DNA of 64,000 nucleotides from Armatimonadota bacterium. GTDB lineage: Bacteria; Armatimonadota; Fimbriimonadia; Fimbriimonadales; Fimbriimonadaceae. Below, in pieces: positions 1-64,000 of the stretch (positions within the stretch are counted from its first letter, which is position 1; every line of letters starts with the position of its first letter). A program made the translations under genes and the position numbers. Below the pieces are notes generated by a model. It had not been told where the DNA came from, searched no databases, and saw nothing but the letters and a program-made list of their open reading frames with translations. The DNA is taken from contig JAFDWX010000007.1 in NCBI GenBank assembly GCA_018268255.1, forward strand, positions 151,178 through 215,177, in the 5' to 3' direction.

Positions 1-1642
1 TCACTAAGACTTTATTCGCTCGGGCCGCAGTTGACAATCGGTGGGCGATGGTTACGGTGGTTCGATCCACCATTAGTTCGTCGAGTGCCTGCTGAACTGC
101 TTTTTCGCTCAGCGGGTCGAGGTTGCTTGTTGCTTCATCAAGAAGCAAAATATGCGGCTTGCGAATGAACGCTCGAGCGATAGAAATCCGCTGGGCCTCT
201 CCTCCCGAAACCCTGACTCCCCGTTCTCCGAGGACTTCGCCAAGCTGTTCAGGCATGGTCCGAACGAATTCGGCATGAGCGGCCTTGATCGCCTCCCAGA
301 TCTCATCCTCCGTCGCATCTGGCTTGCCGATTCGGATGTTCTCGCCAATCGTGCCTGCGAACAGGAACGTCTGCTGGGGAACAACGCCTATTTGGGACCG
401 AAGCCAGCTCGTCTGCAACGTGCGGACGTCCTTCCCATCAAACAAGATCTGTCCGCTCGTGGGTTCGTAATATCGTAGAAGCAGGTCAGCCAAAGTGGAT
501 TTTCCCGAACCGCTGGGACCCACTAAAGCAAGCGATTGTCCCGGCTCAAGCACGAAGGAGACTCCCTTCAGCGCTTCCGTTCCATCGGGATAGGTGAATT
601 TCACGTCCCGAAATTCGATCTTGCCATGGAACGGCTCGATGATCTCCGATCCGGGTTCGTCCAACAACACGTCCGGCACGTCAAGAACTTCCTCGCAAAT
701 ATGCTTGGATGCTGCTTGAACCTGACTGATGGTTTGTCGCATGGACGCCCAACTCCGGAAGCCCTGGTTCACCGTATCCAGCGCCAAGAGAAAGGCGGTG
801 AGATCGGCCACTTCCAACTTGTCGTTCTTAACCAGATATGCGCACACGAGAACCACAAGGGCGATTCCGACTGCACCGATAAGCTCCACCAGCGGCTTGA
901 GAGAGGCGATGCGCCGCACCGCCGCCATCTGGCTCCGAAAGGTGAAATCGACGAGTTCCGTGTAGCGATCCGTGACGCGGTCTTCTGCGCCGAATGCTTT
1001 CACAATCCGGGTTCCGTGCAGAGTGTCCTGAGTCATCGCGTTAAGGATTGCCAAGTCGGTTTGAACCTGGGCTTGAGCCGCACGCATCTTTCTGGCATTC
1101 CTTTGGATGACAAAGGAAAGCAGCGGCAAAACAGCCAGACTCACAACGAAGAGCTGGGGATGGATAATCGCTGCCGTCACGCTGCCGATGACGATCTTGA
1201 GAGGTCCATCTATCGAATCTTTCAGGGTGGTCGTCGCGCTTTGGTAGACGTTGACGTCGTTCGTCAGCACGCTCTGGAGTGCTCCACTTCGCTTTTCATT
1301 GAAGTAGCTGATCGGCAGTTGCTGAAGCTTACGAAAGAGCCGAACCCTTAAGGAAGCCGTCAATCTCTGGCCAGCTTTGCTTAGCAGATAGGACTGGCCC
1401 ATGGTGAACCAGTACTTCACTACAAAAAGGGCGATCACACTCAGGCTGAGGAAAACAAGCTTTCCGGAATCCTTCGCCTGGACTGCGGACACCACGTGTT
1501 TGACCAAGAAAATGAGCCCGCCCGCCAGAATCGATGCCAACGCCGAACAAATCAAGCCCGACGTGATCAAGCGACGCTGTTCGTACAGATCGGCTGTGAT
1601 CCGGGGATCAATTTTGTTCAGGACATAAAAGAGTGGGTTCAT
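1..1642 (-). CDS. ABC-type exporter, fused permease and ATPase (3' end cut by window edge)
   Basis: Half-transporter of the MsbA/lipid and multidrug export type: an N-terminal six-helix membrane domain (about residues 1-320) followed by an ATP-binding domain. Read on the minus strand it shows Walker A (GPSGSGKST), the signature VSGGEAQR, Walker B (ILLLDEATSNLD) and the switch His in IAHRLST. About 547 residues are visible; the last few tens lie beyond base 1. ATG at 1642 directly follows the TAG of the upstream creatininase gene, so the two are translationally coupled. The substrate cannot be told from the sequence; lipid or peptide export are the usual roles of this architecture. Confidence 0.93.
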   Translation of the reverse strand, partial: MNPLFYVLNKIDPRITADLYEQRRLITSGLICSALASILAGGLIFLVKHVVSAVQAKDSGKLVFLSLSVIALFVVKYWFTMGQSYLLSKAGQRLTASLRVRLFRKLQQLPISYFNEKRSGALQSVLTNDVNVYQSATTTLKDSIDGPLKIVIGSVTAAIIHPQLFVVSLAVLPLLSFVIQRNARKMRAAQAQVQTDLAILNAMTQDTLHGTRIVKAFGAEDRVTDRYTELVDFTFRSQMAAVRRIASLKPLVELIGAVGIALVVLVCAYLVKNDKLEVADLTAFLLALDTVNQGFRSWASMRQTISQVQAASKHICEEVLDVPDVLLDEPGSEIIEPFHGKIEFRDVKFTYPDGTEALKGVSFVLEPGQSLALVGPSGSGKSTLADLLLRYYEPTSGQILFDGKDVRTLQTSWLRSQIGVVPQQTFLFAGTIGENIRIGKPDATEDEIWEAIKAAHAEFVRTMPEQLGEVLGERGVRVSGGEAQRISIARAFIRKPHILLLDEATSNLDPLSEKAVQQALDELMVDRTTVTIAHRLSTAARANKVLV

Positions 1643-2395
1643 CTAGAGTGGAGGGAGTGATTTGAGGACATATCCGGACGCCAGCGCGGACATTTCCTGT
1701 ACGGCGCTAACTATTGCAGCGTTGAGGATCTTCTCGCCTTTTTCCTTGGTTGCCAACGTTGCGTAGCCGTAGGAGCCCTCCTCGGTAATCTCGTCGAACA
1801 TCTGAATCATCCCCCGCAGGCTCGGCTCGAATTCCATCCCATCGCTGCGGAGTTTGTCCGCTCTAACTAGATCCGGCCGCACAGCCAACATCATGCTCGC
1901 CTCCGCTTCACAGGCGTGACGGATGCCCTTGAGCGGCCCTTCCATGATTTCGGCGACCGTGTCTTCGCAATAGGCGAAGTAACCCGAGTGTCCGACCATG
2001 ATCTCGCGATCCTTCTCCTTGATGCTTCTGAGCGTAATTCCATTGAGTTCGGTGTTTCCCCCATGCCCATTGAGCACAAAGAACTTCCAGAATCCATGGC
2101 GACGAAGGCTACTCACAACTTGGGTAAGAGCTTCTTGATAGCCCTGCATGGAGTTCGAGAGGCTGCCGTCGAACGCCAGATGGTGCCCAGAACCGCCTAA
2201 CCAAAGTGTGGGGGTCAGCAACACCTTATCCGGAATCTGCTTCTCGATTTGCTCGGCGACATGGGTCACCAAAATCGAATCCGTGAATAGCGGTAAGTGC
2301 GGGCCATGCTGCTCCAGCGATCCGGTCGGGATCAAAACGACAACGTCGCGAGAGAGAGCAGAGATATCGGGCCAAGTCGCGTGCGCGAGCACCAT
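1643..2395 (-). CDS. Creatininase-family amidohydrolase
   Basis: A 250-residue protein of the creatininase / MftE / FAPy-deformylase family, metal-dependent cyclic amide or formamide hydrolases. Family metal ligands are visible in TGSLEQHGPHLPLFTD (Glu, His, Asp near residues 28-42), in NGHGGN (about 110-115) and in the HACEAEASMM stretch. Length matches the family. It lies between a sigma factor gene (15 bp upstream) and the ABC exporter (abutting), all on the minus strand, so probably one transcript. No mycofactocin genes are in view, so the MftE role is not supported; the actual substrate is unknown. Confidence 0.88.
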   Translation of the reverse strand: MVLAHATWPDISALSRDVVVLIPTGSLEQHGPHLPLFTDSILVTHVAEQIEKQIPDKVLLTPTLWLGGSGHHLAFDGSLSNSMQGYQEALTQVVSSLRRHGFWKFFVLNGHGGNTELNGITLRSIKEKDREIMVGHSGYFAYCEDTVAEIMEGPLKGIRHACEAEASMMLAVRPDLVRADKLRSDGMEFEPSLRGMIQMFDEITEEGSYGYATLATKEKGEKILNAAIVSAVQEMSALASGYVLKSLPPL

Positions 2396-2410
2396 TCCCC
2401 GATTATGGCT

Positions 2411-3262
2411 TTATCCGTTAAGCAGGTCTTTGAGTCTGCGGCGCTGGGCCACGGCACGAAGCTTCTTGATCGCTTGGATTTCAATTTGCCGGATGCGTTC
2501 CCTCGAGATCTGGAGTTCCTTGGCCAACTCCTCGCGCATTCCCATCGCTTCCTCGTCTTCCATGCGGAGACGGCAGCTCATCACGCGTCGCTCCCGGTCA
2601 CTCAACTCCGCAAAAATCTTCTTGAGTTCTTCGCTCATTTCCTCAGTAAGCACTTCAGCCTCCGGATTACCCGCGGCTTCATCTCTGAGGAGGTTGCCCA
2701 GTGTGGAATTATCGCTATCGCCAACTTTCATATCCAGCGACAGGAGTTCCTGGGAGGATTGGATCAAGTTGAGAAGCTTCTTCGGGCTGATCCCGATCGA
2801 GCTTGCGATCTGCTCCGTAGTGGGATCTTTACCAAGTTCGCGGACGAGCCTCGTCCGTTCCTTTTCGACTCTGCGAAGGCACTGGGACACGTGAGCTGGG
2901 AGCCGGATGGCCTTCGCCTTGTTGTCTAGAGCTCGACCAATCGACTGGCGGATCCAGTGGGTGGCGTATGTGGAGAACCGGAATCCTTTCTCGGGATCAA
3001 AGCGCTCGACGGCGTGCATCAGCCCAATTGCGCCCTCCTGAATGAGGTCCTCGAGCGCAATGGAGCGCGATCGATATGATTTGGCGATATTTATCACCAA
3101 TCTCATATTCGATTCCACTAGCCTCTGCCTGGCTACCTGGTCACCCCGTTGCGCCGCTTTCGTCAGAGAAACTTCTTCCTCCGGCGTCAACAGCGGCGTT
3201 TGAGTTAATCGCCCCAGATAGCTCGGTACAGCGTCTTCATGATCCATCCACTCGTGATGCAT
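2411..3262 (-). CDS. RNA polymerase sigma-70 family factor (RpoD/group 2 type)
   Basis: A 283-residue sigma factor with regions 1.2 (PSYLGRLTQTPLLTPEEE), 2 (ALEDLIQEGAIGLMHAVERFD and FSTYATHWIRQSIGRAL), 3 and 4 (ISRERIRQIEIQAIKKLR, the -35 binding helix-turn-helix). It lacks the long acidic region 1.1 of a primary housekeeping sigma, so it is more like a group 2 or short primary-like factor. ATG at 3262 is preceded on the minus strand by a GAGGGG ribosome-binding site. It heads a likely operon with the creatininase and ABC exporter genes. Its regulon cannot be read from this sequence. Confidence 0.95.
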   Translation of the reverse strand: MHHEWMDHEDAVPSYLGRLTQTPLLTPEEEVSLTKAAQRGDQVARQRLVESNMRLVINIAKSYRSRSIALEDLIQEGAIGLMHAVERFDPEKGFRFSTYATHWIRQSIGRALDNKAKAIRLPAHVSQCLRRVEKERTRLVRELGKDPTTEQIASSIGISPKKLLNLIQSSQELLSLDMKVGDSDNSTLGNLLRDEAAGNPEAEVLTEEMSEELKKIFAELSDRERRVMSCRLRMEDEEAMGMREELAKELQISRERIRQIEIQAIKKLRAVAQRRRLKDLLNG

Positions 3263-3571
3263 CGATCCCCTCGGTCCCCTCGCCTATCTACTCATTCCAT
3301 ATCGGCGAGTTCAATCTCCACGGTGGGGCAAATATATTGCAAAGAAGAACCACCCGCATGGCCGTGAATAATTGAGTGAACCGTTATACTTGACGATAGA
3401 TTCGTAACCCGTGTTCGCCCCGTTGCACCATAAATTATTGGAAATCGGGAACTTTTCGGGATATAAATCTAGTTTGGCAACCCTCAATTGAATTCGGGGA
3501 AAATCCCGCAAAAATGTGAAAATTTACAGAAAATCAGGACTTTTTGCCGGGTTGAGACATGAGAGCCTTCC
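3263..3571. other. Divergent intergenic region (309 bp), promoters only
   Basis: AT-richer than its surroundings, between the divergent sigma-factor and SpoIIM-like genes. No credible ORF or RNA gene is seen. It should hold promoters for both. On the plus strand TTGGAA and TATAAA are separated by 18 bases within 3438-3470, a weak candidate for the spoIIM-like gene. I see no clear operator or riboswitch. Confidence 0.5.
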
Positions 3572-4546
3572 ATGAATGAAACTGAGTTTGTCGAAAAGCG
3601 GCGCCAGCGCTGGGACCGATTGAGTTATCTCGCGCGCAAGGCGGACGTCACGGTCCAAGCGCTCAATCCGGCTGAGCTCGTCGAGTTCGTCAGCTTGTAC
3701 CGATCCACATGTGCTGATCTGGCTCGCGTCAGAGGCGAATCGAGCAACTACGGCCTGATGGTAGAGCTCAACGCCTTGGTCGGCCTGGCTTACGGCGTGC
3801 TCTATCGCCGAACCCGAAAGTCTGCCAAGGAAACCGTCCTGGAAATCCTGTTGACGGTGGCTCAGACTTTCCGGAAGTGCAAGAACTTCGTCCTTGCAAG
3901 CCTGCTGATCACGCTTCTCAGTGGAGGAGTTTCTTTTTCTCTGCTCTCGACCAGGAAGGATGTTCGCGATCAGATTATCGACGCGCGAGAGGTGCCCCTT
4001 TTCAAACGGTGGCAGGAAGGCAAGCACGATGACCGGTCTGGCGAGGAGAATGGTCTGGCGTGGGCTTTTTACGCCAGTAACAACCCGCGGGTCTCGATGA
4101 TCCAGACGGGAGTCGGCTTAGCAACAGGCGGTTTGTTCTCCACGATGATGGCAGTCAATCTGGGTCGCCAGTTGGGAGCGCTCAGCCATGAGATGGCCGT
4201 CGTGGGGAAACTCGGGTGGTTCTTCTCCCAGATCATGCCTCACGGGGCCACCGAGTTGTTTGGGGCGATTATCTCTGGGGCTGCCGGGTTGGTGCTTGGC
4301 TGGGCGATTATCTCTCCTGGACGTCGGACACGTCTGCAGGCTCTCAAGGAGGAAGGCAGGGATGCGATGGTTCTTGCGGGTCTCTCCATCACGATGATGT
4401 TTATCGCCGCGCCGTTCGAAGCGTTCTTCAGCTTCAACCCGCAGTTTCCTTCTTGGCTCAAGGCGATCGTTGGCATCATTGTGCTCGCCTCTTGGCTCAT
4501 GTATTTCCTCACGTATGGCCAAAAAGAAGAGGGCCGGCGGGGGTAA
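3572..4546 (+). CDS. SpoIIM-like (DUF95) integral membrane protein
   Basis: A 324-residue membrane protein. The first 100 residues are soluble and charged (RQRWDRLSYLARKADV, LYRSTCADLARVRGES), as in the stage II sporulation protein M family (COG1300), and are followed by a core of about five hydrophobic helices. In non-sporulating bacteria the family is usually found with an RDD protein, a MoxR ATPase and DUF58 proteins; those are absent here and the downstream neighbour is an MlaE-type permease. Function outside sporulation is unknown. A stem (GGGCCGGC/GCCGGCCC, 4532-4556) spans the stop codon, without a T-run. Confidence 0.85.
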   Translation: MNETEFVEKRRQRWDRLSYLARKADVTVQALNPAELVEFVSLYRSTCADLARVRGESSNYGLMVELNALVGLAYGVLYRRTRKSAKETVLEILLTVAQTFRKCKNFVLASLLITLLSGGVSFSLLSTRKDVRDQIIDAREVPLFKRWQEGKHDDRSGEENGLAWAFYASNNPRVSMIQTGVGLATGGLFSTMMAVNLGRQLGALSHEMAVVGKLGWFFSQIMPHGATELFGAIISGAAGLVLGWAIISPGRRTRLQALKEEGRDAMVLAGLSITMMFIAAPFEAFFSFNPQFPSWLKAIVGIIVLASWLMYFLTYGQKEEGRRG

Positions 4547-4801
4547 GCCGGCCCGTGTGGAGGGAGTTCGAACGGCGTGGGGTGGGCCGTTCTCGTCGGG
4601 GTTCCGTGGTTCAGTGTGTCTCGGGTTCTTTGTTCGGCCCCACGGGGTTGGGGCACCGACAGAGTTGGATTTCCCGGTCTTGCGACAGGATTCCCTACGC
4701 AATGTGCGGGTGTTGACGCGACAAAACGCGAATACAGAACGTTTACGCGCGTCAACTTGCTTGCTAGTACAGGCAATCCAATTAGGGTACGGTTGCTTCC
4801 G

Positions 4802-5575
4802 ATGGCAAAAACGCTTGGAGTAGCTGACCCGATCAAGGCGTTTTTCACCTTTGTGGGAGAAACTGCGCTGATCGGCTGGGACGCTGGTAAGCGCATTTGG
4901 GCGCATCCCCGCGAGATCGGCGAAACCGTTGGGCAGATGTCGTTCATCGGAGTGAACTCCATTCCCATCGTCGCACTCACCACCTTTTTTTCTGGATCGG
5001 TGCTTGCGCTGTATTCAACTCAGCTATTGGTGCGCTACGGAACCGGTTCTCTTGCTGGTGCGGCGATTGGTCTCGCCGTAACTCGGGAAATCGCGCCGGT
5101 CCTCAGCGGCATTATGGTTGCGGCTCGGTGCGGGTCGGCGATGGCTGCCCAGATAGGCACGATGGCGGTGACAGAGCAGATCGATGCCTTGCGTGCGTTA
5201 AATGTCCATCCGACGAACTATTTGGTGATTCCTCGGTGCATAGCGGGCGTGACCATGCTTCCCATCCTCTGCCTGATCGGAGTCTACGCTGGCATCGCGG
5301 GCGGAGCACTAGTTTCGGTCTCCGGTGGCATTCCCTATGGCGCGTTCATGATCTCGCTTAGGCAGTTTGTGGAGCCTTGGGACATCCTCGGAGGGCTCAT
5401 CAAGAGCTTGGCCTTCGGTCTGATTACGGCGCTGGTCGCCTGCCAACAGGGCTTGCGCACCCAAGGAGGCGCGGTCGGAGTGGGACGCTCGACCACCAAC
5501 ACGGTTGTGATCTCAATGGTTTTGATCTATATCGCCAACTACTTCTTGGCCGCAATCCTCTACACGGGCCGATAG
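4802..5575 (+). CDS. MlaE/YrbE-family lipid ABC transporter permease
   Basis: A 257-residue permease of the MlaE family, which with MlaF (ATPase) and MlaD (MCE protein) moves phospholipids between the inner and outer membranes. Typical sequence: VGQMSFIGVNSIPIV, the LGREIAPVLSGIMVAARCGSA-like stretch after about residue 95, GTMAVTEQIDAL and a C-terminal GLRTQGGAVGVGRSTT. The frame is open from 4577, but ATG at 4802 gives the usual family length and start (MAKTLGV). No mlaF or mlaD follows; the next gene is on the other strand. A TACGGT hexamer lies 8 bases before the start. The organism's other Mla genes must be elsewhere. Confidence 0.93.
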   Translation: MAKTLGVADPIKAFFTFVGETALIGWDAGKRIWAHPREIGETVGQMSFIGVNSIPIVALTTFFSGSVLALYSTQLLVRYGTGSLAGAAIGLAVTREIAPVLSGIMVAARCGSAMAAQIGTMAVTEQIDALRALNVHPTNYLVIPRCIAGVTMLPILCLIGVYAGIAGGALVSVSGGIPYGAFMISLRQFVEPWDILGGLIKSLAFGLITALVACQQGLRTQGGAVGVGRSTTNTVVISMVLIYIANYFLAAILYTGR

Positions 5576-5581
5576 CACCAA

Positions 5582-6841
5582 TCACTTCGTCAATGGACAC
5601 CCGATGATCTCGGACTCAGTGCTTCGGCTTCTGGACCGCGATCCGGTAACCGGGAAGTTATCGTTGTGGGCATAGCGGACCGTATTCACATCCTTTACGT
5701 TAAATGGGCTGCCCAGGGCCGGTTGCATTACGGATGGGAATATGGAAGCATGCGGAAGCCCGAGAGCGTGACCCAACTCATGGATCCACAAATCGGTTGT
5801 GCCTTGGAAGCTTGGCATTCCAACAACCGTTGCGCTGCTCTGCTCTAGGCCACTGAAATAGCTCTGGCAGTAGCCGATGGCGTTCGGCGACGAGGTTCTG
5901 CGGTACTCGTCGATCAGCGCTTGACTTACTTGAACGGCAATATCTGCAGACTCAGATGAGTTGCTGGGGATTTCGCGAAACTTAATGCGGTTGTCACTTC
6001 GATTTTGCCACGCGCTCATCGCCGATCGAATCGCTTCAATGCCTCCTTCAGTAAGTTCCGGCGAATCGACAATCCTAACGACCAACGGGTAATGAGTCCA
6101 ATGACGCAGTGCTGTGGAGTCGGCGTAGTGGCCGACAAAAGTTGGCGAGATCGATGTGCCCGATCCTGAAGTGAGTTCGTTGGTGACCGAAAGCACAAAG
6201 TGCTGCACAAACGAGCCATTGTTAACGACGGCCTCTATATGCCCCAGTCCGTCCCAGAGTCCATAGACTCCAGCGCCTGCTGGCCTCATCGAATCATCGA
6301 ATGTCGCGTAGGAAACGTTGTTGGAATCGATAGGAGTTAAATTCCCATCACGGTCGGAACCCATCAGCGCAAGGTTCGTGGGAGCATCCGCGTAGTTGCT
6401 CGTCACTGGGTTATTGGGATCAGTCCGTACATCTCGGTACGAAGTATCGGGTTCCAAGTTCCCGGCGTTAAAGACAATCCGCCCATCGGAGACCTGACCA
6501 TCCAAGGTCGGCGTGCCCTCCATCAGCAACCAACCCGTCCCCCCTGAGCCTACGTAGTACTTAACGTCAACCGGAGCTGACGTGAGTTCGACGGAATTGG
6601 GGAAGTCCACTTGGACCGTTTGAGTCGAAGTGGGTCTATCAACGGTCACGGATTCGCCGTTGAGCGTGAACACGACAGAACCGGCTGAGGAAGTCGAGGT
6701 TATGGCTCGCGAGACATCCCAAGTGAAAACGATAGATGCTGGGTATCCCGTGCTTCCGCCTGAGGCTCGGCCACCACCTCCGCAACCCTGGATGACGCTA
6801 CAGGCAACCACCGCCGCCAAACCCACTTTCCACAACTTCAT
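5582..6841 (-). CDS. Lipoprotein, matrixin-like zinc metalloprotease
   Basis: A 419-residue lipoprotein. A signal peptide ends in a lipobox (VIQGC, Cys about 20) followed by a Gly/Ser-rich linker. Near residue 355 is HELGHALGLPH, the HExxHxxGxxH zinc motif of metzincins, followed by a Met (PSVMQP) that fits the Met-turn, as in matrixin (M10) peptidases. Residues between about 40 and 250 look like a beta-rich, Ser/Thr-rich region of unknown role. It is expected on the cell surface or in the periplasm. The target is unknown. TAGTAT lies 10 bases before the ATG. Confidence 0.9.
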   Translation of the reverse strand: MKLWKVGLAAVVACSVIQGCGGGGRASGGSTGYPASIVFTWDVSRAITSTSSAGSVVFTLNGESVTVDRPTSTQTVQVDFPNSVELTSAPVDVKYYVGSGGTGWLLMEGTPTLDGQVSDGRIVFNAGNLEPDTSYRDVRTDPNNPVTSNYADAPTNLALMGSDRDGNLTPIDSNNVSYATFDDSMRPAGAGVYGLWDGLGHIEAVVNNGSFVQHFVLSVTNELTSGSGTSISPTFVGHYADSTALRHWTHYPLVVRIVDSPELTEGGIEAIRSAMSAWQNRSDNRIKFREIPSNSSESADIAVQVSQALIDEYRRTSSPNAIGYCQSYFSGLEQSSATVVGMPSFQGTTDLWIHELGHALGLPHASIFPSVMQPALGSPFNVKDVNTVRYAHNDNFPVTGSRSRSRSTESEIIGCPLTK

Positions 6842-6879
6842 AATCGCCAGGATACTACCGGATCACCTCGTTGCTCCAG

Positions 6880-7500
6880 CTAGGATGGAGGTTCGGCTGC
6901 TCTCCACCTCTTCAAAAACCTGTCCTGTGGAGTAAGGCGAGTTACGGCATCCCACAAGATCATTATTCTGGAAGGATGTACGGCAAAATCCTGTCCGTCT
7001 CGTTTCGCCAATTCATGATAGTAGCGAAATCGTGTCGCCGCTCGGATCGGCCCTAAATCGACATGATGTTTGCCGTGGAATGCCAGCTTGATCGCGATAT
7101 CTTCACCGGCGAATGGTTCGAAGGCATCGTTGACACTTTTGGAAAATGAAATCAACACGCCCCACATGATTGCGGCAACGACGATACTGGGATGCCCCAA
7201 AAACAGAGCCAGAATTGCACCGATGAGGTGCAACCATCTTGGATAGCCTGAGACTTTGCAGAGCGGCAACGTTACGATCGTGAAATATAAGTACACCACG
7301 GCGGTGCCAGCCAAAGGAGCCACGAAAACTCGATTGTTCTGGAATCCTTCTCGGTCAACGATATAGGCGAGCCACGGCTTAAAAAAGACAAATGAAGGAA
7401 GCGTGTACCAAATTGTGGCGACTCTGGCCCGTCTGAACAACTCGTGCCAGTAATCGAGACCTTTGTCTAGAATCAGCTGATTTACATCGACCCCTGCCAT
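6880..7500 (-). CDS. Uncharacterised membrane protein
   Basis: A 206-residue protein with about four hydrophobic segments (for example WYTLPSFVFFKPWLAYIV, AGTAVVYLYFTIVTLPLC, LIGAILALFLGHPSIVVAAIMWGVLI) and a basic, soluble C-terminus from about residue 135. I do not recognise the family. It lies 24 bp downstream of the Gfo/Idh/MocA oxidoreductase gene on the same strand and may share its transcript. The internal pairing GKHHVDLGP and HELAKRDG do not match a motif known to me. Confidence 0.75.
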   Translation of the reverse strand: MAGVDVNQLILDKGLDYWHELFRRARVATIWYTLPSFVFFKPWLAYIVDREGFQNNRVFVAPLAGTAVVYLYFTIVTLPLCKVSGYPRWLHLIGAILALFLGHPSIVVAAIMWGVLISFSKSVNDAFEPFAGEDIAIKLAFHGKHHVDLGPIRAATRFRYYHELAKRDGQDFAVHPSRIMILWDAVTRLTPQDRFLKRWRAAEPPS

Positions 7501-7524
7501 GGGCGGCAGTTCACAGAATTTCGA

Positions 7525-8511
7525 TTACCTTGACTCGTCCGCAGGGAATTTCATCCCAGCGCTTTTTCGCATCTGGTCGAGAACCATCATGTTGCCCAAT
7601 GTGTCGTTCCAACTCATAAAGGGCACCTGCTTCTTATCCAATAGCTGCGCGACGACAATCGACTGATTACCCCAAAGGTGCGGTGGCCGCTTGATCTTGA
7701 TTTCCTCGGGTGCTCGGCCATTGAGCTGAACCACAACCTGGCCATCGCAGAACCATGGGCTCGTCACAATGATCGAACCGTACTCGCCGTAAATCGTGGC
7801 CATATTCTGGCTTTGCATGTGGACGGAGGTGTGGAACGTGCCTCTCAATCCGTTCGGAAACTCCATCAGGCCTGCACCATGAGCGTCGTACCCTTCATCC
7901 GAAAGGTGGGCGGTGTAGATGAGCTTCTGAGGCTCCTGTTCAGCAACCATCCGAATAAAGGAAACGGGATAGCAGCCGACGTCCATCAACGCCCCACCAC
8001 CTACCGAAGCATCCGCCCGGAAGTGAGGTCCCTTGCGGGATGTCGCGTAGCAAAAATCAGCGTGGACCATCAACGGCTTGCCAATGGTTCCATCCTTCAG
8101 AAGCTTCCGCACCTCGAGGGTCTGGGGGTGAACCCGGTACATAAAGGCTTCCATAAAGAAGACGTCTGCCTTCTTCACGGCGTCCAATGCCTGCTTGGCT
8201 TCGCGCAGATTCAGGGTGAATGGCTTCTCACATAGAATGTGCTTCCCTGCTTCGGCTGCTTTGATGGTCCACTCGCAGTGGAGATGGTGCGGCAGAGCGA
8301 TATACACCGCTTCGACGTTCGGATCACTCAAGACCTCTTCGTAGGTGCCGTAGGGAGTTCCGCCAAACTGCTCGGCAAACGCCTCAGCGACCTCCAGAGA
8401 TCGTGAACCAACCGCCACCACCGATCCGTGCTGGCAGAGCGGCACTCCCTCCGCAAACTTCCGCGCGATAGCGCCCGTACCGAGAATTCCCCACCTAAGT
8501 GCCGTAGCCAT
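7525..8511 (-). CDS. Gfo/Idh/MocA-family NAD(P)-dependent oxidoreductase
   Basis: A 328-residue dehydrogenase acting on sugars, inositols or related polyols. The Rossmann start RWGILGTGAIARKFA, the VEAVYIALPHHLH stretch and the catalytic-type EKP in HILCEKPFTLN (about residues 90-102) are diagnostic; a mixed alpha/beta C-terminal domain follows with DVGCYPVSF. It starts 18 bp after a sugar-type ABC permease gene, which suggests a shared job in carbohydrate use. The exact substrate cannot be predicted. Trans-1,2-dihydrobenzene-1,2-diol dehydrogenase-like members have the same length and style. Confidence 0.93.
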   Translation of the reverse strand: MATALRWGILGTGAIARKFAEGVPLCQHGSVVAVGSRSLEVAEAFAEQFGGTPYGTYEEVLSDPNVEAVYIALPHHLHCEWTIKAAEAGKHILCEKPFTLNLREAKQALDAVKKADVFFMEAFMYRVHPQTLEVRKLLKDGTIGKPLMVHADFCYATSRKGPHFRADASVGGGALMDVGCYPVSFIRMVAEQEPQKLIYTAHLSDEGYDAHGAGLMEFPNGLRGTFHTSVHMQSQNMATIYGEYGSIIVTSPWFCDGQVVVQLNGRAPEEIKIKRPPHLWGNQSIVVAQLLDKKQVPFMSWNDTLGNMMVLDQMRKSAGMKFPADESR

Positions 8512-8529
8512 GGCTTCAATTATCCTGGT

Positions 8530-10098
8530 TTAGCGCTCGCCCGGAAGCACGATGCCGCGCATGATGACTCGCTGGGCAAGTAGAAATACCGTAAGGGTTG
8601 GAATTGCAGCCAAACTCAGAGCTGCCATCACCACCGCTTTGGGAGCAACCATCTGCAGCTGATAGATGGAAACCATCAAAGTCCACATGCTCCGGTCCTG
8701 AACGATTAGGAACGCGAACATGAAAGCTCCGTAGGCACCCATGAAGGCCAGCAACGCAAGGTAACCCAACACTGGCCGACTGAGCGGAAGAGCGATTTTC
8801 CAAAGCATCGTCAAATCCTTCGCGCCGTCGATCGAGCCGCTTTCGAAGAGCTCCTGGGGCAACGAATCGAAGAAGCCCTTCAACAAAAAGATCATGTATC
8901 CACTTGCAGCCCCTGGAAGGACGAGTGCCCAGAACGTGTTTAACAGGTTGAAATGCTTCAACAGCAGGAAGCTCGGGATCATGGCTACTTCTGCCGGGAA
9001 TGCCATGGTGGCAAGCAAGAAGATCAGGATCCGACCACTCGCGCGGATTGGATAGCGGCTGAGCGCGTAAGCGGCCAACGGATTTACGGTCAACTGGGTC
9101 AGGATGACCAGGATACAAAAGATAGCCGTATTGAGGAGGGCTCTGCCATTCAGAGCCATATAGTTGAAGACATACCGAAAGTTCCGTGAGGCGAACTCGC
9201 TCTTTACTGCGGCCTGTTCTCGCTCCACGAAGTGCTTTTCATACGCGCCGATGGGCATCGGTCCGCCTGGATGCAGCTGGTTCCAATAATCTTCGACCGT
9301 ACCGGCCAAAAATCTGGTGGGGAGAGACTGGTCGCGGAATTCGGTGAGCCATGCACCCGATTCCGGCATCGCGAGTTCCTCGAATGCCTTGGCTTGACCC
9401 TTGTATTCAGCAGGCAGAAGAGCAAATTGGCCTTCGCATTTGGACCGAGCGAACTCCTGCCACATGCGCGTTGCCCGAATTGGGATCCTGTACTCAGCGG
9501 GGAGGGTCGCCTTAAAAATGAGCCAATCCTGATACTTCTGGCCCTGTGGACGAATCCACGATCTCCTGTCCAACAATTCTGCAGGCGGGACGACTGTGGA
9601 AAATGCCACGGACTCTTCCACGTACGCCTTGTTGAGCGTGTCGATATCGGGGAACCGCTCTTGGAGCCAGGCCTGGTACTTCATCGCCAGCCGTCCTGTT
9701 ACTTGGCCAGGTGCGGTCTTGAAGCCAACGGTCCACGAATCAACGGGGAGCCTCATGAGGAGCGCCTCATACTCGGCCACCCTACTGAGGTCTGCGTGAA
9801 GGCCAATCCGTGTGCTCTTTATGAGGCTCACATCGCTGGAGTACTTGTCGTCGATGTACTTTCCGAAAAGGGTTGGAAGAGGTTTGGACCAGTCCGTGTT
9901 CTCAGTGCCTAACTTTGAGAAGTACTCCGGAATGAGCCTATTTTCATTCTGATCGGTAGGCCCTGTAAACCCCGTGGCAAACATCAGCATGAAGGGGTAC
10001 AGCGTTGTCACCGCCCCGAGACACAAGACGGCGTACAGAACAACCAGAGCCATTCGAGCTCTCGGCCGCTTACTTCCGACTCTCCCAACCAGTGACAT
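8530..10098 (-). CDS. Carbohydrate ABC transporter permease (MalG type) with large insertion
   Basis: A 522-residue inner-membrane permease. Helix 1 (about 17-40) is typical of MalG-type subunits, but roughly 250 residues of soluble, Trp/Glu/Lys-rich sequence (about 45-305) come before the remaining five helices. The EAA loop is clear (ESGSIDGAKDLTMLWKIALP, about 430-450) and contacts the ATPase. Normal family members are about 280 residues. The insertion should face the periplasm. No partner permease, ATPase or binding protein is adjacent; the neighbour downstream is an oxidoreductase. TACAAT sits 6 bases before the ATG at 10098. Confidence 0.9.
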   Translation of the reverse strand: MSLVGRVGSKRPRARMALVVLYAVLCLGAVTTLYPFMLMFATGFTGPTDQNENRLIPEYFSKLGTENTDWSKPLPTLFGKYIDDKYSSDVSLIKSTRIGLHADLSRVAEYEALLMRLPVDSWTVGFKTAPGQVTGRLAMKYQAWLQERFPDIDTLNKAYVEESVAFSTVVPPAELLDRRSWIRPQGQKYQDWLIFKATLPAEYRIPIRATRMWQEFARSKCEGQFALLPAEYKGQAKAFEELAMPESGAWLTEFRDQSLPTRFLAGTVEDYWNQLHPGGPMPIGAYEKHFVEREQAAVKSEFASRNFRYVFNYMALNGRALLNTAIFCILVILTQLTVNPLAAYALSRYPIRASGRILIFLLATMAFPAEVAMIPSFLLLKHFNLLNTFWALVLPGAASGYMIFLLKGFFDSLPQELFESGSIDGAKDLTMLWKIALPLSRPVLGYLALLAFMGAYGAFMFAFLIVQDRSMWTLMVSIYQLQMVAPKAVVMAALSLAAIPTLTVFLLAQRVIMRGIVLPGER

Positions 10099-10104
10099 GG
10101 CTGA

Positions 10105-10110
10105 ATTGTA
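10105..10110 (-). promoter_or_regulatory. -10 hexamer TACAAT, leaderless spacing
   Basis: TACAAT on the minus strand ends 6 bases before the ATG of the ABC permease gene (10098), so transcription would begin at or within a base of the start codon. No ribosome-binding site is visible. No good -35 match is seen. Confidence 0.6.
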
Positions 10111-10214
10111 GCCCGGAGTGTCGCCTGCAAATCCGATCTAAGCGCACTCTTCGCCCACCCCAGAAGTACCAGGAAACGCATAACCTGGTAAAAGTTCGTG
10201 AATACAAGTATTTT

Positions 10215-10233
10215 TACTAGGTATTCCCTAGTA
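10215..10233. promoter_or_regulatory. Perfect 7-bp dyad upstream of flagellin
   Basis: TACTAGG-tattc-CCTAGTA, two 7-base arms around a 5-base centre, about 100 bases before the flagellin start. The form fits an operator for a dimeric repressor or activator. The regulator is unknown and no transcription-factor gene is adjacent. Confidence 0.4.
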
Positions 10234-10261
10234 TTGTTTCTGGAATGGACTTGGTGTAAGC

Positions 10262-10324
10262 AGCCAGTAGCCTGCCACGGATGGAGGCAAACGGGACTGG
10301 CTGAGAAGAAAGAATCACGGAGGA
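10262..10324 (+). promoter_or_regulatory. Structured flagellin mRNA leader with two ACGGA motifs (possible CsrA sites)
   Basis: AGCCAGT (10262-10268) pairs with ACTGGCT (10296-10302) and an inner GCCT/AGGC can also pair. The enclosed region carries CACGGATGGAGG (from 10276). A second CACGGAGGA (10316-10324) includes the Shine-Dalgarno sequence. ANGGA in a hairpin plus a second copy over the ribosome-binding site is the layout known for CsrA control of the Bacillus hag leader. That CsrA acts here is inference. Confidence 0.45.
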
Positions 10325-10329
10325 AACAA

Positions 10330-11754
10330 ATGTCTTTTCGCGTAAACACAAATATTCAGGCAATGACCGCCCTACGAAACTTGGGAACGACCTCAGATAA
10401 ATTCAGCGGCTCAGTTGCACGACTTTCCTCGGGTCTCCGAATCACGAGCGGAGCAGACGACCCAGCAGGTCTTCAGATTTCAGAAGGATTCCGCGCTCAG
10501 ATCGCCAGCATTGCTCAGGCAAACCGAAACAACCAGGACGCGATCAACTATTCCAAAACGGCAGAAGGTGCAATGGACGAAATGAGCACTCTGCTGAGAG
10601 ACGCCAAGGCCCTCGCCATCGCCAACGGTAACGACGCAACTCTGAGTTCGAGCCAAAAGCAAGCCAACCAGAATCAGTTGAACTCGATCATCACATCGAT
10701 CAATCGCATTGCATCGCAAACTCAGTTCGGCACACGAAAGCTCCTTGACGGAAGCGCGGGAATCAACGTCGCTGTGGTTAATAAGGGCGCGTTGGAGAGC
10801 GTCAGCATGTCCGGAAACGTGGCTGGCAACTCGATCACAGCCAATGACACAGTCAACGTCGTAGTTGGTACGGCTGCTGTCAAAGCCACCGTAACCGGCG
10901 CAACAGTCACCCTTGCGAACGCGGTTGGCGCAGATGGCAAACTCACCATCAACGGCGTAACTTTCAACGTTTCGTCGTCCATGACGAACCAGGAGTTGAT
11001 GAATACCGTCAACGGTCGGTCCGCCGACACTGGAGTCATCATGAGCCACAACGGCACGGCGTTCGTGTACACAGCAACCAACTACGGTACGGCGTCCAAT
11101 TCGATCCAGATCACGAACGACACTGCGACCATCGGTTTTACGACCGCCGGCACTCGAACTCTCGGTTCCGGTACAGCTGGTGTAAATGCAGCAGCAACCT
11201 TCTCGCTGGCCACAGCCGGTTACACGACGGGGTCGTTGACTGCCAGTTCTGCCGACGGAAGAACCTTCTCGGACACCTACGGAAACGTGTTTAAGTTGAC
11301 CACCACCACAGCCGCTGCCGCTGCCACGACCAACGGTATCGCAGCCATCAGCGCCGGTGCAGCTAAGTTCCAAATCGGTGGCAATGTAGGCCAAACGGTT
11401 AATCTGTCGCTCTCCAGCATGGATGCGTCCGCCCTCAGTCTGACAAGCCTCGATATCACGACATCAGCCGGTTCGACAGCCGCTCAGACGGCCATCGAAA
11501 ATGCCATCCAGACCGTCGCAAGCCGACGAGGTGACGTAGGTAACTTCATGCGCAACATTCTCGAATCGAATCTTCGATCTCTGAGTGTCGCCCAGGAGAA
11601 CTTGACTGCCAGCGAATCCACTATCCGTGACGCTGATGTGGCTGAAGAAATGACTCAGTACACCAAGCTCCAAATTCTGCAACAGAGCGGTATCTCGGTT
11701 CTTGCCCAAGCAAACCAAGCCCCGCAACAGATTCTCTCCCTACTGCGGGGATAA
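10330..11754 (+). CDS. Flagellin
   Basis: A 474-residue flagellar filament subunit. The conserved N-terminal D0/D1 region (SFRVNTNIQAMTALRNLG, LSSGLRITSGADDPAGL) and C-terminal D1/D0 region (LTASESTIRDADVAEEMTQ, ending QQILSLLRG) are intact. The variable middle (about 170-400) is Ala/Thr/Gly/Val-rich. The ATG at 10330 is chosen because GGAGG lies 6 bases upstream and the family begins here; the open frame extends back to 10198 without conservation. A rho-independent terminator follows. No other flagellar structural gene is adjacent; motA and motB lie near 28.4-30.1 kb. Confidence 0.97.
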   Translation: MSFRVNTNIQAMTALRNLGTTSDKFSGSVARLSSGLRITSGADDPAGLQISEGFRAQIASIAQANRNNQDAINYSKTAEGAMDEMSTLLRDAKALAIANGNDATLSSSQKQANQNQLNSIITSINRIASQTQFGTRKLLDGSAGINVAVVNKGALESVSMSGNVAGNSITANDTVNVVVGTAAVKATVTGATVTLANAVGADGKLTINGVTFNVSSSMTNQELMNTVNGRSADTGVIMSHNGTAFVYTATNYGTASNSIQITNDTATIGFTTAGTRTLGSGTAGVNAAATFSLATAGYTTGSLTASSADGRTFSDTYGNVFKLTTTTAAAAATTNGIAAISAGAAKFQIGGNVGQTVNLSLSSMDASALSLTSLDITTSAGSTAAQTAIENAIQTVASRRGDVGNFMRNILESNLRSLSVAQENLTASESTIRDADVAEEMTQYTKLQILQQSGISVLAQANQAPQQILSLLRG

Positions 11755-11790
11755 GGGATGACTCCTTTATCTGACCGCAGAGCGAAAAGA

Positions 11791-11821
11791 CCCCCCGGCG
11801 ACCCGTGTCGGGGGACTTTTT
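11791..11821 (+). terminator. Rho-independent terminator after flagellin
   Basis: CCCCCG (11792-11797) pairs with CGGGGG (11809-11814), extendable with G-T pairs, followed by ACTTTTT. It lies 37 bases after the flagellin stop, so flagellin is probably a one-gene transcript. Confidence 0.85.
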
Positions 11822-11925
11822 GCTTATAAAAGTCTGTGGATATTGCGGTGTATGAATTCGTGGGAACTCAGCCGACAATTGATATCGTCTAGGGACAAGG
11901 ACACTCAACCGAGTGGGGAACAACG

Positions 11926-12240
11926 ATGTTTCGAAGGATATATTGGACGGTAGAAGAAATTTCGACCAGCGGCGAAAGCATGGTCACCGGGATTTACACC
12001 AGCATTTTCGATCTTTATGATCGCGGATTTCGCCGACTGAACAACCCGAGTAACAGCCTCCGGCTATCGCTGATCAAATTGGACTGCGCCGGAAAACCCC
12101 TCGGTTGCTGGACTGCCGACCAGGCGAAGCAGATGGAAACAGACCTCCGAGCCTATGTGGAGTCGGGTGAGTTCGACCCGAACGGGGTCAAGGAATTGGT
12201 CGCACATTTTGAGGCAACGGCAAAAGTTCCAAGCGCGTAG
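11926..12240 (+). CDS. Uncharacterised small protein
   Basis: A 104-residue soluble protein beginning MFRRIYWTVEEIS and ending in an acidic, helical region (QMETDLRAYVESGEF, VKELVAHFEATAK). No signal peptide or membrane segment. I do not recognise a family. It sits between the flagellin terminator and a PfkB kinase gene (28 bp apart), so it starts its own transcript. A GGGG-AAC stretch shortly before the ATG may serve as ribosome-binding site. The reading frame looks coding, with no competing ORF. Confidence 0.7.
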   Translation: MFRRIYWTVEEISTSGESMVTGIYTSIFDLYDRGFRRLNNPSNSLRLSLIKLDCAGKPLGCWTADQAKQMETDLRAYVESGEFDPNGVKELVAHFEATAKVPSA

Positions 12241-12256
12241 GCCATAATCGCCCGGG

Positions 12257-12262
12257 TATCGT
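12257..12262 (+). promoter_or_regulatory. -10 hexamer TATCGT, leaderless spacing
   Basis: TATCGT ends 6 bases before the GTG start of the PfkB kinase gene. It fits the TANNNT pattern seen before several other first genes in this window. The match to consensus is weaker than the TACAAT cases. Confidence 0.4.
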
Positions 12263-12268
12263 TTCAGG

Positions 12269-13180
12269 GTGATTCTAGTCTACGGAACGGTCTGTCTTGA
12301 TCGAATCCGTTCAATCGACTCTCTCCCTCGACCCGGCGGGTATTCAGAGATCAACTCTGAGTTCGAACTGCTTGGTGGCGAGGCGGCCAATACAGCATCT
12401 CATCTGCGCAAGTGGGGCGCGAGCTTTTCCCTCCAGAGCAATCCGCTTGGATGCGATGCGGAAGGGGAGCTTCTCCGTGGAAAATTAGCGGAATCGCTCA
12501 TTCCCTACAAAGAATTGGGCTCGCCCATCGATGTAACACCATACTGCGACGTCTACATAACTCCGGATGGCGAACGAACCATGTTCGGGCGTGGCTTTCG
12601 GGAGATGGCCAAAACGACAGATTTGAATCAGATTGCTTTCGAACATCACGAGTGGTTTTCGGCGGATTCGAATCATGGCCCCGCTGCCTATTCCACAACT
12701 CTGAAAGCTCATCAAGCTGGGCTTCAGCTCTATCTACTTGACTTTGTCGATCCCGAAGCACCGGTTCCCGCGGGGTGTTTTTGGCAAAGTTCGACCGACT
12801 GGATCGGATTTAGGAATAACACTCAAAAGAACCTGGAATGGGTTCGAGCCTGGAGTCAAGAACACCAGTGCCACAGCATTTTGAGCGACGGGCCTAACGG
12901 CTTCTGCTATTCCTCGCCAGACGGCGAAGCCGATGCACTCCCTCCCTTTCCATGTCCCCAAGTTGTCGATTCAACCGGTGCGGGCGATACCTTTCGTGCA
13001 GGAATGCTGTATGGACTGAGCAAGAATTGGACGATCGATGAGTGCCTTAAAATGGCAAGTGCCGCCGGATGCCTGAACTGCCTGGGAATCGGTGGGCATG
13101 GGGGCCTATTTACCGAAGATGAGATCCGAGCATTCATCGACAAGAATTCAACGGTCGCTCGCCGATATAGTCATCACTGA
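12269..13180 (+). CDS. PfkB-family carbohydrate kinase
   Basis: A 303-residue kinase of the ribokinase/PfkB superfamily, phosphorylating a sugar or nucleoside with ATP. N-terminal GG motif in ELLGGEAANTASHLRKWG (about 32-50) and the catalytic anion-hole motif DSTGAGDTFRAGML (about 233-246) with the base Asp are present. The start is GTG at 12269; no stronger in-frame ATG is near. The C-terminal end overlaps the convergent M48 protease gene by 7 bp. The substrate (ribose, fructose or other) cannot be assigned. Confidence 0.92.
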   Translation: MILVYGTVCLDRIRSIDSLPRPGGYSEINSEFELLGGEAANTASHLRKWGASFSLQSNPLGCDAEGELLRGKLAESLIPYKELGSPIDVTPYCDVYITPDGERTMFGRGFREMAKTTDLNQIAFEHHEWFSADSNHGPAAYSTTLKAHQAGLQLYLLDFVDPEAPVPAGCFWQSSTDWIGFRNNTQKNLEWVRAWSQEHQCHSILSDGPNGFCYSSPDGEADALPPFPCPQVVDSTGAGDTFRAGMLYGLSKNWTIDECLKMASAAGCLNCLGIGGHGGLFTEDEIRAFIDKNSTVARRYSHH

Positions 13181-14424
13181 CGGTTTAAATCCCAGACTCT
13201 GAACGTAAGTTCATACGTTGCCTGCTTGATGGCGGCCAGAGCTTTGTCCCTAAGGATCTTCATCGAGGTCCCAGATCCCTCGACGTCGTCATCCGTTATC
13301 TGTAAGAGGGTCTCACCCCGACCTTCAATCGCGTCAGAACCATACCCTCGGACTTCCCACAGACGCGGCGTCTGATCCAAAAATGCGTTGAGCTGTGCGG
13401 CGGTGACCGACGCTCGCTCTTCAGCTGAGGGGCCGTAGAAATGGAACACGGAAATCCCCAAATAGTGCAGTTCCACAGACTTATCTTCAAGCACCTTGGG
13501 GATCGCGCGCATAGAAGTGGTCACCTTGCTCCGTAATATTGGGATGTGCTTGCTCACCAGCAGATCTCTCACAGCTCGAGCCCGTTCCAGTGAGGGCGGG
13601 TGAGTCTGATAGATCCCCCAGTCGATCTTGGGTCGGTTGTTCTCGTCGTACGCTAGGCGCTCCATAAACGTGAGCAGACCAACAGGGTTGTAGTTCGACT
13701 GGACCATGTACTGGAATGCGCCAAAATCTGCGGATTTCTCAGCTTTGACACTCCAGCCGCTCCCCATGGCTTGATTGAAGAGCGATCCTGCCGTTGCGAG
13801 CCCAGCACCGCCGGTGAGAATCCCCACCAGGATGAGCGGCAGAGTCACAGCCTCGAGTTTCGACTGCTCTCTCTGCAAAGTCGCCACATGTCTAAACGCT
13901 GCGTGGCTGATTTCGTGCGCCAAAACGCCTGCCAGTTCATCGTTGCTTTCCGCGTACTGGATCAGACCTTCGTGAACATAGATGTATCCGCCTGGAAGGC
14001 TGAACGCATTGACGTCCTTCCCTTCGAGAACTTTGAAGTGGTACTGAAATCGGTTGAGTCGCTTGTCACCCCAGGAAACATCCACCAAAGTCGAATTGGC
14101 GATCTCCGCGAGAGGCTTGGCTATTGCCTCGACCCGGGCTTGATACTCGGCATTGATGGACGCCTTGTACTCCTTTTCGACCTCAACGGCGTACTTCTTG
14201 CCCATTTCCTCATCGCTTTCGATGTCCTTCTGGTGTTTGGGGTCGAGATCGTCCTTCTCTTGTTTAGTTTCCGTTGCCGTTGCCACGGCTTGCTGCTCGT
14301 CGACACGGCGAACCAGAGCAAGAATCTTGGGAGGTAGGTCGTCACGCCAATCCTCGCCACAGGCGCACGGGGAACTTGTGCCCGGTGCAGTTACCAGGGA
14401 AAGGGCAAGGACGAGAGAGGTCAT
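13174..14424 (-). CDS. Secreted M48-family zinc metalloprotease
   Basis: A 416-residue protease. N-terminal hydrophobic signal (about 1-15), then a charged helical stretch (about 45-110) unlike typical short M48 members. The zinc site HEISH is at 170-174 and the third ligand is in EKSADFGAF (about 230), the ExxAD form of the family. FSLPGGYIYVHEGL just before is also characteristic. The C-terminal third has no domain I recognise. Periplasmic BepA/LoiP-like proteases of this type act in outer-membrane protein quality control; that role is likely but not shown. Convergent 7-bp overlap with the PfkB kinase gene. Confidence 0.93.
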   Translation of the reverse strand: MTSLVLALSLVTAPGTSSPCACGEDWRDDLPPKILALVRRVDEQQAVATATETKQEKDDLDPKHQKDIESDEEMGKKYAVEVEKEYKASINAEYQARVEAIAKPLAEIANSTLVDVSWGDKRLNRFQYHFKVLEGKDVNAFSLPGGYIYVHEGLIQYAESNDELAGVLAHEISHAAFRHVATLQREQSKLEAVTLPLILVGILTGGAGLATAGSLFNQAMGSGWSVKAEKSADFGAFQYMVQSNYNPVGLLTFMERLAYDENNRPKIDWGIYQTHPPSLERARAVRDLLVSKHIPILRSKVTTSMRAIPKVLEDKSVELHYLGISVFHFYGPSAEERASVTAAQLNAFLDQTPRLWEVRGYGSDAIEGRGETLLQITDDDVEGSGTSMKILRDKALAAIKQATYELTFRVWDLNRQ

Positions 14425-14482
14425 GTTCTGTATTAAACGACGCTTCGAGGGTAGCTTAGTTCCTTTTTAGGTTCAATCAGAG

Positions 14483-15442
14483 TCAAAACAATACCATTGG
14501 TTTGAGGATCTCTCCGCGCTTCATCCGGAGATATGCCTCTGGCAATTCGTCGAGAGTAATAAAATCGCTGACCACTTCCGAGGCCGACAGCTTACCGGTA
14601 GCGAGCGCCTCGAAGGCCACTTTGGTGTCGTTCGGACCGCACGAATAGGAGTTCAAGATTGCGATGTCTCGAAAGTAAAGAGCGTTCAGGTCCAGTTCCT
14701 GGGTCGATTCGGCAGGCATCGGGGCAAAAAGCATGACTTTCCCTTCTGATTTGACCCATTGAAGTGCAAGTTCCAGCGCGGCTGGGCTACCTGGGCAGAC
14801 CACGACGACATCGAAGCTCTGGGTTTCGGCAAGGCTTCCTGTTTTGAACCCCTGTGTACTAGCCCACTCGCGACGAGAGACACTCAAATCGAATCCAACC
14901 GCCTGCTCCCTCAACATCGCCATGTGCATCAGACCCATCACTCCCAGACCAATTACCCCAACGGTGTCCGACTCCTGTATCTGCACCTTTCGCAGTGATT
15001 TCATCACGCAGGCGAGAGGCTCGATCAATGCGGCGTCGCGCGAATCCATTCCGTCGGGAATGATCAGCGCGTCATTGAGGTTTTCGGCAGCCACAGCAAA
15101 GTACTCGGCCATCCCTCCGGGAACGAGGTTGGTTCTTTTCCATTGGGAGCAGTGCACATACGCACCTCTAGAACACTCGGCACAGCGAAGGCACGGAGCA
15201 TGATGGTGGGGAAACACGCGACTGCCAATTGGAAACCGTTGATCGCCCGACTCAACGATTTCGCCACAGACCTCGTGCCCAAGAACGTGAGGTGCCTTTT
15301 GGTCCATGTACCATTCCATCAGTTCCCCGGAGCAAAGTCCGCTTGCGAGAGCCTTGACCAATAGACCGCCGGGAGGGCAAGGCGGAATTGGCTCATCTTC
15401 AATGGCGATAACTCCTCCGCCCCGATATCGAGCCAATTTCAT
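14483..15442 (-). CDS. Zinc-dependent alcohol/polyol dehydrogenase (second of tandem pair)
   Basis: A 319-residue medium-chain dehydrogenase/reductase. Catalytic zinc ligands in SGLCSGE and GHEVCGEIV; structural zinc cysteines in CLRCAECSRGAYVHC (about 85-100); NAD-binding VGVIGLGVMGLMHMAML (about 160-177). ATG at 15442 overlaps the stop of the upstream paralogue by 4 bp, so the two are co-translated. Sorbitol, threonine or other polyol dehydrogenation is typical of the family. The pair may act on successive or alternative sugar-alcohol substrates. Confidence 0.92.
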   Translation of the reverse strand: MKLARYRGGGVIAIEDEPIPPCPPGGLLVKALASGLCSGELMEWYMDQKAPHVLGHEVCGEIVESGDQRFPIGSRVFPHHHAPCLRCAECSRGAYVHCSQWKRTNLVPGGMAEYFAVAAENLNDALIIPDGMDSRDAALIEPLACVMKSLRKVQIQESDTVGVIGLGVMGLMHMAMLREQAVGFDLSVSRREWASTQGFKTGSLAETQSFDVVVVCPGSPAALELALQWVKSEGKVMLFAPMPAESTQELDLNALYFRDIAILNSYSCGPNDTKVAFEALATGKLSASEVVSDFITLDELPEAYLRMKRGEILKPMVLF

Positions 15443-16440
15443 GGTCGGATGACGTATTTAAGGCCTTTGCCAGCCTTAAGTTCCTCAAAGACTAACGGAG
15501 CATCCTCCAAGGCCCGATCTCCACTTAGGACTGGTTCCACTACAAATCCGAAGTCGAGAAGCCACTCGCGGGCTAGTTTCACAGCCGAAGTTCCGAAATG
15601 GAATGGACTCATGATGGAAATCTGATCGTAGTGGACACGATTGGTGTCGAACGCCACATGGGTCCCCTTCGGACAGCCTCCAAACAGCATCAGCTTTCCG
15701 CCTCGACGAACATAATTGATGCTCGATTCCCAAACCTCGACGCTGCCCGTGCACTCGATGACCGCGTCGTAGCCATTGCCCAGAGTCCTTTCAATATCTT
15801 GAACGGTGATCGCCCGGGCACCCAATTCCTCTCCGACGGCCAAGCGTGCTCGGTTTCGTCCAGCTAGAGTGACATCGTGGATGCCCATCTTTCGTAATGC
15901 GGCAACGAACAACAGGCCAATCGCGCCGGGACCAATGATAAGCACGCGATCGGTAGGCACTCTCGGCTGTAGTTGTTGAACGGCCTGCGCCACACAAGCC
16001 AAAGGCTCCAGTAATGCCGCACGCTCGAACGTCACGGTCTTTGGCTTCTCGAACACGTTCACCCTGGCGATATGCGCGGGAATGTGCAGATATTCTGCGT
16101 ACGATCCCAAAACCTTGGTCGCCATGATCTTTTCGCAAAGATTTTCTTGGCCGACGAGGCACCAGTAGCACTCCTGACAAGGTGCCGAATGGACTCCCAT
16201 AATGTCCTGGCCGACCTCAAATGGTGCTCCTTCACCGGATAAAACGACTGTTCCGGAGTATTCATGTCCCAGCGGTCCGGGCATCGGGATCATGGGGTGG
16301 CCCCGCTGAAATGCCTTCAGGTCGGTACCGCATGTGGTCGCCGCTCGGACCCGGATCACCAATTCGCCAGGCCCTGGGTAGGGGATCTCTACATTCTTGA
16401 CGCTCAGGCTGCCGGGCTCGGAGAGCACCAGGGCCCGCAT
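15439..16440 (-). CDS. Zinc-dependent alcohol/polyol dehydrogenase (first of tandem pair)
   Basis: A 333-residue medium-chain dehydrogenase/reductase paralogous to the next gene. Catalytic Cys in TTCGTDLKAFQ, His-Glu in LGHEYSG, structural Zn cysteines in CQECYWCLVGQENLC, and Rossmann VLIIGPGAIGLLFVAAL. The open frame starts at a TTG (16473), but ATG at 16440 (MRALVLSEPG) matches the normal family N-terminus and is preferred. L-iditol/sorbitol or threonine dehydrogenase-like activity is plausible. No transporter or kinase gene adjoins to show the pathway. Confidence 0.92.
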   Translation of the reverse strand: MRALVLSEPGSLSVKNVEIPYPGPGELVIRVRAATTCGTDLKAFQRGHPMIPMPGPLGHEYSGTVVLSGEGAPFEVGQDIMGVHSAPCQECYWCLVGQENLCEKIMATKVLGSYAEYLHIPAHIARVNVFEKPKTVTFERAALLEPLACVAQAVQQLQPRVPTDRVLIIGPGAIGLLFVAALRKMGIHDVTLAGRNRARLAVGEELGARAITVQDIERTLGNGYDAVIECTGSVEVWESSINYVRRGGKLMLFGGCPKGTHVAFDTNRVHYDQISIMSPFHFGTSAVKLAREWLLDFGFVVEPVLSGDRALEDAPLVFEELKAGKGLKYVIRP

Positions 16441-16544
16441 AGTGGATACTTTCAGTTGTGGATTCGCCTGCAAAGCTGGATCTTCCTTAATTTGCGCCCA
16501 AACAATGCTTGGTGCGCGTCCTTTACACTTGATATTGAAGCATT

Positions 16545-16988
16545 ATGCCAACAGTAGATACAAGCGTCCTGGTTCATGCTCCGCTCGATAAGGTCTACGC
16601 TATCGCGCGCGACAATCGCTCATTTCCGGACTTCATGGATGACGTAAAGTCGCTGACCGTTGTTGAAGACGATGGCGTCCGTGTCGTCAGCGACTGGGTC
16701 GGAGTTGTGTCCGCATTCAACATCAAAGTTCGCTGGACCCAAGAAGACGTGTGGGACAACACGGCACATACCTGCACTTTTAAACAACTTAAGGGCGATT
16801 ACGACATGATGGAGGGCGTCTGGAAATTCACGGACATGGGCCAGAACATCACCCGTTTCGAGTCCCATTTGGAATATGAGTACGTTGTTCCCGGCCTTGG
16901 CGCAATCGTTAAAAAGGTTCTCCACGGGCTGGTAATCAAAAACATGGACGCCGTTTTGAACGCGATCAAGAAGCGAGCTGAAGGCTGA
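16545..16988 (+). CDS. SRPBCC-superfamily protein
   Basis: A 147-residue protein of the START/Bet v1-like SRPBCC fold, often in polyketide cyclase/dehydrase or coenzyme Q-binding (COQ10) families. Start VDTSVLVHAPLDKVYAIARDNRSFPDFMDDVKSL matches the typical first strand and helix; the C-terminal helix is VLHGLVIKNMDAVLNAIKKRAE. These bind hydrophobic ligands in a central cavity. The ligand is not predictable. It is divergent from the dehydrogenase pair; TACACT lies 15 bases before the ATG, a possible -10. Confidence 0.88.
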   Translation: MPTVDTSVLVHAPLDKVYAIARDNRSFPDFMDDVKSLTVVEDDGVRVVSDWVGVVSAFNIKVRWTQEDVWDNTAHTCTFKQLKGDYDMMEGVWKFTDMGQNITRFESHLEYEYVVPGLGAIVKKVLHGLVIKNMDAVLNAIKKRAEG

Positions 16989-17004
16989 GGGGCAAATGGG
17001 AAGC

Positions 17005-17019
17005 GGGAAGAGGGAAGCG
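17005..17019 (+). repeat. Left arm of inverted repeat around the IVP gene
   Basis: GGGAAGAGGGAAGCG within a longer purine-only run (about 16998-17022). The exact reverse complement stands at 17418-17432, after the four-helix-bundle gene. Confidence 0.85.
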
Positions 17020-17050
17020 GGAGTTTGGTAGGAAGAAATGTCCGAAAGGG

Positions 17051-17410
17051 GTGGAATTCGGGGACTATCTCGTCCTACGAGTCCGGCAAGAGTCCATTGA
17101 ATTGACCAAGCATTTGTACAAGGTTACCGGGCACCTACCCCAAAGCGAACAGTTTGGGCTTACCGCTCAATTGCGCCAAGCAGCAATCTCGATCTCATCG
17201 AACATTGCCGAAGGAAATGGTCAAGGGACGCGGAAAGACTACTCGAACTTCGTCTCAATCGCGCTTGGGTCAGCAAGAGAGGTGGAAAGCCTCATCTATT
17301 TGTCTGGCCAGCTATATCCGGAAATTTCCTTCGAGGAAACAACGGATCTGTTGACAAGGGTAATTGGAGGCTTGGCGAAGCTGAGAATTTCACTTCGAGA
17401 TCGGACATAG
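17051..17410 (+). CDS. Four-helix-bundle protein (23S rRNA intervening-sequence / S23 family)
   Basis: A 119-residue all-helical protein with the family signature QLRQAAISISSNIAEGNG (about 40-58) and SAREVESLIYLSGQL. Such proteins were first found inside intervening sequences of 23S rRNA genes and are also dispersed in intergenic regions; the retroelement accessory protein Avd shares the fold. GTG at 17051 gives the expected N-terminus. Here it is free-standing, not inside an rRNA gene. It is bracketed by inverted purine/pyrimidine repeats (17005-17019 and 17418-17432). Its biological role is not established. Confidence 0.88.
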   Translation: MEFGDYLVLRVRQESIELTKHLYKVTGHLPQSEQFGLTAQLRQAAISISSNIAEGNGQGTRKDYSNFVSIALGSAREVESLIYLSGQLYPEISFEETTDLLTRVIGGLAKLRISLRDRT

Positions 17411-17417
17411 CCGTTAT

Positions 17418-17464
17418 CGCTTCCCTCTTCCCTCATTCCCTCATTCCCTCATTCCCTCATTCCC
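17418..17464 (+). repeat. Right inverted-repeat arm plus TCATTCCC tandem repeat
   Basis: CGCTTCCCTCTTCCC (17418-17432) is the reverse complement of the left arm. It runs straight into four perfect copies of TCATTCCC (17433-17464), then more pyrimidine. The block lies between the IVP gene and the convergent HIT gene. Confidence 0.9.
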
Positions 17465-17472
17465 TCTTTCCC

Positions 17473-17805
17473 CTACCCCGGAGGCCAAGTCATCTTTCGA
17501 CCACCGATGAGGTGCAGGTGCAGGTGCGGGACCGATTGGCCACCCTCCTCGCCTTGGTTGATGACCAAGCGATAGCCATTGGAGAGGCCTTCGCGCTCAG
17601 CAAGGAGCTTCGCGACGTTCAGGAGATACTGGTGGTCCCCCGATTCGGGCAGAGTCGCTACTCCGGCGATTTCGGTCTTGGGAACGATAAGGATGTGGAC
17701 CGGAGCGACTGGTTGGATATCTCGGAATGCCAGCACGTGGTCATCCTCGTAGACGATATCCGCCGGAATTTCCCGATTGATGATCTTGGTGAAGAGTGTT
17801 GCCAT
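17473..17805 (-). CDS. HIT-family nucleotide-binding protein
   Basis: A 110-residue histidine-triad protein of the Hint type, hydrolysing or binding adenosine-5'-phosphoramidate-like nucleotides. It starts ATLFTKIINREIPADIVYEDD and ends with the triad SVPHLHLHLIGGRKM (about 92-106), normal for the family. TAATCT lies 9 bases before the ATG, and the gene diverges from riboflavin synthase 67 bp away. Its 3' end meets the pyrimidine repeat block. Physiological substrate not predictable. Confidence 0.96.
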   Translation of the reverse strand: MATLFTKIINREIPADIVYEDDHVLAFRDIQPVAPVHILIVPKTEIAGVATLPESGDHQYLLNVAKLLAEREGLSNGYRLVINQGEEGGQSVPHLHLHLIGGRKMTWPPG

Positions 17806-17860
17806 TTGACGGCAAGATTACCGAAGTACCGGTCACCCCAAAACCACACTCCGAAATACG

Positions 17861-17866
17861 TACACT
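17861..17866 (+). promoter_or_regulatory. -10 hexamer TACACT, leaderless spacing
   Basis: TACACT ends 6 bases before the ATG of riboflavin synthase. The spacer GGAGTT could instead be a ribosome-binding site, so a short leader is not excluded. No FMN riboswitch-like conserved sequence is seen in the 67-bp gap. Confidence 0.5.
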
Positions 17867-17872
17867 GGAGTT

Positions 17873-18463
17873 ATGTTCACCGGTTTGGTTCAGGCAGTTG
17901 GAATCGTCACGGAACTTGAAGGGTATGTGCTCACGGTCGATGCTCCCGAATCTTGGAGGCACGAAGACCGACTGGCGGTGGGTGAGAGTGTTGCGGTTAA
18001 TGGCTGCTGCCTCACCACCCTTAGGGAAGGAGAGCTCGTTTTTGAACTCAGTCCCGAAACGTTCGCTCGAACAGCGTTTGAATCCATCAGCAAAGGCTCC
18101 GTTGTGAACTTAGAGCGTGCGATGCGTGCCAGCGACCGTTTCGGGGGCCATATCGTCCAGGGCCACGTCGATACGGTCGGCAAGCTCTTGGCTGCCTCAG
18201 AAAAGGACGGATTTTGGGTCTATCACTTCCAACTCGATCCCGAATTTGACCGGTACCTCATCGACAAAGGTTCGATTGCACTGGATGGGATCAGCCTTAC
18301 GATCGTCGAACCCGATCAAGGCCAATTCTCAGTCTGGCTGATCCCCCACACCATGGAATGCACCAACATGCGCGCTCTGCACCCTGGCGAGGAGGTGAAC
18401 GTGGAGTTTGACGTCCTAGCCAAGCACGTCGAGAAGCTTCTAGCCGCGAAATCTGGTGAATAG
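17873..18463 (+). CDS. ribE: Riboflavin synthase, alpha subunit
   Basis: A 196-residue enzyme that dismutates two 6,7-dimethyl-8-ribityllumazine molecules to riboflavin. The N-terminal MFTGLVQAVG is diagnostic, and the two tandem lumazine-binding barrels are visible: SVAVNGCCLT (about 42-51) and KGSIALDGISLTIV (about 132-145), with GGHIVQGHVD between. Length is typical. The only other riboflavin gene in the window is ribD at 42.5 kb, so the pathway is not a single operon here. Also called ribC in some species. Confidence 0.97.
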   Translation: MFTGLVQAVGIVTELEGYVLTVDAPESWRHEDRLAVGESVAVNGCCLTTLREGELVFELSPETFARTAFESISKGSVVNLERAMRASDRFGGHIVQGHVDTVGKLLAASEKDGFWVYHFQLDPEFDRYLIDKGSIALDGISLTIVEPDQGQFSVWLIPHTMECTNMRALHPGEEVNVEFDVLAKHVEKLLAAKSGE

Positions 18464-18518
18464 AGTCAGTCTAGGAAGCGGACCGGTGAGGCATGCCCCA
18501 TAGGACTATTAAGAAATA

Positions 18519-19898
18519 CTAATCGCCTACCTGATCAAACCCGTCGGTTAAAATCGCGTAGTCAAAGATTGTGATCATATCATCCGAATCAAGATCAGCG
18601 TCTTTTGGAGCAATATGATTTGAATCTTCTGCAAACCAATTGATCGTAGCAGGAGTTCTGTCAAACCAATTTGATAGGTAAAGATAGTCGAAGACAGTAA
18701 CTGCCCCATCGTGGTCTATATCGCCAGCGTAAATTTTGAAGTTGACTCCCGCTACAGGAGCACTACTTAGCGTCAACGTCATCCGTTTCCTCAGCAAGCC
18801 GTGCCACTCCTCCGTTTCCGGGCTGATTTCCAAATCGTAAATTCCGGTCAAACCGCTCTCTAGCTCGTAACTACCATCGTCTCCAATCACTAAAGTATCT
18901 CTCGAGACTTCAATCCCGTTCTGCGACCAAATTACGGGAATAGTATTTACAGTTCCTGCTAGTTGCCCCAAGTTGACCTTTCCCATAACGGTCCCAGGAT
19001 GATAAGCCTCTGGTACTGTCCAGTGATTGTCCACGATTCCCATGGAAGGGCAATCTGCCGTATATCCTTCGGGAAGCTCGAATACCGGTCCTTCCGGGGC
19101 ACCAATTGGAGGCCGCGAGGAGATCTTTGCCTTCATATCGATTTCATCGAGATCAACAACTCGTCGATTCGTGATCCATGCACCGGAGAACTGGTTCTGA
19201 TAGATACTCGTCGAGTATTTCCAATGCACTGGTACGTCACAAGGCACCGTCGTATCAAGATAACTTGAGTAATTGAAAGTGACGTTATCCCAATTGGAGC
19301 CCTTACTGGTCTGAAATACGTCGTTATGGAATTCTAGTCGCGCGGTCATCGAGTAGGCAGGAGCTCCTTCACCGCCTCTCATCGCTCTAGAGATGGTTCC
19401 CCTTAGCATTACAGAAAACGGCAGTAAGACTCGTATTGGAGAGCTCGTGCCGCCGTTGGTCCGATGAAAGACCAAATCGTTTACATCCTTATTGGTATAT
19501 CCGCTGACTTCAACTGATCCACCCAAGCCACCGACCCTTCCTTCATCGAGCGTGTAGCAACCGTGACCCAATGCGGCACCTCCTTTTGTCGAAGCGCTGC
19601 CTCCGCCACCCGTGCATTTGACATCCAGGATAACGAAACTCTTTGGATTTTGCCAATCGACAGTCGCAAATCTCGAGACAGATAGATCTCCAAGAATGAA
19701 TACACCATCGTCGTACCACACCTGCGAATCGCTCACAAAGTCATCGAAATTGGGCGTGAAAAAGGTATAGGCTGCACCTGCATCGGCCATGGCCCCTGTT
19801 GTGCACGTCAATCCGGCAATCGAACAAACGAGGCGACTCAGTTTACGAATTGTCCATCTTCCCGCCAAAGTCGGCAAGGTATTAAACGTCCTTTCCAT
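18519..19898 (-). CDS. Secreted protein with C-terminal dockerin-like calcium loops
   Basis: About 459 residues from ATG 19898, chosen because GGAG lies 5 bases upstream and a signal peptide follows (basic WTIRKLSR, then a hydrophobic stretch ending near TTGAMADA). The frame is open back to 20015 but without a ribosome-binding site. The middle is beta-rich with no domain I recognise. The C-terminal 70 residues hold two Asp-rich loops, DIDHDGAVTVFD and DADLDSDDMITIFD, spaced as in type I dockerins or EF-hand-like stalks. No cohesin is in view, so a cellulosome is not implied. Exported, role unknown. Confidence 0.8.
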   Translation of the reverse strand: MERTFNTLPTLAGRWTIRKLSRLVCSIAGLTCTTGAMADAGAAYTFFTPNFDDFVSDSQVWYDDGVFILGDLSVSRFATVDWQNPKSFVILDVKCTGGGGSASTKGGAALGHGCYTLDEGRVGGLGGSVEVSGYTNKDVNDLVFHRTNGGTSSPIRVLLPFSVMLRGTISRAMRGGEGAPAYSMTARLEFHNDVFQTSKGSNWDNVTFNYSSYLDTTVPCDVPVHWKYSTSIYQNQFSGAWITNRRVVDLDEIDMKAKISSRPPIGAPEGPVFELPEGYTADCPSMGIVDNHWTVPEAYHPGTVMGKVNLGQLAGTVNTIPVIWSQNGIEVSRDTLVIGDDGSYELESGLTGIYDLEISPETEEWHGLLRKRMTLTLSSAPVAGVNFKIYAGDIDHDGAVTVFDYLYLSNWFDRTPATINWFAEDSNHIAPKDADLDSDDMITIFDYAILTDGFDQVGD

Positions 19899-20366
19899 TC
19901 TATCTCCGCTCATAAACGCAAGCACTTGCTCCCGTTGAGGCAATATTACAGGAGTTATAGGAGAACTCCAAGTAAATTCTGTCCCTAACTGCTGCGAGCT
20001 ACGAAATAATGCCATTTCGACTGCCTAATTAGACGATCTCTGGTAATGACCTAGCGGAAAAGCAACAAGGACTTACTTCCGAAGCGCCTGGACCTCGTCC
20101 ATAGGAATTTACACGGTCGGATGCGGATCAAGTAGCGATGAGCGGAGATTTTCCATCAATTTTTTCGAGTAAGATCATCTCCAACTTTCGAACCTAATCG
20201 GTTCAGATTTCTGAGATTCATGACAGATGTCGAGTTCGCCAAAGAGCCGAACTTGTTCCATGTCGTTCGTTGGAAGCCCTCGATATGAAAGCAATCTAGT
20301 ATTGCGGTTGTCAAAGATTGCTCTTTCTGCAGGGTACGCACTCGCGCCATCGTTACATTGGGACTA
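19899..20366. other. 468-bp stretch without a convincing gene
   Basis: Between the secreted dockerin-like gene and the 3' end of RNase P RNA. Short ORFs occur on both strands (for example a 64-codon minus ORF at 20156-20350) but have no ribosome-binding site, no recognisable family and no coding character. It should include the promoter of the secreted protein gene. I see no RNA structure or repeat here. Confidence 0.5.
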
Positions 20367-20695
20367 GTTGGAGTCAGCCTGTAAGCCGGATTCTGTTTTT
20401 GTGTGACGATTTATCTGATGCGGCCAACCCGGAAGGTCGGCGAGCAGCGTCATCCCTTCCCTATTTGGCCTTGCTTCCGGTGGGGTTTGCCCCCGAGCCG
20501 ACTTACGCCGACACGGCGTGAGCTCTTACCTCACGATTTCACCCTTACCCTTGCGGGCGGTTTGTTTCTGTGGCACTTTCCATCGGGTCACCCCGTCCCA
20601 CCTTGCCTTGCGGCTCATGTGGGCACCGCGCTCTACGAAGTCCGGACTTTCCTCCCCACGCCGAAGCACGAGGCCGCCACCCGGCTGACTCCAAC
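20367..20695 (-). ncRNA. rnpB: RNase P RNA (bacterial type A)
   Basis: Catalytic RNA of ribonuclease P, maturing tRNA 5' ends. On the minus strand the 5' part reads GTTGGAGTCAGCC and the 3' end GGCTGACTCCAAC, forming the closing P1 helix. The invariant core GAGGAAAGTCCGGAC lies about 40 bases in and ACAGAATCCGGCTTACAG near the 3' end, both universal in bacterial rnpB. Length about 329 nt, as expected. TACAAT is 4 bases upstream of the P1 start. Ends are placed by P1 pairing and may be off by a few bases. Confidence 0.96.
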
Positions 20696-20699
20696 GCCT

Positions 20700-20705
20700 A
20701 TTGTA
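20700..20705 (-). promoter_or_regulatory. -10 hexamer TACAAT of rnpB
   Basis: TACAAT on the minus strand, 4 bases before GTTGGAGTC. A start 6-7 bases downstream of the hexamer falls at the 5' end of the RNase P RNA, which calibrates the hexamer-to-start distance used for the leaderless genes. Confidence 0.65.
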
Positions 20706-20972
20706 CGCACAGATGCGCATGCAACGTGGGCCGTTCCAGTGACCGTATGATTTGATACGATTGAAGTAAGTGCCACCCAACTGAATCTGTGAATCACAAT
20801 GACTCCACCTGAAACTTCTCGAACATTGGAATTGGTGCCTTTGGCACTCAATGAGATGTCCTTTTCCCAGGTCCATATTTGGTCACTGGCGCCGGCACCA
20901 AGAACATGTGACGACCAGATCCGATGAATGTCTGCTAATCACACCGTCAGAGGATTACATAACGCTACTTCC

Positions 20973-21500
20973 ATGAATGCAAAACTACTTTCAATTGTGC
21001 TCTTTCGTACATTTAGCATCTCATACATATTCTCGTTTCTATTTCTTTGTTTCGGACAGGTTTCTGGATTGATTTCCAATCCTGGATCGCAAGCATTGTT
21101 CCGTCCGGAGAACCTTGTCTCGCTGGGTTCGCCGCTGATTTTCGGAGTCCTTATTTGGATTTTCTCTCTTCCACTTTCAAAGACTCTATTGTTGAATCTT
21201 CCATTCCCAGAACAACAGCTTAATCCCAAGTTGGCGTTCGTTCTCGTCGTCAGACTCATCAGCATCCGTTTTGGAGTTGCTGCGATTGAGAACTCGGTCT
21301 CCAGGCCCATCACACACTATCTACTTCGATCTTCGTCGTCGGGTCGCTACATTCCTGATGACTCATGGCTCCTCAATTCACTGATCATTGGCTTCATCTG
21401 CAACATATTGGTGGCATGTCTTGCCTGGTTTTCAGCAGGGTGGTTGGCTTCAGTCATGTCCAGTGGAGGATCATTTGGGAACCAGCCATCTACGGAATGA
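20973..21500 (+). CDS. Small membrane protein with duplicated two-helix unit
   Basis: About 175 residues from ATG 20973 (MNAKLLSIVLFRTFS); the frame opens at 20928 but those first 15 residues are not hydrophobic and look non-coding. Four hydrophobic helices form two similar units: FRTFSISYIFSFLFL with PLIFGVLIWIFSLPLSKTL, then VRLISIRFGVAAIENSV with LIIGFICNILVACLAWFSAGWLA. The same unit appears once in each of the two following genes. Family not recognised. No clear ribosome-binding site. Likely an inner-membrane protein. Confidence 0.65.
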   Translation: MNAKLLSIVLFRTFSISYIFSFLFLCFGQVSGLISNPGSQALFRPENLVSLGSPLIFGVLIWIFSLPLSKTLLLNLPFPEQQLNPKLAFVLVVRLISIRFGVAAIENSVSRPITHYLLRSSSSGRYIPDDSWLLNSLIIGFICNILVACLAWFSAGWLASVMSSGGSFGNQPSTE

Positions 21501-21666
21501 TTCGAGAATCACCTTGAGAACTGCTCCTGGACGGTACGATCGTAACATTCCGTGAGTATCGGTTGCTGATGGTAAGATGCCACCGGACCTCATTTAGGAT
21601 CATAGTCTCCACGAGTTCGGTCCGAATATTCGCGGCTTGCTTAGACAAACCTCCACGCAACTGCAC

Positions 21667-21963
21667 ATGTTGACGCAATTCAAGTCTAAAACGATCCTAT
21701 TCTTTCGCACCTGTGGACTATTTCTAGTTCTTATTGGTGTGAGGGAGCTTGTCTGGGTCGGATATTGGAGGTGGTACTTTGAAATTGATTCGCACCGTCT
21801 AGACCAAATTAGCTCGCAGCTGTTTCAGGAGAAGCTTCACCTAGGATTAAGTGATATGGCGAATTGGATCCTCTTGGGTCTACTTGGCGCGACGCTAATA
21901 GCTCTTTCAAAGAAATTCGCCTTTCAGATAACGCGAATACAGGGAGTAGAATTTCAGGATTAA
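21667..21963 (+). CDS. Small two-helix membrane protein, related to neighbours
   Basis: About 98 residues from ATG 21667 (MLTQFKSKTILFFRT), with one helix at LFFRTCGLFLVLIGVRELVW, a polar middle (SHRLDQISSQLFQEK) and a second helix WILLGLLGATLIALSKKFA. The order Arg-helix, polar loop, then G-x-L-x(4)-S-x(2)-hydrophobic-x-K/L resembles both flanking genes. The frame extends back to 21637 without support. Function unknown; no ribosome-binding site is obvious. Confidence 0.6.
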   Translation: MLTQFKSKTILFFRTCGLFLVLIGVRELVWVGYWRWYFEIDSHRLDQISSQLFQEKLHLGLSDMANWILLGLLGATLIALSKKFAFQITRIQGVEFQD

Positions 21964-21990
21964 CTTTTAAACCGTCGCAAGAGGTTCTCA

Positions 21991-22281
21991 ATGAAAAACC
22001 GTGCTTTTGCTCAGATTCTCATCCGGCTCTTGTCGCTCTATTTCACGGTATATGGGATGAAGTTCGCTTTGGAATGGCTTTGGAACCGTATGGTCGGTGG
22101 AGGGAAACTGACCACGAGCAATGCCTACCCGAGCATCCTTCCGCTCCTGCTGGACCTGTTTATCGGCGCGGCCCTATGGGCCGTATCCAGTGATCTTGCC
22201 AAGATGTTCTGCAAGGGGTTGGAGGAGGATCAGATCGAAACCAAAGCTGGCGGGCGGGCGGACGACACCGTCTCCCCGTAG
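21991..22281 (+). CDS. Small two-helix membrane protein, related to neighbours
   Basis: A 96-residue protein with helices LIRLLSLYFTVYGMKFAL and LLDLFIGAALWAVSSDLAKMF, matching the unit in the two upstream genes. GAGG precedes the ATG at a proper distance (gaggttctcaATG). The polar C-terminus (EEDQIETKAGGRADDTVSP) overlaps the convergent mtaB gene by 52 bp. Separated by only 27 bp from the previous gene, so likely the last of a three-gene run. Function unknown. Confidence 0.65.
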   Translation: MKNRAFAQILIRLLSLYFTVYGMKFALEWLWNRMVGGGKLTTSNAYPSILPLLLDLFIGAALWAVSSDLAKMFCKGLEEDQIETKAGGRADDTVSP

Positions 22282-23540
22282 AGTACGCCGTCGCGCTCTT
22301 CCTGCAATTCCACCAAAACCAGTTGTCGAGCCACGCTCAACGGAGCGGCGAAGCGCACGGTCAAGTAGTTCGCCGTCAGCCCCTCCATCAAGCCACCCGC
22401 GACTGGCTTTGCCTCTGCCAACACCTCCATGCGTTTACCGAGGAAATTTCGGGCGTGCACTTGGGCCGTGCGCCCGGATATCTCGGACAATGTGGTTCGC
22501 CGCGAAGCCTTCACTTGCGGTGAAACAGGGTCACCCCACTTGTCTGCGGGCGTGCCGAACCTCGGCGAGAAGCTAAAAACATGAACCTTTAGAAAGCCGA
22601 CTTCCTCGCAGACATTCACACTGGATTGAAACCGTTCATCCGTTTCAGTCGGAAATCCGACCATGATGTCCGTTGTTATCGATAGATCGGGCACGGTGCG
22701 GTAGAGCCAACGGCAAAGCTCCAGATACTCCTCTTGCCCGTAAGGTCGATTCATATCTCGTAGGACTTCAGTGTCTCCACTTTGCAGAGGTATGTGAAGA
22801 TGTGGAACGACCCGACCTTCCACCAGATGGTCGACCAGTCGATCCGTAACCTGCTGCATCTCGATCGAGCTGATCCGAAGACGTGGGATTCCACTGTCGC
22901 GAGCTAACAGGCTCACGAGTTCTGGAAAATCTGGGCCCTCACTTCCGGTTTCGGGGCCATAGCTGCCGATCAGCACCCCGGTCAGAATCGCTTCTTGGTA
23001 GCCCATTTCGGCCATGCGCTGGGCCTCAGTCAGAACCTCTCGCCACGGCCGGGATTTCATCTCCGGCCGCGTGTAGGGAATCGAACAATAGCTGCAGTAA
23101 ACGCTGCACCCGTCCTGAACCTTTAACGTCGCCCGTGTTCTTCCATGAATCGTCGGTCGAAGAAGTTCCTGGGGCTTCTCGATCCGAGAGTGCAACTCCG
23201 GGAATTCACGGAAGAGGTAATCCAGCGTCTTGAGTTTGTCGGGGTTCGGCACCAAAACATCCACACCGGGGTAAACCTCGCCGCGATTGAGGGACATTTG
23301 CGCCGCACACCCAGTCACCACGAGTTTGGCTTCCGGATTTTGTTTGGCCAACTTGCGGATCGCATAGCGGCTCTTGCTCTCGGCGATGCTGGTAACGCTG
23401 CAAGTGTTGACGACATACACGTCTGCAACCTGATCGATGGGCACGACTGCAAAACCAGCCGACTCGAAAGACTCCAATATCTTTTGAGTTTCGTACTGAT
23501 TGACTTTGCAGCCTAATGTGGTCAGCGCGACCCTGAGCAT
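22230..23540 (-). CDS. mtaB: tRNA N6-threonylcarbamoyladenosine methylthiotransferase
   Basis: A 436-residue radical SAM enzyme that adds a methylthio group at C2 of t6A37 in tRNA. The UPF0004 domain cysteines are in TLGCKVNQYE, VNTCSVTS and VTGCAAQM; the radical SAM cluster is CSVYCSYC (about 150); a TRAM-like C-terminus follows. TLGCKVNQ is the MtaB/YqeV form, distinguishing it from MiaB and RimO (the latter is at 38.4 kb). The 3' end overlaps a convergent small membrane gene by 52 bp. TACAAT sits 7 bases before the ATG. Confidence 0.95.
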   Translation of the reverse strand: MLRVALTTLGCKVNQYETQKILESFESAGFAVVPIDQVADVYVVNTCSVTSIAESKSRYAIRKLAKQNPEAKLVVTGCAAQMSLNRGEVYPGVDVLVPNPDKLKTLDYLFREFPELHSRIEKPQELLRPTIHGRTRATLKVQDGCSVYCSYCSIPYTRPEMKSRPWREVLTEAQRMAEMGYQEAILTGVLIGSYGPETGSEGPDFPELVSLLARDSGIPRLRISSIEMQQVTDRLVDHLVEGRVVPHLHIPLQSGDTEVLRDMNRPYGQEEYLELCRWLYRTVPDLSITTDIMVGFPTETDERFQSSVNVCEEVGFLKVHVFSFSPRFGTPADKWGDPVSPQVKASRRTTLSEISGRTAQVHARNFLGKRMEVLAEAKPVAGGLMEGLTANYLTVRFAAPLSVARQLVLVELQEERDGVLYGETVSSARPPALVSI

Positions 23541-23547
23541 TGGACGG

Positions 23548-23553
23548 ATTGTA
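23548..23553 (-). promoter_or_regulatory. -10 hexamer TACAAT, leaderless spacing
   Basis: TACAAT on the minus strand ends 7 bases before the mtaB ATG (23540), leaving no room for a ribosome-binding site. It lies in the 39-bp gap to the divergent lpxK gene. Confidence 0.6.
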
Positions 23554-23579
23554 CTGCCTGTGAGGTATTCCTACGACAC

Positions 23580-24563
23580 GTGCGCGGCTTCGAAGATTTC
23601 TGGGAATACGCCTCACTCGGCAATTTCGCACTCTGGCCCCTTTCACAACTCTATGCGGCTGGGTGGGATGTGTATGCCTGGACGTATCGGTCCGGAAACA
23701 AAAAGGCATACAAGGCTAAGGTTCCAGTTCTTTGCGTGGGCAACCTGAGAGTCGGCGGCACCGGAAAAACGCCGGTTACCATTGCTCTCGCGCAGCTTCT
23801 TCTTTCTCATGGGAATCAGGTGGTCCTCAGCCTCAGCGGCTATGGAAGCCCAAGATCCGAAGACGCATCTCTCGCACCAGCCGGAAGGCTCAACGCTCGA
23901 GATTGGGGAGACGAGCCAGCCACGGTGAGAGACTTGCTCCCTGACGTACCGATGATTGTGGGTCGCAATAGGGTTTCCGCCGCTAAAGTCGCCGAGGCGC
24001 AATTTCCCGATGCCATTCTCCTTTTGGATGACGGATTCCAGCATTTGCCGTTACACAAAACTTGGGTTCTTCTCCTCGATCCGCCCAGTCGAAACCCTTT
24101 TTGTATGCCTGCAGGTCCGTACCGGCAGCGAAAACGAGATCGTACTCTCGCCGATGCCTTGCTTCCGGATACGGTTCCTGTAACGGGCAAAGCCAAGTGG
24201 TTTTCAAGACCCGATGGTTCCCCAGAGACACTTCCTCCCCAGGAAATTCAGGTCGTTTCATCCATTGCTCGCCCGCACCGGTTCTTCCTGATGCTCAGCG
24301 GTCAGGGATACCAACTCAACCGGATCATTCGAAAGTCCGATCACGATTCGCTCCAGGCACCGGGATTGCTGGATGGCCTCAATCCTTTGGTTCCGTTGGT
24401 CGTGACACGCAAAGACTGGGTCAAACTAAGGGAAAGGGAAGAGATTGAGAGGTATCGGGTTTACATCGCTGACTTGTCCATCGAATTCGATAACCCAGAG
24501 GAACTGATCGAGTCCATCGGAAAAGTAGTCCCAACCGTAAAAAGGTACAAGGTGGAGCAATGA
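23580..24563 (+). CDS. lpxK: Tetraacyldisaccharide 4'-kinase
   Basis: A 327-residue inner-membrane-associated kinase that phosphorylates the lipid A precursor at the 4' position. P-loop region VLCVGNLRVGGTGKTPVT (about 52-69) and the later motif LLLDDGFQHLPLHKTW (about 140-155) with the downstream NPFCMPAGPYRQ are family hallmarks. GTG at 23580 is used as start and keeps the conserved FALWPLSQLYAAG segment. The stop overlaps the ATG of the next gene by 4 bp. It shows that this bacterium makes lipid A and is diderm. Confidence 0.95.
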   Translation: MRGFEDFWEYASLGNFALWPLSQLYAAGWDVYAWTYRSGNKKAYKAKVPVLCVGNLRVGGTGKTPVTIALAQLLLSHGNQVVLSLSGYGSPRSEDASLAPAGRLNARDWGDEPATVRDLLPDVPMIVGRNRVSAAKVAEAQFPDAILLLDDGFQHLPLHKTWVLLLDPPSRNPFCMPAGPYRQRKRDRTLADALLPDTVPVTGKAKWFSRPDGSPETLPPQEIQVVSSIARPHRFFLMLSGQGYQLNRIIRKSDHDSLQAPGLLDGLNPLVPLVVTRKDWVKLREREEIERYRVYIADLSIEFDNPEELIESIGKVVPTVKRYKVEQ

Positions 24564-25480
24564 GCAGCACAACGATGAAACGTAAAGTGGAGGGCGCACT
24601 TGGTGCCGGAGCACTTTCGGCTGCTCAGCATTGGCTTCGAAATAAGACGATCGAACAAGCTGAGGTCACGGGAATTCGTTTGGGACGCATCATCATGAAG
24701 GCGTCCAAGTCTCGTCGTCAAAGGTGCCTCTCCAATCTCAAATTGGCATTCCCAGAGATGACGCTCGCCGAGAGATCCGCTCTATGCCAACGGGTATTCG
24801 AACACTACGGCATCGTAACCTGTGATTTCTTGATGGCCTCTCGAAGGACGCCAGAAATGCTCGAAGCCTCGGTGGATGTTCGGGGTTTCGAACATGTCAC
24901 GCGTGGGCTGGAACTCGGGAAGGGTCTCATCATGATCACGGGACACTTCGGAAATTGGGAGAGGCTCTCCGCATGGATTTCGCTCCACGGCTACACTCTG
25001 AGTGTCGTCGCCCGTGACACCCATAATGAACGGATCAACCATTTGGTGAACGACTTGCGATCCACAACAGGCACCAAGGTGATTCCCAGAGGAAATGCAG
25101 CCCGACCCATCATCGAGTCTCTTCGACGCAATGAGCTTGTCGGTATTCTCCCCGATCAAAATAGCGATGAGGCGTTCATTCCTTTCTTCGGCCATCCATG
25201 TGGGACCGTCCTTGGGCCAGGAGTCATCAGCGAGCGAACCGAATCCCCAGTCATACCGGCTTGGTGCGTAAGGGTGGGCCCCGGGAAGTATGAAATGACC
25301 TTCCAGCCTCCGCTTGCGGCTGAGCCATCAGATGGGCCGAAGGGTGAAGGCATGATGCGAGCCATCAATTTGGCTCTCGAAAACCAAATTAGGAAGTACC
25401 CCGAGCAGTGGCTCTGGTTTCATGATCGATGGAGAAGCGCACGACGACAGGGCTTGCTGAGCGATACCAACGGATCCTAG
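24560..25480 (+). CDS. Lipid A late acyltransferase (LpxL/HtrB family)
   Basis: A 306-residue LABLAT-fold acyltransferase that would add a secondary acyl chain to KDO2-lipid IVA. Catalytic HxxxxE in ITGHFGNWERLSAW (about 117-130); second conserved block LPDQNSDEAFIPFFGHPCG (about 197-215); C-terminal YPEQWLWFHDRWRS is typical. Directly coupled to lpxK by ATGA overlap and overlapping the following glycosyltransferase by 52 bp. LpxL and LpxM, or other lysophospholipid acyltransferase roles, cannot be told apart from sequence alone. Confidence 0.92.
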   Translation: MSSTTMKRKVEGALGAGALSAAQHWLRNKTIEQAEVTGIRLGRIIMKASKSRRQRCLSNLKLAFPEMTLAERSALCQRVFEHYGIVTCDFLMASRRTPEMLEASVDVRGFEHVTRGLELGKGLIMITGHFGNWERLSAWISLHGYTLSVVARDTHNERINHLVNDLRSTTGTKVIPRGNAARPIIESLRRNELVGILPDQNSDEAFIPFFGHPCGTVLGPGVISERTESPVIPAWCVRVGPGKYEMTFQPPLAAEPSDGPKGEGMMRAINLALENQIRKYPEQWLWFHDRWRSARRQGLLSDTNGS

Positions 25481-26394
25481 TCATCCGCTATCGGGCTATC
25501 GGCGACGCTGGCATGGTTGTTTGGCCCGTGAGCGGGATACGGCGCTTGCTCCCGAACACCCACATCGTCTGGGCCGCGGAGCCTCTGGTAAAGCCCGTCA
25601 TCGACACCAACCAACTGGTGAATGACGTGGTGACGATCGATAGGCGAAAACCCGGCAAGGGCGAGAGCCGAGTCACAAAGTTCAGAGCGCTAGTCCGCTC
25701 TCATCTCCTGCTCAGAAAACTTAACATCGACCTGGGGTTTGATTTCCAGGGACATGCCAAGACGGCCATTGCGCTCCGGCTTTCTGGAGCACGCGAACGC
25801 CTTTCCGTGCCAGCTGTTGATGGACTTGCCGCTCGACTCAACTCTTGCCCACCTTTGGATGCTTCGTCGAACCATAAAGTCGACCAGTTCTATTCGCTCG
25901 TTCGAAAAGCTCTTCCAATCGATGCCGGTCCCTGCATCATGCCGATGTGTAAACCGCTCGACAGTCAAGAAAAGATTGTCACCATCACGACCGGAGCAGG
26001 ACATTCGGACAAAGTCGTACCGATCGAATTGCTGCAAGACCTTGCCAACCATTTGGTGGATCAGGGATTTTCTGTGGTAGCTCTTGGAGGAACCAACGAT
26101 CCCAAACTGCAGGCTCGCGGAGTTCAAGATCTGGTGGGAAAGACGACGCTCCTCGATTCGATGCGCTTGATCAGTGGAAGCGCTCTGCACATCGCTGGAG
26201 ACACCGGGACCGGCCATATCGCGGCCGCGTACCAAGTCCCGACGCTTTCAATATTCACCTCGCATCGAAACCCTCCTGAGGTCTATCAGCCCTACGGACC
26301 GTTCAACCACTTGGTTGATTGGGCGGGTGCAGACCATGGGACCCCAGCAGGAATGCTCTTGGAGCGCGCTCTGCCACGTGCCACAATCCTCTGA
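25429..26394 (+). CDS. Glycosyltransferase family 9 (heptosyltransferase-like)
   Basis: A 321-residue GT-B enzyme of the ADP-heptose:LPS heptosyltransferase family. N-terminal ILVIRYRAIGDAGMVVWPVSGIRRLLP and IDLGFDFQGHAKTAIALRLSGA are characteristic; the C-terminal nucleotide-sugar site is GDTGTGHIAAAYQVPTLSIF with the following HRNPPEVYQPYG. Start ATG 25429 lies inside the end of the acyltransferase gene. Position after lpxK and lpxL supports assembly of LPS core. The donor sugar is not certain. Confidence 0.93.
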   Translation: MEKRTTTGLAERYQRILVIRYRAIGDAGMVVWPVSGIRRLLPNTHIVWAAEPLVKPVIDTNQLVNDVVTIDRRKPGKGESRVTKFRALVRSHLLLRKLNIDLGFDFQGHAKTAIALRLSGARERLSVPAVDGLAARLNSCPPLDASSNHKVDQFYSLVRKALPIDAGPCIMPMCKPLDSQEKIVTITTGAGHSDKVVPIELLQDLANHLVDQGFSVVALGGTNDPKLQARGVQDLVGKTTLLDSMRLISGSALHIAGDTGTGHIAAAYQVPTLSIFTSHRNPPEVYQPYGPFNHLVDWAGADHGTPAGMLLERALPRATIL

Positions 26395-26395
26395 T

Positions 26396-26866
26396 ATGCC
26401 TCGTTACCGCGTTTGCAGAACGTTCGTCGTGGAGTCCGGCCACATGCTCAGCAAGCACCCAGAGTCGTGCCGCTATCCCCACGGCCATACGCGGCACATC
26501 GAGGTTGTAGTCTCCGCCGACGAGCTTGATTCAAACCAAATGGTGGTGGATTTTAAAGCACTAAAGCTCGCCGTGACCGACATCGTGGAGAAGTTCGACC
26601 ACCGGATGGCAATCAATTCGGCTGATCCCCTTCTGGATTCAATTCGAGCCATCCACCCGGATTCGCTTATTGTTCTGGAGAACGAAGATCCGACGACCGA
26701 GGTCATCGCCAGACACCTTTATGTTGAGATCAGCCAAATCCTGCAAAATGGGTTTGTCCGGAAATCGCCTCAAGGCTTCACGTACCAAATTTCACCGAGA
26801 AGGGTTCACCTGGACCGAGTAAGAGTGGGTGAAACGCCAACAAGCTGGGCTGAGTACGGAGACTAG
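26396..26866 (+). CDS. queD: 6-carboxytetrahydropterin synthase-type protein (QueD/PTPS family)
   Basis: A 156-residue member of the PTPS/QueD family, converting 7,8-dihydroneopterin triphosphate to 6-carboxytetrahydropterin for queuosine and related deazapurines. Zinc histidines are in SGHML and YPHGHTRHIEV; the catalytic region MVVDFKALK...EKFDHRMAIN and ENEDPTTEVIARHLY follow. ATG at 26396 starts 1 base after the glycosyltransferase stop; the longer frame from 26174 lies inside that gene and is rejected. The last 4 bp overlap the convergent hypothetical gene. No queC or queE is nearby. Confidence 0.9.
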   Translation: MPRYRVCRTFVVESGHMLSKHPESCRYPHGHTRHIEVVVSADELDSNQMVVDFKALKLAVTDIVEKFDHRMAINSADPLLDSIRAIHPDSLIVLENEDPTTEVIARHLYVEISQILQNGFVRKSPQGFTYQISPRRVHLDRVRVGETPTSWAEYGD

Positions 26867-27132
26867 CTCGCGAGTTCAGCCCGAACCATGCCAACGAACC
26901 ATTCGGATCCGCCTGAATGCTTGGATTCGTGCCAATCGTACAGAAAGCCATCAACCAGAGCTAGTTCGGGGAGGCGTTCGCCGAGTTTGTAACTGGGGAC
27001 CCAAGTTTCGTGGAGAACAGGGTAGCACTGGCACGGCATCGGCTCGCGCATCAGCACGTAATCGTCGCTTGAATCCACCAGAACTACCTTAACGAAATTG
27101 TATTTCCACAGGTCCGAATCCAGTTGACAAGC
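26863..27132 (-). CDS. Uncharacterised protein
   Basis: About 89 residues from ATG 27132 (MACQLDSDLWKYNFVKVVLVDSS). It has a beta-strand-like centre (FVKVVLVDSSDDYVLM), PCQCY and a Trp/His-rich end (YDWHESKHSGGSEWF). The frame stays open to a TTG at 27252, which would add 40 residues, but that would run into the promoter of the divergent pilin gene. The start is therefore unsure. Convergent 4-bp overlap with queD. I do not recognise a family. Confidence 0.55.
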   Translation of the reverse strand, partial: ACQLDSDLWKYNFVKVVLVDSSDDYVLMREPMPCQCYPVLHETWVPSYKLGERLPELALVDGFLYDWHESKHSGGSEWFVGMVRAELAS

Positions 27133-27270
27133 CATCGCGCATACAGACGGATGTCGCGCTAAAATTGCCTCAGAATTTCGAAGAACCTGAGGTAAGATTG
27201 TATAGGCAATCTTTGTGAAGCGCAAAGCGTTTTTGCTTCGTACCACTTTCAAAGTCGAGCTGGTGGACTC

Positions 27271-28212
27271 ATGAAAAAACTTAACCGTGCATTTACCCTC
27301 ATCGAATTACTCGTTGTAATCGCGATCATTGCAATTCTCGCTGCCATCCTCTTCCCTGTTTTCGCACAAGCCAAGGAAGCAGCCAAATCCACGGCTGTGA
27401 TCAGCAACCTCAAGCAAGAGGGATTGGGAGCATTGATGTACGCGGGCGACAACGACGATTTGTTTCCGCTGGTGCTGCGTTTGGATGCACCCAACTCCCT
27501 TCCGACCACCTGGGCCGACCTGATCCAGCCGTATGCCAAGAACTGGGATATCGTGATTGACCAGCGAATGCCAGGACCGACTCAGACAGATCCTCTGAAC
27601 CGACATTTTCAGCAAGCTCAGCATACGGGCGCCACTCCACGGGCAGTAGCGGTGGTTTCTCATCCCAATCCCTATTTCACGACCGGCCCCAGTTGGGACA
27701 AGATCGTCGGATTCACCGACCCCCAAGTCCGGTATGACGGCATTATGGGTGCGGGGGTAATTTCCACTGTGAACCAAGGTAACGGTGGATATGCAGGCAT
27801 GCGATACGCAGCCAGCTCCGGCGGCAACTCCACTCCATCACTCGCACAGTCGCAAGTGGAGGCTATTTCGGACAGCGTAATGCTATCACCCGCAGGCAAC
27901 TACGACATGTGGTTTGGGAACTCGAAATATCTTTCGGGTCGCGCAACGTGGTGTAACTCTGGGTACGGCACGGACCCTCGATCGGCATGGCCCGGAACGG
28001 TTAATGTAACCGGGCCGCACGCCAGGAAGAACCAGGTGGATGGAACAGGCAACTACAAGACATCCTGTCTTTATCCCAATGGTCATGCCCAGTTTGCCGC
28101 AACCGATGGATCGGTAAAAACGATGAACCTTCGCCAGGTATACCGAATCGGTACTTTGGCAGACGGGACGAAGGTCTTCTACCGCTTCTGGCCAACAGGA
28201 GGAGCAAATTGA
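27271..28212 (+). CDS. Type IV pilin-like protein with prepilin leader and H-X9-DG-type C-terminus
   Basis: A 313-residue pseudopilin. A short basic leader (MKKLNRA) is followed by [20 protein letters not shown], the prepilin peptidase site and N-terminal helix, with the conserved Glu at +5 of the mature protein. The C-terminus has [16 protein letters not shown], resembling the processing-associated H-X9-DG domain common in Planctomycetes and Armatimonadota. Only 1-3 copies of such proteins assemble per pilus-like system in known cases; the role here is not known. Its stop overlaps a TTG start of a tiny lipoprotein gene. Confidence 0.92.
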
Positions 28213-28358
28213 AACGAATCTCAAGTCTCATTCTTCTCGCATTAGCGCTGATGACCATGACCGCACTTGGCTGCAGCAAGAGCGAAGAGCAAAAGGAATC
28301 TGGGTTTGATAACAGCAAGCCCATTCCAGCAGAAGACGGCGGCGGAGCCAAGAGCTAA
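28209..28358 (+). CDS. Small lipoprotein (49 residues)
   Basis: TTG at 28209 overlaps the pilin stop (TTGA), with AGGAGG at 28197-28203 as a strong ribosome-binding site. The product starts with a basic signal ([18 protein letters not shown]) and lipobox LGC, followed by a 29-residue polar tail ending AEDGGGAKS. It should be processed by signal peptidase II and lipid-anchored. Coupling to the pseudopilin suggests a shared function. Family not recognised. Confidence 0.75.
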
Positions 28359-28397
28359 GCTCACGGGCTCAACAACGTTCTGACACCAGATTCAGGG

Positions 28398-29252
28398 CTA
28401 GGGATCAAGTGGTTTCTTGAAAACGCCCTGAATCTCCTGCTGGAGGATATCTCTTGGCAGAGAGCCAATCGATTCGTGGCTGGTGAACGTGAATGGGAGC
28501 AATACAGTCACCCTTCGGTTGATGAAGCTGAAGGGATGCTTGGGATCTTTCAACCGAGTCGATGAAAATCCTCGCGCCGCCACAAACTGGGAATCCGGGA
28601 TTCCTGCAGCCTTAAAGGCCTTCATCATCGCCAACGCTCGGTCCGTACTGAGATTCCAGTTGTCGTAATTCTTGTCGCCAAAGGGGCGCGCATCCGTGTG
28701 CCCGTCGATGAGCATGGGACGTTTGGAGCGTCGAAAAATCGGTGCCATTTGACGAATCAGCTTCATTGCTGCTGGGCGAATGACCGCTTTGCCCGATTCG
28801 AAAAAGACCGCGCCTGAGTTTTCGATGAGGTCTACTTGCAGACCTTCCGGAGTCATGGACGTCTGCATCGAATTGTATAACGCTTGGATGTCCTTGTCTC
28901 CGCTGCCCTTGATCTCCGATTTAAGCTCGCTTTCGACCTGTTTGGCTTTCTGTTCTTGGATCGATGCTTCGCTGGCTTGAGTCTGGTAGTGGTCCTTTGA
29001 CTTGGGCATTCCCATGTTGGGCAAAATGTTGATCTGCGTTTTGGGCTGATTCTTTGTAAACCCCATGGGATCGTTAAAGTAGCCTTGAATTTGGGCTTTT
29101 GTCTCTGGTGCCAGTCCCATGATCCACATGACCATGAAGAACGCCATCATGGCTGTAACAAAGTCAGCGTAGGCCACCTTCCATGCGCCACCGTGGTGAC
29201 CGTGGCCGTGGCCCTTCTTCTTCTTGATGATGATGGGTTGATTGGCTGCCAT
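28398..29252 (-). CDS. motB: Flagellar motor stator protein MotB
   Basis: A 284-residue stator subunit. His/Lys-rich cytoplasmic start (KKKKGHGHGHHGG), one membrane helix YADFVTAMMAFFMVMWIMG with the proton-binding Asp (about 31), a plug-like linker, then an OmpA-like peptidoglycan-binding domain (LIDGHTDARPFGDKNYDNWNLSTDRALAMMKAF, about 180-215). Starts 12 bp after motA on the same transcript. With the flagellin gene at 10.3 kb this supports swimming motility. Its His-rich N-terminus is longer than in Escherichia coli MotB. Confidence 0.95.
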   Translation of the reverse strand: MAANQPIIIKKKKGHGHGHHGGAWKVAYADFVTAMMAFFMVMWIMGLAPETKAQIQGYFNDPMGFTKNQPKTQINILPNMGMPKSKDHYQTQASEASIQEQKAKQVESELKSEIKGSGDKDIQALYNSMQTSMTPEGLQVDLIENSGAVFFESGKAVIRPAAMKLIRQMAPIFRRSKRPMLIDGHTDARPFGDKNYDNWNLSTDRALAMMKAFKAAGIPDSQFVAARGFSSTRLKDPKHPFSFINRRVTVLLPFTFTSHESIGSLPRDILQQEIQGVFKKPLDP

Positions 29253-29264
29253 GGATGGTACTTT

Positions 29265-30122
29265 TTAGGCTGCTTTCTCCTTGACTGCGGCCTCGAGCTC
29301 AGTAAAGCCAGGGCGCAGATCCGGGACGATGTTCCTTCGCGAAAATTCGATACAGGTCATAGGTGATTCGCCGCGAGCGAAGCTAAATAGGGCAAATCGG
29401 ATGCAGTTCATGTACTGCTCTTCGCCCTTCAGCCGAATCTCGATGGCCTTCGCCATGGGTGCCATGATTCCGTAGGCGACAAGAATTCCAATGAACGTTC
29501 CCACGAGCGCGGCAGCAACCGACTCACCGATTGCAGCGGCTTCTCCTCCGATTTTGCCCATCGTGATGATAACGCCTAGAACGGCTGCGACGATACCGAA
29601 ACCCGGCATGGCATCACCAACCGTCTGGATAGCTTCCGCGGAGGCTTTTGCTTCGGCATGAGCGACCTCTAGGTCCAGTTCCATCATCTCGTTGAGATCG
29701 TGGGGTCCCACTGCGCCGGTAAGGATCACCTTCATGGTGTCGCAAAAGAAAGCAGTCGCGTGGTGGTTGTTAAGAAAGCTGGGGAACTGCTTAATGATCT
29801 CGCTTTCCTCGGGATTCTCAATGTGCTTTTCTAGTCCCAGCAGACCTTCTTTGCGGGCAATGTTGAAGAGGTTGTACATCATCTTCAACAAGTCGATGAA
29901 GGTGGGCTTGGTGAACGGATCGGGCTTGAGCAGTCCCATCACCGCTTTGATGCACTTTTGGAATCCTGTCATTCCTTGGGCAGCAATGAGTGAACCGATA
30001 CCTGCACCGCCGAGGATGACAAACTCGTTGATTTGAATCAGAACGCCGATGTTGCCATGGTGCATCAGGTAGCCGACCATGGTGGCAACGAGTACGATTC
30101 CAATCCCAATGAAAGTAAACAT
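29265..30122 (-). CDS. motA: Flagellar motor stator protein MotA
   Basis: A 285-residue protein with four membrane helices, forming the proton channel with MotB. N-terminal FTFIGIGIVLVATMVGYLMHHG; the large cytoplasmic loop includes IARKEGLLGLEKHIENPEES with the charged residues that contact FliG; helices 3-4 are VGDAMPGFGIVAAVLGVIITMG and VAAALVGTFIGILVAYGIM. Pro residues of the channel are in those last helices. ATG at 30122 has no obvious ribosome-binding site. First gene of the motAB pair. Confidence 0.95.
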   Translation of the reverse strand: MFTFIGIGIVLVATMVGYLMHHGNIGVLIQINEFVILGGAGIGSLIAAQGMTGFQKCIKAVMGLLKPDPFTKPTFIDLLKMMYNLFNIARKEGLLGLEKHIENPEESEIIKQFPSFLNNHHATAFFCDTMKVILTGAVGPHDLNEMMELDLEVAHAEAKASAEAIQTVGDAMPGFGIVAAVLGVIITMGKIGGEAAAIGESVAAALVGTFIGILVAYGIMAPMAKAIEIRLKGEEQYMNCIRFALFSFARGESPMTCIEFSRRNIVPDLRPGFTELEAAVKEKAA

Positions 30123-30390
30123 TCCGTATGCTCGCGAGGCATGCGCCGCTTTCCGACAACCCGTGTCCGAGGGCGGCTACAATACTGGTATCGGTAACCC
30201 TACGTGGTTTGCTTAGCCACGGTGGGCACTCCTTTCCCTCCTATTTGATCGGCGAAATGAAGGTATTTCCTCTGGGTAGCGCATCGCAAGTTATTGGGAT
30301 CAGCGGGGCCCAAAGCCCAGCCCTGGCTTCGTTTCGCGCTGCTCAACTCAGCCCTGCCCCCCGCTGCTCCCCCTTGGAGTCTCGCTCGTA

Positions 30391-32175
30391 ATGGAAGCTG
30401 CCCAACGACGGGTACGGCTGCTCGATCCTCACACGGTCAACCAAATTGCGGCTGGTGAAGTCGTCGAGCGCCCGGCTTCGGCGGTGAAGGAACTTGTAGA
30501 AAACGCGATCGACGCCGGCGCCCGAAGAATCGAAGTCGAGTTGGTTGAGAGCGGTCGCAAGAGGTTGCGAGTCCGAGACGACGGGACAGGGATTCAGCCT
30601 GACGACCTGCCGATCGCTCTCCAACGCCATGCGACGTCGAAAATAACCCGCATCGAAGACCTGTTCGTGGCTTCATCGCTGGGTTTTCGGGGCGAGGCGC
30701 TTCCCAGCATTGCCTCGGTATCCCGGATGCAGATCCGATCCGCCACAACCGACGGCGTGGCTGCGTGCATCACCGTCGAAGGCGGAGAAGTGGAGCCCAT
30801 CAGCTACGAATCCATGCCACAAGGCACTGAGGTGGTGGTCGAAGACCTGTTCTTCAACACTCCGGCTCGATTGAAGTTCCTCAAGAGCGATCAGACCGAA
30901 CTTAATGCCTGTCTGGAGATTGTCCAACGACTCGCGGTCGCGTTTCCTGAACTCGCTTTCACCTTTCGTCACAACAACTCCGAACTTCTCAGAACTACCG
31001 GGGACGGCGACGTTCTGGGAGCCATTGCTGCTGTTTGGGGGCGGGAAGTCGCCAAGGCTCTTGGGGAAATCGATCACTACGAGGGCAACGTGCGCGTTCG
31101 GGGCTTTGTGAGCGGTCCTCATTTCACGAAACCGAACAGAAACTACCAGTGGGTGTTTGTGAATCGGCGCCCTGTGCGGAACCGCGGCCTTCAGACGGCG
31201 ATCGACATTGCCTACCGCATGCTCACCCCGGAGCGTCGCTTCCCAGTCGTGGCATTGCTTTTGGATGTCGAGCCCAGCCGAGTGGACAGCAATGTGTCTC
31301 CAACCAAGATGGACGTGAAGTTCCAACAAGAGGCGTCGGTTGCGGATGCTGTACGTCACGGGATCAAGCAAGGACTGCTGCGCATGGGGATGTTGCCGGA
31401 TGCGTCCGATCTCATTGGTGCAAACCAGGCATTGGAGCAAACTCGATCCGTGATGGGCTCGGGGTGGATTTTCCCGTCTGGAACGAGCGGTACACCGACC
31501 GAGGCTCTCATCCAAGCACAGCGTCCCTTGTTCGCACCCGGATCGATCTCGGTTGCTCCAATGGCCGAAAATCCGTTTGCGGTCCGCGCTTATGAAGCGT
31601 TGCTGGACGGTCTTCGCGTGGTGGGGCAGATTATGAACACCTTCATCATCGCCGAGAACCACCAGGGCATGCTGATCATTGACCAGCACGTTGCTCACGA
31701 GCGAATTCTCTACGAAAAGCTCCGCGCGGGGAGAGGCGTGGTTCCCGTCGAGAAACAGTCGCTCCTCATGCCCGAATCCCTACATCTGACCGCGTATCAG
31801 GCCGGATTGCTGCAGGAAAATCTTGAGCCGCTGGCAGCTCTGGGATTCGACATCGAACCTTTCGGCGATGGCACCTTTTTGCTAAGAGCTGCTCCAGCAG
31901 CCCTCCGCCGAAAGAGCCCATCCGAAGTGGTGGTGGACATTTTGGAAGAACTCGAGCACGGTGGAAACGGATGTGTCAGCCCAACTCGCGATGGAATTTG
32001 GATTACCTGCGCGTGCAAGATGGCTGTTAAGGCGGGAGATCCTCTCAGCCTTGCTGAAATGGAGAAGCTAATAGTCGATCTGTGCGAGACGGAGAATCCC
32101 TATTTATGCCCGCACGGGCGGCCGATTACTCTTGTGATGGCTCGCGGGGATCTTGAGCGCAAATTTAAGCGTTAA
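30391..32175 (+). CDS. mutL: DNA mismatch repair protein MutL
   Basis: A 594-residue GHKL ATPase. N-terminal NQIAAGEVVERPASAVKELVENAIDAG and GFRGEALPSIASV (ATP lid). The C-terminal dimerisation domain has the endonuclease motif DQHVAHERILYE (usual DQHAxxE with Ala to Val) plus CACKMAVKAGD and CPHGRP, so this MutL should nick DNA itself, as in bacteria without MutH. MutS is not adjacent. The ATG has no clear ribosome-binding site and shares its A with the TAA of a possible 44-codon upstream ORF. Confidence 0.97.
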   Translation: MEAAQRRVRLLDPHTVNQIAAGEVVERPASAVKELVENAIDAGARRIEVELVESGRKRLRVRDDGTGIQPDDLPIALQRHATSKITRIEDLFVASSLGFRGEALPSIASVSRMQIRSATTDGVAACITVEGGEVEPISYESMPQGTEVVVEDLFFNTPARLKFLKSDQTELNACLEIVQRLAVAFPELAFTFRHNNSELLRTTGDGDVLGAIAAVWGREVAKALGEIDHYEGNVRVRGFVSGPHFTKPNRNYQWVFVNRRPVRNRGLQTAIDIAYRMLTPERRFPVVALLLDVEPSRVDSNVSPTKMDVKFQQEASVADAVRHGIKQGLLRMGMLPDASDLIGANQALEQTRSVMGSGWIFPSGTSGTPTEALIQAQRPLFAPGSISVAPMAENPFAVRAYEALLDGLRVVGQIMNTFIIAENHQGMLIIDQHVAHERILYEKLRAGRGVVPVEKQSLLMPESLHLTAYQAGLLQENLEPLAALGFDIEPFGDGTFLLRAAPAALRRKSPSEVVVDILEELEHGGNGCVSPTRDGIWITCACKMAVKAGDPLSLAEMEKLIVDLCETENPYLCPHGRPITLVMARGDLERKFKR

Positions 32176-32180
32176 AATTG

Positions 32181-32209
32181 TTGCAGGAACACCACAAGCG
32201 TGGTATGAA
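32181..32209 (+). promoter_or_regulatory. Promoter with dyad in the spacer, upstream of Cys-rich gene
   Basis: TTGCAG (32181-32186) and TATGAA (32204-32209) are 17 bases apart and the spacer holds ACCAC-aagc-GTGGT (32191-32204). A dyad inside a promoter spacer is the layout used by some metal-responsive regulators. A second hexamer TAGATT (32211-32216) lies 4 bases before the ATG, so which -10 is used is unclear. Confidence 0.45.
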
Positions 32210-32220
32210 TTAGATTGTAG

Positions 32221-32631
32221 ATGCGGATGTCGCGATTCCACTCCATATGGGCTGTGGTACTTGTGCTCACCTTTTTCGTGAGCAGCGCGATCTCCCCGTG
32301 CCAGGCCGCAGCCTCCACAGTGGGGTGCAGCTGTTGTTGCAAGTGTGATTCTCAAAGTTCCCAGCTGGATGCCAAGCACACTTCTTGTGGAGTGGGCACG
32401 GAAAGCTCCTGCTGTTGCGAGGTCAAATCGAGTCCAAAGGCACCGCAGACCAGCGCTAAGGCGCTCCCTGCCGAGCTACCCTCGGTACCGGCACTTGCTC
32501 TCGCTCCCAAGATTGAGTTCCTGCCTACGTGGACCTACGAAAAGCAGGCGCTTCCGGATGACCCTTGGATGGGAGAACCACCCGGCTGGCGAATTCTTCC
32601 CAGGTGTACCCGCGCACCTCCGATTGCGTGA
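32221..32631 (+). CDS. Secreted Cys-rich protein
   Basis: A 136-residue exported protein: signal (MSRFHSIWAVVLVLTFFVSSA), then CSCCCKC, a spacer with SCG and SSCCCEV, and a Pro/Ala-rich rest ending in RILPRCTRAPPIA. The nine clustered cysteines look metal-binding. The Trp/Pro-rich tail ending in RAPP recalls small proteins beside metal-resistance genes, which is only a hint. The next gene encodes a metallothionein-like secreted peptide. No ribosome-binding site; the ATG at 32221 or at 32227 could be used. Confidence 0.65.
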   Translation: MRMSRFHSIWAVVLVLTFFVSSAISPCQAAASTVGCSCCCKCDSQSSQLDAKHTSCGVGTESSCCCEVKSSPKAPQTSAKALPAELPSVPALALAPKIEFLPTWTYEKQALPDDPWMGEPPGWRILPRCTRAPPIA

Positions 32632-32689
32632 CGGCTTCAGTCGTCCGCGGCCTTTTGCGCCGCCATGTCCTAGAAATTAGGGAAACGCA

Positions 32690-32908
32690 ATGAAAAACAT
32701 TCTTATCGTATCGCTCGCCACTTTGAGCCTTGGGCTCGCTGCCTTTGCCTCGTCCCCCAGCCTGCCATCATTCAAGACGGGTTGCTGCTGTGGCGAAGTA
32801 TGCAAGTGCAAAGACTGCAAGTGCGGAACCTGCGCCTGCTGCAAAGATGGATGCAAGTGCAAGGATTGCGGCTGCTACAATGGCGGCGGCACTTGCTGTG
32901 GCAAGTAA
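32690..32908 (+). CDS. Secreted metallothionein-like peptide
   Basis: A 72-residue protein with a clear signal peptide (MKNILIVSLATLSLGLAAFA), then about 50 residues with 16 cysteines in CCC, CKC, CKDCKC, CACC and CGC patterns, Lys/Gly/Asp between, and almost no hydrophobic residues. This is metallothionein-like but exported, and does not match a known bacterial SmtA pattern (no His or long spacer). Binding of Cu or Zn outside the cytoplasm is the likely property. AGGGAAA serves as ribosome-binding site; a strong terminator follows. Confidence 0.8.
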   Translation: MKNILIVSLATLSLGLAAFASSPSLPSFKTGCCCGEVCKCKDCKCGTCACCKDGCKCKDCGCYNGGGTCCGK

Positions 32909-32923
32909 CCTCGCTTGGTAAAG

Positions 32924-32959
32924 AAAGTGGGCCGGAGCTTTTCGCTCCGGCCCACTTTT
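32924..32959 (+). terminator. Strong bidirectional terminator
   Basis: AAAGTGGGCCGGAGC (32924-32938) and its perfect complement (32944-32958) around a TTTTC loop, 15 bp, with TTTT on the plus side and AAA on the other. Ends the Cys-rich transcript and, from the other strand, that of the M42 peptidase gene. Confidence 0.93.
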
Positions 32960-32977
32960 GGTGAAAGCCAGGCGACT

Positions 32978-34039
32978 TTACGGCGTGAAATCAGTATCAG
33001 GTTTCACTTGTCGGCAATAAGCGGCCATAAGCTTCGCGCAGTTCTCCACATCGGTGATGCTCAAGAGTTCGCACGGCGTGTGCATATAGCGCAGCGCCAC
33101 CCCGAGAATCCCGACAGCCATTCCAGATCGGCTGATTTGCATCGCGTTGCCATCCGTACCTGTTCCGCCTGGAGCAACATCTACCTGGTAGGGGATTTTC
33201 TCTTTCGCCGCTCCGTCTTTGATCATGTTGAAAACGACGGGGCTTGCATTGGCTCCTCGCATGACGCTGGGACCCTTGCCGACGTCAAGCTGTCCATACC
33301 GAGACTTGGACACGCCTGGATAGTCCACAGCGTGATTCACGTCCACGGCCAATCCGGACTGAGGGTTGATCTCAAACGCGGAAGTGCGCGCGCCTCGTAG
33401 ACCGATTTCCTCCTGGACCGTAGCAACCGCATAGACTCCGACACCCGGATCGAGTCCACCATCCTCTTTCAAAAGCCTCAATGCCTCCGCGACAATGAAT
33501 GAGCCCATTTTGTTATCGAAGCCGCGTGCCACGGCACGATCGCCCAGAACCTCTTGAAACTCCCATTGATAGGTCGCAACATCTCCGAGGCTGACCAATT
33601 GTTCCGCTTCTTCGCGGGTTGAGGCGCCAATGTCGATCCAAAGATCCTTGACTTCCGGTTTCTTCTTTCGCTCATCTTCCTCAAGGAGATGGATCGCTTT
33701 CCGCCCGATGACACCAACCAGCTTCTTGCTGCCGTGAACCCAGACTCTTTGGCCCACGATAATAGCGCTATCGTGCCCACCGATCGTGCTGAAATACAGC
33801 ATTCCTTGATCGTCGATGTAGTGGATAATGAACCCGATTTCGTCCATATGCCCCGCCAGCATGATTTTCATTTTCGCTTGGGGGTTTAGCACCGCCCAGG
33901 TGTTGCCGTGGCTGTCGGTCTTGACTTCATCTGCAAAAGAACAATATTTGCGATAGATTTCTGCCGCTTTTTGCTCATATCCAGAGGGAGATGGGACATT
34001 AACAATGTCCTTGAAAAATTGAAGGGATTCTGCGCGCAT
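32978..34039 (-). CDS. M42-family metallo-aminopeptidase
   Basis: A 353-residue di-metal peptidase of the M42 family (glutamyl aminopeptidase / tetrahedral TET type, older name endoglucanase M). Metal ligands in AGHMDEIGFII (His, Asp), FDNKMG (Asp), VQEEIGLRGA (Glu-Glu) and AVDVNHAVD (Asp); HT-type C-terminal histidine in RYMHTPCELL. Length is normal. It acts in the cytoplasm on small peptides. TAACAT lies 9 bases before the ATG. Convergent with the Cys-rich genes. Confidence 0.95.
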   Translation of the reverse strand: MRAESLQFFKDIVNVPSPSGYEQKAAEIYRKYCSFADEVKTDSHGNTWAVLNPQAKMKIMLAGHMDEIGFIIHYIDDQGMLYFSTIGGHDSAIIVGQRVWVHGSKKLVGVIGRKAIHLLEEDERKKKPEVKDLWIDIGASTREEAEQLVSLGDVATYQWEFQEVLGDRAVARGFDNKMGSFIVAEALRLLKEDGGLDPGVGVYAVATVQEEIGLRGARTSAFEINPQSGLAVDVNHAVDYPGVSKSRYGQLDVGKGPSVMRGANASPVVFNMIKDGAAKEKIPYQVDVAPGGTGTDGNAMQISRSGMAVGILGVALRYMHTPCELLSITDVENCAKLMAAYCRQVKPDTDFTP

Positions 34040-34141
34040 TCCAACCCTATGTTACACATGCACCCTATGCTTGGGTTGGGACTCTAGTCCTATGGCAACA
34101 CCTTATCAAACCTCAAGCAACGCATGGGCATAGGCCACCCG

Positions 34142-34147
34142 TATAAT
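34142..34147 (+). promoter_or_regulatory. -10 hexamer TATAAT before a leaderless upstream ORF
   Basis: Perfect TATAAT, 7 bases before the ATG at 34155. That ATG opens a 16-codon ORF overlapping the next gene. The usual start distance puts the first transcribed base at or next to this ATG. No good -35. Confidence 0.6.
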
Positions 34148-34154
34148 TGTATTG

Positions 34155-34205
34155 ATGCGATTGGTGAGCCAATTGCGGATGGACGAAGATTGGATAGACG
34201 TATGA
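34155..34205 (+). CDS. Possible leaderless 16-codon upstream ORF
   Basis: ATG at 34155, 16 codons (MRLVSQLRMDEDWIDV), TGA at 34203-34205 overlapping the ATG (34202) of the secreted protein gene as ATGA. The 7-base distance from a perfect TATAAT suggests a leaderless start and translational coupling. The peptide itself is unlike any known one; it may matter only as a coupling device. Confidence 0.45.
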   Translation: MRLVSQLRMDEDWIDV

Positions 34206-35041
34206 AAAAATTTCCTGTGTTGTTTGCTGCTCTTGCACTGGTGACGATCCCAGCTGTGAGCGCTCAAGAGAGCTATACCCTCAAGCGTGTTCTCACAAAA
34301 GGCGAAAAAACCGCGTACCGGAGCGACACCGTCGTTGACGTTCAGATGGATGCCTCAGCAATGGGCGGTGGAACAATGCCCATCACCTTCAAAGCTGGCA
34401 TGAATTTGATCCTGACCGTGGGAGATGTGGATTCAACGAAGGGCACCGCCGCTCTCACCGGCAAAATCACCGAAAACGAATTCACGATGGAACCGGATAT
34501 GTCGCAAGGCATGATGAGCGTTCCCAAGGAATTCTCTTTCACCGCCAAGTTGGACGAGCAGAGCGCTCTGTCCGATTTCAAGGTCGAAGGTCTTGATGCA
34601 CAAGCCAAGCAGATGATGGCGAACAGCTTGAACTCGCTGGGATCCATGCTGTCCTTCCCCAAAACTGCAGTCAAGCTCGGTGACAGCTGGAAAATGCCCG
34701 CTACCACCAAAATGGAGGGCGGACAGATGACCTCAGACATCACAGTAAAGCTCGAAGGGTTGGATAAGGAAGGCGAGATCGAGGTCTATAAGTTGGGCAT
34801 CAAAGGCACTTCCAAGACAGTTGCCGAAGGCAGCGGCGAAGCAGCCGGTGGTGGCGCAATGACCATGACGACCGAGAACGACATCGACGGAATGGCTCTG
34901 GTCGAGCGGACGACCGGAAAACTCATTAAGTATCAATCGAGCGGAAAGCTGAAAATGACAGTCGAGATGAAGGATATGGGAATGACCATCCCCATGGACG
35001 GTAGCTTCACCTCGAAGATGGTCCTCAGCAAGGGCAAGTAA
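34202..35041 (+). CDS. Secreted protein of unknown function
   Basis: A 279-residue exported protein. Signal peptide MKKFPVLFAALALVTIPAVSAQ, then a beta-rich, Met-rich sequence with repeated short strands (MNLILTVGDVDST, ITENEFTMEPDMS, MTSDITVKLEGLD, MTVEMKDMGMTIPM). It resembles the DUF6263-type periplasmic beta proteins in style, without a secure match. The ATG at 34202 is preferred to an in-frame start at 34124, since the signal peptide begins here. Its 5' end overlaps a 16-codon ORF; a terminator follows 12 bases after the stop. Confidence 0.85.
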   Translation: MKKFPVLFAALALVTIPAVSAQESYTLKRVLTKGEKTAYRSDTVVDVQMDASAMGGGTMPITFKAGMNLILTVGDVDSTKGTAALTGKITENEFTMEPDMSQGMMSVPKEFSFTAKLDEQSALSDFKVEGLDAQAKQMMANSLNSLGSMLSFPKTAVKLGDSWKMPATTKMEGGQMTSDITVKLEGLDKEGEIEVYKLGIKGTSKTVAEGSGEAAGGGAMTMTTENDIDGMALVERTTGKLIKYQSSGKLKMTVEMKDMGMTIPMDGSFTSKMVLSKGK

Positions 35042-35053
35042 GGTCAAAGTACA

Positions 35054-35084
35054 AGAGCTCTGCCAGTGCGGCAGGGCTCTTTTT
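35054..35084 (+). terminator. Rho-independent terminator
   Basis: AGAGCTCTGCC (35054-35064) and GGCAGGGCTCT (35070-35080) pair over 11 positions with one G-T, loop AGTGC, followed by TTTT. Ends the secreted protein transcript. Confidence 0.9.
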
Positions 35085-35100
35085 GTGTCAGAACCTAAGA

Positions 35101-35556
35101 TCAGACTTTGACTCTGCCGGACGAAAGGACTGCATTCAGCGTCTCGATGAACACTTCCGGCTCGACATATCCAGGAATTTTCCCCACGAGATTTCCTGAT
35201 CCGTCAAGAAACGCCACAAACGGTGTTCCCTGAATTCCCCACTGCTCTCCAATCTCGTGTTGCCGGTCGTTGTCGACCATTACCTTGACGAAGTTCGACG
35301 TGAGACGCATGACGTCAGGGTTCGGCAGAACCTCGTTCTCCAGCTGTCGGCAGTATCCGCAGTGGTCACTCGTAATGAAGACCATTACGGGCTTGCCGTC
35401 CTTCTTAGCCTCAGCCAATGCATCTGAGTAGTTGGTCATAAAGCCTAGCCGTTCGGCAGCCTCTGAGGAAGAAGCCGTACCATTCTTGGACATCATGAAT
35501 ACCGCTATCATCGCAAAGGCTATCGCAAAAAACCACATCAGCTTCGACATCGACAT
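35101..35556 (-). CDS. Membrane-anchored thioredoxin-like protein
   Basis: A 151-residue protein with an N-terminal anchor or signal (LMWFFAIAFAMIAVFMM) and a thioredoxin fold carrying the redox pair in TSDHCGYCRQLENEV (CGYC, about 67) and the cis-Pro in IQGTPFVAFL. The CGYC centre is like thiol-disulfide reductases of the DsbD/SoxW/thioredoxin_7 group. It faces the periplasm if the anchor is a signal anchor. Possible role: disulfide reduction of exported proteins. TATAAT sits 6 bases before the ATG. Confidence 0.9.
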   Translation of the reverse strand: MSMSKLMWFFAIAFAMIAVFMMSKNGTASSSEAAERLGFMTNYSDALAEAKKDGKPVMVFITSDHCGYCRQLENEVLPNPDVMRLTSNFVKVMVDNDRQHEIGEQWGIQGTPFVAFLDGSGNLVGKIPGYVEPEVFIETLNAVLSSGRVKV

Positions 35557-35562
35557 AGCTCA

Positions 35563-35568
35563 ATTATA
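35563..35568 (-). promoter_or_regulatory. -10 hexamer TATAAT, leaderless spacing
   Basis: Perfect TATAAT on the minus strand, 6 bases before the ATG at 35556. No ribosome-binding site can fit. The clearest single leaderless candidate in the window. Confidence 0.65.
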
Positions 35569-35658
35569 CGGCTGATCGATGCTGAAGTCGCCATTCGTTT
35601 TGTTACGGGTTAGGATCCTTCTGCCAACCCACGCCTCGCGGGTACATTGATCTAATTC

Positions 35659-37158
35659 ATGGGAACCCGCACCCTTCATGTCACCAACACCTTAACCCGC
35701 CAATTAGAAGCGGTCCAGACTCAAGAGCCCGACCACCTTCGGTTCTACTCGTGCGGTCCCACGGTATACAGCTACGCGCACATCGGCAACTTCAGGACGT
35801 TTCTTACGGCAGACCTCGTCGTCCGCGTGGCTGAGGCGATCGGTTGGAAAGTGAGCTATGTCTCCAACATCACGGACGTAGGCCACTTGACCCAGGATGA
35901 TGTGGCCGATGCTGGTGGTGAAGACAAGATGGAGAAAGCGCTCCACAGTAAAGAGGGCGAGCAGTTCCAAAATGTCTGGGATCTTGCGCGGCACTACGCG
36001 AATGCCTTTATCGACGATTGGGATCGGCTCCGCCTGAAACGTCCTTTGGTATGGCCCCGCGCGACCGAACACATGCGCGAGCAAATTGAGGCCGTTGAGA
36101 AGCTGATTGAAAGTGATCATGCCTACGTCACTCCCACCGGAGTTTATTTTCGCCTGAGCAGTTTCCCGGATCACGGCAAGCTCAGTGGAAACCGGGACAA
36201 AGAACAACTCAAGGTGGCAGTCCGAGACGTTGTCCAGGACGACAACAAGGAGCATCCGGGTGACTTTGCACTGTGGAAACTGGATGACAAGCACCTCATG
36301 CAGTGGTATTCGCCTTGGGGTTGGGGTTTCCCGGGCTGGCATATCGAATGCTCGGTCATGGCGATGAAGTACCTGGGAGAAACGCTTGATTTGCACGCCG
36401 GAGGAGAAGACCTTGTTTTCCCCCACCACGAATCAGAAATCGCCCAGAGCGAATGCCTGACGGGACACGAATTCTGCCCCTACTGGATTCACACTCGATT
36501 CCTGCAGGTCAACGGCGAAAAGATGTCCAAGAGCAAAGGCAATTGGTACACCGTCCGCGACCTCGTGGATGGTAGGGGAGTAGATCCTGTAGCCTTGCGC
36601 TACGCGCTGATCTCCGTTCCTTACGGAAAGCCCAACAACTTCACGGATCAGACACTCAAGGATGCGGCACGAAACGTTGAACGGATGCGCGAAGCGCGAT
36701 CCGTGGCTGAATCGGCCTCGGCTGCGCAAGTCGCTGGAGAAGATGTGGTCGGTGGACGCCTCGTCGAACTCTACGACAAGGCCCTAGACGCCATGTGCGA
36801 AGACTTGAATACTGCGGTTGCTCTGGCTCAGGCTCTTGAAGGTGCCAAGCTCATCAGAGAGTCGCTGACCGACGGTGGATCGGCTGATTCGGCCAAAGCT
36901 TCCCTGCTCTTCCTCGACCAAATCGATGCTCTCCTTGGGATTGCGCCACCGGTCGAGACAGCCGCGGAGGCCCTCGCCGAGGCGGAGCCGGTCGTCGAAG
37001 GCAAGCCCATCGCGGAGTGGATCGCCCTGCGGACCTCGGCCAAAGCGAGCAAAGATTTCGCAACGGCGGATCAGATCCGTCAAACATTGGATGCGGCGGG
37101 AATCGAACTTCGAGATACACCGGATGGGGTGATCTGGAAGCGCAAGACGTCCATGTAG
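35659..37158 (+). CDS. cysS: Cysteinyl-tRNA synthetase
   Basis: A 499-residue class I synthetase charging tRNA-Cys. HIGH-like HIGNFRTFLTADL (about 41), KMSKSKGNWYTVRD (about 290), and zinc ligands in YSCGPTVY, HIECSVM and HAGGEDLVFPHHE. C-terminal anticodon-binding helices end DTPDGVIWKRK. Length is slightly above average because of small loop additions near 80-110 and 370-430. TACATT lies 10 bases before the ATG. Starts a plus-strand unit followed 122 bp later by an aminopeptidase gene. Confidence 0.97.
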   Translation: MGTRTLHVTNTLTRQLEAVQTQEPDHLRFYSCGPTVYSYAHIGNFRTFLTADLVVRVAEAIGWKVSYVSNITDVGHLTQDDVADAGGEDKMEKALHSKEGEQFQNVWDLARHYANAFIDDWDRLRLKRPLVWPRATEHMREQIEAVEKLIESDHAYVTPTGVYFRLSSFPDHGKLSGNRDKEQLKVAVRDVVQDDNKEHPGDFALWKLDDKHLMQWYSPWGWGFPGWHIECSVMAMKYLGETLDLHAGGEDLVFPHHESEIAQSECLTGHEFCPYWIHTRFLQVNGEKMSKSKGNWYTVRDLVDGRGVDPVALRYALISVPYGKPNNFTDQTLKDAARNVERMREARSVAESASAAQVAGEDVVGGRLVELYDKALDAMCEDLNTAVALAQALEGAKLIRESLTDGGSADSAKASLLFLDQIDALLGIAPPVETAAEALAEAEPVVEGKPIAEWIALRTSAKASKDFATADQIRQTLDAAGIELRDTPDGVIWKRKTSM

Positions 37159-37193
37159 CCGGCCTGTCGTCGATTGGCGCAGTTTGGGGGCGG

Positions 37194-37230
37194 GATGATG
37201 GGCGACGCGAAGCGTCGGGGCCCCATCATC
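37194..37230. repeat. Long composite hairpin between cysS and aminopeptidase genes
   Basis: Outer arms GATGATGGG (37194-37202) and CCCATCATC (37222-37230), inner CGACGC (37203-37208)-GAA-GCGTCG (37212-37217). No T-run follows on either strand, so it is not a classical terminator. It may be a dispersed palindromic element or an RNA processing structure. Confidence 0.6.
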
Positions 37231-37268
37231 GGGTGTGGCCTCGGGCCCAAGCGGCGCCGGATTTGCAG

Positions 37269-37274
37269 TAATCT
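37269..37274 (+). promoter_or_regulatory. -10 hexamer TAATCT, leaderless spacing
   Basis: TAATCT ends 6 bases before the ATG of the M29 aminopeptidase gene, again with no ribosome-binding site in the spacer CCCCAC. Confidence 0.45.
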
Positions 37275-37280
37275 CCCCAC

Positions 37281-38405
37281 ATGCTTGATCCTCGCGTCAC
37301 TCGACTTGCCGAACTCATCTGCACGCACTCGACCAAAATCGGTCCAAGTGACAAAGTGCTCGTACACGCCTTTGACATTCCGCCCGAAGCGGTTGCCGAA
37401 GTCGTTCGCGTGGTTCAGAGTAAGGGTGCGCAGGTTACGGTCCGGCTGGAGTCCAACATTGTCCGCCGCCAAATGATGCTGGAAATGACGGAGGACAATG
37501 CGCGACTCCATGCGACTGTCGAAAAGTTCGAAATGGAACAGATGACGGCCTATCTCGCACTTAGAGGAAGCGACAATGTCATGGAAAATGCCGATGTCGC
37601 ACCTGAGAAGTCGTCGATTTGGCAAAGGCTCTACGCAACCCCAGTCGTTTTCGAGACCCGGGTACCGAAGACTAAATGGGTCGCCCTCAGATGGCCCACA
37701 CCGAGCATGGCCCAGCAGGCGGGCATGAGCACACAAGCCTTTGAAGACTTCTACTTCAGAGTTTGCACCATGAACTACGCCAAAATGGCCGAGGCAGCGA
37801 AACCGCTCGTGGACTTGATGGACGCCACTGACGAAGTTCATCTCGTGGGTCCGGGCACCGACCTCAAGTTCAGCATCAAGGGCATCGGAAGCATCCCCTG
37901 CAGCGGAGAGGCCAATATCCCGGATGGCGAATGTTATAGCTGCCCCGTTCGGGATTCCGTCAACGGAGAAGTGACCTACAACACTGTCTCCCTTTACCAA
38001 GGCTTGGAGTTCAAGAACATCCACTACAAGGTGAAAAACGGAAAAATCGTCGAGGCAACCTGCGACGGATACACCGATCGCCTCAACGAGATTTTGGACA
38101 CAGACGAAGGTGCACGGTATTTCGGCGAATGGGCTCTGGGATACAACCCCCACGTGCTCCATCCTATGAAAGACACGTTGTTCGACGAAAAGATCGCGGG
38201 TTCATTCCACCTGACGCCTGGAAATGCCTATAGCGGACGAGGTGGGAACGGCAACAAGTCTGCGATCCACTGGGATACGGTTATGATCCAGCGCCCAGAC
38301 TACGGCGGAGGCGAGATCTACTTTGATGGCAAGCTCATCCGCAAAGATGGCATTTTCACCTTGCCTGAACTGGCCGACTTGAATCCAGATCGACTCGGCG
38401 CCTAA
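37281..38405 (+). CDS. M29-family aminopeptidase
   Basis: A 374-residue thermophilic-type (aminopeptidase T/S) metallopeptidase. Family signatures: VHLVGPGTDLKFSIKG-like stretch near 185-200, NIPDGECYSCPVRDSVNGEVTYN (Glu ligands), GEWALGYNP (Glu), and SAIHWDTVM (His, Asp), with RPDYGGGEIYFDGKLI near the end. It removes N-terminal residues from peptides in the cytoplasm. The stop overlaps the convergent rimO gene by 4 bp. Confidence 0.95.
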   Translation: MLDPRVTRLAELICTHSTKIGPSDKVLVHAFDIPPEAVAEVVRVVQSKGAQVTVRLESNIVRRQMMLEMTEDNARLHATVEKFEMEQMTAYLALRGSDNVMENADVAPEKSSIWQRLYATPVVFETRVPKTKWVALRWPTPSMAQQAGMSTQAFEDFYFRVCTMNYAKMAEAAKPLVDLMDATDEVHLVGPGTDLKFSIKGIGSIPCSGEANIPDGECYSCPVRDSVNGEVTYNTVSLYQGLEFKNIHYKVKNGKIVEATCDGYTDRLNEILDTDEGARYFGEWALGYNPHVLHPMKDTLFDEKIAGSFHLTPGNAYSGRGGNGNKSAIHWDTVMIQRPDYGGGEIYFDGKLIRKDGIFTLPELADLNPDRLGA

Positions 38406-39781
38406 AGGGGTCGGCTGGGTCCCGAGACACGGAGAGGTTGGAGCATTTTTCGACTAGAAATCTGCTCCACGCCCACTGCTCCGTAAAGATCGTAATCAGT
38501 GGCATCCGTTACTTGTGCACGGATGATCGATCCGGGATGGTGCTCGCCCCTTACGTAGACCCACCCGTCGATCTCGGGAGCATCCCGGAAGGACCGGCCT
38601 GCACTCCAGCCCTCGCGGTGCTCGTCCACGAGCACGTCGATTTCCCGTCCGATCCAGCTTTTGTTGATTTCGCGGCTGATGACCATTTGGACTCGCATCA
38701 ATCGGTCGAAGCGCTCTTTCTTAACCTTGGTCGGAACCTGGTTGGGTAGATCGTAGCTCGGTGTCCCAGGCTCGCGGGAGAATTGGAAAGCCCCAACGCG
38801 ATCAAGCTTGGCCTCACGGGTGAAATCGAGCATTGCTTGGAATTCCGCCTCGGTTTCCCCAGGAAATCCCACGATGAACGTGGTGCGAATGGCCACGTTG
38901 GGTATGGACGTCCGCACCTTTTCGATCAAACGCAGATATCGTTCGCCATCCCACGGCCGATGCATTCGGCGAAGGACGTCGGGATGTACATGCTGGAGGG
39001 GAATGTCGATGTACGGAACCACATGCTCCAAAGTCGCCATGGCTTCGATGACTTCATCAGTGAGCCGGTTCGGATAAAAATAAAGGAGCCGGATCCAATC
39101 TACATCTTGGATCGAGTTTAGTTCCCTGAGAAGCTTGGGGAGGGTGAACTCGCGATAAAGGTCGTACCCATATTGGGTCACATCTTGAGCGATCAAATTG
39201 AGTTCGCGAGCACCGGTCTTAACCAAATGGTTAGCCTCCGCGAGCACCCTTTCGATGGGTTTGCTATCATGCTTGCCCCGAAACGAGGGAATCGTGCAGA
39301 ACGTGCACTTGTGGTCGCACCCTTCGCTAATTTTGAGATAGGCCGACCAGGGGCGCCCGGTTCTTGCTCGGGAATGCGTATCGGCCCACCGATGGTGAGG
39401 AGGCGCAACGTCGAGCAACGGATCGGAGTGCTCGAACACACTGGTAACGATATCGGCAAACCGTGCCATTTGGCCAACGCCGATGTAGGCATCCGCTCCG
39501 GGTGCAAGCCGGGTTAAATCTTCACCCAAGCGTTGGGCAAGGCAACCGGCAACAATTACTTTCCCGTTGCCCTTGGTTCGCACGGCCTTTTTTATCGCTT
39601 CGATGGACTCTTGCTTGCTCGCCTCTAGGAATCCGCAGGTGTTGATAATCGTGACGTCGGACTTATTGGATCCGTCCACGGACATTCCCGCGTCGCTCAA
39701 TACGCCCGCAATCTCTTCGCTATCAACGTCGTTTTTGGCGCAACCTAGCGTGATGATCCGGACGTTCTTTGCGCGGGACAT
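38402..39781 (-). CDS. rimO: Ribosomal protein S12 methylthiotransferase
   Basis: A 459-residue radical SAM enzyme methylthiolating an Asp of ribosomal protein S12. UPF0004 cysteines in ITLGCAKNDVDSE, INTCGFLEA and VAGCLAQ; radical SAM site CDHKCTFC in LKISEGCDHKCTFCTIPSFRG; C-terminal TRAM domain. The TLGCAKN plus CTFCTIP combination marks RimO against MtaB (at 22.2 kb) and MiaB. 30 bp downstream of kpsF on the same strand. Confidence 0.96.
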   Translation of the reverse strand: MSRAKNVRIITLGCAKNDVDSEEIAGVLSDAGMSVDGSNKSDVTIINTCGFLEASKQESIEAIKKAVRTKGNGKVIVAGCLAQRLGEDLTRLAPGADAYIGVGQMARFADIVTSVFEHSDPLLDVAPPHHRWADTHSRARTGRPWSAYLKISEGCDHKCTFCTIPSFRGKHDSKPIERVLAEANHLVKTGARELNLIAQDVTQYGYDLYREFTLPKLLRELNSIQDVDWIRLLYFYPNRLTDEVIEAMATLEHVVPYIDIPLQHVHPDVLRRMHRPWDGERYLRLIEKVRTSIPNVAIRTTFIVGFPGETEAEFQAMLDFTREAKLDRVGAFQFSREPGTPSYDLPNQVPTKVKKERFDRLMRVQMVISREINKSWIGREIDVLVDEHREGWSAGRSFRDAPEIDGWVYVRGEHHPGSIIRAQVTDATDYDLYGAVGVEQISSRKMLQPLRVSGPSRPL

Positions 39782-39811
39782 AGATCCCTATTGTGGCAGG
39801 TATGGGCGAAC

Positions 39812-40783
39812 CTAGAGAATTCCACTCCGCAGAAGGTCCTTGACCATGAGCAAGCCCAGGACGCGATTCTGCTCATCGACCACCGGCATTTCACCAATCT
39901 TGCGGGGGAAGTTCTGGAAGACTTCCAGTGCCTCGATCGCAAGCAGTTCCGGCCCGATCGTGCTCACCGTCGTATTCATCAGCTTCGATGCTGTGTCCTC
40001 ACTGGGATTCGATTCCTTCAAAAAGTAGCGTCGAAGGTCCCCGTCGCTTACAAATCCCGCAAGGGTGCCGTACTCATTCACGATACACGCCGCTCCGGCA
40101 CCAGCGCGGGTAATTCTCGCCATCATTTCCAATACGGGCGTATCGGGCGAAGCAAGTGCCAAATCAGGCCCAGTCCGCATGACATCGGCAACAGTCAGCA
40201 GGAGCCTTTTGCCCAGCGAACCACTTGGGTGGAAACGAGCAAAATCCTCTCTTGAAAAACCTCGGCCCTCCATCACCGCGATCGCCAGAGCATCGCTCAA
40301 GGCAAGCATCACGGTCGTGCTCGTCGTAGGAGCGAGGTTATTGGGACATGCCTCATGGCTGACGCCGGTTTCCAGCACCAAGTCGGCGAGGCGAGCAGCG
40401 CTGGAGTCGGGACGGCCAGTTATCACAATTGTTTTGGCACCGATGGCCTTGAGAGCAGGAAAAAGTCGAACAATCTCGTCGGTTTCGCCGCTTTGCGTGT
40501 AAAGAATGACGGTATCTCTGTTGGTTACCATTCCTAGGTCACCATGGACGGCTTCTGCAGCGTGGAGGAAGCCGGACGGCGTTCCGGTCGAGCTCAGCGT
40601 TCCGGCAGTCTTGCGCGCAATGTGCCCAGACTTTCCGATTCCGCAGCAAAGGACGCGCCCTTCCGTTGTGTGAAGCCATTCGCAGGCGGTTTGAAAAGAC
40701 TCAGAAAGCGCGTTTGAGGCGTGGACGACCGCCTGCCCTTCTTCGACGAGCACCCTCATGCCCGAATTCAAATAGCTGCTCAT
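39812..40783 (-). CDS. kpsF: Arabinose-5-phosphate isomerase (KpsF/GutQ family)
   Basis: A 323-residue enzyme interconverting ribulose-5-P and arabinose-5-P, the entry to KDO for lipopolysaccharide. An SIS domain with VLCCGIGKSGHIARKTAGTLSSTG and YTQSGETDEIV, followed by two CBS modules (VADVMRTGPD..., LMNTTVSTIG...). ATG at 40783 overlaps the arginase stop by 4 bp and is preferred over an in-frame start at 40825. With lpxK/lpxL at 23-25 kb it supports LPS synthesis. gutQ and kdsD are alternative names. Confidence 0.94.
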   Translation of the reverse strand: MSSYLNSGMRVLVEEGQAVVHASNALSESFQTACEWLHTTEGRVLCCGIGKSGHIARKTAGTLSSTGTPSGFLHAAEAVHGDLGMVTNRDTVILYTQSGETDEIVRLFPALKAIGAKTIVITGRPDSSAARLADLVLETGVSHEACPNNLAPTTSTTVMLALSDALAIAVMEGRGFSREDFARFHPSGSLGKRLLLTVADVMRTGPDLALASPDTPVLEMMARITRAGAGAACIVNEYGTLAGFVSDGDLRRYFLKESNPSEDTASKLMNTTVSTIGPELLAIEALEVFQNFPRKIGEMPVVDEQNRVLGLLMVKDLLRSGIL

Positions 40784-41730
40784 TCGGGCCCCATCACTTT
40801 CTTCCCAAAGAGTGATCCCACCCATTCAACCGCCATTCGAGCGGTTTCATTCTTGAGGTCCAAAAGCGGGCTTACCTCAACAATGTCCAATCCCACTAGG
40901 TTCAAATTTTGACCGTGGATCACGTTGGAAAGCAATTCGGCCAACAGATGCGCCTCACGATACGTGAGCCCACCCCTAACCGTCGTTCCCGTTCCTGGTG
41001 CCAGAACGGGATCCAGCACATCCACATCAAAACTGACCCAAATTTTCGAGATTTTGCGGTCTTGAGCCCACTGAAGCCAATTCTCGAACGTCCGTCCGAT
41101 GCCGTTCAGGTCGATGGTGGGCATGTCGGCAACAAAGGCTCCGTCCATGCTCCTGATCGTCGCGGCCTCACCAGGATCCACATCTCGGAGCCCGATCCAC
41201 GAGACATGGGAAGGATGGAGATAGTGGCCCCCCGTGAACTCTCGCTTCCAGATATCCCATCGGTCGGCAGATTGTTGTGTGGATAGTCCCAGGAGGCTTC
41301 CAATCGTCATGCCGTGGATGTTCTGGCTCGGAGAGGTATCGGGAGTATTGATGTCTGCGTGTGCATCGATCCAGAGCAACCCCACTCCCTCTGGCCCGTG
41401 CTGCTTCAAGTAGGAACCCATCGAAGCCATGGTCAAGCTATGGTCTCCACCCAGCGTCACCGGTGTCGCCCCCCGTTCGACAATGGAGCCAACCATTTGG
41501 TTAAGCGATTTCAAAGCATCGAAGATGAGCGTCGGAAAGAGTTCGAAATTGCCTTCCGTTGATGGAAGTTCCGGGTGGGAATCCAAAGGCAGGTCTTTGT
41601 GATCGACCACTTCCGAAGCGGCGGGAGCAAATGCGTTGAGAATTCCAGCATAGCGGAGGGCGTTCGGTCCCATCGCACTTCCTCGGAGCGGGCCTCCCAA
41701 GTCAACCGGATATCCGACAAGCTCAACCAT
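40780..41730 (-). CDS. rocF: Arginase (ureohydrolase family)
   Basis: A 316-residue binuclear manganese hydrolase. Metal ligands: GGDHSLTMAS (His), WIDAHADINTP (Asp, His, Asp) and SFDVDVLDP (Asp, Asp). N-terminal VELVGYPVDLGGPLRGSAMGP and the NIHGM loop fit arginase more than agmatinase. It yields ornithine and urea from arginine. Co-translated with kpsF by ATGA overlap, an unexpected pairing. It diverges from pdxT with only 32 bp between the start codons, and TAGACT lies 9 bases before its ATG. Confidence 0.92.
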   Translation of the reverse strand: MVELVGYPVDLGGPLRGSAMGPNALRYAGILNAFAPAASEVVDHKDLPLDSHPELPSTEGNFELFPTLIFDALKSLNQMVGSIVERGATPVTLGGDHSLTMASMGSYLKQHGPEGVGLLWIDAHADINTPDTSPSQNIHGMTIGSLLGLSTQQSADRWDIWKREFTGGHYLHPSHVSWIGLRDVDPGEAATIRSMDGAFVADMPTIDLNGIGRTFENWLQWAQDRKISKIWVSFDVDVLDPVLAPGTGTTVRGGLTYREAHLLAELLSNVIHGQNLNLVGLDIVEVSPLLDLKNETARMAVEWVGSLFGKKVMGPE

Positions 41731-41750
41731 CAGGCTAAGAGTCTACTCGG

Positions 41751-41756
41751 TACAAT
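41751..41756 (+). promoter_or_regulatory. -10 hexamer TACAAT, leaderless spacing
   Basis: TACAAT ends 6 bases before the pdxT ATG. With only 32 bp between the divergent arginase and pdxT start codons, little room remains for a leader in either direction. Confidence 0.6.
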
Positions 41757-41762
41757 CTTGGA

Positions 41763-42350
41763 ATGCCCCCAACCGTTGGTGTGGTCGCCATCCAGGGAGA
41801 CTTTTCCAAACATGTGGAGGCGATCCGATCCTGTTCCCCAGATACCAAACTTTTCGAGATTCGTACACCTGAAGATCTGGACCAGGTCACCCACCTTATC
41901 ATCCCAGGTGGCGAAAGCACCACAGTCGGCTTGCTGATGCAGCGGTACGGCCTGGGGGAGGCGATCATCAAGCGGGTTCAGCAGCGGTCGCTTGCGGTGT
42001 GGGGCACCTGCATGGGGATGATTCTGCTGGCCAAGTCGGTCGAAAACCACGACCAGTATCGACTCGGTTTGCTCGACATCACCGTGCGCCGGAACGCATT
42101 TGGTACTCAAGTCCATAGCTTCGAGGACGAAACCGACATTGATGGGCTGGATTCACCTGTGATGGGCGTGTACATCAGAGCTCCCATTGTCACTGAGTGG
42201 GGCCCAATGGTCAAAATCCTGGGAAAGTATCAGGGTCAGGTAGTTGCAGCGCGGCAGGAAAACGTCTTGGGTACGAGCTTTCACCCTGAACTTACGGACG
42301 ATACTCGCATGCACCTTTGGTTCCTCAGTTTTCCGGTGCCCGAAAGTTAA
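41763..42350 (+). CDS. pdxT: Pyridoxal 5'-phosphate synthase glutaminase subunit
   Basis: A 195-residue class I glutaminase supplying ammonia to PdxS. Start VGVVAIQGDFSKHVEAI, oxyanion loop IIPGGESTTVG, nucleophile Cys in WGTCMGMILLA (about 81) and His-Glu in TSFHPELTDD (about 177). Normal length. PdxS is not adjacent here, although the two are often paired. It is the only gene on its strand between arginase and ribD. Confidence 0.95.
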   Translation: MPPTVGVVAIQGDFSKHVEAIRSCSPDTKLFEIRTPEDLDQVTHLIIPGGESTTVGLLMQRYGLGEAIIKRVQQRSLAVWGTCMGMILLAKSVENHDQYRLGLLDITVRRNAFGTQVHSFEDETDIDGLDSPVMGVYIRAPIVTEWGPMVKILGKYQGQVVAARQENVLGTSFHPELTDDTRMHLWFLSFPVPES

Positions 42351-42352
42351 GT

Positions 42353-42381
42353 GCCCCGCTCGGAGGGCATCGAGACGGGGC
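42353..42381 (+). terminator. Weak terminator-like hairpin after pdxT
   Basis: GCCCCGCTC (42353-42361) pairs with GAG-A-CGGGGC (42372-42381), one bulge, followed by TTGTGGTTT, so only a poor T-run. Lies 3 bases after the pdxT stop. Confidence 0.4.
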
Positions 42382-42453
42382 TTGTGGTTTGGGGGAGAGA
42401 AGAGTTGTTGCTCTATCTTGAATGACTCGTAATGATAGGCATTGGTTCCCAAC

Positions 42454-43503
42454 TCAACAAGTTTTTTTCCACGAAAGGCCGATGTCGCCGTCGAAGATGT
42501 CTGCGGAAAGCAATTTCCATTCGTTCTTACAGGTTTTTTCGCCCAGACTTGCTGGTAACCAAGCTAAGCCATCCGAGAAAACTTTGGGAGCCATGTAGAG
42601 CCGAATTTCGTCTACCAAGTTCTGTTCGAGAAACTCTGAATAGACTAGCGCGCCGCCTTCCACAAGGAGGCCGAGGGCTCCGCGATTATGGATTTCAGCG
42701 AGTAATGGCTCGAAATCGAGCGTGTCGCGCGGTGTCTTCGGAAGGCGAAACTCGCTCGCGTCCTGTGGCTCATCGCCAACCAGTCTCATGTAATTTCGAT
42801 CGCGAAAAATCTCCAGATCCGCCGGAAGGACTCTATTTGGGTCGACGACGATCCGGAGGGGCTGGGGCACGTCCTCATTCAGGCGCGCTCCCAAGTGAGG
42901 ATTATCTTGTCGAGCCGTACGAGTCCCTACGAGAACTGCACCGAGTTCGGCACGCAGCCGGTGAACATCTCGTCGAGCGCTTTCACCGGTGATCCACTTG
43001 CTTGTTCCATCCTTTTGAGCGATCATCCCGTTCAGCGTGGTTGCTGCTTTGAGCATTACATACGGATTTCCCGTTTCGTGGGCGTGGAGAAAATAAGGAT
43101 TAGCTTCTCGGGCCTCGGTTTCAAGAAGTCCATGCTGAACTTGAATTCCCGCGCTTGAAAGTGCAGCCAGTCCACCCTGAGCTTTAGGGTTGGGATCGAG
43201 GCACGCAGCAACAACTCGAGCCACCTTCGCAACGATCAGAGCCTGTGAACACGGACCAGTGCGGCCATAGTGGTTGCATGGCTCCAAGGTCACAAAAGCC
43301 GTCGCACCCACAGCCTGTTCGCCTGCCTGTGCCAGCGCATTAACCTCCGCATGCGCCAAACCCGCCCGATGGTGGAACCCTTCGCCGACAATCTGCCCAT
43401 CTTTGACGATGACGCACCCGACATGGGGGTTCGGAGAGGGGAATCCATTCCGGCTGAGTGCGATGGCTCTCCGCATTGCCATCTCATCAGAAATTCTATC
43501 CAT
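42454..43503 (-). CDS. ribD: Bifunctional riboflavin deaminase/reductase
   Basis: A 349-residue two-domain enzyme for the second and third steps of riboflavin synthesis. The N-terminal cytidine deaminase-like domain has HAEVNALAQAG (zinc His, catalytic Glu) and LEPCNHYGRTGPC (two zinc Cys); the C-terminal reductase domain has TRTARQDNPHL and LLVEGGALVYSEFLEQNLVDEIRLYMAP. It is the last gene of a chain of overlapping minus-strand genes from aroK, overlapping the small membrane gene by 8 bp. ribE is far away at 17.9 kb. Confidence 0.96.
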   Translation of the reverse strand: MDRISDEMAMRRAIALSRNGFPSPNPHVGCVIVKDGQIVGEGFHHRAGLAHAEVNALAQAGEQAVGATAFVTLEPCNHYGRTGPCSQALIVAKVARVVAACLDPNPKAQGGLAALSSAGIQVQHGLLETEAREANPYFLHAHETGNPYVMLKAATTLNGMIAQKDGTSKWITGESARRDVHRLRAELGAVLVGTRTARQDNPHLGARLNEDVPQPLRIVVDPNRVLPADLEIFRDRNYMRLVGDEPQDASEFRLPKTPRDTLDFEPLLAEIHNRGALGLLVEGGALVYSEFLEQNLVDEIRLYMAPKVFSDGLAWLPASLGEKTCKNEWKLLSADIFDGDIGLSWKKTC

Positions 43504-43789
43504 GGCGCTCGTGATCCCGAAGCGTTCCTTCGATAAGCTCTTTCAAGATCCCCTGTTGGCTCTCCAGGTATTCGACCTTGGTGTTTCGAGCGACGAAGAT
43601 TGCACACACAGCGGTCCCAAGGAACGTAAAGGCGGTTGCTGCGAAATATAAAAGCAATTTCATTCCGTAGCGGGCGACGATGTGGCGATCTGTGCCAGCT
43701 GGTGGGGGAGCACCGACGACAAAGGGCCAAGCGACCAACAGGGCCACTCCGAGAATCAGCAGGATTGTTGTGACGATTTTGAGTCGCAT
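43496..43789 (-). CDS. Small membrane protein
   Basis: A 97-residue protein with two helices (IVTTILLILGVALLVAWPFVVG and LLLYFAATAFTFLGTAVCAIFVA) and a charged, coiled C-terminus (EYLESQQGILKELIEGTLRDHERHG). It overlaps rpe by 34 bp and ribD by 8 bp. Not recognised; the tight packing suggests co-translation with its neighbours. Confidence 0.7.
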   Translation of the reverse strand: MRLKIVTTILLILGVALLVAWPFVVGAPPPAGTDRHIVARYGMKLLLYFAATAFTFLGTAVCAIFVARNTKVEYLESQQGILKELIEGTLRDHERHG

Positions 43790-44421
43790 GCTTGGCGTAA
43801 TCGTTTGACGCCTTCGAGGATCGAAACGTCGTTAAGAAAACTCCCACTCACAAATACGTTTGCACCCGCCGCTTCTGCTCGCGGCAACGATACGTCGTCG
43901 ATGCCACCGTCTACCTCGATCGACAGAAACGGTGCCCATTCTCGAATCTCACTGACCTTGTCCAGGCACGAATCTATCAGGCTCTGGCCGCCCCAACCGG
44001 GATTGACCGTCATAACCAAAGCAAGGTCAATCACATCCAACAAAGGCTTGATGGCTTTCGCCGAAGTTCCTGGATTTATGGCAATTCCGACTTCCAGACC
44101 ACTACTTCTGACCAACTGACATAGCCTGTGAGCATGGTGAGTTGCCTCGGTGTGGAAGATAAACCGCTTGACCCCTGCCTCCGCGAACTCTTCGAGATGC
44201 TTCTCTGGCGACAAGGTCATCAAATGGGCTTCGACGGACACAGATGTCAGGTTGACAACCGATCGAGCAAACTGGGCACCAAACGTGATGGGAGGCACGA
44301 ACTGACCGTCCATGACGTCTAAGTGAATCCAGTCCACCTTTGCTTCGGTGAGTTCTTTGACTTTCTCTCCCATGTACATCGGATCAAAGGAAAGGACCGA
44401 TGGCGCAAGTTCGAGTCTCAC
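43756..44421 (-). CDS. rpe: Ribulose-phosphate 3-epimerase
   Basis: A 221-residue TIM-barrel enzyme interconverting ribulose-5-P and xylulose-5-P. LELAPSVLSFDPMYMG at the start, metal ligands in WIHLDVMDGQFVPPITFG (His, Asp), and the later MTVNPGWGGQSLIDS and EVDGGIDDVSLP. Starts inside the end of the PASTA kinase-like gene (4-bp overlap), matching the prkC-rpe neighbourhood known in Firmicutes, here without rsgA between. Confidence 0.95.
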   Translation of the reverse strand: MRLELAPSVLSFDPMYMGEKVKELTEAKVDWIHLDVMDGQFVPPITFGAQFARSVVNLTSVSVEAHLMTLSPEKHLEEFAEAGVKRFIFHTEATHHAHRLCQLVRSSGLEVGIAINPGTSAKAIKPLLDVIDLALVMTVNPGWGGQSLIDSCLDKVSEIREWAPFLSIEVDGGIDDVSLPRAEAAGANVFVSGSFLNDVSILEGVKRLRQACDSKSSQQSC

Positions 44422-46208
44422 GGAGTTGGATTTTCCTCAGCAGGATCGCCGGGTTCCTGCTCGTTGGCATATTGGGTCACGGTATCGACGAGAACTCCGT
44501 CATAGAAGATTTTGAACCTCACCAGTTCGCCATACCCGACCTCCTTAGCGGTGAGCGTCTCGCCACTCACGTGACGCTGTTCGTAGATTGTGAATCCATC
44601 TGGATATCGGTCATCCAGAAGTTCAACCCGAACGTTGGTTGAACCCGGAAGATCTAAGGGGCCGACCGTGATTGTGTAAAGCTTGCGGGGCACCGAATCA
44701 TCAACGTTCTCCGGCTGTCGCTTGCCCGAACTCACGGTGAGTCGAATCTCCGACTTCCTGGGGATCTTCTGTCCTGCCGCCAAATTCTGACCGATTACGA
44801 CGCCCTCCTCAAAATCGGAGCTCTTCTTTTTAATTATCTTCGAGGAAATCTTCAGGTCGAGTCCTCGGAGTATTTGCTTCGCGTCATCCAACGTGTCGCC
44901 GCGAAGGTCGGGGACTTCCACGTTTTCTGAACCTGCGCTGACCCAAGCGATCACGCTCGAGTTCTCGCGAACCTTTTGGCCCGCCTCGGGATCCATCTTC
45001 AGGATCGTGCCGGATGCCTTTTCGCTCTGCTGGTCGCGAGTTCTGAGCTTCACGTGCAGTTTCTCCAGATCCTGCGTTGCCTCGACCGCATTCCGCCCCA
45101 CAAGATTGGGCAGTGCGACGAGTTTGGGTTTCGTCAGGTTGTAGGCAAAGTAAACGCCGACCATGACGACGACTGCCAAAATAGCAACATAACCAATGGC
45201 AAGAACCCATCTTGGAAAGCGATCCGAATAGTCGATTTCGTCGTCCTCGGGCTCAGGTTGCGGAACTCGATCCTTTTGAATTGCGCTCATTCGGGGAGCG
45301 ACCAACTGAGGTTCTGCAGGCATTACGGGCACGGGTTCTGGCATCGGTCCAAGCGGTTTGATCGGCCATGAAACCTGCTTGCCAAATCTCAGCGCATCCT
45401 GGAGGATCCGGAGATCCGCCACGAGAGCTTGTGCTGTTGGGTACCGATCTTGCGGCAGCTTTGCCAAGCACTTTTTGATGATCTCCTCTAGGACCACTGG
45501 AACTCCAGGGTGAGAAAGACGCAGGCTCGGGACAGGGGCCGTGGCGTGCTTCATCGCCATGGCGACCGGCGTGTCGGCGCTGAACGGATACTTGCCGCTC
45601 AGAAGCTCGTACATGACGATCCCAATTCCGTAGATATCACTGGTTGGAGAGGGCATGCCTCCCTGCGTGACTTCGGGAGCGAGATAGGGAGCCATACTGG
45701 GCAGCACCATGACTGCGGCTGTCTGACTGGAGCCGTACGCGCGCCACATTCCCGCAAACGCAACCTTTACTCGGCCTTCTTGGGTGACAAAGACGTTAGC
45801 CGTGCTGATGTCTCCGTGGGCTACTCCCATCTCGTGCATGGGGACGAGTGCCTCGCAAATTCCGATCGCAGTCTGGATGGTCACCGGCGCAGAAAATGGC
45901 GCGAGTTTGGCAACTTTTTCCTTAAGTTGGGTTCCGGGCGGTAGTTCTGAAACCAGGAATGGTGTCCCCTCGTGGTCATCCAACTCCAAAAGGCGCTCCA
46001 GATTGGGATGCTGGAAGCGTTGGCCCTCTCCAATCACCTCGGCTAGCCGATCGGTAAATTCCTTCTCTTGCCCGAACGGGGCTTTGACCATTCGGACCTT
46101 AACTTCGCGACCTCCGACCCGGTCTCGAACCCGAAAAGCCTTGAAGATAGAGGAGTCTTCCAACTCCTGGACGACCTCGTAGCGAATCCTCAACAGGGAG
46201 CCGATCAT
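44418..46208 (-). CDS. PASTA-domain Ser/Thr kinase homologue, probably a pseudokinase
   Basis: A 596-residue single-pass membrane protein. A PknB-type kinase fold (about 8-275) is followed by a linker, one helix (WVLAIGYVAILAVVVMVGVYFAY, about 335-358) and at least two PASTA domains (LPNLVGRNAVEA..., VPDLRGDTLDDA...). The catalytic features are degenerate: the glycine loop is ELEDSSIFKAF, the catalytic loop reads HGDISTAN (131-138, HRDxKxxN expected), and DFG is FAG (151-153). Lys37, APE (177-179) and DIYG remain. PASTA domains usually sense peptidoglycan fragments. A scaffold or sensor without catalysis is likely but not proved. Confidence 0.9.
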   Translation of the reverse strand: MIGSLLRIRYEVVQELEDSSIFKAFRVRDRVGGREVKVRMVKAPFGQEKEFTDRLAEVIGEGQRFQHPNLERLLELDDHEGTPFLVSELPPGTQLKEKVAKLAPFSAPVTIQTAIGICEALVPMHEMGVAHGDISTANVFVTQEGRVKVAFAGMWRAYGSSQTAAVMVLPSMAPYLAPEVTQGGMPSPTSDIYGIGIVMYELLSGKYPFSADTPVAMAMKHATAPVPSLRLSHPGVPVVLEEIIKKCLAKLPQDRYPTAQALVADLRILQDALRFGKQVSWPIKPLGPMPEPVPVMPAEPQLVAPRMSAIQKDRVPQPEPEDDEIDYSDRFPRWVLAIGYVAILAVVVMVGVYFAYNLTKPKLVALPNLVGRNAVEATQDLEKLHVKLRTRDQQSEKASGTILKMDPEAGQKVRENSSVIAWVSAGSENVEVPDLRGDTLDDAKQILRGLDLKISSKIIKKKSSDFEEGVVIGQNLAAGQKIPRKSEIRLTVSSGKRQPENVDDSVPRKLYTITVGPLDLPGSTNVRVELLDDRYPDGFTIYEQRHVSGETLTAKEVGYGELVRFKIFYDGVLVDTVTQYANEQEPGDPAEENPTP

Positions 46209-46417
46209 TCCGGGGCCTCCGCCTTACGGGCGATGGTCAGAGCAACAATTCCAACAAACAAAACCAATGCAAGCATTTTGACGGGTTCAGTGTCGATTCG
46301 TTGCGCGTATTGGGCTGTTGTTCCCGACCAAACCGCAAATTGGCTCGCTATGTAGCCGCCGACCACCAAAATGAGAACGGCTATGGCAACCAACAATCGG
46401 GCGAGGTTCATGGTCAA
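46205..46417 (-). CDS. Small two-helix membrane protein
   Basis: A 70-residue protein with two hydrophobic segments (LARLLVAIAVLILVVGGYIAS and PVKMLALVLFVGIVALTIA). It overlaps aroB upstream and the kinase-like gene downstream by 4 bp each. An internal ATG (46411) would also serve. Not recognised, but the overlaps suggest a role linked to the PASTA protein. Confidence 0.65.
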   Translation of the reverse strand: MTMNLARLLVAIAVLILVVGGYIASQFAVWSGTTAQYAQRIDTEPVKMLALVLFVGIVALTIARKAEAPE

Positions 46418-47442
46418 GCTATGTCGGAGAGAATTCTGGAAATTTCTACAGAATTCAATCCTTGGCAGAGTTTACACGTTCCGATCTGCGTTAAGAAACT
46501 GAAGGAAAGCCCGGATTGGGTGACTTTTTTGTCGCGAGCCATCGCGTGAAGAAGGGTATCCACTGAAATGGACTCAGGGATGGTGATCGGCAGACCTTGC
46601 TTGATCATATCCGCCTTGATTTCCTCGCTTGTTCCGGGCCGGGTAATGCTTAGCGCCTCCCCAATCTGAGCTTCAACTACCATACCGATGGAGACAGCTT
46701 CTCCGTGCAGCAACCCCTCATAGTCGAGTGCTTTTTCAATGGCGTGACCGATGGTGTGGCCGAAATTGAGTTGGGCACGAAGGCCAGTTGTTTCGAACTC
46801 ATCTTGCTCTACAACTTGCTGCTTGATCATCAGCGCGGAAATAATGCACTGTTGCAGGTCCTGCGAATCAAGGCTAAGGGCTCCGGCACGCAACCTGGTG
46901 AGAAGGCTCTCGTCCCGGATATAGGCTGCTTTCCAAACTTCCGCGGTTCCATTGACGAACTGCCGAGGAGGTAGGGTCGCCAGGAACTCCCCACTGACGC
47001 AGACTGCTGAAGGCGGATGAAATGCTCCCGCTAAGTTCTTGCCCGCAGGCAAGTCGATACCTACCTTCCCGCCGATGCTGGAATCGACTTGAGCCAAAAG
47101 CGTTGTCGGCACCTGGACGAAGGCCACTCCGCGCATATAAGTTGCGGCAACGAATCCCACAAGATCGCCGATGACGCCACCACCAAGGGCGACGACCGTG
47201 CCATTTCTGGTTAAAGGCAGTTCGCCGAGCCAGTCCAGACATCGGCTGTAGCATTCAATACTCTTGGTCGCCTCTCCCGGTGGCAAAATCAGCGTCGGGA
47301 TTCCGGAGGGCAATAGATGGCCGTGCGCGGAATGAACATTTTCGTCTGTGATGACGACGAATGGACCTTGGAGTCCGGCCTGAAAATCGGAGTACGGTTC
47401 AAACCAGATTGGGTATTCACCCCGAGAGTGCTTGATAATCAT
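46414..47442 (-). CDS. aroB: 3-dehydroquinate synthase
   Basis: A 342-residue NAD- and zinc-dependent enzyme of the shikimate pathway. VALGGGVIGDLVGFVAATYMRGV (NAD site), VPTTLLAQVDSSIGGKVGIDLPAGKNLAGAFHPP (catalytic loop), and zinc His in LNFGHTIGHAIEKALDYEGLLHGEAVSIGM. Overlaps aroK by 4 bp. Both are in the same minus-strand chain that ends in rpe and ribD. Confidence 0.96.
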   Translation of the reverse strand: MIIKHSRGEYPIWFEPYSDFQAGLQGPFVVITDENVHSAHGHLLPSGIPTLILPPGEATKSIECYSRCLDWLGELPLTRNGTVVALGGGVIGDLVGFVAATYMRGVAFVQVPTTLLAQVDSSIGGKVGIDLPAGKNLAGAFHPPSAVCVSGEFLATLPPRQFVNGTAEVWKAAYIRDESLLTRLRAGALSLDSQDLQQCIISALMIKQQVVEQDEFETTGLRAQLNFGHTIGHAIEKALDYEGLLHGEAVSIGMVVEAQIGEALSITRPGTSEEIKADMIKQGLPITIPESISVDTLLHAMARDKKVTQSGLSFSFLTQIGTCKLCQGLNSVEISRILSDIA

Positions 47443-47957
47443 GGCAACGTGTTCAGATGCTCCACAAGGTTTTGGGCCGTTGTCTGGATATTGCTGGTGT
47501 CTACTTGCCAGATCACGTCGGCCTTCTGATACAGATGTTCCCTAGCCTCCAGGATCCGGTGAACCCGCTCCTCCCAGTCGTCGAAGTCCAACAGGGGCCG
47601 TTTCTTCCGCGATATTTTCATCCGATCAATGATGATTTGAACTGGGACCTGAAGATAGATCGTCAGGCCCAAGCGCCGCAGTTCGGTCCAATTCTCCTCT
47701 CGCAGAACGATTCCCCCGCCGGTTGCGAGGACTGACCCTTCTGGTTCGAGCGACTGAAGAATACTGGTCTCGTGCGCTCGAAAGGTCTCCTCGCCGTACA
47801 ATTCGAAAATTTTGGTGATTGGCCGCCCAAAGCGGTTTTGGAGAAGTGTATCGGTGTCCCGGAACTTACGACTCGACATCTCGGCGACGTGTTTGCCCAC
47901 CGAGGATTTTCCCGATCCCATCATTCCCACGAGAATCCAGTCGTTCATTCGAGCCAA
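47439..47957 (-). CDS. aroK: Shikimate kinase
   Basis: A 172-residue P-loop kinase phosphorylating shikimate at O3. Walker A GMMGSGKSSVGKH (about 12-24), shikimate-binding Asp in FRDTDTLLQNRFG, and VLATGGGIVLREENW. Length is typical. First gene of the overlapping chain aroK-aroB-small protein-kinase-like-rpe-small protein-ribD. Only 12 bases separate its ATG from the pil-operon terminator hairpin, so its own promoter would lie inside that hairpin or it depends on readthrough. Confidence 0.96.
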   Translation of the reverse strand: MARMNDWILVGMMGSGKSSVGKHVAEMSSRKFRDTDTLLQNRFGRPITKIFELYGEETFRAHETSILQSLEPEGSVLATGGGIVLREENWTELRRLGLTIYLQVPVQIIIDRMKISRKKRPLLDFDDWEERVHRILEAREHLYQKADVIWQVDTSNIQTTAQNLVEHLNTLP

Positions 47958-47960
47958 GAC

Positions 47961-48004
47961 AAAATGAAAGCGCGATAGGCTCCTATGAAAGGTACCTATC
48001 GCGC
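47961..48004 (-). terminator. Terminator at end of pil operon
   Basis: On the minus strand GCGCGATAGG (48004-47995) pairs with CCTATCGCGC (47979-47970), a 10-bp perfect stem, followed by TTTCATTTT. Located just after the secretin gene and just before aroK. Confidence 0.85.
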
Positions 48005-48026
48005 TGCTGTAATTTCAGGTGTCTAT

Positions 48027-49706
48027 CTAGGGACCAAGGCCACCTGCGCTCTCGTCTTCCACAACGATCGGCGTCACGAACACGATCAATTCCTGATCGT
48101 TTCGCTTGGTCGACGTCGTTCGGAAGAACTGGCCGATGATCGGAAGATCGCCGAGAATCGGGAACCGCTGCGTGGAGTTCGTGAACTGCTTTCGGTTAAA
48201 GCCAGCCAAAGCAATGGTCTCACCGCTCTTGACTCGGGCGACGACTTGGATCGTGGTCGTCAGAGTATCCGGAATCTGCGTTCCATCCGGACCCGTTCGA
48301 ATCTCTCCGTAGTCCTGCAACTGCGGGAACAGAGTCATCGTAACCGTGCCGTCATTGTTAATGCGGGGTCGAACGACCAGCAGATTCTGAATCTGCAACG
48401 TAGTCGGAACGTAGGTGGTGTTGGTACCGCCTCCGCCGATGGTCGTTTGAGGAATAAAGATGGTTGTGGTCGCAAACGATCCTACTGACGCCGTTTGGTT
48501 GTTGAGGGTTCGAATCAACGGAGCCTGAACTGCTTTACCGTCGCCTTGAAGAAGCAGGGTTCGCAGTCGTGTCGTGACGTTGCCCGTGGCGTAGTTGATA
48601 AAGATCGGATCGCTGTTGCGAGCGAATACTCCAGGCCTGTTACCTGCGCCGATTGCACCGCGCTGGTAGAGCCAGTCCATGCCGAAGGATCGCTCCAGGC
48701 TTTGGCTGGTCGTGATGAACTCGACCTTGACGATCACCTGTTTGGGTGCTTGGTCGAACTGAGCGATCAGCGAGCGAAGCTTTCGAATGGCTTCCTCTTC
48801 TCCCTGGACGACAATTGAGTTGTCAGTGGGATCGAAGAAGATCTGATCGATATCCTCGGGAACCAAACCTGTGCCCGGTTGGAGTTGAGAGTCTGCTCCC
48901 GTGCCACCGCCTCCGTTTCCATTACCGAGGCCGCCACCGCCGCCGGGGCCGTTATTGCCGCCACCTTGACCGAGACCGCCACCGCCACCACCGGGGCGAC
49001 CGCCGCCTGCTTGGTTGGCTGTTTCGCCTGGAAGAAGAATGTCGCCGTTACCTGCGCTGGGATTGATTGCTGAATCAGAAACCGACCCATTGCTTGTGGG
49101 ATAGGACGTCCCCGGAGTTTGGTTGACCGCGCCCACGCCTGGGACGATTACGGTTGCTCCAGGAAGCTTGTTCGACTGAAGGTCTCGATATTCGCGGGAG
49201 AGATTGTTCATCTCTCTGATGCCGCGATCTGGATCGAAAACGTAAACCGAAGTCAGCATCTTGATGATCTGCTCTGGATCACCCTTCATGACTTTGATTT
49301 TTTCGACTTTTCGTTCCTTCTTGCGAACCGGAGTGGAGGGCTGCGTCGAGACGTTCACCTGATTGGAAGGTGCGATCTTCGTAATCACGTAGACGCCATT
49401 CTCGCCACGCTCTGCGAATACTCCACCAGCCTTACAGATGTAGGTAAGAGCTTCTTCAGCGGTGCACTCCTTGAGCGCAAGCGTGATCCGAGGAAGTTCC
49501 TCCAATCCTGGCGCGAAAACAAACTGAAGTCCAGTTTGAACCCGCAACAACTCGATCGCTGCGCGTAGATCTGCATCCTTCAGGTTAATGTCCACTCGAG
49601 TAGCAGGGGTCTGGAAAGCGAACGCTACTTGCGCTGCGCCCATAACCACCGTGCAAGCGGCTGTCAACAAAAACCGCCTTGTTTTCGCACCCAGATTTAG
49701 ATTCAT
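48027..49706 (-). CDS. pilQ: Outer-membrane secretin (PilQ/GspD family)
   Basis: About 559 residues from ATG 49706, chosen over a TTG at 49730 because the signal peptide (RRFLLTAACTVVMGAAQVAFA) starts here. An N-terminal STN-like domain (VDINLKDADLRAAIELLRVQTG, CTAEEALTYIC), a Gly/Asn-rich insertion (about 210-265), an N1/N3-like domain (IFFDPTDNSIVVQGEEEAI) and the C-terminal secretin barrel (VKVEFITTSQS..., LPIIGQFFRTTS... with the ending FVTPIVVED). It forms the outer-membrane gate for the pilus. Last gene of the pilM-to-pilQ run; a terminator follows. Confidence 0.93.
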   Translation of the reverse strand: MNLNLGAKTRRFLLTAACTVVMGAAQVAFAFQTPATRVDINLKDADLRAAIELLRVQTGLQFVFAPGLEELPRITLALKECTAEEALTYICKAGGVFAERGENGVYVITKIAPSNQVNVSTQPSTPVRKKERKVEKIKVMKGDPEQIIKMLTSVYVFDPDRGIREMNNLSREYRDLQSNKLPGATVIVPGVGAVNQTPGTSYPTSNGSVSDSAINPSAGNGDILLPGETANQAGGGRPGGGGGGLGQGGGNNGPGGGGGLGNGNGGGGTGADSQLQPGTGLVPEDIDQIFFDPTDNSIVVQGEEEAIRKLRSLIAQFDQAPKQVIVKVEFITTSQSLERSFGMDWLYQRGAIGAGNRPGVFARNSDPIFINYATGNVTTRLRTLLLQGDGKAVQAPLIRTLNNQTASVGSFATTTIFIPQTTIGGGGTNTTYVPTTLQIQNLLVVRPRINNDGTVTMTLFPQLQDYGEIRTGPDGTQIPDTLTTTIQVVARVKSGETIALAGFNRKQFTNSTQRFPILGDLPIIGQFFRTTSTKRNDQELIVFVTPIVVEDESAGGLGP

Positions 49707-49754
49707 CGATTTCTTCAAAGCAACCCTCAAAATTTGATTACAAACTTACCCGGT

Positions 49755-50462
49755 TTAGAAGCCGCCGCGGTTTCCGCCACCGCCAAAGCCACCACCAAAG
49801 CCGCCACCGCCGTAGCCGCCGCCGAAGCCGCCGCCACCAAGGCCACCGCCACCGAAGCCGCCGCCACCGAAGCCGCCGCCACCAAGGCCACCGCCACCGA
49901 AGCCGCCGCCACCGAATCCGCCGCCGCCGAAGCCGCCACCACCGAGGCCGCCACCGCCACCACCCCCTCGGGGATAGGAGCCGAGCTCAGGTTCTGTCTG
50001 CCACGATCCGTGACCGTTCAAGAGCGTGTAAATCAAAGCTGGATCGGCGTGCCGGATGGGAATCCTTACCAACGGCTTCTCGCGAGTTGTGGTCGTAGGC
50101 AGGTTAGGAATATCGGTTCCCGATGTGCCCGAACCTTCGGCCGGCTTCATGATGATCTCGTAGAGTGAACCCTGCAAACGATAGGTTGCCCCGACTTGGC
50201 TGCAGATATTGCGAAGTGCGGTTTCAAACGGGACCTTTTTGAGACTGATGGTGACCGTACCTTGTACATCCGAGCTAATCGAATAGGGCACATCCACAAC
50301 CTTAAACAGCTGCTTGAGTACGTCGCGCACATCGGCATCCTGAAACTCAAGGACGTCGATAATTTTGTTGCGCGGGTCCACTTGCGCATAGGAATGGATG
50401 GGAGCGGCAACAAACGTTGTTGCCATCACCGCCATCACTGCGATTTTCAAAAGTTTCTTCAT
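49755..50462 (-). CDS. STN-domain protein with Gly-rich repeat tail
   Basis: About 235 residues from ATG 50462 (GGAGGAA ribosome-binding site 8 bases away). Signal MKKLLKIAVMAVMATTFVAA, an STN/secretin N0-like domain (IIDVLEFQDADVRDVLKQLFKVV, VTISLKKVPFETALRNIC), a short linker with RIPIRHADPALIYTLLNGHGS, then about 70 residues of GGGGF/GGGGL repeats. It looks like the N-terminal part of a secretin made as a separate periplasmic protein, 48 bp before pilQ. Role unproved; N0 domains contact PilP-like or inner-membrane components. Confidence 0.85.
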   Translation of the reverse strand: MKKLLKIAVMAVMATTFVAAPIHSYAQVDPRNKIIDVLEFQDADVRDVLKQLFKVVDVPYSISSDVQGTVTISLKKVPFETALRNICSQVGATYRLQGSLYEIIMKPAEGSGTSGTDIPNLPTTTTREKPLVRIPIRHADPALIYTLLNGHGSWQTEPELGSYPRGGGGGGGLGGGGFGGGGFGGGGFGGGGLGGGGFGGGGFGGGGLGGGGFGGGYGGGGFGGGFGGGGNRGGF

Positions 50463-50545
50463 CTTTGGATTCCTCCGCAATATCTGACTTCTATCTTCTT
50501 ATTCCGTATCGGTAAATAGGTTTTTTCCAACAAGCTATGCAAATC

Positions 50546-51334
50546 TTAGTCCCGAACACCAGGGGGAGGCCCTGGAGGAGGTCCTGGAGGAGGTCCACCG
50601 CCCGGTCGCCGTCCACTCTGTCCGCCTTCGTCCGAACCGGATCCGCCACCTGTGTCAAATCCGCCTCCGCCACCCAAGTCGAGCTTTCCAGTCAGCGGTA
50701 CCACCACTTGCTTGGGCAACTTGTTCCCCTTGCGTGTAAGTACAGCCTTTTCGTTGTCGATGCTGGCCACTGACCACTCCGTGCCTTCAACTTGAATGCC
50801 AGGATAGATGGCCATAGTCCGACCACCAAACTCAAGTAAGCCAACCACGCCGTTCTGGGCCAAAATAACGCCGACTAAACGGAGCCCCGTTGGCGCGGGC
50901 TCTGATACTTCTTCCTCGTCCGGCTTGGGCTCGGGCGGCTCATAGAACATTGACGAGAACCCCCCGAGATTGTCGACGATTCTTGAGGTCGTCTGAGCTG
51001 CTTCAAAAACACGCTCCTGACTAAAGAGGGCAAAGGGATCTTTTCGCGAACCTGGATCACGGGTTGTGGCCAGGTCCTTCATGTATGCAACATCCGTATT
51101 ACGAGGATCGATTGGCACTCCAGCTTCGGAGATGTACTGATAGCCCGCTGTCGCTCCCCCAGCAGGTGCGCCTGTAGCTCCGGGACCACCCACTGGTGCA
51201 CCGGGATCGTCGGGATTGCCCATCGGTGGACGACCACCCTGCTGAGCATTCGCAACTTCGGTTTTGAGACAGCCTGCAAGGCTACTCAGAGTCACGACAA
51301 GCGCGATTCCTGCAAGCCATTGCTTTCTGTTCAT
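50546..51334 (-). CDS. pilP: PilP-like pilus assembly lipoprotein
   Basis: About 262 residues from ATG 51334, which begins a lipoprotein signal (RKQWLAGIALVVTLSSLAGC). A Gly/Pro-rich linker, then the PilP-type beta domain (GLRLVGVILAQNGVVGLLEFGGRTMAIYPG, about 165-195), then a tail of GGG and GPPPGPPPG repeats. The frame opens at 51394, so an N-terminal extension is possible. PilP links PilN/PilO to the secretin. Position after pilO supports the name. Confidence 0.85.
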   Translation of the reverse strand: MNRKQWLAGIALVVTLSSLAGCLKTEVANAQQGGRPPMGNPDDPGAPVGGPGATGAPAGGATAGYQYISEAGVPIDPRNTDVAYMKDLATTRDPGSRKDPFALFSQERVFEAAQTTSRIVDNLGGFSSMFYEPPEPKPDEEEVSEPAPTGLRLVGVILAQNGVVGLLEFGGRTMAIYPGIQVEGTEWSVASIDNEKAVLTRKGNKLPKQVVVPLTGKLDLGGGGGFDTGGGSGSDEGGQSGRRPGGGPPPGPPPGPPPGVRD

Positions 51335-51400
51335 CTTAATTCGTTGAGTCACCATTCTTTGACCTACTCTATTATGGGACGTTTTCAGCATCATCCCTCG

Positions 51401-52195
51401 TTACCGATCCTCAAACTGTGGAGGAGGTCCGCCTCCACCAGGTCGACCGGGGACTCCACCGGGTGCGCCGGGACCACCGGGAGCACCTGGGCCCGCGTTG
51501 TTGCCGGATCCGCCACCAGCTGGTACCGGAGGAGCGATATTTTTACCTCGGATGAATCCGACCAAACTGAGGTTATAGGTACCGGTAAGGGTCGGTGATG
51601 TTCCGCTTAATGCAAGAGCGTCTGTTACTGCCAAAAAGTTCGGCATCTCGCTCCATGCTTCCACGTTCGCAGCAATCTGCTCAAATGTGCCTTGCACGGT
51701 CACCTGACCTAAGTTGTAGATCAAGACAGGGAACCCGTAAGCCGGGAAATTGTAGCCCGTTTCCATGATCGTGTCGGCATCCGTTGGGAAGTCGGGGATC
51801 AGAGGAGCGTTAATAACCTTGACTCCACCTCGCTTCAACTGCACGTTGAGCTGTCGCTGAATCAGGTTTCGGAAATGCCTAGAGTCAGCAGTCAATTGCC
51901 AGCGATTCACTGCGAGATCGATTCCACCATTGGGAAGACCCACCGGCGGTGTCTTTTCTTCGACGATCGCCTGCCAACTCTCGTCAGCGACGCGAACCTT
52001 CTCTTGAGCATCTTTGACGCGTTTTTGCACCTGTGGACGCTTGCTGATTTCGGTCTGGAGTAACTCGGCATTTTCCTCATAGTTCTGAGCCTCGGTCATA
52101 TTAGGCTTGAAGAACATGAAGTACCCAAGGGCAAGGATGGCAAGCCCTAGTGCCACACCGCTGATGATCCATGTGAGTGGATGAAGTTTGCCCAT
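51401..52195 (-). CDS. pilO: PilO-like pilus assembly protein
   Basis: A 264-residue bitopic protein: one helix near the start (LTWIISGVALGLAILALGYFMFF), a coiled coil (NYEENAELLQTEISKRPQVQKRVKDAQEKV) and a ferredoxin-like periplasmic domain (IYNLGQVTVQGTFEQIAANVEAWSEM). The C-terminus is Gly/Pro-rich (GAPGGPGAPGGVPGRPG). It pairs with PilN in the inner-membrane alignment complex; starts 2 bp after pilN. Confidence 0.9.
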   Translation of the reverse strand: MGKLHPLTWIISGVALGLAILALGYFMFFKPNMTEAQNYEENAELLQTEISKRPQVQKRVKDAQEKVRVADESWQAIVEEKTPPVGLPNGGIDLAVNRWQLTADSRHFRNLIQRQLNVQLKRGGVKVINAPLIPDFPTDADTIMETGYNFPAYGFPVLIYNLGQVTVQGTFEQIAANVEAWSEMPNFLAVTDALALSGTSPTLTGTYNLSLVGFIRGKNIAPPVPAGGGSGNNAGPGAPGGPGAPGGVPGRPGGGGPPPQFEDR

Positions 52196-52197
52196 GA

Positions 52198-53178
52198 TTA
52201 GTCCCTCTCACCTCGCAATGCGCCTGGAGGAGGTCCTGGAGGAGGTCCACCTGGGCCGTAAGGCGATCCTGATCCACCCGGAGCACCCGGAGCGCCAGGC
52301 GCACCTGGCGTATTGGGAGCACCACCAGCGGGTGCCCCGCCAGCCCCGATCGCGCTCGGCTTGAGTGCTTCGGTCGGGTTTGGTGTCATAAAGTTGTAGC
52401 TCACGGATTCGTCGCCTGTTAACGTTGGATCCTGTTGCAAAACGATTGTGTACGTCACGTCGTTTTCACCGGGCATCGCCAGCTTTTGGGTTGCACCTTC
52501 CACGCCAAAGTTGCCTTGGCCGGTGAATCCGGTGGCACCCTGACTGGCTTGGGCCATCAAATAGTTCAACTGTTCGTCCGGACCGCCGTTGGGGCCGCCT
52601 GCATTGGGCGAAGGTCGTCGATTGTCACCGCGCTGATAGGGAATGCCGTACTGGTCTGTTTCGATCAGATTGGGCACATAGGTGTCGCGCAGGACGTAGC
52701 CGTCTCGGGCAATCGTCATCGCACCCGGGATTCGAAGAAGAATGAGCGAAACGTCTGCATACTTCTGGAAACTTTGGATCACGCCATTGATATTCAACTG
52801 GCATGACGTCTCGGTCATGGGGGTAACCGACATTCGATTCACGCGCAGGTACGAAGGGATGTATCGCGCAATCATTCGATAGAATGTCGTGTACTTGGTG
52901 TTCTGAGCGAGCATCGCGTTCGTCAGATCAATGTTCCTCTGCACCGGCGCACCTTTTGCAGCTTCGGTTTCAGCGCTCTTTGCAAGCGTTAGAACCTGAT
53001 TGTGCTGAGGCGTGAGCTCTTCCACTTGGGATTTTGCGGCCGCGAGCCTTGCTGAGGACGTAGTCATCATGAGCACGGCACCGACTATCGACAACAAGAA
53101 GAACAAAATCGAAAAGATTGCTGCAGTGCGGGACTGAGCACCCTTCGAAACATATGTTGGGAGAAGGTTAAGCTTCAT
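52198..53178 (-). CDS. pilN: PilN-like pilus assembly protein
   Basis: A 326-residue bitopic protein. N-terminal MKLNLLP is the known PilM-binding motif (INLLP type); one helix (AAIFSILFFLLSIVGAVLMM), a coiled coil, and a periplasmic ferredoxin-like domain (TSCQLNINGVIQSFQKYADVSLILLRI). The C-terminal 50 residues are Ala/Pro/Gly repeats (GAPAGGAP..., GPPPGPPPG). Normal PilN is about 180-200 residues, so the middle and tail are extended. 10 bp after pilM. Confidence 0.9.
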   Translation of the reverse strand: MKLNLLPTYVSKGAQSRTAAIFSILFFLLSIVGAVLMMTTSSARLAAAKSQVEELTPQHNQVLTLAKSAETEAAKGAPVQRNIDLTNAMLAQNTKYTTFYRMIARYIPSYLRVNRMSVTPMTETSCQLNINGVIQSFQKYADVSLILLRIPGAMTIARDGYVLRDTYVPNLIETDQYGIPYQRGDNRRPSPNAGGPNGGPDEQLNYLMAQASQGATGFTGQGNFGVEGATQKLAMPGENDVTYTIVLQQDPTLTGDESVSYNFMTPNPTEALKPSAIGAGGAPAGGAPNTPGAPGAPGAPGGSGSPYGPGGPPPGPPPGALRGERD

Positions 53179-53188
53179 CGTCCTTGAC

Positions 53189-54511
53189 TTAGTCGAAACA
53201 AATATTCACAGCGTTACCGATCGCGACGGTGAACTCGTCCCGATGGTGCTCCAGCGTACCTGCTTCCAGCCGCTTAGCAATGATGTTCATTCCCTTTGCA
53301 GGGTCAAATCGCTCGACATGGAGGTTGAGCGTTCTCCCTAGGAATTTGTCAAGTCCTTTCATCTTCGCACCGCCACCGGTGATGTAGATGATATCCACTT
53401 CGCCACCTCGACTTCGGAAGTAATCGATTGAGCGCCGAACCTCCGAGCCAAACTCATCAAGAACCATGGCATACGCATTGTACAGCCGCATGCTCTCGGG
53501 ATCCTCCGCTGGTACAGGCGGAACGGAAAGGCTCGTGGGCGTCTCTTCGACGGGCGGTGCTGGCGGCGGGACTTCACCCATGGGCTCACCGGCACTATAC
53601 GGTTGAAAATCATCTGTCGGCCCATGCCCTGGGCCAAGTGTCGGGTCCGCCATGGGGATCGGCGCATGACCAAAGGGATTGTTATCCTCAAGTGGATTCG
53701 AAGCGAAAGGATCAAAGCCGGAGAAGCCCTGGGTCGCTCCATAGCCTGCTGGCTGCTGACCCGCGGAATCCGGGATGATCACGCGATCCATCTTAATTCT
53801 CTCGGCCTCATTTTCTGGCAGCGAGAGGTTATCCGCCAACGCACGCGTAAATTGGTGGCCTCCGATCGGCACGACTCGCGGCATCTGCAGCTGACCGTCT
53901 CGATAGATGTTGATAGAGGTCGTCAGGTGGCCGATATCGATGACACAGACCGTTTTCCCGAGCGTTTCGTTGCCGTAGCAGATTTGAGTGGTTCTCGCGA
54001 GGCCCAAAGGCTCCACATCGATGGCATAGGGCTTCTTGCCCGCTTTGTTCACAATGGACACAAGCGTATCGACCGCAGACTGCGGCGCGATCGCCATCAC
54101 GACATCCATGTTTGCCGCATTGGGGTCTGCCATCGCGAAGGCTTTGTAGTCACTCACCACCGTGGACTCTGCAAAGGGGATGTTTCGCGAGATTTCCCAG
54201 TCCATGTGCTCCTTGAGTTCCGAATCGTTCATCTTGGGAACTTCAAGTGTTCGAACCAGGACCGAAGCCTGTCCAGTGATACTCACCACTGCCATTCCTG
54301 CCGAAACGCCAGCACTGTGGCAAAGGTCTTTGATCGTGTTGGCAATCGGGTCGGCATCATAGACCCCTGTGTGATCCGCCGCATTGGGAGGCGTAGGCGC
54401 GATCCCCAGTGCCGAAATCGCAGGTTCTCGGCCCTGCATCTTTACTTCGGCGATCTTGATCTGTTGAGTTCCTATGTCGATGCCAAGGACCGTGTTGAGC
54501 TTCTTCGCCAT
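53189..54511 (-). CDS. pilM: PilM-like actin-fold pilus assembly protein
   Basis: A 440-residue cytoplasmic ATPase-like protein of the FtsA/PilM family that binds the PilN N-terminus. VLGIDIGTQQIKIAEVKMQG (phosphate 1), VCVIDIGHLTTSINIYRDGQ (about 205-220) and IIYITGGGAKMKGLDKFLG (adenosine loop). An insertion of about 100 Pro/Gly/Ser-rich residues (about 245-345) is not in standard PilM (about 350 residues). Start follows a GGAAG ribosome-binding site. First gene of the pil operon, with a promoter and an upstream terminator. Confidence 0.93.
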   Translation of the reverse strand: MAKKLNTVLGIDIGTQQIKIAEVKMQGREPAISALGIAPTPPNAADHTGVYDADPIANTIKDLCHSAGVSAGMAVVSITGQASVLVRTLEVPKMNDSELKEHMDWEISRNIPFAESTVVSDYKAFAMADPNAANMDVVMAIAPQSAVDTLVSIVNKAGKKPYAIDVEPLGLARTTQICYGNETLGKTVCVIDIGHLTTSINIYRDGQLQMPRVVPIGGHQFTRALADNLSLPENEAERIKMDRVIIPDSAGQQPAGYGATQGFSGFDPFASNPLEDNNPFGHAPIPMADPTLGPGHGPTDDFQPYSAGEPMGEVPPPAPPVEETPTSLSVPPVPAEDPESMRLYNAYAMVLDEFGSEVRRSIDYFRSRGGEVDIIYITGGGAKMKGLDKFLGRTLNLHVERFDPAKGMNIIAKRLEAGTLEHHRDEFTVAIGNAVNICFD

Positions 54512-54543
54512 AAATTGACTTCCATTCCCCCCGGGGCCTTCCT

Positions 54544-54573
54544 ATCTTATCACTGCCCGATGGAGCCTGTCAA
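54544..54573 (-). promoter_or_regulatory. Promoter of the pilMNOP operon
   Basis: On the minus strand TTGACA (54573-54568), 18-base spacer, TAAGAT (54549-54544). A perfect -35 box and a 4/6 -10 box, about 33 bases before the pilM ATG, so this operon has a normal leader with a ribosome-binding site. Confidence 0.7.
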
Positions 54574-54631
54574 CGCCACCCAGACTGGGACGCCTTTGTG
54601 GGTAAGGACGCACACTCTCACTGGATTCGTT

Positions 54632-54679
54632 CACAAAAACACCGCGCTCCGTCCCAGCATTGTTTGCGGGACAGAGCGC
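54632..54679 (-). terminator. Terminator between giant propeller gene and pilM
   Basis: On the minus strand GCGCTCTGTCCC (54679-54668) pairs with GGGACGGAGCGC (54655-54644), 12 bp with one T-G, followed by GGTGTTTTTG. It separates the 2298-codon gene from the pil operon. Confidence 0.88.
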
Positions 54680-54700
54680 TTGGGTCATTCGAGCGTTATT

Positions 54701-57700
54701 CTAGTGAGGTTGTGAGATAAACCTTGGAGATACCGTTTCGAAATACACGTCTTGGTTCCCTGTTCGAGTGCTGCTCCAGAAGAGCCACATCAAGCGCGGG
54801 CGAGGATCGCCAAACGCATTAACAAGGAACGGATTTGAGTTCGGATCGAGTGCAATAAACGCCGGCGAATCATTCTGGCGCTGTTCGATGGGCACCAGCC
54901 ATTCATCGGCCTCTGCCACGATTCCAACAGTGAGGCTTTCCGTCACGTTGAGCGTGCCCCCATTTGGAGCGATCGCGCTGTACGTCACTTGCACAGGCTT
55001 GGCTTCGTCGACGTGCGTGAAGTAGACCGTTTTCCGTACAGGATCCACCTGGTATCCACCCGTATTCCCGTTCACTCGGAAGTTGGTCAGATAACCTTCG
55101 TCATTCACATAAGGCTGCGCTGACAGTTGCACACCCACTCGAAGAGGACGGATGTACTGCCTCGGTGGAGCATTTCCTCCCGCCGGCGTTTTGACGAACG
55201 TCGTGATGATCCGGTCTACTGCAACATTTGCATTCGGATCATAGAACAATGTTCCGTTGAACTGGAAGCCGGGTCCACCAACATAGTTCCGATCAACGAT
55301 CGGACCGTTGTCGAAGGCGATTCCGGCACCGCGATAGGCTTGCTCCTGGGCACCAGCAAGTCGGACATAGCGAGGTGTCGATCGGAAGTAAAGAGCCGCA
55401 TTATCCGGAACATAACCTCCGGTGAACTTGACGCTCCCACTCATAAGATCGATGATCACTTTGCCGCCAAAGACTGTCTCGGCGCTTAGAATGCCCGATT
55501 CGGAATCGAAGACCTTGGTCTCATGCTTGATCACAGAAACGAATTCGTTTGCGGATGACTTTCGCATGATGTCTATGAACCGTTGCGACTGAGCTGTTGC
55601 CTGCGTAATCGCCACGGTCGTCGAGTTCGAACCATTGATGTCCTGGTTGGTGTTCAGCAGATCAACGCCCAGACTCCAATAAGCATTGGTGCTGCTATCG
55701 AATACCAGCGGAGCAAACTGCGTCTGCCATGGCAACAGGTATCCGGTGGTACTGTTTCGCGGAGCCAGCGGGTGTCCATTTTCTGTGTACATCGAAGCGA
55801 TGTACATATCGGATCCAGTTCGACCTCGGAGGCGAGCTCCGAAAATCAACTGAATCACACCCTTCTCAGAGAGTCGGGGAGGTACCGCATTGCTGGGGCG
55901 CAGAGTGGCGGCCACGGAGTTGACCGATTCGAAAGCACTGGTCAGTTTGAGCCGCCCCGTACCGTCGCTTCCGGCCGAAATCCAATTTCCGTTGCTGTAG
56001 TTGGCCCAGTTGACCTGGGTTTGGCCCGAAGCGGTTGTCGTAAAGAACACGGTTGCTTCATTGCCTTTGTGGACCACAGATGGGCGGCCGAACCGCGCCA
56101 ACGGGTTGTAGGGCTGGCCATTAAGGGTCAGCGGAACTGGAGTGGCCGGTGTGATCGTGCCATTATCGGCCACCGTAACAGGGGCCAAGAACAAGCGCGA
56201 TTCTGTCGCTGTGCTTCCGTCGCCGCGGGTGACCCTTCCGATTCCAACGAAAGCGATGAACGTAGACCGCGTCAATGAACCTGTGCCGACCTGGTCATAC
56301 TCCGTGAATCCGTTGCTGCTAAAGCTTGGATACACGTATTGGACCGTGGTCGGATCGACTGCCCAACCTGCCGGGACCCCGAACACTGCACTGGGAACTC
56401 CGGAAGGATAGCCCGCCGTCTGGTTTTGGAACCACTGGTTGTTGTTGTACGGAATCCAGTTATCCAAGTCGTTGAGACCTGATGCACTGGTCGCAGCGTT
56501 GCTCGCGTTCGGCTGTGAACCCGCTAGGCTTGTGAAGTACAAGTAGTACGGACCCGTGTTTCCAGCATCGCTGGTCGCCTTAGGCTGCGGATTGAAAGTT
56601 GGCCCCGTTCCGTCGCGCCGATCCGAAGAGAACGCCACGTACATGTTGCCTCGCCCATCGCGAGCCGCTGTGGGTTCTTGGTTGTTCCAAAGGAGCTTCG
56701 GATTCGAGTCGCCGTAGGTATCAACCAACGGAGCGGACTTCGCCGTGTGGCTGCTGGTCAACCGAGATTCACGTACGGTGAAGATTAGGTCGATAGCATC
56801 GGCATAAGGTTCGTATCCTCCAGAAGCCAACGCATTGAGCACGGGTTGATCGGTGGGATTGTTGACCGCAAGGTCTTCAATCACATAGATCTTCTGCTTA
56901 TAAATGCCAACCGGAGTACCGATCGGTGGCGAAACCGCCAGCCGAGGATCCTTCCGAATTGGATTCGGATCTTCGATTACGCCGATATTTGGATTCGCCC
57001 TGCGGAATGGGAAAATCGTAAGGCGGTTCTTCGCTCCATCTCCTACGCGAGGCTTCTGAACGATGCGTTGCGCAAACGGCATCAGCGTGCTGAAGTTCGG
57101 ATCGAGATCGCTGTGCATATGAGCCTTGGCGTCGAGCCAAGCTCCGTAGCTGTTTCCATTCGTTCCCAACTTCTGGAGATTTACGTCGCTGTCAGCAGCC
57201 TTGGCCAGTCGTACATTCAGCAGGTTCACGTTACCGTCGTTGAAAACGTGAAGATCCTGATAGTACTGAGCCGTGCTGTTAAACATGGCACTGCCAAAGA
57301 ATGCGTCTCCATCGGTAGTGCTGAGGAGCGGACTGTAGCCCGCGCCGGCAGGCATACTTCCCAGATCGATAGTTGCCTGGTCAACCACAGGTCGTTGATC
57401 GATATTCACTCCCATCGAAGAATCGAACCATCTATGGGCATAGGTTGAATTGATCGTGAACTCAATGTTCTGGGTGTTGTTGGGATCAACATACACGAAC
57501 TGCGTGCCCAGGTAACCGTTTAGAACCGTCGGCTGATATTTCGGAACCGATAGTTCAAGCGCAAAATCCGTCGGACGCAAGGTACGAGGTAACCCTACGT
57601 TATAGACAGTATCTACCGTGTTGTAATCCGTGAGATTCTGAGCTGAATACACTGGATCGACAAGTCCAACTGGAGTGAATGCAGGATTTTGTGTCTGCCC

Positions 57701-60700
57701 ATTCTGATCCTTGATGACCCGGATGAGGTCTCTGGAAACGTCTGGGTAATCCAGGCTTGAGTAGCGAGAACGATCCCTGGGATCGTCTTCGAACCCGGTG
57801 TAATCAGGCAAGGGGAGCGCTCCGATTCGCACGTCCGTATTACCGCTGAGCAGGACATTAAGGTCCCCTGGGCGGTACCGAACGTTTTGGAGTCCCACGC
57901 CGAGCTTCAGAGTCATGAGGCTGCGATCGTAGACATAGATTCCCGATTCAGCGTTGGTACCATGCTCGACACCAGTGGCTGCACCCGTCTCAACTTCCGT
58001 TCGCGTGACGCTATACGGCTGTGTAACGCTCTTTTGGCCACCCGTGGAATTCGTGAAGTTGCCGTTGAACTGAACTTCTGCGCTGTTGACATCGGTGGTG
58101 TAGCCGATGGTGTTCCCGGCTCCATTACGCCGGGTCGAAAGCGCCAATGGGTTTGCGACCCGAACCGTGGCTGCTGGCAAGAAATTGCTGGCGAGGATGC
58201 TTAAGTTCCCTGCTCCCCGATTGGATTGCGCTGTTGCATAAATTCTGACCGCGCCGGTCCCGGGAGCTGCTCCCATGTTGCCCGTGGGCTGAATGGGAAC
58301 CTCTGCAATGGCGATTCGGTTCGAAACCAACGGCTGACCTGTGACAAGCAGTGGAGCCATGTATTTTTGTTGAACCGATGCCTGGCCAACGTTCAGCTCG
58401 ACGCGAAGATTGTAATTCACGGTCTCGAGGCCATTGGAGTCTGGGTCTGGAAGGTTGTAGACCATCAGATACAGACTCTCACCAAACTCGAAAGTGGTTC
58501 GAGTTACTTTGCTGAGAAGCTTCGTCTTTGAAGTTCGTGCTGCTGACTCAACGTCGGCCCAAGTAAGTCCAGCCGACTGAGCCTTCTCCCTTAGCCGATA
58601 GTAGTCGCGCGGCAAAATGAACAGCACTTGACCGTTCGTCTGGATATCCCGCAGGACCTCATTGACCGGGTTGGCAACAACAGCGGCGGTTCCCAATGGA
58701 GGAACCCCTGGGCTGATTCCCTGGCTTCCATCCGGAAAATCTGGGTCGTAATTGAATGCGTAGACGTAACCACGGCTATCGCAGGTGTACATCCACCCGA
58801 ATTCTTCATCCAATGGATCTGTTCCGCCGATGATCCGTGTGCTTTGTGCAAACGAGGTGAACGAAAAGGCGTTCGATTCGGAGACGTTCTGATATCCCCA
58901 GGACGCGCGCTTACCGATTGAAGCATTCCCCGAAGTGTCGTAACGGTTGAGATCGTTCAGGCGAGCGTTGAATCCAACAGCCGCACCGTTGGCGAACCCA
59001 AGCGTAAGCAAAGGAGTTGCGAAAGGTCGGAATGCATTGGTCGCGTCTCTGGTGTAGACGTAGCTGAGGCCAGCCGAGCCCGATGGCCCCGACCCAACTT
59101 CATCCGTGCGCCAGATGAACGAACCATCATCCGCGTTCAAAGCATAGACGTTGTTATTGTCGTTGCCGAAGAACACGGTGTTGGGCATGCCTCCACCCAC
59201 CAGAGCGGCGCTGCCGGTGGCTGGTGAAGATGATCCGAACGGGACAAATGCCGCGCCAGTCGCGCTTCCATCGTTCACCCACCGAAGCTCAGGCTCACCA
59301 TCGCTGTCAGCATCGTTCAAGCTGAGGCAATAGAAGCGAGCATCGCCCGCGCCAAAATACAGCGAGTTGAATTCATTGGCAGGCGTCATCTTGACCGATC
59401 CGATCGCGGGATTGACCGACTTCGGATAAATCCAAGTCTCAGTGGTGACCTTGCTGATGTCATCACCGACCGCGTCGAGAGCATAAATGCGTCCGGTTTG
59501 GGTCGGAACGTAGATCGTGTCTGCCGCAGGGTTGCCTCCCACGGAGGTCTGACCAAAAGTGACGGAACCGACAATTTCTCCCACATTGAGATTGGTTGCC
59601 AACGAGGGATAGTCGTTCGGCCAGGTCCATCGGCGAGTAGTCGTTTTATCTCCACGCCCTTGCGTATCGAGACAGTAGACCTTTCCGTTCTTGGATCCGA
59701 TGTAGTACAGCCACTTGTAAACTCCTGGACTTACTTGGACTCTCTGGATGAGGCCCGAGGTTAGGCCAAAGCCGGTGGGCATCTCGGCGATTCCACCATT
59801 TGGCCCATCCAGCCCCGCGACATGGTTGGGGTCGATGCCTGTCGTTTCGCTTGGGTAGACCCAATAGACTTGAGTCTTGCCAGTCGGCGTCCCGGCGTTG
59901 TAAAGGCCCCGTGCATCTAGGCAGTAGATCCTGCCATTCTCCATGGGCACGATGACAACATCCGTATCCTGCGTAGCGGCTCCAACACGAATCGGAATTG
60001 TCGCAAAAACAGGAGTCGAGGTCATTCGAAGATCGGATTGTCGAACAAATCGAACGGTGTCGGCATACGAAGAACGCAATGCATCTGCCGGCTCGCTGCT
60101 GTGGTTTGTGATTGCCACGTTCAACGGAGTCGAGGGATCGGAATCCCACATCGCAATCGTGTTGTCGCGAAGTCGATACCATCCTTGGGCACCTGTGAAG
60201 TCAGCGGTGGTGCGTGCCAGCAGGAATGGCCCGCGCGTGATTTCCACCTCGACCTTGGTGCCAAAAGCGGAGTTGGCTCCAGGCACCCAGACGTCAATGG
60301 AATAAGTACCGGTCGGCAAATTCGGACGGTAATACACCCGCTCCGTAGCCGCGCCTGTAGTAATGGCGGTTGTGTGGTAGTTCGTCCCTCGGAAACCGGG
60401 AACCGTGTTACCGGTCACCCAGCCCGTGCTTGGTTGGGTCGAGCCGTTCAAATTGTCGTAGGTGAGGTATTGATTCGCCCGGCTGATTCCGATATCCGTG
60501 CCCAAGATGAAGTCCTGCTTCTCCTGGGAGTATCGAGTCTTTTCAGCCGTAGTTTCGCTCGTCGGGCGAGCTGCCGGCCATGACCAAACGATGTTCCGGC
60601 GGAATTCACCACCGATTCCGTTTTCGGTTGAATCGATTTTGTAGCCGTTGTGGCGGTATGAAGTTGTAAGACCGAGGGAATAGCTGCGAACCTCTGAGCC

Positions 60701-61597
60701 CACTTGAAGCGCCAGGTCCTCATTTCGCGAAGCGAACAGGCGAATCGGATACGGGTCAACGGATGGGGTGTTGCCCATGATGCCGGTGATCGGAGAGGCA
60801 ATCGTCGATCCGAGTTCGTCGCCACCCCGAATCGCCTTTGCGGCGTCGGCATAGACCAAAATGTTTGTTCGATTATCGGTCAGTGCCTCGTTGCTATCGC
60901 GTGGAGTCGTGTTGATGAGCTTGAGCGTAATCTTTGCACCGGTCGCGATATAGACCTGGTTGGTAGACAAACCGTTATTTCCCAACCGAACCTCGCCGCC
61001 GCCGGTCGCGTAAGTATCGACCTTTTGGTAAACGGGATCTGTCGAACCGTCCGGATTCTGGACGCCCGTGATTTCGTAAACCTGATACCGCTGTTGGTAA
61101 TACAGGGTCTCGCCCGTTCCGCTTGGAATTCCGGTTGGGCCATAGGGAAGGTTTACATAAAGCGAGAACTCCTGTCCTACCTGGCTGTCGAATTGCCATT
61201 GAAAAGTCGCAGCGGTGCCTGTGGCGGGCAACCAGTATTCGTCATAGCTTTTGGCAGGAGTTGGCAAACAATAGAGATAGGAAGGCTGAGTGATGTCTTC
61301 GTCGACATAAGATGACGCCACCTGCTGACCAGATGGAGCGATCCAACTACCGGCGGGTAAGCCAAACGCACCCTTTCCGGTCTCCCAGTTATCGACGAGC
61401 TGGGTCACGCCCGACGATGGATCCCACCAACGCAGATAGGCCCGCCCCGGAGTATCGGTATCGATATTGGGCATCTTGCCAGTGCGTTCGGCGCCGCCGC
61501 GAAATACCGGATACTGCTGCGCCGCAACCAGTAGGGCCGCGCTGAGACCGGCAAATCCCAGTCCAACTTTTACAAACTTCTTTACACTCAGCTTCAT
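54701..61597 (-). CDS. Giant secreted protein with PQQ-type propeller repeats
   Basis: A 2298-residue exported protein. Signal MKLSVKKFVKVGLGFAGLSAALLVAA, then YPVFRGGAERTG, the usual lead-in of PQQ-like propellers. Beta-propeller strands occur at about 575-890 (GRIYCLDARG, GRIYALDAVGDD, NNVYALNADDGSFIWRTDE), with a calcium-loop-like DADSDGEPE near 760. Later parts have Asn/Thr/Tyr-rich beta sequence and a BNR-like stretch (GRPSVVHKGNEATVFFTT). Probably a surface adhesin or PilY1-like tip protein, inferred from its position before pilM. A hairpin sits about 20 bases before its ATG. Confidence 0.85.
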   Translation of the reverse strand: MKLSVKKFVKVGLGFAGLSAALLVAAQQYPVFRGGAERTGKMPNIDTDTPGRAYLRWWDPSSGVTQLVDNWETGKGAFGLPAGSWIAPSGQQVASSYVDEDITQPSYLYCLPTPAKSYDEYWLPATGTAATFQWQFDSQVGQEFSLYVNLPYGPTGIPSGTGETLYYQQRYQVYEITGVQNPDGSTDPVYQKVDTYATGGGEVRLGNNGLSTNQVYIATGAKITLKLINTTPRDSNEALTDNRTNILVYADAAKAIRGGDELGSTIASPITGIMGNTPSVDPYPIRLFASRNEDLALQVGSEVRSYSLGLTTSYRHNGYKIDSTENGIGGEFRRNIVWSWPAARPTSETTAEKTRYSQEKQDFILGTDIGISRANQYLTYDNLNGSTQPSTGWVTGNTVPGFRGTNYHTTAITTGAATERVYYRPNLPTGTYSIDVWVPGANSAFGTKVEVEITRGPFLLARTTADFTGAQGWYRLRDNTIAMWDSDPSTPLNVAITNHSSEPADALRSSYADTVRFVRQSDLRMTSTPVFATIPIRVGAATQDTDVVIVPMENGRIYCLDARGLYNAGTPTGKTQVYWVYPSETTGIDPNHVAGLDGPNGGIAEMPTGFGLTSGLIQRVQVSPGVYKWLYYIGSKNGKVYCLDTQGRGDKTTTRRWTWPNDYPSLATNLNVGEIVGSVTFGQTSVGGNPAADTIYVPTQTGRIYALDAVGDDISKVTTETWIYPKSVNPAIGSVKMTPANEFNSLYFGAGDARFYCLSLNDADSDGEPELRWVNDGSATGAAFVPFGSSSPATGSAALVGGGMPNTVFFGNDNNNVYALNADDGSFIWRTDEVGSGPSGSAGLSYVYTRDATNAFRPFATPLLTLGFANGAAVGFNARLNDLNRYDTSGNASIGKRASWGYQNVSESNAFSFTSFAQSTRIIGGTDPLDEEFGWMYTCDSRGYVYAFNYDPDFPDGSQGISPGVPPLGTAAVVANPVNEVLRDIQTNGQVLFILPRDYYRLREKAQSAGLTWADVESAARTSKTKLLSKVTRTTFEFGESLYLMVYNLPDPDSNGLETVNYNLRVELNVGQASVQQKYMAPLLVTGQPLVSNRIAIAEVPIQPTGNMGAAPGTGAVRIYATAQSNRGAGNLSILASNFLPAATVRVANPLALSTRRNGAGNTIGYTTDVNSAEVQFNGNFTNSTGGQKSVTQPYSVTRTEVETGAATGVEHGTNAESGIYVYDRSLMTLKLGVGLQNVRYRPGDLNVLLSGNTDVRIGALPLPDYTGFEDDPRDRSRYSSLDYPDVSRDLIRVIKDQNGQTQNPAFTPVGLVDPVYSAQNLTDYNTVDTVYNVGLPRTLRPTDFALELSVPKYQPTVLNGYLGTQFVYVDPNNTQNIEFTINSTYAHRWFDSSMGVNIDQRPVVDQATIDLGSMPAGAGYSPLLSTTDGDAFFGSAMFNSTAQYYQDLHVFNDGNVNLLNVRLAKAADSDVNLQKLGTNGNSYGAWLDAKAHMHSDLDPNFSTLMPFAQRIVQKPRVGDGAKNRLTIFPFRRANPNIGVIEDPNPIRKDPRLAVSPPIGTPVGIYKQKIYVIEDLAVNNPTDQPVLNALASGGYEPYADAIDLIFTVRESRLTSSHTAKSAPLVDTYGDSNPKLLWNNQEPTAARDGRGNMYVAFSSDRRDGTGPTFNPQPKATSDAGNTGPYYLYFTSLAGSQPNASNAATSASGLNDLDNWIPYNNNQWFQNQTAGYPSGVPSAVFGVPAGWAVDPTTVQYVYPSFSSNGFTEYDQVGTGSLTRSTFIAFVGIGRVTRGDGSTATESRLFLAPVTVADNGTITPATPVPLTLNGQPYNPLARFGRPSVVHKGNEATVFFTTTASGQTQVNWANYSNGNWISAGSDGTGRLKLTSAFESVNSVAATLRPSNAVPPRLSEKGVIQLIFGARLRGRTGSDMYIASMYTENGHPLAPRNSTTGYLLPWQTQFAPLVFDSSTNAYWSLGVDLLNTNQDINGSNSTTVAITQATAQSQRFIDIMRKSSANEFVSVIKHETKVFDSESGILSAETVFGGKVIIDLMSGSVKFTGGYVPDNAALYFRSTPRYVRLAGAQEQAYRGAGIAFDNGPIVDRNYVGGPGFQFNGTLFYDPNANVAVDRIITTFVKTPAGGNAPPRQYIRPLRVGVQLSAQPYVNDEGYLTNFRVNGNTGGYQVDPVRKTVYFTHVDEAKPVQVTYSAIAPNGGTLNVTESLTVGIVAEADEWLVPIEQRQNDSPAFIALDPNSNPFLVNAFGDPRPRLMWLFWSSTRTGNQDVYFETVSPRFISQPH

Positions 61598-61617
61598 GAG
61601 CTTTCCTGTCCATTGGA

Positions 61618-61633
61618 GGGGCGTTGCCGCCCC
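61618..61633. repeat. Perfect 6-bp hairpin between the two giant genes
   Basis: GGGGCG (61618-61623) and CGCCCC (61628-61633) around a 4-base loop, in the 60-bp gap before the 2298-codon gene. No T-run follows on the minus strand, so not a terminator for the upstream gene. May affect mRNA stability or translation. Confidence 0.5.
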
Positions 61634-61657
61634 GAAAAATTCACTTCACGTTGAGAT

Positions 61658-64000
61658 CTAGTCTCTATCGGCAAATACCGGAGATGTAATGGGTCTAAAA
61701 CCTTCCACCGGAGGAAGGGTCAGCCGAATTCCAAGAGTCCTGAATCCAAGATTGAGCTTGGTGATGCTGTAGCCCGGATCACTGCTCGGTCCAGTGGGGT
61801 CCAATTCGCCATTGAGGACGATCACTTCACCGCCGATGGCAGCTCCAGATCGCTTACGACCGAAGTAACCGTTTGTTATCAACACGTCGCCGTTATCGAG
61901 CCGTCGCGCGTACCGAGGAATGAAACCCAACGGGTTCTCCCCTGTTACGACGTCTGTCATCGACCTCCGCATTCCCAGATACGCTTCTGTCGGCAACATC
62001 CAGCGGCAACTCCAATTTCCTGGAGTGGATTCCACGAGTTCGTAAACTCCTGTATTGTCCGTGACCATCATGGTGAGGACCGGACTCCCGCCGCTATTGA
62101 CGTATCGCAGCGTCACGGAAGATAGTCCCGCAAACTTCTTCGCCGGTCGCGCAGGAACCGCGGGACTGACGAAGTTCGAAGTTGTGGGATTGTAGAGAAT
62201 GTTGGCCGCGATCGCCGGGACCTGGAATGAGGTGATCAGCGTTTGAGCTCTTCCACTGGGATCAAAGAGGAGAATGCCTCCATAGCCCGACTTGGAGTCC
62301 AGTTCATTGGAATTGGAGCCATCCAGGTTGACCGCGCGCTTTCCTGGTTCGACATTGCCGAATCCGAATGCGTAAACGGTTTTGGGGTTGCCGTTGACGC
62401 TGATCTGGGTTCGGCCGATCGTATTGTAAGCGTAGTTGCGACCCGAATATTCCGACTTCGTGTGCCAGTACAGCACGCCCAGACCTTGGATCGGGTTCGC
62501 AGACACGTTCGGATCGGAATAGGTCACGACGTTTCCGTTGGTATCAAATCGGTCGACCAATTCGATCACCCGCCGATTGCCACTGTCAGCGATAAGATAG
62601 TGTCGCCAAATCTCCTCAGGCTGAGGGTTGGTGTACGGATTGGCTGCTGCGGGCACGCGAGTGAGGAAAGTCGATACGTCCATCGGCTGGTTCAGACTCG
62701 TCGCTTCTCCGTTCACCCATCCATCAGGGATGTACTTGTTATCGATTCGCAAGTCCGTGATGGACCTAGTCTCGCGTCCGGTCGTGTCAAACCTAAAGAC
62801 TCGGTCCGCACCCGGATCAGCAGCGATAAAGCTGGTATCGGTTACGTGATAGACCCGCCACGGGGACTGGATTTTGAGTCCTGACGAGGCGTTGACATTC
62901 GAACCCCCATCGGACCGCACCAGGTCCGTTGACCACAGCGGATTTCCCGCTGCATCGATTCGGCTGATGCGCCCCTCGTCCACGACGAGAAAATCAGCTC
63001 TATTGAAACCGTAGAACTCGCGGTTGCCCCATGCGGAAAGCGTGCTGTCACCTACCGCCATGCCATTCAGCGAGTTGTCGTCGAGCGTGGCTTGGTTGAG
63101 GCGAATCAGGAAGTCGTCAAAGCTCGCAACGCCTTGCCACTGTGGCCAGAGTGCATAGGGACTCAGTTTGATGTCCGACATGGTGCCCGTGATTTGATAC
63201 ACGAACTTCTGCCATGGGCGCGGATCAACTGGCGCACTGGAGTAGACACCCTGGCTCATCCAAGGCCGTCGTGTGCCTGGACTCTTGAGGTCTGAACTCG
63301 CAACCTCAACGTTCCAAGCCGTGATTAATCCACGAGGCTGGTTGAACACCATAGCATTCACCAATCCGGGAAGAATGCTCGTACCGGCTAGATAGGCATT
63401 GGAACCCGTGATGACCGGCGAACGCGTCGGCATCAGAGCATTGAAAACCGTGTACCACTTAAGCGGATTCCATTTCCCGCCTGCGCGCCCTGCAACCATG
63501 CGACCGCTCGGGTCACCGGACTCGGGCTCGACCATCAACTCCGCCTGCGAAGGCTGTCGGATAATGACCGGCAAGTTCGAGATAATAGCGTTGGCAACTT
63601 GGCCCCGCGTGTTCTGCATCACGCTGTTGAGCCTCACCTTTCCTGTGCGCAGGTTGGTTCCATCGACCACGCTGACATCGGATTCGTAGGTGTACGCTCC
63701 CGGCTGAAGGAAGCTGAACACGCTGTTCAGGGTATCACTTCTGGCCGGATCGGGCTGAACTATCGAAAAGTTGGCCGTGACGTTATCCAGGTGAAATTCG
63801 GGTGCTTGTGGATTGCCGTCCAGTGCAAGCAATACGCCCATCGGTACGGCTTGACCAAAAATCGACTTTCGTCCTTCGGCCATAACGTAGACCGTATCAC
63901 CCCGAATCGTGGCGCCTCCGACAAGGTTCCACTGCCGAAGCGGCGTATCCAGGAACGGGATGATGTCGAGCAAACCATCGTAGTCGGAGAGCGTCGGTCC
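61658..64000 (-). CDS. Large propeller-like secreted protein (5' end beyond window)
   Basis: At least 780 residues; the frame runs off the right edge with no start codon seen, so the N-terminus and signal are missing. Beta-propeller style repeats (LVVDEGRISRIDAAGNPLWSTD, YLIADSGNRRVIELVDRFDTNG, ILLFDPSGRAQTLITSF) suggest NHL or PQQ-like blades. No transmembrane helix in the visible part. It precedes the 2298-codon gene by 60 bp, on the same strand, so they are probably co-transcribed. Likely an exported partner of it. Confidence 0.8.
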   Translation of the reverse strand, partial: GPTLSDYDGLLDIIPFLDTPLRQWNLVGGATIRGDTVYVMAEGRKSIFGQAVPMGVLLALDGNPQAPEFHLDNVTANFSIVQPDPARSDTLNSVFSFLQPGAYTYESDVSVVDGTNLRTGKVRLNSVMQNTRGQVANAIISNLPVIIRQPSQAELMVEPESGDPSGRMVAGRAGGKWNPLKWYTVFNALMPTRSPVITGSNAYLAGTSILPGLVNAMVFNQPRGLITAWNVEVASSDLKSPGTRRPWMSQGVYSSAPVDPRPWQKFVYQITGTMSDIKLSPYALWPQWQGVASFDDFLIRLNQATLDDNSLNGMAVGDSTLSAWGNREFYGFNRADFLVVDEGRISRIDAAGNPLWSTDLVRSDGGSNVNASSGLKIQSPWRVYHVTDTSFIAADPGADRVFRFDTTGRETRSITDLRIDNKYIPDGWVNGEATSLNQPMDVSTFLTRVPAAANPYTNPQPEEIWRHYLIADSGNRRVIELVDRFDTNGNVVTYSDPNVSANPIQGLGVLYWHTKSEYSGRNYAYNTIGRTQISVNGNPKTVYAFGFGNVEPGKRAVNLDGSNSNELDSKSGYGGILLFDPSGRAQTLITSFQVPAIAANILYNPTTSNFVSPAVPARPAKKFAGLSSVTLRYVNSGGSPVLTMMVTDNTGVYELVESTPGNWSCRWMLPTEAYLGMRRSMTDVVTGENPLGFIPRYARRLDNGDVLITNGYFGRKRSGAAIGGEVIVLNGELDPTGPSSDPGYSITKLNLGFRTLGIRLTLPPVEGFRPITSPVFADRD

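Follow-up and report, generated by a model that had tools for sequence, protein, structure and literature searches.

The two-gene locus

Two small open reading frames (ORFs) lie in tandem, 58 nt apart, on the plus strand of the window, by which we mean the whole stretch of 64,000 nucleotides that was analysed. The features of the locus, in positions of the window, are the following.

32221..32631, plus strand: leader ORF of 136 aa with 11 Cys, ending in CTRAPPIA before the stop codon; proposed metal-sensing arrest peptide, putatively exported
32221..32310, plus strand: hydrophobic N-terminus of the leader, like a signal sequence (about residues 1-30, read by eye)
32326..32346, plus strand: Cys cluster 1 of the leader, CSCCCKC, residues 36-42
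32410..32418, plus strand: Cys cluster 2 of the leader, CCC, residues 64-66, which are 65-67 residues before the RAPP arginine
32578..32583, plus strand: conserved Pro-Pro of the leader, P120-P121, 11 residues before the RAPP arginine
32611..32622, plus strand: putative RAPP arrest motif, R131-P134 of 136 residues
32623..32629, plus strand: upstream pairing arm ATTGCGT, made up of the final leader codons and the first stop-codon base; it would lie under a ribosome stalled at RAPP
32669..32681, plus strand: small hairpin CCTA-gaaat-TAGG, which takes in the start of the Shine-Dalgarno sequence
32679..32683, plus strand: Shine-Dalgarno-like AGGGA of the metallothionein-like gene
32685..32691, plus strand: downstream pairing arm ACGCAAT, which reaches into the start codon of the metallothionein-like gene
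32690..32908, plus strand: metallothionein-like peptide of 72 aa with 16 Cys, putatively exported (from the ORF and its relatives)
32923..32959, plus strand: terminator-like hairpin of 16 bp that closes the two-gene unit (-34.7 kcal/mol for 32915-32970, z -6.0)

A preliminary description of this DNA had reported a secreted Cys-rich protein of 136 residues, followed by a secreted peptide of 72 residues with 16 Cys. Both ORFs are present as claimed; the motif SSCCCEV occupies residues 62-68 of the first, and the N-terminus of the second also resembles a signal sequence. Export of the two proteins was judged by eye from N-termini that are hydrophobic and typical of signal sequences. The leader is probably disordered, and neither protein had a match in Pfam or NCBIfam, the known metallothionein profiles included. 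Upstream, a gene that looks like mutL ends 45 nt before the leader ORF. On the other side an ORF of 353 aa on the minus strand, by its look an M42-type aminopeptidase, converges on the pair, and the terminator-like hairpin sits between them.

The same description had placed a promoter in front of the leader, with a dyad ACCAC-aagc-GTGGT in its spacer as in regulated metal promoters. The dyad is indeed found at 32191-32204, but an equal one occurs in 17.7% of the shuffles of this 45-nt interval. The assignment of -35 and -10 elements is weak, since a consensus scan gave no plus-strand promoter there. The regions in front of the other metallothionein leaders described below showed nothing like this dyad. 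We dropped it as a regulatory element because of its chance level in shuffles and its absence from those loci.

Recurrence of the pair and collection of leaders

When the peptide of 72 aa was compared with 291 Armatimonadota genomes, one clear relative was found, in another genus (G156). An exported-looking, Cys-rich ORF of 156 aa precedes this relative, in the same order as in the window. In both upstream proteins RAPP is followed by two last residues (CTRAPPIA in the window and APRAPPAF in G156), and these first two pairs were linked through their metallothioneins, not through RAPP. Three further leaders came from weak hits that bore the RAPP tail, and a profile built from the five leaders retrieved about 30 more, from many genera and several families of Armatimonadota. 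A scan of the genome contigs returned the G156 locus alone, and searches with single proteins at loose E-values yielded hits that were mostly spurious, with L002 as a real one among them. A second collection used the DNA pattern G-R-A-P-P-x-x-stop and no profile; its exported-looking, Cys-containing ORFs included 14 leaders that were new. In total we obtained 52 leaders. They are short, exported-looking and Cys-containing, and RAPP or RGPP stands near the C-terminus in 52 of 52, this tail being itself the collection criterion for most of them. In a plasmid collection, the peptide and the leader L127 were both without a match.

The preliminary description had proposed a search for the pair in other genomes, and this search was fruitful. 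A leader followed by an exported-looking Cys-rich peptide was found at nine Armatimonadota loci, which is beyond chance:

the window
G002 (L228), a second species of the window's genus
G156 (L130)
G021 (L002)
G123 (L101)
G121 (L099)
G024 (L123), with a peptide of about 36 aa
G058 (L126)
G067 (L129)

Short ORFs that match neither Pfam nor NCBIfam could arise by chance or from an assembly artefact. However, the two-gene unit recurs with its conserved features in other genera and families, and these conserved pairs refute such an origin, to which we assign a negligible probability.

The 72-aa peptide has the look of a metallothionein: it is small, carries CxC and CxxC motifs, and 16 of its 72 residues are Cys. 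The Cys-rich C-terminal half is common to all its relatives, and the mature form would be about 50 residues long, with Cys, Lys and Gly abundant in it. Homologues with signal-like N-termini hold the same place after a leader, which supports the reading of this ORF as a putatively exported, metallothionein-like peptide. Homology to solved metallothioneins was considered and set aside, as none was found by sequence among the solved structures. The peptide shares with SmtA a very high Cys content and the CxC and CxxC spacing, but SmtA is cytoplasmic and the peptide does not match its Pfam family. Csp1 is an exported, Cys-rich copper store folded as a helical bundle, and it shows that such stores exist. 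Both Csp1 and the window peptide are very rich in Cys, but the mature form of the latter is a chain of about 50 residues.

A fixed distance between cysteines and RAPP

In the window leader the last Cys of the second cluster, C66, is 65 residues from R131. This distance is a property of the whole collection: in 50 of the 52 leaders the RAPP arginine is preceded by a Cys at a distance of 62-69 residues, and in the remaining two by one at 59-61. The eight positions 62-69 hold 111 Cys over the 52 leaders, compared to 21 in the 58 residues closest to the arginine, and the linkers have a mean ungapped identity of 10.8%. The spacing is kept in 45 of 47 non-redundant leaders. A profile search may favour linkers of equal length, and the collection was therefore repeated by the DNA pattern without a profile; all of the 14 new leaders found in this way had a Cys at 62-69.

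The corresponding distance from Cys to motif is 45 residues in CruR/DUF2946 (PMC9426467) and in CutF (PMC9973294), and about 47 in SilD of pMOL30. For CutF, about 30 residues were allotted to the ribosomal tunnel and 17 to the membrane (PMC9973294). By the same arithmetic, 65 residues would place the Cys clear of the translocon. The DUF2946 profile, PF11162, did not match the window leader; the best of 37 leaders reached an E-value of 0.24, and no match over the cut-off was found in 85 genomes of the family. On these grounds, and with a spacing of 65 instead of 45, we rejected membership of DUF2946.

Predicted pairing of the RAPP codons with the next ribosome-binding site

Peptides with RAPP stall the ribosome with the first proline in the P site (PMC10987492). 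As one arm we took the 20 nt from the first-proline codon onward, which lie roughly inside or at the edge of the ribosome footprint. The other arm consisted of the next start codon and the 22 nt that precede it, and the null was obtained by reassigning arms among loci. The downstream start codons were hand-picked before the test, by ORF length, Shine-Dalgarno sequence and homology, and some may be wrong. At the 34 loci found by profile, the mean duplex energy was -12.3 kcal/mol, compared to -8.4 kcal/mol (sd 0.43) after reassignment, and none of 2000 reassignments was as good. The 14 pattern-found loci (13 new leaders and the His-rich L231) gave -15.4 versus -9.3 kcal/mol (0 of 5000), and the eight metallothionein loci -12.2 versus -8.4 kcal/mol (1 of 5000). 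For all 48 loci the values were -13.2 and -8.5 kcal/mol (0 of 2000). Control segments, taken just 5' of RAPP or inside the next gene, reached only about -6.4 kcal/mol. Examples of the pairing are CTGTTTCCT with AGGAAACAG at L002, CCTCCTGTGT with ACACAGGAGG at L127, and GTGTTCCTTTG with CAAAGGAACAC at L123.

In the window, ATTGCGT can pair with ACGCAAT across the start codon of the metallothionein-like gene, a match that taken alone is ordinary (p 0.31), and the interval between leader and peptide was not more structured than its shuffles. When a ribosome is placed on RAPP in the model, the start region becomes more accessible, going from 0.10-0.14 to 0.45, and the accessibility of the Shine-Dalgarno sequence is 0.3-0.4 in both states. 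Most leaders are separated from the next gene by a short interval of about 50-110 nt.

Apart from the pairing, the hexamer TCGTCG was observed in 13 of the 48 intervals, often 30-50 nt upstream of the next start, where shuffles predicted 1.0. Its counterpart in the window is TCGTC at 32641-32645.

Genes downstream of the leaders

Downstream of the other leaders there are YHS/TRASH proteins, an HMA protein, a plastocyanin-type cupredoxin, YtkA-like proteins, a CusB-type fusion protein with a heavy-metal-binding domain, and outer-membrane efflux proteins (TolC). Small proteins followed by TolC-like genes had no Pfam hit, and the label Spy-like that we gave them is an impression. The preliminary description had named homologues beside unrelated functions only as an outcome that would speak against it; the neighbours of the leader family are instead metal genes. 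Their variety ties the leader to metal handling in general and not to metallothionein alone.

The nature of the neighbours bears on what the leader may monitor. Monitors of the Sec pathway have RAPP-type arrest and a similar layout (PMC10987492), and the Cys pairs of our leaders could form disulfides. The leader might thus follow export or the oxidation of envelope thiols, as a SecM-like or redox sensor, and the metallothionein would respond to that stress and not to metal. However, no sec, yidC or Dsb gene is among the immediate downstream genes listed, and metal genes occupy these places, which makes this explanation quite improbable.

The preliminary description had viewed the two proteins as an extracytoplasmic metal-buffering pair, and the putatively exported, metallothionein-like peptide fits this view. 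Both proteins look exported and are Cys-rich, and the pair recurs, as would be expected if they buffered metal jointly or handed it over outside the cytoplasm, with RAPP and the pairing being incidental. What joint buffering leaves unexplained is the fixed distance from Cys to RAPP across unrelated linkers, the pairing of the codons with the ribosome-binding site, and the presence of the same leaders before efflux, YHS and cupredoxin genes. We think that it has little probability. Given its C-terminal RAPP, its fixed Cys distance, its codon pairing and its relatives before different metal genes, we read the Cys-rich partner as a regulatory leader with an arrest function and not as one half of a buffer.

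Proposed mechanism

We suggest that the window leader is a RAPP arrest leader that responds to metal with the same sign as CutF, so that metal prolongs the stall and the metallothionein is turned on. We give this reading a probability of roughly three in four. The distance ruler and the pairing of codons with the ribosome-binding site support a control in which the stall means expression, and this is also the simplest reading, as in SecM and CutF. In most proteins a RAPP-like motif by itself does not lead to a stall (PMC10987492), and this counts against an arrest function.

In our model, the leader of 136 aa would act in cis, as a Cys-rich, exported nascent chain that stalls the ribosome through its C-terminal RAPP. 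When no stall occurs, the last codons of the leader would pair with the next start region and hold down the synthesis of the exported metallothionein. With the ribosome stalled at RAPP, these codons would be covered and the start region freed, and the metallothionein would be made. During the stall, the Cys cluster, being some 65 residues away from the arrest site, is expected to emerge beyond the membrane, where it can bind metal, most likely copper. Binding would prolong the stall, and the buffer peptide would be made when extracytoplasmic metal is high. That metal prolongs the stall, as for CutF, is suggested by the outputs, which are metallothioneins and efflux proteins.

The main rival has the opposite sign. 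The stall would be the default, metal would release it, and the downstream gene would be turned down; termination of transcription within the interval could be the means. CruR, which has the same RAPP motif, behaves in this way (PMC9426467). However, metallothioneins, efflux proteins and metal-binding proteins are expected to be needed when metal is high. Moreover, the intervals here are mostly about 50-110 nt long and the ribosome-binding site is paired directly, unlike in CruR with its interval of 162 nt, and the Cys spacing is 65 and not 45. We regard the opposite sign as unlikely and retain the reading in which metal prolongs the stall.

Relation to known systems

CutF, of the cutFOG genes of Rhodobacter capsulatus, is also an exported, cis-acting leader with a Cys motif and a Pro-rich C-terminus, and export-dependent copper control has been demonstrated for it; metal prolongs a stall-like state, and the stem-loop that covers the following ribosome-binding site is opened (PMC9973294). 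The features that mark a CutF-like leader are found here, namely a signal-like N-terminus, a Cys motif, a Pro motif in the last 15 residues and a metal gene downstream on the same strand. CutF differs in that 45 residues separate its Cys motif from the C-terminal motif, compared to about 65 here, in having one CxxxC motif in place of Cys clusters, and in its output, a multicopper oxidase. CruR/DUF2946 (bp2923 of Bordetella pertussis), for which RAPP-dependent control by the nascent chain has been demonstrated, is of the exported type as well, with a Cys motif, a RAPP at a fixed distance near the C-terminus and a place 5' of metal genes (PMC9426467). CruR, however, works through Rho termination in a long interval, whereas our intervals are short and pair with the ribosome-binding site, and it lowers its target with copper, opposite to the response proposed here.

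ApdA, ApdP, ApcA and SecM are likewise small, exported upstream ORFs with a RAPP-like motif near the C-terminus; they stall with the first proline in the P site and the next gene is opened (PMC10951233, PMC10987492). The window leader, which by eye looks exported, shares the size, position and RAPP of this group; by computation, its end can also pair with the next ribosome-binding site, and a stalled ribosome would disrupt this pairing. The known peptides differ in that they serve secA, secDF or yidC, whereas our leaders, which carry Cys clusters in the chain, have metal genes as targets. The CopL family (NF033807) also comprises metal-binding regulatory leaders 5' of copper genes; one of 37 leaders matched it weakly (1.1e-5), and the other 36, including the window leader, did not.

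The preliminary description did not recognise a described system here, but the kind is known. Arrest peptides with RAPP have been described (PMC10951233, PMC10987492), CruR and CutF are leaders that sense copper, and RAPP/RGPP leaders have been reported before copper-related genes in many lineages (PMC12992588). Metallothionein was not found mentioned in the papers on CruR and CutF or in that report (PMC9426467, PMC9973294, PMC12992588), nor did we find, in the open-licence literature, an arrest peptide described for Armatimonadota. What appears to be new, judged from the sequences, is a leader family outside DUF2946 with a longer ruler from Cys to arrest motif, about 65 residues instead of 45. 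We see an even chance that these leaders are a class of metal-sensing arrest peptides in their own right, spread over the whole phylum. Such a class would have its own ruler, with Cys about 65 residues from the arrest site and metal tested past the translocon; the arrest would be coupled directly to initiation through the pairing of arrest codons with the ribosome-binding site, and the outputs would include exported metallothioneins.

To our knowledge, experiments have demonstrated copper sensing by nascent chains in just a small number of leaders, all from Proteobacteria. Armatimonadota, a poorly studied phylum, seems to be a wide user of nascent-chain metal sensing. If our reading is true, the synthesis of an exported metallothionein follows the metal outside the membrane, and the sharp ruler and the codon pairing make the mechanism open to simple reporter tests.

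Observations at single loci

In G121 (L099, 1463-1990) the stop codon of the leader has been lost (TGA to TGG), which adds 22 residues beyond RAPPVS; RAPP and the metallothionein gene are kept. The RAPP leader L231 (G016, minus strand, ending at 927 of that strand) is rich in His (HHHH and more) and not in Cys. It precedes a TolC-like gene, to whose ribosome-binding site it pairs strongly, and it is perhaps a sensor for a different metal. At L100 (G040, 4206-4685, minus strand) the protein after the leader resembles MerB, an alkylmercury lyase, in a weak match (E 1.7e-5) below the curated cut-off. Finally, the YHS protein after the leader of G162 (L098, 1947-3164) has a barrel-like C-terminal part that by eye resembles the ORF after the metallothionein of G156 (L130), a likeness that suggests a shared metal operon.
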